32,013 nt of DNA, from assembly GCA_024398495.1 (NCBI GenBank), contig JAKSJA010000020.1, positions 1 through 32,013 on the forward strand, read 5' to 3'. This document shows positions 1 to 32,013 of this stretch, one piece after another; within the stretch, counting starts at the first letter, position 1, and every line of letters begins with the position of its first letter. The DNA is from Bacteroidaceae bacterium. GTDB taxonomy: Bacteria > Bacteroidota > Bacteroidia > Bacteroidales > Bacteroidaceae. The notes beneath the pieces are model-generated. The model saw only the letters and a program-made list of their open reading frames with translations, made no database searches and was not told where the DNA came from. Both the position numbers and the translations under genes were made by a program.

Positions 1-50
1 CCTGATTTCTTATTCTATCCAAGTCCTATTTCATAGTCCTTCGGAATTTC

Positions 51-229
51 TACGCGGAGAGCAGAGACGCAAGCCCTGCTTGCTGCGCAGAGATTTAATT
101 TCCCCTGTTATCTGGTTTTCTAATTTTCTAATTTCCTGAGTTCCTAATTGTCTAAGTTTCAGAATTTCCCTCCTCAAAGAGGAGTCTCTCTGCGTAGCAC
201 CTATAAGGTGCGCCTCTGCCCTCTGCGTA
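51..229. mobile_element. MITE-like inverted-repeat element A with variable hairpins
   Basis: The two ends are mirror images. The left end is an 18-nt arm TACGCGGAGAGCAGAGAC (51-68), a 15-nt hairpin GCAAGC-CCT-GCTTGC (69-83) and a 9-nt arm TGCGCAGAG (84-92). The right end is CTCTGCGTA (188-196), a different hairpin GCACCT-ATA-AGGTGC (197-211) and GCCTCTGCCCTCTGCGTA (212-229). The arms match as inverted repeats with a few mismatches, while the hairpins inside them differ. The 95-bp interior has no coding look and contains a further 6-3-6 palindrome, CTCCTC-AAA-GAGGAG, at 170-184. A second element of the same design lies at 1440-1581. No clear target-site duplication was found, so mobility is inferred from the inverted ends and the two copies. 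Confidence 0.6.
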
Positions 230-241
230 CAAAATTCATGA

Positions 242-338
242 GACTGCTTCAGCAGTCGTGAAGGAGTACAGACATCAAGCGTAAATTTATTTACAGATTG
301 TGGCTGTAATGCTTCACGGAAGTTCAAAAAACTTTGAA
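242..338. repeat. Spacer with two more short palindromes
   Basis: Between element A and the 21-bp repeats there are two perfect short palindromes: GACTGC-TTCA-GCAGTC at 242-257 and TTCAAA-AAAC-TTTGAA at 323-338. No T-run follows either in the minus (transcribed) direction, so they are not convincing terminators. Their function is unknown. Confidence 0.45.
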
Positions 339-347
339 TTTTGCTCT

Positions 348-423
348 GCGAGAGGCTTATTTTCATTTGCGAGAGGCTTATTTTCATTTGCGAGAGGTTC
401 ATAATCATTTGCGAGAGAGTTTA
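348..423. repeat. 21-bp direct repeats, about 3.6 units
   Basis: Units begin at 348, 369, 390 and 411. The first two are identical: GCGAGAGG followed by CTTATTTTCATTT. The third has GTTCATAATCATTT after GCGAGAG, and the fourth is partial. The array lies at the 3' end of the minus-strand GT2 gene and supplies its last codons and its TGA stop (405-407). A homologous array sits at 1724-1780 behind the next glycosyltransferase gene. Confidence 0.85.
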
Positions 424-1271
424 GAGTTTGACGTGGCGACCATGTTTCTTATGTCTGCCATCTTATCTGCATACATCTCAAACAGTTTCCTACCGTTTAT
501 CTGCAACTGTTCTGCGGTGAAAGAGTTATTATAAACCCTCATTCCTCCCGGTGACAATGAGAAGAATGAAGCATCATACCATCCGACTTGCAAGCCTGCA
601 AGCCATGCGCGGCAACACATCTCATAGTCATCACATTGAAATGGTGCAAAAGTCTGGTCTATATGTTTTAATTTCTCAAGCATCAACGGCTTGTTTATCC
701 ATTCTGGAGCCCTGTTTATGGTAGGCACGAAACGGAAGTCCTTACCAGAATCGCCGATGACATCCGAACTGCCATCGTAGCCTTTGTCACTGAACTTCAA
801 ATCACGCGCGCCCTTGCCTCCAAGGATAACCATGCGAGGATATTTTCGCATCAGTTGCAGTCCTTCCGTCACCCAATCGAGAGTGTGGAAATCGTCATCA
901 TCCTGCATCAGCACTACATAATCAGCGTTGGCGAAACGGATTGCCTTGTCGTAAGTGGATATCTCAAACAGGTCATTTGCATGTATGACAAATTCGTTTG
1001 CACCAGTAAGTGAAGAGAACAGACGTTTTGAGTGCTCCATACTGCTACCGTCATCGATGACAATGATTTCGGACTTCGGTACGTTACGCAACTTCTCTAC
1101 GACATGGAGTATCTGCAGGCTTTTGTTATGGCACTCCAAGACAAAGGACACTTCTGGCTGACAGTCATATCCTTTTGCTGTCCACCATGCATGGGATTTC
1201 TTCTTGCCTCCCATACCACTGCGTTTCAATAACGACAAGCGTAGTTTATCTATCAACAATGCTAATGCCAT
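405..1271 (-). CDS. Family 2 glycosyltransferase
   Basis: Predicted inverting glycosyltransferase with a GT-A fold, acting in the cytoplasm or at the inner membrane in surface-polysaccharide synthesis; donor and acceptor are unknown. Counting from the ATG at 1271 (288 aa), the sequence shows SFVLECHNKS (42-51) at the start of the Rossmann-like half, VIDDGSS (71-77), and an acidic QDDDD cluster (123-127) at the expected metal-binding DxD position. A late CDDYEMCCRAW stretch fits the usual GT2 acceptor-side motif. The frame stays open up to an ATG at 1331, but those 20 extra residues are encoded by short repeats (RETKQRETKK), so the 1271 start is preferred. The last residues (KLSRK) and the stop come from a 21-bp repeat array. 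It is the last gene of a minus-strand operon beginning at 3904. Confidence 0.88.
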   Translation of the reverse strand: MALALLIDKLRLSLLKRSGMGGKKKSHAWWTAKGYDCQPEVSFVLECHNKSLQILHVVEKLRNVPKSEIIVIDDGSSMEHSKRLFSSLTGANEFVIHANDLFEISTYDKAIRFANADYVVLMQDDDDFHTLDWVTEGLQLMRKYPRMVILGGKGARDLKFSDKGYDGSSDVIGDSGKDFRFVPTINRAPEWINKPLMLEKLKHIDQTFAPFQCDDYEMCCRAWLAGLQVGWYDASFFSLSPGGMRVYNNSFTAEQLQINGRKLFEMYADKMADIRNMVATSNSKLSRK

Positions 1272-1303
1272 GTTTAGTTGTTTATTTCTCTTTTTTGTTT
1301 CTC

Positions 1304-1325
1304 GCTGTTTTGTTTCTCGCAGAGG
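1304..1325. repeat. Short GCGAGAAACAAA repeats upstream of the GT2 gene
   Basis: On the minus strand, CTCTGCGAGAAACAAAAC is followed at once by AGCGAGAAACAAAAAAG. The word CTCTGCGAGA is shared with the 21-bp arrays at 348 and 1724 and with the arms of elements A and B, which suggests one repeat family on both sides of the gene. Confidence 0.5.
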
Positions 1326-1412
1326 AATCATCGTTTTGCTTCACAAAATTTGTGTAGTCTCTTAAAAGCCCATCATCAAACAAGTTTGCCATTGTCTTTT
1401 AATAGACTCCAC

Positions 1413-1430
1413 GCACTGGCATAGCAGTGC
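1413..1430. repeat. Palindrome GCACTG-GCATAG-CAGTGC
   Basis: A perfect 6-bp stem with a 6-nt loop, just outside element B. It extends the series of short palindromes in this spacer. Confidence 0.5.
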
Positions 1431-1439
1431 CGATGATTC

Positions 1440-1581
1440 TACGCAGAGAGCAGAGAGCAATCTATGATTGCTACGCAGAGTTTTTGAGACAATAGTGTAA
1501 GTTTGGGTGTTGACTATATCATTTGTAAATTGTATTTTCCTCTGCGCAGCAAGCAGGGCTTGCGCCTCTGCCCTCTGCGTA
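1440..1581. mobile_element. MITE-like inverted-repeat element B with variable hairpins
   Basis: Same design as element A at 51-229. The left end is TACGCAGAGAGCAGAGA (1440-1456), hairpin GCAATC-TAT-GATTGC (1457-1471) and TACGCAGAG (1472-1480). The right end is CTCTGCGCA (1540-1548), hairpin GCAAGC-AGG-GCTTGC (1549-1563) and GCCTCTGCCCTCTGCGTA (1564-1581). Read from its own end inward, the right hairpin of B is identical to the left hairpin of A, while the other two hairpins differ. The 59-bp interior has no evident similarity to that of element A. No target-site duplication was recognised. Confidence 0.6.
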
Positions 1582-1592
1582 ATGAAATACGT

Positions 1593-1667
1593 TGCACAAA
1601 GTGCATAGCGGAATGCGATGGTCACAACAAAGTTTACTTTGGATGTGAGCAATCCGCATTTTGCGGA
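1593..1667. repeat. Two palindromes: TGCAC-AAA-GTGCA and TCCGCA-TTT-TGCGGA
   Basis: The two perfect palindromes, each with a 3-nt loop, are at 1593-1605 (5-bp stem) and 1653-1667 (6-bp stem). They lie between element B and the 21-bp repeats, mirroring the arrangement beside element A. Confidence 0.5.
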
Positions 1668-1723
1668 AATTGATGGAGTCAATTCGTATTTCATCTCTGC
1701 GAGAGACTTAAAAATTTTACTCT

Positions 1724-1780
1724 GCGAGAGGATTATTTTCATTTGCGAGAGGTTTAATTTCATTTACGCGAGGTTCAATT
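1724..1780. repeat. 21-bp direct repeats, about 2.7 units
   Basis: Units begin at 1724, 1745 and 1766 with GCGAGAGG (degenerate ACGCGAGG in the last) followed by ATTATTTTCATTT-like sequence. An isolated CTCTGCGAGAGAC lies just outside at 1695-1707. The array ends 1 nt from the stop codon of the minus-strand glycosyltransferase gene (1782-1784), the same placement as the array at 348-423. Confidence 0.8.
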
Positions 1781-1781
1781 A

Positions 1782-2801
1782 TCAATAATATTTCTTTCCT
1801 TTTACAAAAATCCTTAATCTGTTTTTCACAGCATTCCAGATGAATTTCATATTGCCGTATCGCAAGTTGAGCAGCAACTCCTCCATAGAATAACGGATTT
1901 TTATCCACGGATGTCCCCATGCATTGCGTTTATAGAGACGTTTTTTATAATCCGTCTTTTCCTCAACCTCAGCAGGATGTTTCAATGGAAAATCTATTTC
2001 AAACCGTTTCATTGTAAACATCTTCCTTAAATTTCGCGGCATACATTGGAGACTTCCTGCAAAATGGGTGGATTCCGCAGCTGCATTGCCAAGATTATTT
2101 ATCATATTCACCTTCGGCATGATAGCAAGACCATCATGCAATGTCTTGTAAGCCCAGAAGATTGTTTCGTAATAAGCTTTACCAGAAGCCCGATGAGCCC
2201 GACACATCTCAATCATATCCTTGCGCAAGTGGCGTCTTTCAACAACATCGTTGATCTTTGCCATCTGCTCTGCATCGTCAAGGAAAGTGTAATGTTCGTC
2301 CCAGTTATTGACAACTCTTGCCCAACTTGCCCAGCCCCATATTGAGAAAGCAGATGTGAAGAAATAGCTGTCGTCTGTGTCTGTACTCGTTTCATCAGTA
2401 TTGAACCCAGAAATCATAACAACACGTTCATCATGTTCATATCTGTCAAGCATCTCTTTGCAGAAACGGAAAAATGATACAGAAGGGATGTCGTCATCTT
2501 CTAAGACAACACACTTGTCCGACATCGAGAATGCCCATCGCTGTGAAATAAACTCTGATGGGTCACACCCGAAGTTTTCTGTTTGATACAACCTCTGGAC
2601 ATCACACTCCCAGTCTATATCGTCCACGATTTTCCGACAGGCTTCTATGCCTGCCATATCCTTTTCTCCCCTCGGACCATCCTGATATAAATACAGATGC
2701 GATGGGCGTGCCTTTTTGACCTCAGCAAAGACCTTTGCCAATGGTTCCGGACGATTGAAAAACAGAATCAATACCGCTATGTCAATATCTGATTTATACA
2801 T
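1782..2801 (-). CDS. Glycosyltransferase (GT2/GNT-I-like)
   Basis: Predicted GT-A fold glycosyltransferase of 339 aa, in the group often annotated as nucleotide-sugar transferase in Bacteroidales surface-glycan loci. Visible features are AVLILFFNRPEP (9-20), YQDGPRG (39-45), the acidic LEDDD metal-binding motif (100-104), and an aromatic SIWGWASWARVVNNWD stretch (153-168) typical of this group. The donor sugar cannot be read from the sequence. It starts 5 nt after the acyltransferase stop, so the two are almost certainly co-transcribed. Downstream the stop is met by 21-bp repeats and element B before the next glycosyltransferase gene. Confidence 0.85.
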   Translation of the reverse strand: MYKSDIDIAVLILFFNRPEPLAKVFAEVKKARPSHLYLYQDGPRGEKDMAGIEACRKIVDDIDWECDVQRLYQTENFGCDPSEFISQRWAFSMSDKCVVLEDDDIPSVSFFRFCKEMLDRYEHDERVVMISGFNTDETSTDTDDSYFFTSAFSIWGWASWARVVNNWDEHYTFLDDAEQMAKINDVVERRHLRKDMIEMCRAHRASGKAYYETIFWAYKTLHDGLAIMPKVNMINNLGNAAAESTHFAGSLQCMPRNLRKMFTMKRFEIDFPLKHPAEVEEKTDYKKRLYKRNAWGHPWIKIRYSMEELLLNLRYGNMKFIWNAVKNRLRIFVKGKKYY

Positions 2802-2806
2802 CTATC

Positions 2807-3904
2807 TCATTTATTTTCTCTTCCAAACAGATATTTCTTCAAGAAAGGAGATATGCGCAAGATGTTGGAAGTCAGCACGCAGAATCCTATCACTATCGCT
2901 GCCACGACAAACGATGCCGTTATGTCCATGACAAAGTTATGTCGGTGTGTATCGAAATACTGTCCTATTTCCGGCAGATATGGTATAAACAGGAAGTGTA
3001 GCAGATAGATATCCAACGTGCGAGTACCTATGTATTGCAATAAGCGGCCGAGACGTGTCTCCTTTGAAAAACTCTTCTGGTAATAACGGAAAAACAAAAA
3101 CGTCAATGTCAATAACGAATACATGGCTATCGTACGCGACAGGTTTGTCCATTCCATTTTAAGAAGGTGCAATTTCATACACTCCATTGATGAAACGAAG
3201 GCAATGAGAAGGATTGCCAAATAGAATCCCGGCTTTTCATATAATTTCTCAAATTTATTCCAATAACGATGGACTATGTTTCCATAAATAAAAAACTGGA
3301 AATACATCATTAACTGGATAAGACTTGAATCATAAAGAAAACCTTCTTTTGGGGCCTTATTACCATATGCATACCAGAAATAATGTGGTTGATATATGGT
3401 TTCGTATGCTCCAATGCTCAACAGCCATAGTATGCAAATAGGTATAAATGTCTTCTTGCTGAAACGATATTCAATAAAAGTAAAGACATAATACACTATG
3501 AACATATAAAGCAGTACCAGAGTAAACCAATATCCCCCTTTTGTCGGCGAATGGAACTTTTCAACAATCGCACCACTTATATCGGAAGGGCACAATATTA
3601 TTATTGACACAAAGAAGAATACTATTGTAGGAACAATCTGGATACGTATCTTTTTTGCTGTCATGGAATAAAACTCACGGAAACTCCAAGTAGCATTGAC
3701 CTTGTATGCAAGGAAACCACTTATGAAGAAAAATAACGGCATCCTGAACAAGACAAGGAAAGGCATGGAAGATGATAACTTTGGAGTTTCGCCAAAACCT
3801 TGCAACGCAACATGGTAAGCAACTACCAGAATCATCGTAAAACCACGCATGGCATCAATCCATTCCAGACGTGGTTTCTTTGTTATGTTGTTCGTTTGTT
3901 CCAC
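2807..3904 (-). CDS. Acyltransferase family 3 membrane protein
   Basis: Predicted integral membrane O-acyltransferase (365 aa, about ten hydrophobic segments), the kind that adds acetyl or other acyl groups to surface polysaccharides. The N-terminal signature WIDAMRGFTMILVVAYHVAL (residues 15-34) has the Arg and the His typical of the family, followed by RMPLFFFISGFLAYK. The C-terminal half carries IGTRTLDIYLLHFLFIPYL, also characteristic. It is the first gene of the minus-strand operon, with a Bacteroidetes -7 element 23 nt upstream. The acceptor glycan is presumably that built by the two downstream glycosyltransferases, which is inference from operon context only. Confidence 0.85.
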   Translation of the reverse strand: MEQTNNITKKPRLEWIDAMRGFTMILVVAYHVALQGFGETPKLSSSMPFLVLFRMPLFFFISGFLAYKVNATWSFREFYSMTAKKIRIQIVPTIVFFFVSIIILCPSDISGAIVEKFHSPTKGGYWFTLVLLYMFIVYYVFTFIEYRFSKKTFIPICILWLLSIGAYETIYQPHYFWYAYGNKAPKEGFLYDSSLIQLMMYFQFFIYGNIVHRYWNKFEKLYEKPGFYLAILLIAFVSSMECMKLHLLKMEWTNLSRTIAMYSLLTLTFLFFRYYQKSFSKETRLGRLLQYIGTRTLDIYLLHFLFIPYLPEIGQYFDTHRHNFVMDITASFVVAAIVIGFCVLTSNILRISPFLKKYLFGRENK

Positions 3905-3926
3905 ACAATATAGACGTTAGTCTATG

Positions 3927-3934
3927 CAAAGTTA
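3927..3934 (-). promoter_or_regulatory. -7 element TAACTTTG for the acyltransferase operon
   Basis: TAACTTTG read on the minus strand fits the Bacteroidetes TAnnTTTG consensus and lies 22 nt from the ATG at 3904. No clear TTTG -33 element was seen. Confidence 0.55.
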
Positions 3935-3975
3935 AAATAAAAAAGTAACTTAAACTAATTTTTATTGATTTTTCG

Positions 3976-3983
3976 TATCTTTG
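3976..3983 (+). promoter_or_regulatory. -7 element TATCTTTG for the LicD gene
   Basis: TATCTTTG fits TAnnTTTG and lies about 70 nt upstream of the LicD start, in an AT-rich divergent intergenic region. The -33 element is not evident. Confidence 0.6.
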
Positions 3984-4052
3984 CAAGTGCCAACAGAATA
4001 GAGACATACTATTCAACAATGAAACCATAACACATAACGCATATCACACATC

Positions 4053-4889
4053 ATGCAATACACAGACTCAGAACTAACTCATTTACATCAGACGCTTTAC
4101 GAAATACTTGCAGAGGTGGTACGTGTATGTGACAAACACAACATTCATTATTTCATCACAGGCGGGACTGCCATAGGAGCATATTTCTGGAAGAAGATAC
4201 TACCTTGGGATGATGACATCGACATAGGTATGTTTCGTTCTGATTATGAGAAATTCATTAAGATAGCGCCAAAGGAACTTGGAAAAGATTTCTTTCTGCA
4301 AACCCCCGAAAGTGATCCTCATGTTCCATTCTTTTTCATAAAGGTGCGGATGAATGGTACTGAATTTTGTGAATCTACATTTCAGCATATAGATATGCAC
4401 CAAGGAATGTATGTTGACATTTTCCCATTTGACAAAATTCCTAATCATCACTTTCTGGAAAAAATACAACACGATATCTTTTTTTTCCTTAATGGGCTAT
4501 TCATAGCGAAAGAAATATGGCAATGGAAGTATTGCGGGCACTGTGACACAGAAACCCCTCGTCCTCGTGGCTTTATTCCTTGTCTCATGACAAGGCTGTT
4601 GATTACAATTTTCTCAAAAAAATTCATTTTCCGAATTATGCAAAAAACACAGATGTTTTTCAATGGTTGCGAGAGATTGACCTATTGCAAAAATATCATA
4701 ACGAAAAATGAGAAAGTACTCATTGATGATATTCTCCATCCACAAACAGTTCAACTTGGGGACTTACATGTCAATGCTGCAAGAGATCTTCTTGCATACT
4801 TAACGAATCATTATGGGAAAGTACAGAAAGACATACCTGCAGAGATGAGAACGAATCATCGCCCTGACCACCTTAAATTTAAGGATTAA
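4053..4889 (+). CDS. LicD-family phosphotransferase-like protein
   Basis: LicD-family proteins have a nucleotidyltransferase-like fold; in well-studied members they attach phosphocholine or a similar phospho-alcohol to surface glycans. Here 278 aa includes HNIHYFITGGTAIGAYF (29-45) and the acidic PWDDDIDIGM motif (51-60), the two hallmark catalytic segments. FIKVRMNGTEFCEST and MYVDIFPFDKIP follow as in the family. The C-terminal third is less conserved. No choline kinase or cytidylyltransferase genes are visible nearby, so the transferred group is unknown. It is transcribed alone and is convergent with the GT4 gene. Confidence 0.88.
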   Translation: MQYTDSELTHLHQTLYEILAEVVRVCDKHNIHYFITGGTAIGAYFWKKILPWDDDIDIGMFRSDYEKFIKIAPKELGKDFFLQTPESDPHVPFFFIKVRMNGTEFCESTFQHIDMHQGMYVDIFPFDKIPNHHFLEKIQHDIFFFLNGLFIAKEIWQWKYCGHCDTETPRPRGFIPCLMTRLLITIFSKKFIFRIMQKTQMFFNGCERLTYCKNIITKNEKVLIDDILHPQTVQLGDLHVNAARDLLAYLTNHYGKVQKDIPAEMRTNHRPDHLKFKD

Positions 4890-4917
4890 CAAGTTCAGAA
4901 AAAGCAATTCAAGAAAG

Positions 4918-4948
4918 CTCTAACCTCTAACCTCTAACCTCTAACCTC
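4918..4948. repeat. Heptamer microsatellite (TAACCTC)4
   Basis: Four exact TAACCTC units (4921-4948) are preceded by CTC. The array overlaps the 3' end and TAG stop (4927-4929) of the minus-strand GT4 gene, so its last codons (about ERLEVRG) are repeat-encoded. Confidence 0.85.
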
Positions 4949-6147
4949 TCAGCTCCTAAACGACTTGAGTTATACATCTCAATATATCGTCTGGCAACAA
5001 CTGCCTCAGCATAGTTTTCCATTACTTTGGTGCGTGCATTCTCACACAGACACTCTTTGTCCATATTCTCCAGCACCCACGTTATGCCTTCCGCAAGGTC
5101 TTGGGCATTACGATAGTCTGCCACGTAGCCATTTCTCTTATGGTCTATCATCTCTGGTATACCTCCAGTATTGAAACCTACGCATGGTGTTCCACACGAC
5201 ATGGCTTCCATGATGGTATTTGGCAAATTATCCTGCATGGAAGGGGTGACAAAGACATCGGCTGCATTATACACATCTGCCATATCCTTTTCGTTGCTGA
5301 CATAATTGAGACAATATATCGGCATTGACAATATATCCTTATATATTTCAGCCTTCCCTCCGAGAATGACGACAGCATATTCACATTTCTGCAAGTATTG
5401 GCAGGCATCAATGAGATAGTTCATTCCCTTGCGGGTATCTGTCGTCTTCATCGAACAGAACAGAATAAGTTTTTTATCCAACGGAAGATGGAGTTTCTTC
5501 CTCACTTCATTCTTGTTCAACGGTTTGAAGGTGTCTGTATCTATCGCATTAGGGATATTGGTTATAAGATTTCCTGCCAACAGACCGCTCTTTCTCGCCA
5601 TGTCCGCCATCCACTGGCTGCATCCTACAAAACGTATATTTGCATTTCTGAAAAGCATTTTCTTCTTTTCAAAATATGTTGCCGACAGGTCATTATGTCC
5701 CCGACATATCAATTGTGGGCAGTCACAGCAACCTTTCCAATACTTTTCACAACCATTTGCATAATGACACACGCCAGTAAATGCCCACATATCATGCATA
5801 GTCCATATTATCGGTTTGCCACTTTTCAATATCCTTTTCAGTACTGCCAATGACAAAAAACCTTGATTTATCCAATGAAGATGAATGATGTCTGCGTCCT
5901 TAAACTCTTTCATATCAGTCACATCCTCCCCATAATTGGCTATAGAAACATCAAAAAGTCCTTTTCTTTTGAAACCGTTGTGCATCCATATCACAAAACG
6001 TTCAAAATAAAAAGCAGGAAACTTTTTCTTCCTTGTCAGCATACGGCAATATATGTCCGGCTGCTTGTTCAAGGCATTCATCAAGCGGCTTGCAGCAATG
6101 GCAGCACCGCCAACGCGGTCAGAAGTATTTAATATCAGAACATTCAT
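4927..6147 (-). CDS. Family 4 glycosyltransferase
   Basis: Predicted retaining GT-B glycosyltransferase (406 aa) for surface or exopolysaccharide synthesis in the cytoplasm. The N-terminal half has DRVGGAAIAASRLMNAL (glycine-rich acceptor-side loop), IIHLHWINQGF and WTMHDMWAFTG, then a cluster of five cysteines within CHYANGCEKYWKGCCDC. The C-terminal half has the nucleotide-sugar binding region with DNLPNTIMEAMSCGTP, an EX7E-type motif whose first acid is Asp. The ATG at 6147 overlaps the murF stop by one base (TGATG); a GTG one codon upstream at 6150 is possible. Its stop codon lies inside a heptamer repeat. Coupling to murF is positional and does not imply a peptidoglycan role. Confidence 0.88.
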   Translation of the reverse strand: MNVLILNTSDRVGGAAIAASRLMNALNKQPDIYCRMLTRKKKFPAFYFERFVIWMHNGFKRKGLFDVSIANYGEDVTDMKEFKDADIIHLHWINQGFLSLAVLKRILKSGKPIIWTMHDMWAFTGVCHYANGCEKYWKGCCDCPQLICRGHNDLSATYFEKKKMLFRNANIRFVGCSQWMADMARKSGLLAGNLITNIPNAIDTDTFKPLNKNEVRKKLHLPLDKKLILFCSMKTTDTRKGMNYLIDACQYLQKCEYAVVILGGKAEIYKDILSMPIYCLNYVSNEKDMADVYNAADVFVTPSMQDNLPNTIMEAMSCGTPCVGFNTGGIPEMIDHKRNGYVADYRNAQDLAEGITWVLENMDKECLCENARTKVMENYAEAVVARRYIEMYNSSRLGAERLEVRG

Positions 6148-7445
6148 CACAACAACTCCGGCAACTGAAACAGTTTTGTTCCGTTACTACCCTTTATCAA
6201 TATGTTATACCCTTTCGGTTTATCCTCACTTATCGCATTCTTTACATCTTCCACATCTTTAAACTTACGGTATCTGCAATCCGTTTTGCTAAAGGCATCA
6301 CCAACGAGCCATACCAAAGCAGAATTGAGTGAATCATTTTGAGCGATGAAATCAACAATTTTTTGATGTTCTGCATCACTAATATCTCCCAGTTCGCGCA
6401 TCTCACCAAGAATAAGCATTTTATTGTCCACTTTCATGTCACAAAAGTTTTTCAATGCAGCCATCATACTGGTAGGATTTGCATTGTAAGTATCGATTAT
6501 CAACGTATTATCTTCCGTCTTTTGCAACTGAGAGCGATTGTTGGAAGGTGTATATTCTTCCAAAGCCATACAAATATCATCACCGCTGACATCAAAATAT
6601 CTTCCTATTGTAGCAGCGGCAAGACAATTACAAAGATTATAGCTACCTATAAGATGAGTGTTTATTTCTCTGCCTTCATATTTCATTCTCAGGAATGGGT
6701 CACATGCAATTACCCGTCCATTATTTCCATACTTTATCTGATGCAAACCATCGGCAATATTCGTAAGATATTCATTTGTCTCATCTATAAATATTGGGCA
6801 TGGTTTTTCGGCAGTACTATGCTGACGGAGATAATCATATAGTTCCCCTTTAGTTTTTATCACTCCTTCAAAACTTCCAAAACCTTCAATATGAGCCTTG
6901 CCCACATTCGTTATGATACCAAAATCAGGCTCAACAATATTGACCAATGTTTTTATTTCACCCGGATGATTTGCCCCCATTTCAACGACAGCGAACTCAT
7001 GTTCCGATTTCAGCTGCAACAATGTTTTCGGCACGCCTATATGATTATTGAAATTACCTTGTGTATAGAGGATGTTATACTTACGGGAGAGAACAGCAGC
7101 AATAAGTTCCTTTGTTGTAGTCTTACCGTTCGTTCCGGTAATACCTATGATTTTCGTGCCAAGTTGGCGTCTGTGATAATTCGCCAGGTTCTGCAGAGTG
7201 GCTAAAACGTCATCAACCAAAATCATCCTATCATCGCTGTGGTTTTGCAGAACTTGCTTATCATCTACAACAGCATAACTGCATCCTTTTTCAAGTGCAA
7301 TGGCAGCATATTGATTCCCATCAAAACTAGCTCCTTTCAGTGCAAAGAACATGCTTCCTGTCGGACATTCACGGCTGTCAGTGGTAATAATAGGATTATT
7401 CTGAAACAGTTTATATAAATCTGAAATCTGCATACTTTTGTTCAT
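6147..7445 (-). CDS. murF: UDP-MurNAc-tripeptide--D-alanyl-D-alanine ligase MurF
   Basis: Cytoplasmic Mur ligase that adds D-Ala-D-Ala to UDP-MurNAc-tripeptide with ATP, the last step of the soluble peptidoglycan precursor. At 432 aa it has the usual length. The N-terminal domain carries TTDSRECPTGSMFFALKG (21-38), the MurE/F substrate-binding domain. The ATP-binding loop is GITGTNGKTTTKE (101-113). EFAVVEMGANHPGEI and NVGKAHIEGFGSFEGV follow, and DTYNANPTSMMAAL, diagnostic of MurF, appears in the C-terminal domain. It stands outside the division/cell-wall cluster and is divergent from folP. A -7 element about 17 nt upstream implies a very short leader. Confidence 0.97.
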   Translation of the reverse strand: MNKSMQISDLYKLFQNNPIITTDSRECPTGSMFFALKGASFDGNQYAAIALEKGCSYAVVDDKQVLQNHSDDRMILVDDVLATLQNLANYHRRQLGTKIIGITGTNGKTTTKELIAAVLSRKYNILYTQGNFNNHIGVPKTLLQLKSEHEFAVVEMGANHPGEIKTLVNIVEPDFGIITNVGKAHIEGFGSFEGVIKTKGELYDYLRQHSTAEKPCPIFIDETNEYLTNIADGLHQIKYGNNGRVIACDPFLRMKYEGREINTHLIGSYNLCNCLAAATIGRYFDVSGDDICMALEEYTPSNNRSQLQKTEDNTLIIDTYNANPTSMMAALKNFCDMKVDNKMLILGEMRELGDISDAEHQKIVDFIAQNDSLNSALVWLVGDAFSKTDCRYRKFKDVEDVKNAISEDKPKGYNILIKGSNGTKLFQLPELL

Positions 7446-7461
7446 GTTATATTTTCCGCGA

Positions 7462-7469
7462 CAAATTTA
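7462..7469 (-). promoter_or_regulatory. -7 element TAAATTTG for murF
   Basis: TAAATTTG on the minus strand fits TAnnTTTG and lies 16 nt from the murF ATG. There is no evident -33 element. Confidence 0.4.
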
Positions 7470-7492
7470 ATAAATAATAAATAATTATTTCT

Positions 7493-7500
7493 TATCTTTG
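7493..7500 (+). promoter_or_regulatory. -7 element TATCTTTG for folP-cdaA
   Basis: TATCTTTG fits TAnnTTTG exactly and ends 9 nt before the folP ATG at 7510. Transcription would start within a few bases of the start codon. Confidence 0.6.
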
Positions 7501-7509
7501 CAAGGAAAT

Positions 7510-8265
7510 ATGGTGAGAGAAGACAAACTGCAGATAATGGGGATACTCAATGTCACACCCGACTCCTTTTATCCAGAATCCAGGAAACAGACGGAGAAGG
7601 AGATAGGAGTTCGTGCAGAGGAGATCTTTGAACATGGTGGCGACATCATAGATGTGGGGGCTGTTTCCACACGTCCAGGAGCATCAACCATATCTGAAGA
7701 AGAGGAAGAAAAACGTTTGACATTGGCTTTAAATATCATAAGGAGCATAAAAAATGATGCCGTCATATCCGTCGATACGACACGGGCATCCATAGCACGT
7801 TTCGTTGTGGAAGAGATGGGAGTTTCCATAATCAACGACATTAGTGGAGGACAGGACAACAAAATGTTTACAACAATATCAGCACTTCACATTCCATACA
7901 TATTGACATCTAATTCTGCTGACATCAAAGCCATAAAAAGTGATTTTGAGAAAAACATCACTCTGTTAAATCAATATGGGCATGATTCCATCATTCTTGA
8001 CCCAGGGTTCGGCTTTGGCAAGACATTGGAAGACAATTTTCATATTCTTAACAATATGGAAGATTTACATACTTTCGGCTTACCTATCCTCGTTGGACTG
8101 TCACGTAAGTCTATGATTTACAACACACTCCATTGCACACCGAATGAGGCGCTAAACGGTACAACCGTTCTCAACACCATTGCATTATGCAAAGGGGCAT
8201 CTATACTGCGTGTGCATGACGTCAGGGAGGCTGCCGAAGTCATAAAATTGTATCAACATTTATAA
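7510..8265 (+). CDS. folP: Dihydropteroate synthase FolP
   Basis: Cytoplasmic TIM-barrel enzyme that joins p-aminobenzoate to dihydropterin pyrophosphate in folate synthesis; the target of sulfonamides. The signatures are LQIMGILNVTPDSFYPES (7-24), DIIDVGAVSTRPGAST (45-60) with the phosphate-binding STRPGA loop, VSIINDISGG, and VGLSRKSMIYN. At 251 aa it is slightly short because the N-terminus begins right before the first strand. A TTG at 7498 is in frame but lies inside the promoter, so the ATG at 7510 was chosen. It is followed after 10 nt by cdaA, a pairing familiar in Bacteroidales. Confidence 0.96.
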   Translation: MVREDKLQIMGILNVTPDSFYPESRKQTEKEIGVRAEEIFEHGGDIIDVGAVSTRPGASTISEEEEEKRLTLALNIIRSIKNDAVISVDTTRASIARFVVEEMGVSIINDISGGQDNKMFTTISALHIPYILTSNSADIKAIKSDFEKNITLLNQYGHDSIILDPGFGFGKTLEDNFHILNNMEDLHTFGLPILVGLSRKSMIYNTLHCTPNEALNGTTVLNTIALCKGASILRVHDVREAAEVIKLYQHL

Positions 8266-8275
8266 AATCACGACT

Positions 8276-9052
8276 ATGTTTGCATTCTGGGATTTCACGG
8301 TACTGGACATTATAGACATCTTTTGCGTAGCATTATTGCTGTTCTATGTTTACAACAAGATGCGCAAGTCACGTGCCCTCAATATTTTCATAGGAATAAT
8401 AATCTTCATCATTATTTGGATTATTGTATCTCATGTACTACAGATGCCTTTGATGGGGTCATTGCTTGATAAGTTGACGAGTGTCGGATTGATTGCAATC
8501 ATAGTCATCTTCCAAGATGAAATACGACATTTCTTCTATACATTGGGAGCATCACAGAATGGGTTGAAAAAATTCCTGCACAACAATCACCAAAAGTCAT
8601 CTGACAAGAAAAGGAAAGATGAGATTATGGCTCTTGTCATAGCATGCAGGAATATGTCCAGAAGTAAAACCGGTGCACTGATAGTCTTGGAACGCAACGT
8701 GCGTTTGGATGAATTTATCAACTCCGGAGAGAAATTCAATGCAGAAATAAACCAACGTCTTATCGAAAACATTTTTTTCAAAAATTCGCCACTTCATGAC
8801 GGAGCATTGATAATTAGCAATAAACGTATCAAAGCTGCCAGTTGCATACTTCCTGTATCCCATAGCACAAACATTCCTAAAAATTTCGGCTTGCGACATC
8901 GTTCTGCCCTCGGTATATCTGAAATCTCAGATGCTGTTGTCATCGTGGTATCAGAAGAAACCGGTTTTATCACCGTTGCAATGGAAGATAAATTCATCGT
9001 TAAACTTACTGATGAAGAATTGGAAAGCCTGCTTGACAAAGAACTCATGTAA
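8276..9052 (+). CDS. cdaA: Diadenylate cyclase CdaA
   Basis: Membrane-bound enzyme that condenses two ATP into cyclic di-AMP, a second messenger for potassium/osmotic balance and wall homeostasis. The 258-aa protein has three N-terminal hydrophobic segments (about 8-26, 36-54, 61-79) followed by a DisA_N (DAC) domain. Catalytic motifs DGA (175-177, within [10 protein letters not shown]) and RHRSA (207-211) are intact, so it should be active. The CdaR partner found in Firmicutes is not adjacent. It is transcribed with folP and possibly reads into pta. Confidence 0.95.
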
Positions 9053-9081
9053 ATTATGTCTTAACTAAAATACAACACATT

Positions 9082-10089
9082 ATGGATTTATTACAATCAA
9101 TCATCAATCGTGCGAAAAGCAACAAACAACGTATCGTTCTCCCCGAAGCGGAAGAAGAACGTACCTTGAAAGCCGCCGATAAAGTTCTCGCCGACGATAT
9201 TGCCGACCTCATACTCATTGGTAACCCAGGAAAGGTACATGCGCTTGCAGACAACTGTGGGCTACATAACATAGACAAAGCCACACTTATTGACCCTGAG
9301 AATTTCAATAAGAGTGAGGAATATGCTGAAAAACTCGCAGAACTGCGCAAAAGTAAAGGCATGACCATTGAAGAGGCACGCAAGTTAATAAAGAATCCTC
9401 TTTATCTGGGATGCATGATAATCAAAAATGGTGATGCTGACGGTCAGATTTCCGGAGCATTAAGCACTACCGGTGAAACTCTGCGTCCTGCATTGCAGAT
9501 TATCAAGACTGCACCAGGCATCACGTGTGTCAGCGGAGCCATGTTGCTCATCACAAACCAACCGCAATATGGAGAAAATGGAATCGTTGTAGTCGCAGAT
9601 GTGGCAGTGACGCCAATGCCTGACGCTGATCAGTTGGCACAGATTGCGGTATGCACTGCACAGACAGCCAAGAGTGTGGCTGGTTTCACAGAGCCACGTG
9701 TAGCCATGATGAGTTTCTCTACGAAAGGAAGTGCAAAACATGAAGTCGTAGATAAAGTCGTAGAAGCAACAAAACTGGCAAAAGAGAAAGATCCTTCATT
9801 AAAGGTTGACGGAGAGTTGCAGGCAGATGCTTCTCTTGTACCGTCAGTAGGTTCAAGCAAAGCACCGGGCAGCGATATTGCAGGCAAGGCAAATGTTCTT
9901 GTATTCCCTAACCTTGAAGCAGGAAACATAGGATACAAACTCGTACAGCGTCTTGGGGGTGCAGAAGCGCTTGGTCCGATACTGCAAGGTATCGCACGAC
10001 CTGTCAACGACCTCTCACGTGGATGTTCCGTTGACGACATATATAAGATGGTAGCAATAACAGCCTGTCAAGCACAGGATGCAAAATAA
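9082..10089 (+). CDS. pta: Phosphate acetyltransferase Pta
   Basis: Converts acetyl-CoA and phosphate to acetyl phosphate and CoA in the cytoplasm. The 335-aa protein is the short form consisting only of the catalytic PTA_PTB domain. Family stretches include [18 protein letters not shown] near the N-terminus, [20 protein letters not shown] split by the usual substrate loop, [18 protein letters not shown], and [20 protein letters not shown] near the C-terminus. It lies 29 nt after cdaA and 9 nt before ackA, forming the classic acetate/ATP-generating pair of a fermentative anaerobe. Confidence 0.97.
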
Positions 10090-10098
10090 AGATAAACA

Positions 10099-11298
10099 AT
10101 GAAGATTTTAGTATTAAACTGTGGCAGTTCATCCATAAAATACAAACTGTACAATATGGACAACCAGTCAGTAATGGCGGCTGGTGGCATAGAAAGAGTT
10201 GGAATGCCCGATTCTTTCAATCTCGTAAAACTTCCTGACGGAAGCAAGAAAAAACTCATGCACAACATTCCAGAGCATACTGAAGGTATCAAATTTATTT
10301 TCGAGTGTCTTACCGATTCGGAGATTGGTGCAATCAAAGACCTCAAAGAAATAGATGCTGTCGGTCATCGTGTAGTTCACGGTGGAGAGAAATTCAGTCA
10401 GAGCGTGCTCATTACTGATGATGTCATCAAACAAGTTAAGGAATGTACAGACCTCGCACCGCTTCACAATCCTGCAAACCTCAAGGGTATCGCTGCTGTC
10501 AGCAAACTCATGCCGGGACTCCCACAGGTAGGTGTCTTTGACACGGCTTTCCATCAGACAATGCCTGACTTTGCATATATGTATGCAGTTCCTTATGACA
10601 TGTATGAGAAATATGGAGTGCGTCGCTATGGATTCCATGGAACATCACATCGTTACGTATCGGCACGTGCATGTGAATTTCTTGGTGTCAAGGCAGAAGA
10701 AAAAAGAGTCATCACATGCCACATCGGCAATGGTGGTTCTCTTGCTGCTGTCAAGTTTGGCAAATGCATGGACACATCCATGGGACTCACACCACTTGAA
10801 GGTCTTATGATGGGTACACGCAGTGGCGACATTGATGGTGGAGCCATCACATTCATCGCAGAAAAGGAACATCTTGACATAAACGGCATATCAACACTTC
10901 TCAATAAGAAAAGCGGTCTTCTCGGCATTTCAGGACTGTCATCCGACATGCGTGACGTAACGGATGCGGCTAACAACGGCGACAAGAAAGCACAGCTTGC
11001 TCTCGACATGTATTTCTACCGAATAAAGAAATATATCGGTGCATACGCAGCAGCCATGGGTGGTGTTGACATCATCGTCTTCACAGCCGGTGTAGGCGAA
11101 AACCAAACCGTCATGCGTGAGACTATATGCAGCAACATGGAATGGATGGGTATCAAGTTGGACAACAAGAAAAACGCCACCATTCACGGCGAGGAAGCCA
11201 TCCTATCAACATCAGATTCAAAGGTGACCGTAGTATGCATACCTACTGACGAAGAACTGGTGATAGCACAGGACACTCTCGCCCTCACTAAGCATTAA
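10099..11298 (+). CDS. ackA: Acetate kinase AckA
   Basis: Transfers phosphate from acetyl phosphate to ADP, giving acetate and ATP. The 399-aa protein has the normal length and shows the family signature ILVLNCGSSSIKYKLY (3-18), AVGHRVVHGGEKF (about 85-97), GVFDTAFHQTMP, the active-site stretch YGFHGTSHRYVS, and TCHIGNGGSLAAV. The ASKHA-fold glycine-rich C-terminus GGVDIIVFTAGVGEN is intact. It is translated directly after pta with a 9-nt gap. Confidence 0.98.
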   Translation: MKILVLNCGSSSIKYKLYNMDNQSVMAAGGIERVGMPDSFNLVKLPDGSKKKLMHNIPEHTEGIKFIFECLTDSEIGAIKDLKEIDAVGHRVVHGGEKFSQSVLITDDVIKQVKECTDLAPLHNPANLKGIAAVSKLMPGLPQVGVFDTAFHQTMPDFAYMYAVPYDMYEKYGVRRYGFHGTSHRYVSARACEFLGVKAEEKRVITCHIGNGGSLAAVKFGKCMDTSMGLTPLEGLMMGTRSGDIDGGAITFIAEKEHLDINGISTLLNKKSGLLGISGLSSDMRDVTDAANNGDKKAQLALDMYFYRIKKYIGAYAAAMGGVDIIVFTAGVGENQTVMRETICSNMEWMGIKLDNKKNATIHGEEAILSTSDSKVTVVCIPTDEELVIAQDTLALTKH

Positions 11299-11301
11299 GC
11301 C

Positions 11302-11721
11302 ATGCTTATACGAAGACTGATAAGGAAGATTAAAGGTATTGGGCACCGATGGGGATTCGGTGTCCAGTCGCCTTTTGCATATCAGTTCACAAAGATGCTG
11401 TTCAGCAAGCCACGCAGAAAATATAGTAGAAATACATCTAAAAACATCATCACGCGCATTCTGCAATGGCAGGAAAGCAATCATCATAATACCGTTGTCA
11501 CGGATATTGATGAACGTTCAAAGATAGAGAACAGCATTGACAACATGGATGATGATACACTACTAATTATAAGAGGTATATACCGCGACAAGTCATCGTA
11601 CCGCTACTGGAAAGAATTACTCCTGCGGGAGAAGATACGGATATCCTTCGACCTCTACTATGTGGGAGTGATATCCATTCGCCACGGACTGTCGAAACAT
11701 AATTACATCATAAATTATTAA
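11302..11721 (+). CDS. Shortened methyltransferase-like conserved protein
   Basis: The ORF (139 aa) starts 3 nt after ackA. The N-terminus (HRWGFGVQSPFAYQFTKML, residues 16-34) and the C-terminus (KIRISFDLYYVGVISIRHG, about 111-129) resemble the two ends of a larger Bacteroidetes family, usually annotated as class I SAM-dependent methyltransferase-like proteins of roughly 220-260 aa. The glycine-rich SAM-binding core expected between the ends is not visible; only a DDDTLLIIRGIYRDKSSYRYW segment, shared with the family's late part, remains (quoted here with its acidic start at about 77). The family comparison is from memory. It may be an internally deleted remnant or a small derived protein, and catalysis is unlikely. 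Confidence 0.6.
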   Translation: MLIRRLIRKIKGIGHRWGFGVQSPFAYQFTKMLFSKPRRKYSRNTSKNIITRILQWQESNHHNTVVTDIDERSKIENSIDNMDDDTLLIIRGIYRDKSSYRYWKELLLREKIRISFDLYYVGVISIRHGLSKHNYIINY

Positions 11722-11748
11722 ACCGTATAACCGTATAACCGCATAACC
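11721..11748. repeat. Octamer microsatellite AACCGTAT, 3.5 units
   Basis: Two exact AACCGTAT units, one AACCGCAT and a partial AACC fill most of the 36-bp gap between the methyltransferase-like gene and the adenosyltransferase gene. Confidence 0.8.
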
Positions 11749-11757
11749 TTTCAAACC

Positions 11758-12306
11758 ATGCCCATCTATACAAAAACAGGAGACAAAGGAGAAACCAGTC
11801 TTGCCGACGGCAGAAGAGTGCGCAAATGCTGCACACGAGTAGAGGCCTACGGCACCATCGACGAGTTGTCATCACACATAGGACTTCTTATAGCGAAGAT
11901 GAAGGAAAGTAATGCCCCTGACGTTACCGCAATTATCCCCGATTTAATCGGCATACAGAATGATTTGTTCAACGTCAGTAGCGAACTGGCAGGAGTGCAT
12001 ACTACAGGCTATGGCGAGGCAATAAAAAAGTTAGAACACCACATTGACGATATAAGTCTCAATCTCCCTACCCTTCATGAGTTCATACTGCCAGGAGGTA
12101 CTGAATGTGCAGCCACAGCCCATATATGCCGTACCGTATGCCGCAGAGCAGAACGTTGCATCATCATATTGACAGAAACAGAAACAATAGACGAAAACAT
12201 CATCATCTATATCAACCGCCTCAGCGATTATCTGTTCATGTTAGCGAAAAAGTTGAATTTTATCGCCGGCGTCAAAGAAAATACATGGCAAAAAACTTGC
12301 AAATAA
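11758..12306 (+). CDS. PduO-type cob(I)alamin adenosyltransferase
   Basis: Transfers the adenosyl group of ATP to cob(I)alamin to make coenzyme B12 in the cytoplasm. The 182-aa protein shows the N-terminal MPIYTKTGDKGETSLADGRR ATP-binding segment, RVEAYGTIDELSSHIGLL, and HICRTVCRRAERCII with the Arg/Glu residues of the PduO/MMAB family, then NRLSDYLFMLAKKLN. It lies directly upstream of a DUF2795 gene, a neighbourhood I recall from other Bacteroidales. Confidence 0.94.
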   Translation: MPIYTKTGDKGETSLADGRRVRKCCTRVEAYGTIDELSSHIGLLIAKMKESNAPDVTAIIPDLIGIQNDLFNVSSELAGVHTTGYGEAIKKLEHHIDDISLNLPTLHEFILPGGTECAATAHICRTVCRRAERCIIILTETETIDENIIIYINRLSDYLFMLAKKLNFIAGVKENTWQKTCK

Positions 12307-12326
12307 TTTTTTATTTACTAATTTTG
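12296..12326 (+). promoter_or_regulatory. Promoter for the DUF2795 gene
   Basis: The -7 element TAATTTTG (12319-12326) is preceded after exactly 19 nt by CTTG (12296-12299), a near-match to the TTTG -33 element. It overlaps the end of the adenosyltransferase gene. Confidence 0.65.
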
Positions 12327-12386
12327 CCGCCTAATATGATGCAGTCATTGACTGTTTACCGCTAAAAATTAAAAAAATTATATATT

Positions 12387-12608
12387 ATGTACTGGACACT
12401 TGAATTAGCATCAAAACTTGAAGATGCACCATGGCCTGCAACGAAAGAAGAGCTGATAGACTATGCAACTCGTTCAGGTGCACCTATGGAAGTTCTCGAG
12501 AACCTCAGAGAGATAGAAGATGAAGGCGACATATACGAGAGCATTGAAGATATATGGCCTGACTATCCTACAAAAGAAGATTTTCTGTTTAACGAGGACG
12601 AATACTAG
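12387..12608 (+). CDS. DUF2795 family small acidic protein
   Basis: A 73-aa strongly acidic protein beginning MYWTLELASKLEDAPWPATK, then ELIDYATRSGAPMEVLENL and an acidic C-terminus ending LFNEDEY. This matches the DUF2795 family common in Bacteroidetes; its biochemical role is not known to me. The start is secure: an ATG with its own promoter and a 60-nt leader. Confidence 0.9.
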   Translation: MYWTLELASKLEDAPWPATKEELIDYATRSGAPMEVLENLREIEDEGDIYESIEDIWPDYPTKEDFLFNEDEY

Positions 12609-12640
12609 TTTCTTAGAACGACTTCTCCGACCTTATTGTA

Positions 12641-12703
12641 AAAGTATAGAGCAAACTTTTTTTGTTTGTACTATGGGGTGTGTCTTTTCTCCATCTATAC
12701 TTT
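12641..12703 (+). other. Possible three-way-junction RNA structure
   Basis: A perfect 10-bp inverted repeat AAAGTATAGA (12641-12650) / TCTATACTTT (12694-12703) encloses two further potential hairpins: CAAAC-T7-GTTTG (12652-12668) and ATGGGG / CTCCAT (12673-12678 / 12689-12694, one mismatch, sharing one base with the outer stem). It may be a weak terminator for the DUF2795 gene or a structured leader for the T9SS genes. Confidence 0.4.
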
Positions 12704-12800
12704 ATAATTTTTAATAACACGTTTTCTATTGCATCGTCAAAATATGGAGTTTCATTGTTAAAATAATGAAATAAAATGCGATAAAATACGTTATGTATTT

Positions 12801-13739
12801 GTGTTCGGACGCAAATTATGTTTATCATTGTTATGCTGCCTGTCGGCGACAGGGGTGTGGGCGCAGTACGATGCGGCTTTCGCACAGTATTGGTCTGTCC
12901 AGCCATTCTATAATCCTGCCTCCGTAGGAAAGGATCCAAAATTGAACATTGTCGGTGCTTATAATATGTCTTTGACTGGATTTACCCATAACCCGAAGAC
13001 AATGTATATCGGTGCGGATATGCCTGTAAGAATACTCAAATCTTATCATGGTGTCGGCATAGGAATCGTCAACGACCAAATAGGTCTGTTTCGTCATCAG
13101 AATATTCAGGCACAGTTTGCTGCTACCGTACATTTGTTTGGTGGCGATTTGAAGATTGGTGGACAAGTGGGATTGATAAACGAAAATTTTGAAGGGTCAA
13201 AACTTGACCTTGATGATGCTGACGACCCTGCTTTTATCAAATCCGACCAGACAGGCAGTTCTCTTGACTTATCCGCTGGTATCTATTACAAACATCGAAA
13301 TTTTTATGTGGGAGCATCTGCCAAACATCTTAATTCCCCAATGGTAGAACTGGGTGAACAAAACCAGATTGACATCGGAATGTCATATTATTTTCTCGGT
13401 GGGTGCAATATAAAGACAAATATTCCGTTTGTAAGTATACAACCGTCGTGTATATTGCGTACCGACATGTCGGCATATAAGGCTGACATTACCGTCAGAG
13501 GCACATACACAAAGGATGGCAAACGTCTGGAGGCTGGTGTATCATACAGTCCGAAGACGTCATATACCATTTACTTGGGCGGTGACTTCCATGGCGTCAA
13601 CCTGGGGTACAGTTATGAAATTTATACCTCTGCGCTGAAAATCGGCAATGGGTCACACGAACTGACATTGGGATATCAGATGGATGTAGATATGACAAAA
13701 AAGGGAAAGAACAAGCATAAAAGTGTAAGACTGTTATAG
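12801..13739 (+). CDS. PorP/SprF-family T9SS outer-membrane protein
   Basis: A 312-aa exported protein of the PorP/SprF family, predicted outer-membrane beta-barrel partners of the type IX secretion/gliding machinery. The signal peptide is residues 1-21 (cleavage about VWA|Q). The mature start QYDAAFAQYWSVQPFYNPAS and the following AYNMSLTGF are the family signature, and the rest alternates in barrel-like strands. The start is a GTG; no in-frame ATG lies between it and the upstream stop at 12759, and a later start would remove the signal peptide. It heads the cluster porP-gldK-gldL-gldM-gldN, matching the porPKLMN order of Porphyromonas gingivalis. Confidence 0.92.
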   Translation: MFGRKLCLSLLCCLSATGVWAQYDAAFAQYWSVQPFYNPASVGKDPKLNIVGAYNMSLTGFTHNPKTMYIGADMPVRILKSYHGVGIGIVNDQIGLFRHQNIQAQFAATVHLFGGDLKIGGQVGLINENFEGSKLDLDDADDPAFIKSDQTGSSLDLSAGIYYKHRNFYVGASAKHLNSPMVELGEQNQIDIGMSYYFLGGCNIKTNIPFVSIQPSCILRTDMSAYKADITVRGTYTKDGKRLEAGVSYSPKTSYTIYLGGDFHGVNLGYSYEIYTSALKIGNGSHELTLGYQMDVDMTKKGKNKHKSVRLL

Positions 13740-13767
13740 TTTAGAATTTAAAGACAAAAGACAAAAT

Positions 13768-15234
13768 ATGAATAACATTTTAAAAATTGCGAACAAGGCT
13801 ATATGTTGTAGCATGACTGTGATTACAATACTACTTGTTTTGACAGGATGTTTCAGCAATAAATCGGCTGTATCAACAGGTGGAGAACTGGTGGGCAGCA
13901 GCGGTCACAGTTACGTGGAGCCATCACCTTATGGTATGATAAGGATTGAAAGAGGCTCGCTAAAGATGGGTATTGAAAATCAAGACACTCTGTGGGGGAA
14001 AAACACACCTCTCAGAGAGATTTCCGTTGACGGTTTCTGGATGGATGATACAGAGGTCACAAACTCAGAATATAGGCAGTTCGTCAATTGGGTACGCGAC
14101 TCTATCTTCCGTGAGCGTCTGGCAGATCCTGCATATGGTGGCGATGAAACTTACAAGATAGAGGAAGATAAAGAAGGAAACCCTATCAAGCCTGTGCTAA
14201 ACTGGAAGAAGGCTTTACCAAAAAAAATGGATGAAGATCAACAGAGAGCTTACGAAAGTCTGTTTGTAACAAATCCTGTAACGGGTGAGAAGATGTTGGA
14301 CGCTAGGCAGATGAACTATCGTTATGAGATTTATGACTATACAGCTGCAGCAATGCGTAAGTATCGTCTGAATCCTAATGAAAGAAATCTAAACACCGAT
14401 ATTATGGTTAACTCCAGTGAGGTTGTGATGATTTCAAAAGATACGGCTTACATAAATGACGAGGGCGAAATAGTTAGACAGACAATAAACCGTCCGTTGA
14501 GTGGTCCTTGGGATTTCTTAAATACATATATCGTAAATATCTATCCTGATACGACATGTTGGGTTAATGATTTTCCTAATGCCATGAACGAAGTTTATAT
14601 GCGTCATTATTTCGCAAATGCCGCATATAATGATTATCCTGTCGTTGGTGTTACATGGGAACAGGCAAATGCATTTTGTGCATGGCGTACCGACTACTTG
14701 CTAAAAGGACTCGGTGGCGTGGCGAAATTCATACAACGTTACCGTCTGCCTACAGAGGCAGAGTGGGAATTTGCTGCCAGAGGGAAGGACGGAACAGAGT
14801 TTCCTTGGGATAATAAAGATGTCAAGGACGGCAGGGGATGTTTCTATGCAAATTTCAAACCAGATAATGGCGACTATACACAAGACGGAAATCTCATCAC
14901 ATCACGTGTTGGAAACTATTCAACAAACTCAAATGGTCTCTATGACATGGCAGGGAATGTGGCAGAGTGGACTTCTACAATATATACGGAAGCAGGTATC
15001 AATGCTATGAACGATATAAATCCGCAACTGTCGTATAATGCTGCAAAGGAAGACCCTTACCGCCTGAAGGTAAAGAGTGTGAGAGGTGGGTCATGGAAGG
15101 ATCCTGAATCATATATCCGCAGCGCATGGCGTTCATACGAATATCAAAATCAGCCACGTTCATACATAGGTTTCAGATGTGTAAGAAGTCTGGCAAGCAC
15201 TACAAGTAAAAAACAGAAAAAGCAAAAGAAATAG
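13768..15234 (+). CDS. gldK: T9SS ring lipoprotein GldK/PorK
   Basis: Outer-membrane lipoprotein that, in P. gingivalis, forms a large periplasmic ring with PorN. The 488-aa protein has a signal peptide with lipobox LTGC (Cys28) and a formylglycine-generating-enzyme-like (FGE/SUMF1) fold: GMIRIERGSLKMG, FWMDDTEVTNSEYRQF, YRLPTEAEWEFAARG, GLYDMAGNVAEWTS and VRGGSWKDPESYIRSAWRS. A long insertion (about residues 115-285) separates the first two parts, as is usual for GldK. The fold is used structurally here. Confidence 0.95.
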   Translation: MNNILKIANKAICCSMTVITILLVLTGCFSNKSAVSTGGELVGSSGHSYVEPSPYGMIRIERGSLKMGIENQDTLWGKNTPLREISVDGFWMDDTEVTNSEYRQFVNWVRDSIFRERLADPAYGGDETYKIEEDKEGNPIKPVLNWKKALPKKMDEDQQRAYESLFVTNPVTGEKMLDARQMNYRYEIYDYTAAAMRKYRLNPNERNLNTDIMVNSSEVVMISKDTAYINDEGEIVRQTINRPLSGPWDFLNTYIVNIYPDTTCWVNDFPNAMNEVYMRHYFANAAYNDYPVVGVTWEQANAFCAWRTDYLLKGLGGVAKFIQRYRLPTEAEWEFAARGKDGTEFPWDNKDVKDGRGCFYANFKPDNGDYTQDGNLITSRVGNYSTNSNGLYDMAGNVAEWTSTIYTEAGINAMNDINPQLSYNAAKEDPYRLKVKSVRGGSWKDPESYIRSAWRSYEYQNQPRSYIGFRCVRSLASTTSKKQKKQKK

Positions 15235-15237
15235 AAT

Positions 15238-16080
15238 ATGACTCATTACAGTAATTTCAATCTTATATACAGACTGCAGAAATGGATGGACAGCGTTGCT
15301 GGCCAAACATTTATGAATTATGCCTATTCATGGGGAGCAGCAGTCGTTATCCTCGGTACACTTTTCAAGTTAACACATCTGCCTTTCGCAAACGTGATGC
15401 TGTTTCTCGGTATGGGTACTGAGGTGTTCGTATTCTTCATCTCTGCTTTCGATCGTCCGTTTGACAAGACTGCCGATGGTCAGGTTTTGTTTAACAACAA
15501 CATGACAACAGGAGAAGACATGGCACACGAACAGACACCAACTGTACCAACTCTGGAAATCAGTGACATTGCAGACAAGGTAGTGGATAAATTACAGTCA
15601 TTACATATTGCTGCCGCTACTGAGGCTGCCGAAAGAATAGCACAGAAGAATGAAGAAAAGGATGACGGCGAAGAGAAACATGTAGATATAGCTGAGGCTT
15701 TGAATGCTATGCAGAATCCATCATGGCTGCAATTGCAGACACAGATTTCACCAGAAATGGCAGAGGCACAGCAGAATTATGTGGAATCACTCAACAATCT
15801 TACGGATATGTTGGCTAAGGTAAGTGAGCAGAGTGAAAAACTGACTCAGAACTCGGCAGAAATGGAAAATCTTAACCGTACACTTACCGGTATCTGCAAG
15901 ATTTATGAAATGCATCTCAAGAGTGCTGGTTCACAGGTGGGTGTCATAGACCTCATAAACGATCAGACACGCAAGATGGCAACACAGATAGAACAACTGA
16001 ATAGCATATACACACGCATGATAGAAGCAATGACTATCAACATGAGAGCCGCTGCTCCTGGTGTAAATCTTAACAACTAA
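15238..16080 (+). CDS. gldL: T9SS inner-membrane motor protein GldL/PorL
   Basis: Inner-membrane component that with GldM forms the proton-driven motor of the type IX secretion system. The 280-aa protein has two transmembrane helices (about residues 30-46 and 51-69) with the conserved glutamate in GMGTEVFVFFISAF, then a long cytoplasmic coiled-coil-rich region. It starts 3 nt after gldK, so translation is likely coupled. Confidence 0.94.
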   Translation: MTHYSNFNLIYRLQKWMDSVAGQTFMNYAYSWGAAVVILGTLFKLTHLPFANVMLFLGMGTEVFVFFISAFDRPFDKTADGQVLFNNNMTTGEDMAHEQTPTVPTLEISDIADKVVDKLQSLHIAAATEAAERIAQKNEEKDDGEEKHVDIAEALNAMQNPSWLQLQTQISPEMAEAQQNYVESLNNLTDMLAKVSEQSEKLTQNSAEMENLNRTLTGICKIYEMHLKSAGSQVGVIDLINDQTRKMATQIEQLNSIYTRMIEAMTINMRAAAPGVNLNN

Positions 16081-16082
16081 GT

Positions 16083-16141
16083 TAATTGATAATTGACAAT
16101 TGATAATTGATAATTACAACCGCAAAACCGTAAAACCGTAA
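16083..16141. repeat. Microsatellite-like spacer between gldL and gldM
   Basis: TAATTGA is repeated four times plus a partial unit (16083-16115, one unit starts with C), followed by AACCGCA, AAACCGTA and AAACCGTA (16118-16140). It fills the only sizeable gap inside the gldKLMN block. Confidence 0.8.
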
Positions 16142-16150
16142 TTAAAAGAC

Positions 16151-17728
16151 ATGGCAATAAAGAAAAGACCTCTGAACCCTCGCCAGAAGATGATAAACCT
16201 TATGTATGTCGTCCTTATGGCAATGCTCGCGCTGAACATTTCAACGGAGGTTCTGAATGGTTTTACTATAGTAGAAGAAAGTTTGCAACGTACTACATCT
16301 AATTCAACCAAACGCAATGATGCCATATATCATGAGTTCCAGGAAGAACTGAAGAACTCGCCTAGAAAGGTACAAGGCAACTTTCTTAAAGCTACACATG
16401 CAAGAAGAATAAGTGATTCACTATTCAACTTCGTAGACTCCTTGAAGTGGGCAATAGTGAAGGAAGCAGACGGTCCGAAAGGAGACATCAATAAACTGGA
16501 AAACAAAGACGACCTTGAAGCCGCATCGCACGTTATGTTGGCACCAATAACTGGCAAGGGACAAGCGTTGAAAAAGGCTATTGATACGTATCGCGAAAAG
16601 ATTCTCAGCATGATAACTAACAAAAATCAATATGAGATAATAGCAAGCAACTTATCAACGGCTGTGCCTAAAAGTCCTTTGGCAGTAGGCAAGAACTGGC
16701 AGGAATACCATTTTGAGAATATGCCGGTGGCTGCTGCTATAACACTGTTGTCAAAGTTACAGAGTGACATCCGTTATGCAGAAGGCGAAGTGTTGCATTC
16801 TCTGGCAGCAGAAGTGGGCATAATAAAGGATATACAACCACAGGATGCAAAGGTCAACGAATTCAAGGCTTTCGTCATTCCTAATGCACAGACGTTGACA
16901 CGTGGCAGTAAATTTCAGGCAAGGATTATAATGGCTGCCATAGATTCTACACAAAAACCAAAAGTGTTCGTTGGCGGACGTCAGATAAGTTCCGATGGTC
17001 TTTACGAGACGGTAACAAGTCGTACAGGAGATTTTACATTGAGCGGATTCATCGAGATGCTGGCTGTTGACAGTTCTGTGATACGTCGTCCATTTGAACA
17101 GAAATATACTGTAGTAGATCCTACGGCAACAGTATCTGCTGATCTCATGAACGTACTGTATGCTGGTTATGACAACCCAATGAGTGTGAGTGTTCCGGGA
17201 GTTTCCCGTAATCAGGTCACTATGACGATGAGCGGTGGAACTCTTACATCAAAAGGCAACGGAAAGTATGTTGCCCGTCCATCAAAGCCAGGACAGGCTG
17301 TGACGTTTACTGTCATATCGAATGCTAATGGTGGTCATCAGCAGATGGGACAGTTTACATTCCAAGTAAGGAAACTGCCTGATCCTACACCATTCATAGA
17401 CATACCTGCAGAGGGTGGTTCTGACCGTTTCAAGGGTGGCGGCATGAACAAGGGACAGATATTGGCGCTGACAACTCTCGGTGCTGCGATTGATGATGGT
17501 TTGCTGCACATACCATTCAAGGTTATAAGTTTTGAAGCAGTATTCTTTGATCAGATGGGTAATGCCATTCCACAAAAGTCGGATGGTGCCAGTTTCTCGG
17601 AAAAACAGAAAAGTGTATTCCGTTCACTTGCAAGAGGCAAACGTTTTTATATATCACGCGTAGTAGCTATAGGCCCTGATGGTATTCAGCGTACACTTCC
17701 ACAAGCAATGGAGATAATAGTTAAATAA
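16151..17728 (+). CDS. gldM: T9SS motor/periplasmic shaft protein GldM/PorM
   Basis: Single-pass inner-membrane protein whose periplasmic domains reach toward the GldK/N ring and transmit motor energy for secretion. The 525-aa length is typical. The single N-terminal transmembrane helix is MYVVLMAMLALNISTEVLNG (about residues 17-36), preceded by KKRPLNPRQKMINL, the conserved cytoplasmic start. Four periplasmic domains follow, the last with SFEAVFFDQMGNAIPQKSDG. It lies 70 nt after gldL across a repeat-filled spacer and 26 nt before gldN. Confidence 0.96.
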   Translation: MAIKKRPLNPRQKMINLMYVVLMAMLALNISTEVLNGFTIVEESLQRTTSNSTKRNDAIYHEFQEELKNSPRKVQGNFLKATHARRISDSLFNFVDSLKWAIVKEADGPKGDINKLENKDDLEAASHVMLAPITGKGQALKKAIDTYREKILSMITNKNQYEIIASNLSTAVPKSPLAVGKNWQEYHFENMPVAAAITLLSKLQSDIRYAEGEVLHSLAAEVGIIKDIQPQDAKVNEFKAFVIPNAQTLTRGSKFQARIIMAAIDSTQKPKVFVGGRQISSDGLYETVTSRTGDFTLSGFIEMLAVDSSVIRRPFEQKYTVVDPTATVSADLMNVLYAGYDNPMSVSVPGVSRNQVTMTMSGGTLTSKGNGKYVARPSKPGQAVTFTVISNANGGHQQMGQFTFQVRKLPDPTPFIDIPAEGGSDRFKGGGMNKGQILALTTLGAAIDDGLLHIPFKVISFEAVFFDQMGNAIPQKSDGASFSEKQKSVFRSLARGKRFYISRVVAIGPDGIQRTLPQAMEIIVK

Positions 17729-17754
17729 GAATTAAATAAAAATAAAACAGAAAT

Positions 17755-18777
17755 ATGAAAAAGATTCTTTTCACAATAACCTTGTTGCTGATGATATGCA
17801 TGCAGGTATCTGCACAGCCAAAAGCGAGAAAGAATCAGCAGAAGACAACAACGACAGGAGTTACGGAACGTCAGAGACTCACCTTCCCTACTGCTGTAGC
17901 CATGCCGGAAGACGTGGTTTGGCGTAGGGACATATACAGAACTCTTGACTTGACAAAAGATGCAAATGCTGCGTTGTACTATCCTGTAGAGCCTATGGGT
18001 AAGCAAATAAATATGTTTACATTCGTCTTCCGTCTTGTAATCACAGGTGCTTTGCCTATCTATCAATACCGCCTTGACGGTAATGAGTCCTTTATGGAAA
18101 AAGACAAAATAAAAGTAAAAGAGTTTCTTGACAATTACAATATCTTCTATGAAGAAAAAGACGGACGGTTTGTTATCGACAATAGTGACGTACCTTCTGC
18201 AGAAGTGTTGAGTTATTATATAAAGGAGTGTTCATATTACGATCAGAACACCTCCACTTTCGCAACAAAAGTGTTGGCTTTATGCCCTATAATGCACCGT
18301 AGGGAGGGTTATGCTTCCGGAGCAACGAAATTTCCACTATTCTGGATAAAATACTCTGACCTTGAACCTTTCCTTAGTCGTCTGACAATGATGACCAGCA
18401 ATTACAACAATGCTGCAACGATGAGTGCTGCCGACTATTTTACGCTGAAGAAATACAAAGGCGACATTTACAAGACCAACAATATGTTAGGAAAGTCATT
18501 GAGCCAGTATTGTCCTAATGACAGTGCAATGAAGAAAGAACAAGCACGCATAGAGGCAGAATTGCTTGCTTTTGAAAAAAACATCTATGGGAGTACTGTA
18601 AAAAAAGATTCTTTAGACAGTGTTCCTGCAACAAAGAACGGAAAAGAGAAAGCGAAGAAATCATCAACACGAAGAAGCGAGTCAAAAGGTTCTACAGTAA
18701 AGAAATCAGCCCCTAAGAAGACAAAGTCATCATCTTCATCCACAGGAAGAATTTCAGTGAGAAGAGAAAGACATTGA
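17755..18777 (+). CDS. gldN: T9SS ring protein GldN/PorN
   Basis: Periplasmic partner of GldK in the T9SS ring. The 340-aa protein has a signal peptide (about 1-20, ending VSA|Q), VVWRRDIYRTLDLTKDANAA, LYYPVEPMG and FPLFWIKYSDLEPFLSR, all characteristic of GldN. The last ~55 residues are low-complexity and strongly basic (KKSSTRRSESKGS, KKTKSSSSSTGR), beyond the recognisable GldN domain. It is the last gene of the cluster and is closed by a rho-independent terminator at 18818. Confidence 0.94.
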   Translation: MKKILFTITLLLMICMQVSAQPKARKNQQKTTTTGVTERQRLTFPTAVAMPEDVVWRRDIYRTLDLTKDANAALYYPVEPMGKQINMFTFVFRLVITGALPIYQYRLDGNESFMEKDKIKVKEFLDNYNIFYEEKDGRFVIDNSDVPSAEVLSYYIKECSYYDQNTSTFATKVLALCPIMHRREGYASGATKFPLFWIKYSDLEPFLSRLTMMTSNYNNAATMSAADYFTLKKYKGDIYKTNNMLGKSLSQYCPNDSAMKKEQARIEAELLAFEKNIYGSTVKKDSLDSVPATKNGKEKAKKSSTRRSESKGSTVKKSAPKKTKSSSSSTGRISVRRERH

Positions 18778-18817
18778 CTTATTTCATAACAACAAAAATA
18801 AAAAAAACATCAAATAG

Positions 18818-18839
18818 GGCCAGAGTTTCTGGCCTTTTT
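18818..18839 (+). terminator. Rho-independent terminator after gldN
   Basis: A perfect 7-bp stem GGCCAGA / TCTGGCC with loop GTT (18818-18834) is followed directly by TTTTT. It closes the T9SS cluster. Confidence 0.9.
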
Positions 18840-18841
18840 AT

Positions 18842-18849
18842 TATCTTTG
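18842..18849 (+). promoter_or_regulatory. -7 element TATCTTTG for the CorA-family gene
   Basis: TATCTTTG fits TAnnTTTG and begins 3 nt after the T-run of the gldN terminator. It gives a leader of roughly 115-120 nt for the transporter gene. No -33 element is evident. Confidence 0.6.
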
Positions 18850-18878
18850 CAACCGCAAACAGATTTTTAACATCAAAA

Positions 18879-18911
18879 ATGGACGATTATCACGCGACAT
18901 TAAACATGTAA
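18879..18911 (+). promoter_or_regulatory. Candidate 10-codon upstream ORF in the transporter leader
   Basis: ATG at 18879 opens a frame encoding MDDYHATLNM with a TAA stop at 18909-18911, inside the leader between the -7 element and the CorA-family start. A 5-bp inverted repeat TGAGG / CCTCA follows. Peptide expression and regulation are not shown by the sequence alone. Confidence 0.3.
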
Positions 18912-18972
18912 TCTGAGGGTTTGCTTGTCATGAGCTGATCCTCAAATGTAGATTTTTAGAAAGGGTTAGCTT

Positions 18973-19899
18973 ATGCGAAGATTCTGGAACATAAATCAAA
19001 ATCTTAACGTAATAGACAAATGGCAACCGGGTTGCTGGGTGCAGGTGACGTGTCCTACTGATGAGGACATAAAATGGCTCGAAGAAGAGTATGAGATACC
19101 AGACTATTTCATTTCCGACATCTCCGATACTGACGAGCGTGCACGTTATGAGTTTGATGACGGTTGGCGATTGGTCATACTGCGTATTCCATTTGTAAAA
19201 GAGGTACAGAGCCGTACTCCGTTTACGACAATTCCGTTGGGATTTATACAAAAAGGAGATGTCATCATAACAATATGTTTCTATGAGAACGCGATGATGA
19301 CAGACTTTGTCAGTTATCAACAGAAAAGAGGTGTGGGATTCACGGATTATGTTGATATGATATTCCGTTTATTCTATTCTTCTGCAGCATGGTATCTGAA
19401 ACGTCTAAAACAAATTAGTGCAAGAATAGAAAAGGCAAAAAAAGACCTTGACAAAGGTGTCAACAATGAATCACTTATCAGCCTTTCACGTTTGCAGGAT
19501 TCGCTTACTTATTTTATCACTTCCATCCGTGGTAATGAAAATTTATTGCAGAAACTGAAATTCAAATTACAGGTTGATGAAGTTGACACAGACCTTATAG
19601 AAGATGTAAGCATTGAGATGAGCCAGGCTCGGGAAACGACAAACATCTATTCGGATATACTTGAATCTACGATGGATACATATTCCAGCATTATCAACAA
19701 TAATGTAAGTACTGTAATGAGAACAATGACATCCGTATCCATCATTTTGATGTTGCCAACACTTGTGGCAAGTATTTTCGGTATGAATCTCGTCAGTGGA
19801 CTTGAGACAACCACATGGGGATTCTGGTTTGCCATCATCCTTTCCGTTATAATTTCGGGTGCATTATGGTGGTTTATGAGACATAAACGACTGTTATAG
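18973..19899 (+). CDS. CorA-family divalent cation transporter
   Basis: Inner-membrane homopentameric channel for Mg2+ (some relatives carry Co2+ or Zn2+). The 308-aa protein has an N-terminal cytoplasmic domain, a long helical stretch, and two C-terminal transmembrane helices (about 245-267 and 277-300) joined by the signature GMN in IFGMNLVSG. The final basic MRHKRLL is typical. The ATG at 18973 gives the usual length. It is monocistronic, with a possible regulatory leader. Confidence 0.93.
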   Translation: MRRFWNINQNLNVIDKWQPGCWVQVTCPTDEDIKWLEEEYEIPDYFISDISDTDERARYEFDDGWRLVILRIPFVKEVQSRTPFTTIPLGFIQKGDVIITICFYENAMMTDFVSYQQKRGVGFTDYVDMIFRLFYSSAAWYLKRLKQISARIEKAKKDLDKGVNNESLISLSRLQDSLTYFITSIRGNENLLQKLKFKLQVDEVDTDLIEDVSIEMSQARETTNIYSDILESTMDTYSSIINNNVSTVMRTMTSVSIILMLPTLVASIFGMNLVSGLETTTWGFWFAIILSVIISGALWWFMRHKRLL

Positions 19900-19964
19900 A
19901 ATATATTATCTGTTAAAAAAAATTAAATTCGGCTATTTTTTATTAATTGCATAATGACTTTTTG

Positions 19965-19972
19965 TATCTTTG
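19965..19972 (+). promoter_or_regulatory. -7 element TATCTTTG for the DUF349 gene
   Basis: TATCTTTG fits TAnnTTTG and lies 44 nt upstream of the ATG at 20017. Confidence 0.6.
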
Positions 19973-20016
19973 TGCGGAATATGTCGTATTAACAACTACT
20001 AAAACCATAACTTTAC

Positions 20017-21876
20017 ATGGAAGACTCTCAAGAGAAAAAAAACGTGGAGACACCGGTTGAAAATCTGCAAGAACAGACAGAACAGGACACAAACAATGTA
20101 GAAAAGGTGGTATTTAATACTACTGCAGAAGTCGTTAAGCGTGTTACGGAACTCGCTCATGGCGAGGAAACACCGGAAAAGGCAGAAATAGATATGCTAA
20201 AGACTGCCTTTTACAAGTTACATCTTGCTGAACGCGAGGTGCAATATAAACAATACATTGATGGTGGTGGCGATCCTGACAAATACGAAGTTACACCTTC
20301 TGAAGATGAAAACATCTTTAAGGCAGAGATGACTTTGATACGTGAAAAACGTGCAGAGGCAATGCTGAAGAACCAAGAAGAACAACAGGCAAACCTTGAG
20401 AGGAAGCTCAATATCATAGAACAGATCAAGGCGATGGTGACTTCTCCGGAAGAGGCAAACAAATCGTACAAGCAGTTTCGCGATTTGCAGCAGGAATGGC
20501 GCGACATAAAGAACGTACCTGCAGACAAGGTAAATTCACTTTGGCGCAATTATCAATTATACGTTGAACAGTTCTATGATCTGCTAAAATTGAATAGTGC
20601 TGCACGTGAATATGATTTCAAAAAAAATCTTGAGATTAAAACTCATCTCTGCGAAGCAGCAGAAAAACTGGCTGATGAACCAGATGCAGTGAGCGCATTC
20701 CATCAGTTGCAGAAATTGCATCAGGAATATCGTGAGACAGGCCCAGTGGCAAAAGAGCTGCGTGAAGAAATTTGGGAGCGCTTCAAGGCTGCATCAACAG
20801 TCGTAAACAAACGTCATCAGGCACATTTTGAAGAATTGAAAGGACGGGAAGAAGAAAATCTGCAGAAGAAGACTGTACTCTGTGAAAAGGTTGAAGAGAT
20901 AGCAGATAAAGAAGTCAAAAACAGCAATGAATGGGATAAACTGACAAAAGCCATCATTGAGATACAGGCAGAATGGAAGACTATTGGCTTTGCCCCTCAA
21001 AAGATGAATGTAAAGATTTTTGAGCGTTTCCGTGCTGCATGCGACAAGTTCTTTATGGCAAAGGCAGACTATTTCAAAAATCTGAAAAGCACGTTTGCTG
21101 AAAATGCAGAAAAGAAAAGAGCACTCATAGCCAAGGCACATGAGTTGGAAGACTCACAAGATTGGAAAAAAACATCGGAGGAGTTCATCCAGTTACAGAA
21201 GCAATGGAAGGAGATTGGTATGACGACAAAGAAACTCGGCGATGCTCTATGGACAGAATTCCTTGCAGCATGCAACAAGTTCTTTGAGGCACGCAATGCT
21301 AATACCAACAGTCAGTATAAGGAAGAACGAGAAAACCTTGCACAGAAAAAAGATATCATCAAGCAGTTGAAAGACATGCTTGAGGAGAAGGTAGAAAAAG
21401 CCACTGAGGACGTTGCAGCTCTAGGAGACCAGCTGTTTGCAAAATTCAACGAAATAGGCCATGTGCCATTCCGTGATAAAGACAAGATTCATAAAGAGTT
21501 CACGGAAACTATCAATAATATAAACAAGCAGTTTAATCTCACTTTAGGAAAGAAGAATATCCAGAATTTCCGTAATAAAGTGAAAGATATGGTTAAGAGT
21601 GGCACAGAAGCTATTCTTGATGAAAGGGCTAAGCTGTTACATCAATATGACACCTTGAAATCTGAGATACAGACATACGAGAACAACCTCGGCTTCCTCA
21701 ATGCTTCAAGTAAAAGTGGCAATTCTCTCATTGAAAAGATGAGTCAGAAGGTAGATAAACTAAAGGAAGATATGCAGGTTGTCTATGAGAAAATAAAGGC
21801 CATAGATACGGAACGTTCAAAAGCTGGCAAGCAAGACGATACTGTACCTGACACCTCTGCAGAAGAAGACAAATAA
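20017..21876 (+). CDS. DUF349 repeat coiled-coil protein
   Basis: A 619-aa charged, almost entirely helical cytoplasmic protein with several DUF349 repeats, seen as recurring QxxWK-type blocks: LQQEWRDIKNVPADKVNSLW, AEWKTIGFAPQKMNVKIFER and KQWKEIGMTTKKLGDALWTE, each followed by an F.AACDKFF-like segment. The C-terminal ~120 residues are a plain coiled coil. There is no signal peptide. DUF349 proteins are widespread in Bacteroidetes; I know no established function. It is followed by a bidirectional terminator. Confidence 0.92.
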   Translation: MEDSQEKKNVETPVENLQEQTEQDTNNVEKVVFNTTAEVVKRVTELAHGEETPEKAEIDMLKTAFYKLHLAEREVQYKQYIDGGGDPDKYEVTPSEDENIFKAEMTLIREKRAEAMLKNQEEQQANLERKLNIIEQIKAMVTSPEEANKSYKQFRDLQQEWRDIKNVPADKVNSLWRNYQLYVEQFYDLLKLNSAAREYDFKKNLEIKTHLCEAAEKLADEPDAVSAFHQLQKLHQEYRETGPVAKELREEIWERFKAASTVVNKRHQAHFEELKGREEENLQKKTVLCEKVEEIADKEVKNSNEWDKLTKAIIEIQAEWKTIGFAPQKMNVKIFERFRAACDKFFMAKADYFKNLKSTFAENAEKKRALIAKAHELEDSQDWKKTSEEFIQLQKQWKEIGMTTKKLGDALWTEFLAACNKFFEARNANTNSQYKEERENLAQKKDIIKQLKDMLEEKVEKATEDVAALGDQLFAKFNEIGHVPFRDKDKIHKEFTETINNINKQFNLTLGKKNIQNFRNKVKDMVKSGTEAILDERAKLLHQYDTLKSEIQTYENNLGFLNASSKSGNSLIEKMSQKVDKLKEDMQVVYEKIKAIDTERSKAGKQDDTVPDTSAEEDK

Positions 21877-21900
21877 AGTCATATCTCTTGAGAAAATACA

Positions 21901-21933
21901 AAAATAAGGATGCCATAACGACATCCTTATTTT
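21901..21933. terminator. Bidirectional terminator
   Basis: A perfect 12-bp inverted repeat AAAATAAGGATG / CATCCTTATTTT with a 9-nt loop works in both directions: for the DUF349 gene on the plus strand and tRNA-Gln on the minus strand. Confidence 0.88.
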
Positions 21934-21937
21934 AATG

Positions 21938-22008
21938 TTGGGGTACCCGGGCTCGAACCAGGAATGACAGGACCAGAATCTGTAGTGTTACCATTACACC
22001 ATACCCCA
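21938..22008 (-). tRNA. tRNA-Gln (anticodon CTG)
   Basis: A 71-nt cloverleaf with a 7-bp acceptor stem TGGGGTA / TACCCCA, D arm GTG / CAC, T arm CCTGG / CCGGG with loop TTCGAGC, and anticodon loop TTCTGGT. The anticodon is CTG. The base pair closing the anticodon loop (31-39) is an A-C mismatch. The CCA end is not encoded. Confidence 0.95.
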
Positions 22009-22023
22009 TCGGTTTTGTGGGCA

Positions 22024-22054
22024 CAAAGGTAATGTAAATTTCGGACAAAACAAA
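22024..22054 (-). promoter_or_regulatory. Promoter of tRNA-Gln
   Basis: On the minus strand, TTTG (22054-22051), 19 nt, then TACCTTTG (22031-22024), ideal Bacteroidetes -33/-7 spacing. It lies 15 nt upstream of the tRNA. Confidence 0.85.
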
Positions 22055-22100
22055 ATTTTAAAAGAAATAAATTATCGCGGTCTAATTATTTATTCAAAAA

Positions 22101-22132
22101 TTTGGGTGATAAAAAAAAATTAAGTAATTTTG
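22101..22132 (+). promoter_or_regulatory. Promoter of secG
   Basis: TTTG (22101-22104), 20 nt, then TAATTTTG (22125-22132). It lies 33 nt upstream of the secG ATG and is divergent from the tRNA-Gln promoter. Confidence 0.85.
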
Positions 22133-22165
22133 CAAGCCAAAAAATATAAATTGTAGAATATAACT

Positions 22166-22585
22166 ATGTATCCATTATTGATTATTTTCTTCGTTATCAT
22201 ATCCATCGCAATGATTCTCATTGTGTTGATACAGGAGTCAAAAGGTGGTGGTCTTGCATCAAGTTTCTCATCATCAAATCAGATTCTTGGTGTTCGCAAG
22301 ACAACAGACTTTATTGAAAAAGCCACATGGGGGCTAGCTGTAGTATTAGTTGTTCTCAGCATATCATGCGCATGGCTTGTGCCAACAGCTGCCACAAGTT
22401 CATCTGTAATAGAGAATGCTGCAACTGAGCAGGCACCTCTTGGAAGTAAGACACTTCCTGGCTTTGATGCCTCACAGACGAAGAAGACACCTGTTGCCGG
22501 AAGCAACGAAGGAAAGCAGACAAGCGAAGCAGCAGCGGAGACTCCGGCTGAGACACCTGCAATGCCAGCAGCACCTGCAAAATAA
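22166..22585 (+). CDS. secG: Preprotein translocase subunit SecG
   Basis: Small inner-membrane subunit of the SecYEG channel. The 139-aa protein has two transmembrane helices (about 3-22 and 53-72) flanking the hallmark QESKGGGLASSFSSSNQILG loop (23-42) and the GVRKTTDFIEKATW stretch. The C-terminal half is an Ala/Pro/Thr-rich low-complexity tail (AAAETPAETPAMPAAPAK), common in Bacteroidetes SecG. Confidence 0.96.
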   Translation: MYPLLIIFFVIISIAMILIVLIQESKGGGLASSFSSSNQILGVRKTTDFIEKATWGLAVVLVVLSISCAWLVPTAATSSSVIENAATEQAPLGSKTLPGFDASQTKKTPVAGSNEGKQTSEAAAETPAETPAMPAAPAK

Positions 22586-22621
22586 GGATTGACACGTAAA
22601 GGTTGTGTAAGCAACCTACAT

Positions 22622-22696
22622 GGTGGATATAGTTCAGTTGGTTAGAGCGTCAGATTGTGGTTCTGAATGTCGTGGGTTCGAGTCCCACTATCCACC
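22622..22696 (+). tRNA. tRNA-His (anticodon GTG)
   Basis: A cloverleaf with acceptor stem GTGGATA / TATCCAC and the extra G-1 (22622) opposite C73 (22696), the identity mark of tRNA-His. The anticodon loop TTGTGGT gives GTG at 22657-22659. The T loop is TTCGAGT. CCA is not encoded. Confidence 0.97.
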
Positions 22697-22705
22697 CTTA
22701 AAAAT

Positions 22706-22737
22706 AAAAACTGGTATCGAATGACACCAGTTTTTTT
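22706..22737. terminator. Bidirectional terminator between tRNA-His and hpf
   Basis: AAAAACTGGT / ACCAGTTTTT arms with a 10-nt loop and T-rich runs on both sides. It terminates tRNA-His on the plus strand and the rpsU-xerC-hpf operon on the minus strand. Confidence 0.88.
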
Positions 22738-22762
22738 GTATCTATGAATACACACTTCTTGA

Positions 22763-23062
22763 TTAGTGTTCACGCAACTTATCTTTATATTTCTGCAACT
22801 GAATCTTCATCGCGTCTATACAATCGTCGACACTCTGTTCGAAGGTATCTGTGGTCCTTTCAGTAAAGAAAGATTTCCCTGGCACCTTTACTTCCAGAGA
22901 TACACTCTTATTGATAGCCGTCTGTGGTTTTACAACCTTTAACTGTACATCGACAGTCTGAATATCTTCACACTGTTTTTCTAACTTTGCAGTCTTCTTG
23001 ACAACAAAGTCATGCAACTTTTCCGTAGCCTCAAAATTAATAGCTTTAATCTGTACTTCCAT
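22763..23062 (-). CDS. hpf: Ribosome hibernation promoting factor (short HPF/RaiA family)
   Basis: Binds the 30S decoding region of idle ribosomes and protects them in stationary phase. The 99-aa protein is the short form: beta-alpha-beta-beta-beta-alpha pattern starting VQIKAINFEATEKLHDFVVK, then VDVQLKVVKP and the C-terminal helix TFEQSVDDCIDAMKIQLQKY. There is no long-form C-terminal dimerisation domain. It is last in the rpsU-xerC-hpf operon, 23 nt after xerC. Confidence 0.93.
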   Translation of the reverse strand: MEVQIKAINFEATEKLHDFVVKKTAKLEKQCEDIQTVDVQLKVVKPQTAINKSVSLEVKVPGKSFFTERTTDTFEQSVDDCIDAMKIQLQKYKDKLREH

Positions 23063-23085
23063 AGTCTTAAAAATTTATTGGTTAA

Positions 23086-23967
23086 CTATCTTTCTGCTCT
23101 TGGATGAGCATTATTATAAACACGTTTCAATTGTTCAAAAGTTGTATGGGTGTATATCTCCGTCGTTGCCAATGAAGCATGTCCCAGTAACTTTTGTACG
23201 CTTTCCAATCCTGCTTCATGGTTGAGCATTGCCGTTGCGAAAGAATGACGCAGCACATGAGGTGATTTCTTCTTCAGCGTGCATACCTTTGCCAATGCCT
23301 TATTGACAATTCTTTCCACTTGATGTGGAGACAGACAACATCCTCTGCCATCAACAAACAATGCAGGAGGGTGTCCGTAAACCTCATTGCGAATTTTGAT
23401 ATAATTCCGCAATGTGTCCGCAAGTTCTTTGCCGAAAGGAATGATGCGTTGTTTGTTTCTTTTTCCCGTAACCTTTAACTGGCATGTTGAAAAATCCACA
23501 TCCTCATCTGTAAGTCCTATCAACTCAGCCCTTCTTATACCCGTATTATAGAATGTCATGAGAATAGTCCTGTCACGTTGTCCCACATAGTCTTGTGACC
23601 ATTCTATATCATCCAACAATCTATCCATATCTTCTTCACGGACAAAATATGGCAACATCTTGTCTTTCTTAGGACCAACGATTCTATGTACAGGGTCTTT
23701 ATCAACAAACTTTCTCGATAGAGCAAATTTATAAAAAGAACGCAAGGCACTTAATTTTGCATTTACTGTTGCAGATGCCTCTCCGCCATCCATCAGTTCT
23801 TCCACCCATCTACGGATGACATCACTATCCACCGTCTGCCACGTTAGATCATCAGACAGTTTTTTGAAAAACTCCTCGAATCGCTGTAAACAAAAAACAT
23901 ACTTCTCCAATGTGAGAGGAGAGTAATTCCTTTCATACTGGAGATAGTTTATGAATGATTTAACCAT
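23086..23967 (-). CDS. Tyrosine recombinase XerC/XerD
   Basis: Site-specific recombinase of the Xer type, which resolves chromosome dimers at dif. The 293-aa length fits a housekeeping Xer. The N-terminal SAM-like DNA-binding domain covers about 1-90. The catalytic set is complete: Arg145 (NTGIRRAEL), Lys169 (VTGKRNKQR), His237 and Arg240 (SPHVLRHSFA), His263 (LGHASLATT) and the nucleophile Tyr272 (TEIYTH). The location between rpsU and hpf marks it as the core gene and not a transposon or phage integrase. XerC versus XerD cannot be decided here. Confidence 0.93.
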   Translation of the reverse strand: MVKSFINYLQYERNYSPLTLEKYVFCLQRFEEFFKKLSDDLTWQTVDSDVIRRWVEELMDGGEASATVNAKLSALRSFYKFALSRKFVDKDPVHRIVGPKKDKMLPYFVREEDMDRLLDDIEWSQDYVGQRDRTILMTFYNTGIRRAELIGLTDEDVDFSTCQLKVTGKRNKQRIIPFGKELADTLRNYIKIRNEVYGHPPALFVDGRGCCLSPHQVERIVNKALAKVCTLKKKSPHVLRHSFATAMLNHEAGLESVQKLLGHASLATTEIYTHTTFEQLKRVYNNAHPRAER

Positions 23968-24030
23968 TTACAGTCCGATAATCCGTTACTAAGGTACGGA
24001 TAAAATTCGGACTAACAAAAAATTTTCTTC

Positions 24031-24222
24031 TTATTCTTCAGCTTGTCTTAATTGCTGAACGTAAATGGCATGTTCCATCTTGAGACGTTTCTTTACTGAT
24101 GGCTTATCAAATTGCTGACGTGCACGCAATTCCTTAACAACACCAGTCTTCTCATATTTTCTCTTAAATTTCTTAAGAGCTCTTTCGATGTTTTCGCCGT
24201 CTTTTACAGGTACTACAATCAT
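24031..24222 (-). CDS. rpsU: 30S ribosomal protein bS21
   Basis: Small basic ribosomal protein (63 aa) near the 16S 3' end. It begins MIVVPVKDGENIERALKKFK and continues KTGVVKELRARQQFDKPSVKKR, the standard Bacteroidetes bS21. In this phylum bS21 helps bury the anti-Shine-Dalgarno sequence (established in Flavobacterium). The leader just before the ATG reads AACAAAACAAAAAG, with no Shine-Dalgarno element. It heads the rpsU-xerC-hpf operon. Confidence 0.97.
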   Translation of the reverse strand: MIVVPVKDGENIERALKKFKRKYEKTGVVKELRARQQFDKPSVKKRLKMEHAIYVQQLRQAEE

Positions 24223-24266
24223 CTTTTTGTTTTGTTATTTTTTAAGCAATTATATTTTTCGGAGTG

Positions 24267-24297
24267 CAAAGGTAGGAATTTTTCACAACTCCACAAA
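24267..24297 (-). promoter_or_regulatory. Promoter of rpsU-xerC-hpf
   Basis: On the minus strand, TTTG (24297-24294), 19 nt, then TACCTTTG (24274-24267). It lies 44 nt upstream of the rpsU ATG. Confidence 0.85.
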
Positions 24298-24344
24298 ATA
24301 AATCATGGTTTTTATAACACATTCATCATCTGAAAGCATAAAAA

Positions 24345-24758
24345 TCACAACAATACACCGTGGATATGTATCATTTCTTCAGAAAAGTTGACAGCAGTTG
24401 GCTGTACTTTCTTCAAAAAGCCGGCAAACTTTTCATTTTTGTCAAGATGGATGACAATTTGATTGTCTGCACCTTTCTCTATCACTCCCACACCTATCTT
24501 GTTCTGCAACATAGGCAATGCCATGTCAATAGCCATGTCAAAAGTAGAGTTCCCTATACAGGAGAGGAAAAGGTCATTATCTCTTACCTCATCCACCCTT
24601 ATCGTCACCGACACCGGCAGTATCTTGTTGACGATTGGTATCTTGACACCTATACATACTTCACAGGTCTGTGCATCAACATACTTCACATTCAAGTCCT
24701 GTCCTGCACTTGATGCAACATATTGTTGCAGTTCATCATAACTTAGATCTATTATCAT
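24345..24758 (-). CDS. Conserved-looking hypothetical protein
   Basis: Not recognised. The 137-aa ORF has no signal peptide or transmembrane helix. It begins MIIDLSYDELQQYVASSAGQ and then alternates short hydrophobic beta-type stretches (KIPIVNKILPVSVTIRVDEV, then LFLSCIGNS) with an amphipathic helix FDMAIDMALPMLQNKIG, a mixed alpha/beta protein with single Cys residues at about 32, 35 and 66. It lies 16 nt downstream of the Nudix gene and is almost certainly co-transcribed with it. Codon use resembles its neighbours. A soluble ligand- or lipid-binding role is only a guess. Confidence 0.75.
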   Translation of the reverse strand: MIIDLSYDELQQYVASSAGQDLNVKYVDAQTCEVCIGVKIPIVNKILPVSVTIRVDEVRDNDLFLSCIGNSTFDMAIDMALPMLQNKIGVGVIEKGADNQIVIHLDKNEKFAGFLKKVQPTAVNFSEEMIHIHGVLL

Positions 24759-24774
24759 AACATTCTATTATATA

Positions 24775-25344
24775 TCACAACATCTTTGAATCAGAAAAAA
24801 ATCTCCACAACGGAGCGAGCATCAATGCCTGAATTATCAGATTGTTATCCATCAGATATTTCACCTCATCCTTCTCAAGAAGATGCGCCTCAATATCCTC
24901 TGTCCTGTCAAGATGTGGTTTGCACACTTTTTTCACCCCCTTAGCAACAAAGCAATGCGCCATGTTCGTCTGTGAACCAGGATTAGGAGATATATCCATG
25001 AGGTGTTCCCATTGACCGCCACCATATCCCGTCTCTTCTTCCAGTTCACGCTTTGCGGATTCCAATGGACTCTCACCTTCTTCCATAACTCCACACGGAA
25101 GTTCATAACAAGTATTTCCCAAAGCATGACGATATTGTCGTTCCATAACGAAATGTCCGTCTTCTGTGATAGCAATGACATTCACCCAATCAGGATATTC
25201 CAATACGTAATATTCATCATTTATTATCCCGTTAGGCAACTGCACGCTATCCACCCTTGCCGTGAGCCAAGGACGTTTATGAAGATATTCACTTTTCAAT
25301 ACTTTATATTCACCCGACTTATCAATAGGTTTCTCTACCAACAT
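24775..25344 (-). CDS. Nudix hydrolase (ADP-ribose pyrophosphatase-like)
   Basis: Cleaves nucleoside diphosphates linked to another moiety, most likely ADP-ribose by similarity of layout. Counted from the ATG at 25344 (189 aa), the Nudix box is complete: G85, E91, then RELEEETGY (99-107), with the family Glu residues at 103 and 104 in place for Mg2+ binding. Upstream WVNVIAITEDGHFVMERQYR and CYELPCG match the ADP-ribose hydrolase subgroup. An ATG nine codons upstream (25371) is in frame, but a -7 element at 25382 leaves almost no leader for it, so 25344 was chosen. Confidence 0.9.
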   Translation of the reverse strand: MLVEKPIDKSGEYKVLKSEYLHKRPWLTARVDSVQLPNGIINDEYYVLEYPDWVNVIAITEDGHFVMERQYRHALGNTCYELPCGVMEEGESPLESAKRELEEETGYGGGQWEHLMDISPNPGSQTNMAHCFVAKGVKKVCKPHLDRTEDIEAHLLEKDEVKYLMDNNLIIQALMLAPLWRFFSDSKML

Positions 25345-25381
25345 ACAAACCGTAAAAAAATAACATTGCAATAATTCAACG

Positions 25382-25389
25382 CAAAAGTA
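25382..25389 (-). promoter_or_regulatory. -7 element TACTTTTG for the Nudix gene
   Basis: TACTTTTG read on the minus strand fits TAnnTTTG and predicts a start site near 25376, giving a leader of about 30 nt to the ATG at 25344. Confidence 0.5.
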
Positions 25390-25432
25390 CTAAAAGTTTA
25401 TGTATAAAAATAATCAGTTTTCATTTTTTTGC

Positions 25433-25440
25433 TATCTTTG
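25433..25440 (+). promoter_or_regulatory. -7 element TATCTTTG for the MalY/PatB gene
   Basis: TATCTTTG fits TAnnTTTG and lies 42 nt upstream of the ATG at 25483, divergent from the Nudix promoter. Confidence 0.6.
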
Positions 25441-25482
25441 CACGGGTATTTACGAAACAAAAAGACTACATAAACAAAGAAC

Positions 25483-26658
25483 ATGAGATATAATTTTGAC
25501 GAAGTAATCAGCAGAGAAGATACTGATGCACTTAAGATTGAAGGTATGGATGAAAACTGGGGAAGACACGACTTACTCCCCCTGTGGATAGCCGATATGG
25601 ATTTCGCCACACCTCCGTTCATCATCGATGCGATAACAGACAGATGCAAGAACCCCGTTCTCGGCTATACCAAACGACCTCAAGAATGGAGTGATGCCAT
25701 CGTTAACTGGCAGAAAAACCGTTTCGGATGGGACATCAGAGAGGAATGGCTTAACTTCGTCCCCGGTATTGTTCCCGGCATTGCCTTTGCAATTCAGTGC
25801 TTCACGAAACCTGGCGACAAGATTCTCGTCACCACGCCGGTATATCCTCCTTATCTTCACGTACCCCGTAAAAACGGGCGAATAGTTGTGGAGTGCAATC
25901 TCAAGATAAAAGATGATGAGATTGTCATTGACTGGGAAGACTTTGAGAAAGCCGCAAAAGGTTGCAGTATGTTTCTTCTTTGTCATCCACACAATCCTGG
26001 AGGAAGGGTATGGACAAAAGAAGAACTGTGCCGCATAGCAGAGATATGCAAGAAGAACAACATTCTCGTCGTATCAGATGAGATTCATGCCGACCTTACA
26101 CTATCTCCTTTCCACCATATCCCTTATGCCATGTCTTGCGAGGATGCAAAACAGAACTCCATCACCTTTGCTTCACCGAGCAAAGCACTCAATATGGCGG
26201 GGATGGTGAGCAGTTATTCCGTCATCCCTAATGACAACATACGCGCACAGTTTGATGCCTATCTCAACAACAACGAACTGAACATGGGACATGCTTTTGC
26301 ATTCCGTACGGTTATAGCGGCATACACACATGGTACTGAATGGCTGGATCAATGTCTTGCATATATTCAGGACAATATCGACTATGTCGAAAAAAGGTTG
26401 CGTGAAGACATGCCAGAGATAACGATGATAAAGCCTCAAGCCTCATATCTCATATTTCTTGACTGCAAGAAACTGCACATGAACAACAATCAGTTGCACG
26501 ACTTCTTTGTCTGCAAGGCTCACCTCGCTCTCAACGATGGGTTCACATTCGGAGACAACGGTTCAGGATACATGAGATTGAATATTGCCACTCCACGTTG
26601 TGTCCTCAAACGAGCAATAGACCAATTGGCAGAAGGATATAAAACCATTGATAATTGA
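25483..26658 (+). CDS. MalY/PatB-family PLP-dependent cystathionine beta-lyase/aminotransferase
   Basis: Fold-type I PLP enzyme of the MalY/PatB group, usually a C-S lyase acting on cystathionine or cysteine conjugates. The 391-aa protein has LPLWIADMDFATPP (32-45), the group signature, then GIVPGIAFAIQCF, TPVYPPYLH, CHPHNPGG (167-174), SDEIHADL (198-205) with the cofactor-contacting Asp, and the Schiff-base lysine Lys234 in SPSKALNMAG. YMRLNIATP near the C-terminus holds the carboxylate-binding Arg. Its stop overlaps the next start by four bases, so the two are translationally coupled. Confidence 0.93.
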   Translation: MRYNFDEVISREDTDALKIEGMDENWGRHDLLPLWIADMDFATPPFIIDAITDRCKNPVLGYTKRPQEWSDAIVNWQKNRFGWDIREEWLNFVPGIVPGIAFAIQCFTKPGDKILVTTPVYPPYLHVPRKNGRIVVECNLKIKDDEIVIDWEDFEKAAKGCSMFLLCHPHNPGGRVWTKEELCRIAEICKKNNILVVSDEIHADLTLSPFHHIPYAMSCEDAKQNSITFASPSKALNMAGMVSSYSVIPNDNIRAQFDAYLNNNELNMGHAFAFRTVIAAYTHGTEWLDQCLAYIQDNIDYVEKRLREDMPEITMIKPQASYLIFLDCKKLHMNNNQLHDFFVCKAHLALNDGFTFGDNGSGYMRLNIATPRCVLKRAIDQLAEGYKTIDN

Positions 26659-27329
26659 AAAAGCGAGAAACAGTCAGTTCCAACTACATGATATGCGCAA
26701 TAGCATTTTGCGTATGTATCGTGGCATCTAACCTGTTGGAGACAAAGCCCTTTCATGTATATGGTAATTTCAACCTCACGTGCGGATTTCTCATCTTCCC
26801 CATCTCCTATATCCTCAACGACTGCATAACGGAGGTATGGGGATTCAGTCAAGCACGGAGGGTGATATGGCTTGGATTCATCATGAATCTCTTTGTCGTC
26901 ATCATGGGGTGGATATCATGCCTTTTGCCACCTATAGAAAAAGGTGCTGATGAACATTTCAATGCCATCTTCAGTTTTGCACCGCAGATAGTCGTTGCCA
27001 GTATGCTCGCCTTCCTTGCAGGCAGTTTCATCAATGCCTATGTCATGCACAGGATGAAACAAAATGATAAGGAAAGACGGTTTGGGTTGAGAGCGATATT
27101 GTCAACACTGATTGGAGAGTCGGCAGATTCCATCATCTATTTCCCTTTGGCTTTTTATTTCTTCCCTTCGGTCATCAACGGACGACCTTACGTCACCGTC
27201 AGCACCATGTTCTCTCTGATGATAAGTCAGATAATACTCAAGACATTGTATGAGATACTGGTATTACCTTTCACACGGAGAGTTGTCTCATATCTGAAGG
27301 CGACAGAAATATCTAAAAATGAAATTTGA
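26655..27329 (+). CDS. Queuosine precursor transporter (YhhQ/DUF165 family)
   Basis: Inner-membrane protein (224 aa, about six hydrophobic helices) of the YhhQ family, which imports preQ0/preQ1 for queuosine tRNA modification. Family signatures are IVASNLLETKPF, FPISYILNDCITEVWGF, MLAFLAGSFINAYVM and STLIGESADSIIYFPLAF. The preferred start is a TTG at 26655 that overlaps the upstream stop (TTGA); an ATG at 26688 would trim 11 residues. Its 3' end overlaps that of the convergent TonB-dependent receptor gene by 17 bp. Confidence 0.92.
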   Translation: MKKRETVSSNYMICAIAFCVCIVASNLLETKPFHVYGNFNLTCGFLIFPISYILNDCITEVWGFSQARRVIWLGFIMNLFVVIMGWISCLLPPIEKGADEHFNAIFSFAPQIVVASMLAFLAGSFINAYVMHRMKQNDKERRFGLRAILSTLIGESADSIIYFPLAFYFFPSVINGRPYVTVSTMFSLMISQIILKTLYEILVLPFTRRVVSYLKATEISKNEI

Positions 27330-29673
27330 TGTCTATACCGTATTGTGACGGCCTTCCCCGCTGAGCGAATCCTCGGTTCATACTCTCAAAATAGAAACTG
27401 TCATAACCGGTATTTGTCATATTCTTTCCCCATAGTGTGAATGACACATTGTGAAAATCCATATTCACATGAGCTCCCAGTGTAGAGTAGAAATTCTGGT
27501 AGGCATCATTCTTTTCCGTCCAATAGATACGGCCGGCACCATTCCAGTCGGCACCTATCGTCAGTTTGCAGAAAGACACATTCCCACCGTGTACATATAG
27601 GTCTATCGGATAGTCCACCCCTACGTTTACTGTATGCTGTGGCATGAATGGGACATAGTTCCCCTCATAGTCGTCCTTGCCATCGTAATATTCCCTGAAC
27701 TTCGCATCAGTATAACCGTATGATACTCTCACGATATCATACATATTCAATGCCACCTCTGCACCCATACTGCGACTCTTGCCGGCATTCACCATCATAC
27801 GCCCCAAACCGCTCTCTGCAAAACGTGCAATCTGTTGATCATGAGTGCTTATGTAGAACAATGCCACACTACCGTTTATCCAATCTTTCTTGCGGAATTT
27901 CGCACCGAGTTCAAAGTTCCAGCTGTATTCTGGTTTGTATGCAAGATTTTCAACGTCTATATTCGTCATCAGACTTTCCACATCCACATATCGCCCCATC
28001 ATACCGCCACTGACATCGTTTATTTTTGTTATCATCTGATTTTTCATCTCCCCTTGTGCAAGGTCGGACATAATCTGAATGTTATACCCTCCGCTGCGGT
28101 TTCCTTCAGCAACGGTAGCATACAGTTGGTTATCATCGTCAAACACATACTGCACAGCAAAACGTGGCAGTATGTCAGTATAATCTTTCGATAACGAACC
28201 ATGCAGCACAGGATTGGCGGAAAGTCCTGCATACACTTTATTCATATACGGAGGCATACTGATGCTGAAGTCATACGTCACGCCAGTGGCAGAGTTGTAA
28301 TCCAATGTCAGATGTTCATACTGCATACGCGCAGCGAGGGTAAAGTTCCATCTCCCCATAGAGAACACACTACTATGGAAAAGTCCCAGACTCGTCACAG
28401 GCGTCTTCATGCTGCTCTTCACCAAGATGTCATTGTCTGTCACATCCATTGACATGTCTGGCATCTTCGGATATTCCTTCTTTAGATTTCGGAATATGGC
28501 ATTCACGTTATCCTCCATAAGTCCCCTTATTCCGTCCTCGAAGAATGCCACAGGAGCATCCGTACCCAGCGACTGGTAGAAACCGCTTACCCCTGTCATC
28601 GGGCACCATTTGACGCCTTCTCCTAACTCTATGTGTTTCTTGAATGTAAACTCCTCAGACATAGTGTTTATGTCCTGTTTCTGTTGCATGAAATAGATGT
28701 CTGGATACAGAAAATCCTGATCCATCTTCATGTCATCGTGTATATTCTGAAATCCAGTGACAGATGTCAGCGCCCATCCCTTGGTATTATATGTCACATT
28801 CAAGCCCGTATTGAATAGACCTCGGCGGTAACTATGCTCGCGGTTGTTTGAAATCAGTCCGATGAGTTCGGGATATTCCACTGTTTCCGCACCGTCTGCC
28901 GGACATTTGTAATAATATGGATAAGCACCCTCGTCACTATAGTCATAACTGGCGGAAAAATCCAGTTTCAGTTTTGTGTTCGGTTTCCATACAGTACGCA
29001 GTCTTCCACCGCCCACCTGTGCATCGTCCGCCTTTCTGCCTGTGATGTCATTTTTGAAAAAGCCGTCGCTGCCCATATAATATCCGCCTACAGAAAATGC
29101 AAACACGTCTCCGATGTTGTTATAATGGTTTACAGATACTTTTCTATTATTGTCGCGTGTGGCATACCCCAGCCTTATGTCCGTTCCCTGATAGACGAAA
29201 GGGTTTCGCGTATAGACTTTCACCAGCCCTCCCATAGTATTGCGGCCATATAGTGTCGATTGAGGGCCGCGCAACACGTCAACTCTTTCCACATCACAGA
29301 AATCAAAATCGAAAGCACTTTTGTCTATATACGGTATGTCATCAACGTACAACCCTACAGCCGGAGTATTCATCCTTGCCCCCACACCTCTTATATATAT
29401 GGCACTTGTCAGTCGACTGCCATAGTCCGGCATGAAGAAATTTGGGACAAGGTTGCTCACCCCTTTGAGGGAAGTGACATGCAGAGTTTCCAAGTCTTTC
29501 TGTCCCACGATGGTAACGGATGATGGTTGCTGCTGCATGGTACCTGTCTCCTTTATCGTCGATACCACCTCAACCTCATCGAGTCCTATCGTATGCAGAG
29601 AATCAGCACCGCCACCCACAGCCCACGACTGTAAGGTCACGAAAGCGAACAGCAAGCAACAAATTCTCTTCAT
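27313..29673 (-). CDS. TonB-dependent outer-membrane receptor
   Basis: Energised outer-membrane gate for an unidentified ligand (siderophore, cofactor or small glycan). From the ATG at 29673 it has 786 aa: a signal peptide (about 1-18), a short N-terminus with DEVEVVSTIKE as a likely TonB-box region, a plug domain with IYIRGVGARMNTPAVGLYVDD and the classic VERVDVLRGPQSTLYGRNTM, then a 22-strand-type barrel ending IDIKFHF with a terminal Phe. There is no CarboxypepD-like N-terminal domain and no SusD neighbour, so it is not a SusC-type glycan importer. It is 19 nt downstream of an AraC regulator and is probably controlled by it. Confidence 0.93.
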   Translation of the reverse strand: MKRICCLLFAFVTLQSWAVGGGADSLHTIGLDEVEVVSTIKETGTMQQQPSSVTIVGQKDLETLHVTSLKGVSNLVPNFFMPDYGSRLTSAIYIRGVGARMNTPAVGLYVDDIPYIDKSAFDFDFCDVERVDVLRGPQSTLYGRNTMGGLVKVYTRNPFVYQGTDIRLGYATRDNNRKVSVNHYNNIGDVFAFSVGGYYMGSDGFFKNDITGRKADDAQVGGGRLRTVWKPNTKLKLDFSASYDYSDEGAYPYYYKCPADGAETVEYPELIGLISNNREHSYRRGLFNTGLNVTYNTKGWALTSVTGFQNIHDDMKMDQDFLYPDIYFMQQKQDINTMSEEFTFKKHIELGEGVKWCPMTGVSGFYQSLGTDAPVAFFEDGIRGLMEDNVNAIFRNLKKEYPKMPDMSMDVTDNDILVKSSMKTPVTSLGLFHSSVFSMGRWNFTLAARMQYEHLTLDYNSATGVTYDFSISMPPYMNKVYAGLSANPVLHGSLSKDYTDILPRFAVQYVFDDDNQLYATVAEGNRSGGYNIQIMSDLAQGEMKNQMITKINDVSGGMMGRYVDVESLMTNIDVENLAYKPEYSWNFELGAKFRKKDWINGSVALFYISTHDQQIARFAESGLGRMMVNAGKSRSMGAEVALNMYDIVRVSYGYTDAKFREYYDGKDDYEGNYVPFMPQHTVNVGVDYPIDLYVHGGNVSFCKLTIGADWNGAGRIYWTEKNDAYQNFYSTLGAHVNMDFHNVSFTLWGKNMTNTGYDSFYFESMNRGFAQRGRPSQYGIDIKFHF

Positions 29674-29692
29674 CCCTGAAATCTTGTTCCTC

Positions 29693-30580
29693 TCATCTAC
29701 TCCTGAACTGCAACGGAGAGCACCCCACACGTTCCTTGAAGAACTTACCGAAGAACGACTGATTTGGAAATCTCAACTCTTCCGACACTTCCTTTATACT
29801 CTTTGCCGTGTTACGCAACAGCACCTTTGCTTCCAATATCACATAATAGTCTATCCACTCGTTTGGAGTACGCTGGCTCGCATTCTTTATCACCGATGAC
29901 AGATATTTGGATGATATGCACAGCCTGTCACTATACCACGATACTCTCTTTTCCGTTCTGAAGTTTGCCTCCACAAGTTTGAGAAATTCTGCAAAAAGCA
30001 CATCCTGTCTGCGCTTCACATTCTCTATCATCTGCTGGTCACGGTATAGGATATTACTCAATTCATATATCCATGCACGTAATATAGACCGTATCACATC
30101 CTTACGGAAATGATTATTCACCTCTGCAATCTTGTATTCCAGCATCTTGTAATAGTTACGGAACAGGTCAGCATCAGTATCGGTAAGGTGGATGACCGGA
30201 TGCGTGCGGGAGAACAGCAACAAATGAGACACGTCTTCATAGTTCATTATGAGGTCATCCATAAAATTCTTTGACATGAAGATGGTCATACCGTTGAAGT
30301 CATCTGCAACCTCGTAACTTTCCACGGTTTCACCAGTATTTACGAGAATGATGTCATTTCGTTTTATGGAGCGTTGCTCTGTATTCAGGGCAAAATTTGC
30401 AGAACCGCTGTAGCATATTACTGCAAACGTGCAATCCATTTTGAACACCTTATGTGGTATAGGCACATCTTTGAAATCAGAAAACAGCAGCAAGTCTTCC
30501 CCCATGAAGTTCACAGAAGTCTTGCTACTCCTCGTAATAGCATCTTTCAGATGAATGTCACGAACACGTTTTTTGCTCAT
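29693..30580 (-). CDS. AraC-family transcriptional regulator
   Basis: DNA-binding regulator of 295 aa. The N-terminal half (about 15-180) is a cupin-like sensing domain (FAVICYSGSANFALN, IILVNTGETVESYEV). The C-terminal domain (about 195-295) has two helix-turn-helix motifs: WYSDRLCISSKYLSSVIKNA and the second with SIKEVSEELRFPNQSFFGKF followed by FKERVGCSPLQFR, the AraC signature. It is upstream of and co-directional with the TonB-dependent receptor gene, the common local-regulator arrangement. The effector is unknown. Confidence 0.94.
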   Translation of the reverse strand: MSKKRVRDIHLKDAITRSSKTSVNFMGEDLLLFSDFKDVPIPHKVFKMDCTFAVICYSGSANFALNTEQRSIKRNDIILVNTGETVESYEVADDFNGMTIFMSKNFMDDLIMNYEDVSHLLLFSRTHPVIHLTDTDADLFRNYYKMLEYKIAEVNNHFRKDVIRSILRAWIYELSNILYRDQQMIENVKRRQDVLFAEFLKLVEANFRTEKRVSWYSDRLCISSKYLSSVIKNASQRTPNEWIDYYVILEAKVLLRNTAKSIKEVSEELRFPNQSFFGKFFKERVGCSPLQFRSR

Positions 30581-30596
30581 TTTGAACGCTTTTGTG

Positions 30597-30628
30597 CAAA
30601 ATTAGTGCAAATCAAGGACAGAAACAAA
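30597..30628 (-). promoter_or_regulatory. Promoter of the AraC-receptor operon
   Basis: On the minus strand, TTTG (30628-30625), 20 nt, then TAATTTTG (30604-30597), 16 nt from the ATG. The -7 element sits in the word TTTGCACTAATTTTG, which recurs three times further upstream. Confidence 0.8.
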
Positions 30629-30726
30629 AAATAATGTAATTATTTTAGATTTTTATTTTTAGAAAGCATAGAGTTTACTCTGATGATTTCAAAAAAGAAA
30701 AACCGTTAAAACGCAGTTTTTGTTTC

Positions 30727-31077
30727 TGTCTTGATGTAGCCTAATTTAAGGATATACATCCTTTTCTTCCTCCGCACCTCAATAATTGAAGTAAAACTTC
30801 ATTATATTCGGTTTGTCGTCAGTTCGACCGAAGGTCAAAGTTAGTGCAAACCGAATGTACTACCAAATGAATTTTATTTATTTGTTTTATTGAAACAAGA
30901 AGTCACGAAATTTATTTCAGTGAGTTATTGTGACAATAAAAGTAAAAACGGAGTTTTGTAGGTAGTACTGAGGTGCCGCCTAAGTTCAACGCAGTTAAAG
31001 TTAGTGCAAACCGACCGCAGTCAAAATTACAACATTTCAACGAAACCAAAGTTAGTGCATTGTCTTGATGTAGCCTA
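30727..31077. repeat. 17-bp direct repeat flanking a 317-bp segment
   Basis: TGTCTTGATGTAGCCTA occurs exactly at 30727-30743 and 31061-31077. The segment between has no gene. It contains several inverted repeats (ATTCGGTTTG / CAAACCGAAT; GTACTACC / GGTAGTAC) and short palindromes: AAGGAT-ATAC-ATCCTT (30748-30763), TGAAGT-AAA-ACTTCA (30787-30801) and TTATTG-TGA-CAATAA (30925-30939). Confidence 0.7.
30836..31061 (-). repeat. Three further copies of the promoter-like word TTTGCACTAACTTTG
   Basis: Read on the minus strand, copies lie at 30850-30836 (exact), 31010-30996 (one mismatch) and 31061-31047 (first bases AAT instead of TTT). Each contains TAACTTTG or a one-off match to the -7 consensus, pointing toward the AraC gene. 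Confidence 0.65.
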
Positions 31078-31167
31078 CCCAGCCCCTCCCTAAAAAACTT
31101 AAACCTTAAACTTTAATCTCTACCCCGCATCGTGCGAAACGCCACACCCATTTCTACCATCTACCAT

Positions 31168-31343
31168 AATTGATGATGTTAGTAGCCGTAAATGCAGATG
31201 TGCGCAACCGCAAATGCAGATGTCAGCAACCGCAAATGTTGATGTGAGCTACCGCAATTGGCGATGCATGCAACCACTATTGGTAATAAAACCAGCCGTA
31301 ATTGATGATGCAACTAAGCGAAATAGAAAGTACGAATGACCAC
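31168..31343. repeat. Degenerate 22-bp tandem array, about 8 units
   Basis: Unit starts are at 31168, 31190, 31212, 31234, 31256, 31278, 31300 and a weak one at 31322. The best pair of units reads AAATGCAGATGT, two variable bases, then GCAACCGC. Other units change mainly at positions 6-7 and 13-14. The period is not a multiple of three and stops occur in all frames, so it is non-coding. It ends 15 nt from the stop codon of the FISUMP-like gene. Confidence 0.85.
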
Positions 31344-31358
31344 ATTTGCAAATTCCAC

Positions 31359-32013
31359 CTACGCACGTGCAACTTTCAAGTTTTGCATAACGCCAGAGTT
31401 CCAATGCTGAGCTGTGGTTGAAGCCGATGCAATCTGCATTGCATAAGAAGGGTTCGCAGTTCTACCATGCAAGCCAGATTGAATAGTTTTCGTCCAATAA
31501 TAACTATATTCCGTACCTGTTATATCACTTAACTGTGTCGGCGGCAGCCAAACAAACCTATCTTCATCGACAGTTCCATCTGGAGCAATTCTATTCCATT
31601 TTGTAACATAGATATGGCCATCAACAGTATTACCCTCTACCCAACGGACTCTTCCAAGGCCATTTCTATTTGGGTCAACACCGCTATTAGGTGCAAGACA
31701 ATATGCTTCTTCATAAGTCATCATACGCCAAGGTTCGCCCCATGCCTGACGCGCCAAATCATCCTCATCGTCAAGTTTTGTCTTCATATCCATTTTACCT
31801 GAACCAGAATCCCAATAACTCTCATTAAAACAATATTTTGTAAGAGCCTTGCCATTACCATTCTTACACCATTTATAATTTGTCCAATTATATAGGTCTG
31901 GATTGTATGAGCCATCCTTATTCTGATGACCAGTAAGTTCACCCCAAGCAACATAAATACCGCGTTCAAATGGTGTCTTTGTACCGACATTGTTTATTGC
32001 AACACAAAGAGAA
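31359..32013 (-). CDS. FISUMP-like surface protein, 3' part (5' end outside the window)
   Basis: The frame is open from the window edge to a TGA at 31359, giving the last ~218 residues. Reading from the edge it has VAINNVGTKTPFERGIYVAW, then GELTGH, NWTNYKWC, ALTKYCFNESYWDS, DEDDLARQAWGEPWRMMTYE, VWLPP and EYSYYWTKT. These match the order of the FISUMP (Fibrobacter succinogenes major paralogous) domain: WG-E, YKWC, LTKYC, EDDA..WG..WRMPT and YYWS. Such domains are common on secreted or surface proteins of Bacteroidales. The signal peptide and any N-terminal domains are not visible. A start at 31793 would cut the domain in half. Confidence 0.75.
   Translation of the reverse strand, partial: SLCVAINNVGTKTPFERGIYVAWGELTGHQNKDGSYNPDLYNWTNYKWCKNGNGKALTKYCFNESYWDSGSGKMDMKTKLDDEDDLARQAWGEPWRMMTYEEAYCLAPNSGVDPNRNGLGRVRWVEGNTVDGHIYVTKWNRIAPDGTVDEDRFVWLPPTQLSDITGTEYSYYWTKTIQSGLHGRTANPSYAMQIASASTTAQHWNSGVMQNLKVARA

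Follow-up and report, generated by a model that had tools for sequence, protein, structure and literature searches.

The elements described here, which occur between genes of a group of gut bacteria, are predicted to be trees of nested hairpins, whose branches are replaced by unlike but equally folded sequence on a trunk that remains paired. Two of them, A and B, are localized near the start of the window (i.e., the whole stretch of DNA analysed, 32,013 nucleotides), which is contig C13 of a draft genome of 1.43 Mb, 63% complete. A MAG of Candidatus Equicola stercoris, a Bacteroidaceae species named from horse faeces, is closely related to it; one DUF349 protein is 96% identical between the two. 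This MAG is included twice, as G199 and G321, which have the same contig coordinates. Both genomes are incomplete drafts with many ends near contig ends, so that certain joins may be erroneous. Genes were called as plain ORFs, and folds are predicted.

The initial annotation had placed elements A and B at 51..229 and 1440..1581, and both are present there. The end layout it gave, i.e., a 17/18-nt arm, a 15-nt hairpin and a 9-nt arm, is found at all four ends, and the arm pattern, when up to 3 mismatches are allowed, occurs 4 times in the window vs. 0.01 expected by shuffling. In element A, the left end lies on the plus strand, with the arm of the long stem TACGCGGAG AGCAGAGAC (51..68), the small hairpin GCAAGC-CCT-GCTTGC of type GCAAGC (69..83) and the inner arm TGCGCAGAG (84..92). 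After the interior (93..187) comes the right end on the minus strand, with the inner arm (188..196), the small hairpin GCACCT-ATA-AGGTGC of type GCACCT (197..211) and the arm of the long stem (212..229). Element B has on the plus strand its left arm of the long stem (1440..1456), the small hairpin GCAATC-TAT-GATTGC of type GCAATC (1457..1471) and the inner arm (1472..1480). Its interior (1481..1539) is followed on the minus strand by the right inner arm CTCTGCGCA (1540..1548), the small hairpin GCAAGC-AGG-GCTTGC of type GCAAGC (1549..1563) and the arm of the long stem (1564..1581). As annotated, the hairpin differs between the two ends of one element (GCAAGC/GCACCT in A, GCAATC/GCAAGC in B), the GCAAGC stem is common to A-left and B-right, and the interiors are unlike, 93-187 not being shared with B.

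The view of A and B as MITE-like elements bounded by inverted ends of about 42 nt had to be given up: they are the centres of nested elements of about 275-850 bp. The left outer module of A (class cgg; 1..50, plus strand) is present by its 3' part only, the 5' part being beyond the contig start; it ends with CTTCGGAATTTC like other cgg modules and gives a partial model match at 1-59. On the right of A are a module of class tca (230..343, minus strand), a three-arm cloverleaf with z -4.8, and the outer arm CTCTCGCAGAG (344..354, minus strand). B is framed on the left by the outer arm TTCTCGCAGAG (1314..1324) and a module of class gat (1325..1439, z -6.1), both on the plus strand, and on the right by a module of class acg (1582..1694, z -6.3) and the outer arm CTCTCGCAGAG (1695..1705, with a further copy at 1720-1730), both on the minus strand; these two modules are also three-arm cloverleafs. 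Composite B (1314-1705) thus has an outer stem of about 11 bp, two modules of about 115 nt and a long stem of 16-18 bp, and inward of the latter two 15-nt hairpins, a stem of about 9 bp and a variable interior.

The fold of composite B (minus strand) has a z of -11.3 as RNA and -14.0 as DNA. In the DNA minimum-energy structure the whole tree is visible as two nested four-way junctions; in the RNA minimum the two small hairpins are fused into one longer stem. Since the branches close on themselves, each would be replaceable without harm to the trunk.

A family 2 glycosyltransferase gene (405..1271, minus strand) lies between A and B. Its ORF is open over 405-1331, its match to Ca. E. stercoris stops at 1272, and the start codon is most likely 1271-1269. 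At its 3' end, 21-nt tandem repeats CTCTCGCAAATGAAAATAAGC (355..416, minus strand) provide the stop codon (405-407).

Several other readings of A and B were rejected. Two ORFs on the minus strand (31-408 and 1362-1763) cross them; the lengths of related modules vary by single bases, thus a shared reading frame, and with it a coding role, is unlikely. An invertible promoter was dismissed, as promoter-like sites are not in excess (10 vs. 6.7 in shuffles) and interiors differ among copies. A phage or plasmid origin was also set aside: 20 stretches of a viral collection gave one match each to a 16-base pattern, judged to be chance. A search of one module against plasmids gave no match, and a sequence search of solved structures found nothing. 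By Rfam covariance models, no family except two tRNAs is above the gathering score in the window; one irrelevant weak match falls in 1-1800 and none in four related loci.

At the level of the small hairpins, 32 ends were collected in the window's genome and 27 in Ca. E. stercoris. Three rows of the former without a second arm (C16:25491, C34:64709 and C35:701) were dropped, and partial ends (e.g., C9:1432 and C1:52718) are outside the count. As 2 of the 59 ends are cut by contig ends, 57 are readable. A hairpin of 5-6 bp stands between the arms in 50 of them; in 4 the insert is missing, and in 3 it is degenerate or non-palindromic. C18 and C19 have interiors that start alike, one with the hairpin and one without. 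The stems fall into four types (GCACCT, GCAACT, GCAAGC and GCAATC) with more variable loops. The annotation had proposed as a test that the arms stay fixed around a palindromic insert of changing sequence; this is what is seen in these 50 of 57 ends, and in 20 of 20 in the two further species described below. It had also spoken of a hairpin «exchanged or rewritten». The first word fits, as a few discrete stem types occur in many combinations across loci, and continuous rewriting was not seen. Likewise, the modular element it proposed is retained for hairpins that swap within fixed arms, and has to be extended: the larger outer modules are swapped as well, so that exchange takes place at two levels.

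Most arms have outside them a self-closed module of about 115 nt and then a further CTCTCGCAGAG. The modules belong to five sequence classes (gat, tca, caag, acg and cgg) with bodies of 108-116 nt. Their cloverleaf consists of a closing helix, a small hairpin, a long arm (with a AAGTAAACTT-like tip in most classes) and a second small hairpin. Each class is accompanied by 2 or 3 of the hairpin types, and the classes on the left and right occur in mixed pairs. The fold test took in 44 of the 59 ends; 11 have no module or outer arm in reach and 4 carry a 146-nt module with an inserted repeat. By single-sequence minimum energy, the three-arm cloverleaf is obtained for 34 of the 44 modules vs. 77 of 4400 dinucleotide shuffles, with z ranging from -1.5 to -8.2; the ten remaining modules form mostly one long hairpin.

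Within a module, the closing helix is paired at 8.75 of its 9 positions, vs. 4.71 of 9 across classes. In a 15-row alignment, which was anchored to line up the helix and contains related rows that are not independent, 99.2% of the cells are paired and all 9 pairs show compensatory change, three acg rows being gapped at 5 of these 9 pairs. The covariation score is reached by none of 500 shuffles, and sliding by one column abolishes the signal.

A covariance model of the module finds 22 copies in the window's genome. Under strict filters, it gives one weak match (E 0.0045, in G008) among 149 other genomes of the genus, with the same architecture and the arms CGCAAAG/CTTTGCG. A pattern covering both arm types has matches in 8 of 398 genus members. 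The true architecture is present in four of them, i.e., the window's genome, Ca. E. stercoris, G008 (9 matches) and G262 (2 matches); G092, G115, G106 and G355 have single pattern matches in sequence without it. In G008 and G262 the arms are CGCAAAG/CTTTGCG and also CGCCAAG, and all 20 hairpins are palindromic, with stems (GCAGTC, GCTCC, GTGCT, GCCTC, GCTTC and GCACC among them) partly different from those of the first two genomes. Their modules have new sequences and form the cloverleaf in 15 of 20 cases vs. 55 of 2000 shuffles; this count includes the far-end module of G008 C17, which differs from the element's own right module and is probably from a neighbouring element. Thus the tree has persisted through sequence change in its trunk, hairpins and modules alike.

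The comparison of empty sites suggested by the annotation was carried out with the flanks of six window-genome elements (2106 of 2833 bases queried, C1 and C28 left out) and of six Ca. E. stercoris elements (1799 of 3000 bases, C80, C20, C75, C79 and C90 left out). Both flanks were found together for four of the former, those of C8 being on two contigs and C37 giving a repetitive match only, and for C24 alone among the latter. At each of the six sites where the two flanks could be located together, B included, the other species has no element, thus the elements come and go. B is absent from Ca. E. stercoris, where the flank matches are 2 bases apart, and B with its flanking repeats (1272..1781) has no counterpart there; the elements of C18, C21, C35 and C15 are also absent. 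In the opposite direction, the C24 element of Ca. E. stercoris is absent from the window's genome, where two genes appear to overlap as ATGA. A clean target duplication was not found at any compared site: ATGA is on both sides at one of them, which may be coincidence, and the others are not clear-cut.

C8 of the window's genome and C75 of Ca. E. stercoris have a common left flank and different genes on the right. Of the two Ca. E. stercoris contigs on which the flanks of C8 fall, one meets an element beside a different gene, which may come from rearrangement or assembly. It must be noted that not every element is recent, since C19 of the window's genome and C50 of Ca. E. stercoris share the one comparable flank with an element beside it in both species. 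In each of the two, the gat module (in C50 partly replaced) goes with an arm that lacks the hairpin, the far side being caag in one and acg in the other.

As regards neighbouring genes, an ORF lies no farther than 350 bp away on each side in 17 of the 21 composites listed. By simple ORF calls, and as raw counts, 13 of these 17 are between co-directional genes, 2 between convergent and 2 between divergent ones.

Two of the 21 composites, one in each of two species (C35 of the window's genome and C13 of G262), are known to bear in their interior an ORF of the GxxExxY family; A and B are without it. The C35 element lies between galM-like and galK-like genes, and its interior contains the GxxExxY ORF and a partial further end. 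The G262 ORF is 58% identical to that of C35 and adjoins a truncated end. Both are in the same sense as the flanking genes, with 4 bp (C35) and 7 bp (G262) from the stop codon to the inner arm. The family (TIGR04256 / PF13366) matches PD-(D/E)XK nucleases, and D67, E77 and K79, residues of PD-(D/E)XK type, are invariant in the 9 members aligned.

The gene also occurs in 8 of 72,556 plasmid records, vs. none of 50,697 phage records and none of the viral contigs searched. All six annotated plasmid copies are between co-directional genes (e.g., fabD and fabG). Of the 8 plasmid copies, 4 are bracketed by perfect inverted repeats of 11-20 nt that lie no more than 100 nt from the gene on each side, vs. 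2 of 2000 random control pairs, which were taken mostly from loci of this genus and not from plasmids; three of these four repeats are made of CRCAGAG words. The other four copies have no long inverted repeat within 100 nt, and no cloverleaf was seen within 100-160 nt of the plasmid copies. In Gemmatirosa the CRCAGAG words are in opposite order around the gene, which matches in two pieces and may be broken.

GxxExxY gave no match in Ca. E. stercoris, which has 27 ends and whose assembly may be incomplete, and the 3.4-kb locus of the other GxxExxY gene in the window's genome (C17) is free of arm words of this kind. The absence from Ca. E. stercoris had led to a reading of the gene as a passenger, which was abandoned on account of the G262 case and the plasmid data. 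We infer that GxxExxY mobilises these elements, a link not made in the portion of the literature consulted.

It is with moderate confidence that these sequences are explained as mobile, mostly non-autonomous elements settled between genes, chiefly co-directional ones, which a GxxExxY-type nuclease multiplies. The conserved feature is the folded strand, which is probably also what is recognised. A nuclease of the family recognising structure or arms, and encoded by some copies in their interior, would introduce nicks or cuts at the arms or junctions, with insertion between genes of the folded strand or of its repair copy. Recombination or template switching at the shared short CGCAGAG words would exchange the branches. 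A wider proposal is more tentative, though possible: GxxExxY nucleases would define an unrecognised and widespread class of mobile elements that settle between operon genes and are flanked by inverted repeats of CRCAGAG words, the non-autonomous copies being in this Bacteroidaceae genus nested cruciform trees recognised by their fold, with every branch swappable for unlike sequence of equal shape.

The setting of 13 of 17 elements between co-directional genes would also suit a function at the RNA level, i.e., structured intercistronic RNAs (processing sites, mRNA stabilisers or insulators) under selection for the RNA tree and not for mobility. The ends moreover have a polarity by simple ORF calls, tca/acg modules facing the 3' end of a gene (10 of 13 with an ORF) and gat/cgg modules the 5' end (11 of 15), and the sense-strand fold is far beyond chance. 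No terminator-like site is found inside A or B, thus read-through is plausible. However, no particular copy is needed, since the flanks are without the element in the other species at six of six comparable sites; in G008 the ends have no constant orientation with respect to transcription; and the DNA and RNA folds agree, so that the pairing does not single out RNA. Selection on an RNA tree is thus considered unlikely.

REP and BIME elements are built of palindromic units of 20-40 nt with GTAG or CGTC at one foot, in more than 100 copies per genome. If the small hairpins were REP units and the composites their mosaics, a Y1 transposase (RAYT) would move them. The base of the hairpin, read outward, is GTAG in 36 and GCAG in 11 of the 47 ends of the two genomes that fit the pattern, as in GTAG-tagged REPs, and each of the two genomes tested has one Y1 transposase match, that of Ca. 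E. stercoris being below the cut-off. But no RAYT flanked by the same units was found at these two Y1 loci (1.9 and 3.1 kb), which are without the arm words searched apart from one lone CGCAGAG. Hairpins of G008 and G262 also begin with GTAA or GTGA, and the ends number tens and not hundreds (32 and 27, in incomplete genomes). In the available parts of the descriptions, REPs are single short palindromes with no 115-nt cloverleaf or paired trunk (PMC2817692, PMC3733652). A transposition of this type appears improbable. No less improbable are passive mosaics, in which replication slippage and homologous recombination, without any enzyme of their own, would add, remove and reshuffle palindromes flanked by short direct repeats (CGCAGAG). 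Hairpin-free ends do differ from filled ones by little beyond the hairpin (18 nt between C19 and C18), the gap at empty sites is filled by simple 8-nt repeats, and the common left flank and different right genes of C8 and C75 are as recombination between copies gives. Such processes leave unexplained both the arrival of whole elements between genes and the one fold kept in many unlike sequences across four species.

As far as the consulted parts of the descriptions go, the elements resemble BIMEs and BOX elements in their working, being intergenic, palindromic and modular. BIMEs and REPs are there described as intergenic mosaics of palindromic units and other motifs in hybrid combinations, with palindromes kept through complementary changes (PMC2817692, PMC3733652). 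The present elements share the intergenic palindromic mosaics; the GYAG base of two species is a partial likeness, as GTAA and GTGA also occur in the other two. In contrast, their trunk is paired and encloses two levels of branches, the large ones being cloverleafs of about 115 nt in several sequence classes. The BOX elements of streptococci (boxA-boxB-boxC) are likewise modular and intergenic with predicted RNA folds, and a module can be absent or repeated without disturbing the rest; by the sections seen, each module is defined by one sequence model (PMC3049150), whereas here the sequence of a slot changes and the fold is kept. With MITEs the elements have in common a short, mostly non-coding body, presence/absence between relatives and terminal inverted repeats, the outer CTCTCGCAGAG and the inner arms being inverted. 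They differ from MITEs in that their ends are multi-layered and changeable; a target duplication is at most suggested by ATGA at one site, and the Y1 transposase and PDDEXK_3 families searched gave no cognate insertion sequence bearing these ends. As to the plasmid GxxExxY genes, the likeness is a gene between co-directional genes and inside inverted repeats of CRCAGAG words (3 of 8); unlike them, most elements here are without the gene. On those defining features that were compared, membership in known families is contradicted or at best possible. In the partial literature covered by our search, no description of nested junctions with sequence-exchanged cloverleafs was recognised, and one may exist.

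The elements provide a clean natural case of inherited shape with sequence exchanged on two nested levels, in DNA gained and lost between relatives. Having several unlike sequences for one cloverleaf would be useful to learn what a structure-reading nuclease or an RNA-processing enzyme sees. For the GxxExxY proteins, which family models place among PD-(D/E)XK nucleases without a biological role, a testable role is thus proposed.

The intergenic element at C8:34850-35298 of the window's genome was compared with its counterpart at C75:23456-24011 in the closely related metagenome-assembled genome of Ca. Equicola stercoris (the relative). The two share the left flank up to the element, but in the relative the gene on the right is a different one, which may reflect a rearrangement mediated by the element or a join made in assembly.

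A longer subfamily, alike over about 850 bp, occurs at C12:93105-93954 of the window's genome and in relatives (C2, C34 and Ca. E. stercoris C50), often at contig ends. It has a module of the tca sequence class, hairpins mostly of the GCAACT stem type and conserved outer and inner tandem repeats. Some tca modules are enlarged to 146 nt, counted from the outer arm (C1:93948 of the window's genome; C15, C24 and C45 of the relative), by a palindromic repeat of the CCTCTCCCC type standing in place of part of the cloverleaf. The CCTCTCCCC repeat also fills the interiors of several elements (C18 and C19 of the window's genome, and relatives). It is similar to CCTCTCCCCAGCCCTCCCC, the 28-nt inverted repeat bordering an in-frame DUF559 domain (PF04480) within a protein with two Polysacc_synt_C stretches (C17 of the window's genome, locus L135, 6-1223).

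Fast-changing tandem repeats (21-nt CTCTCGCAAATGAAAATAAGC; 8-nt AACCGNA) lie in intergenic gaps of both species, including some element-free gaps (empty sites). In the window they are found at 355-416 and 1706-1777, and the stop codon of the glycosyltransferase gene at 405 (minus strand) comes from such a repeat. An AT-rich repeat of about 80 nt (TAGATTTTAATTTTTAGAAAGCATAGAG...), present at 30645-30725 of the window (contig C13) and at eight further places in the genome, has no relation to the elements.

Two minus-strand open frames run through the composite elements of the window: 31-408 (125 codons) through element A and 1362-1763 (133 codons) through element B. Annotation would read them as hypothetical proteins. 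They are probably not genes, because module lengths vary by single bases.
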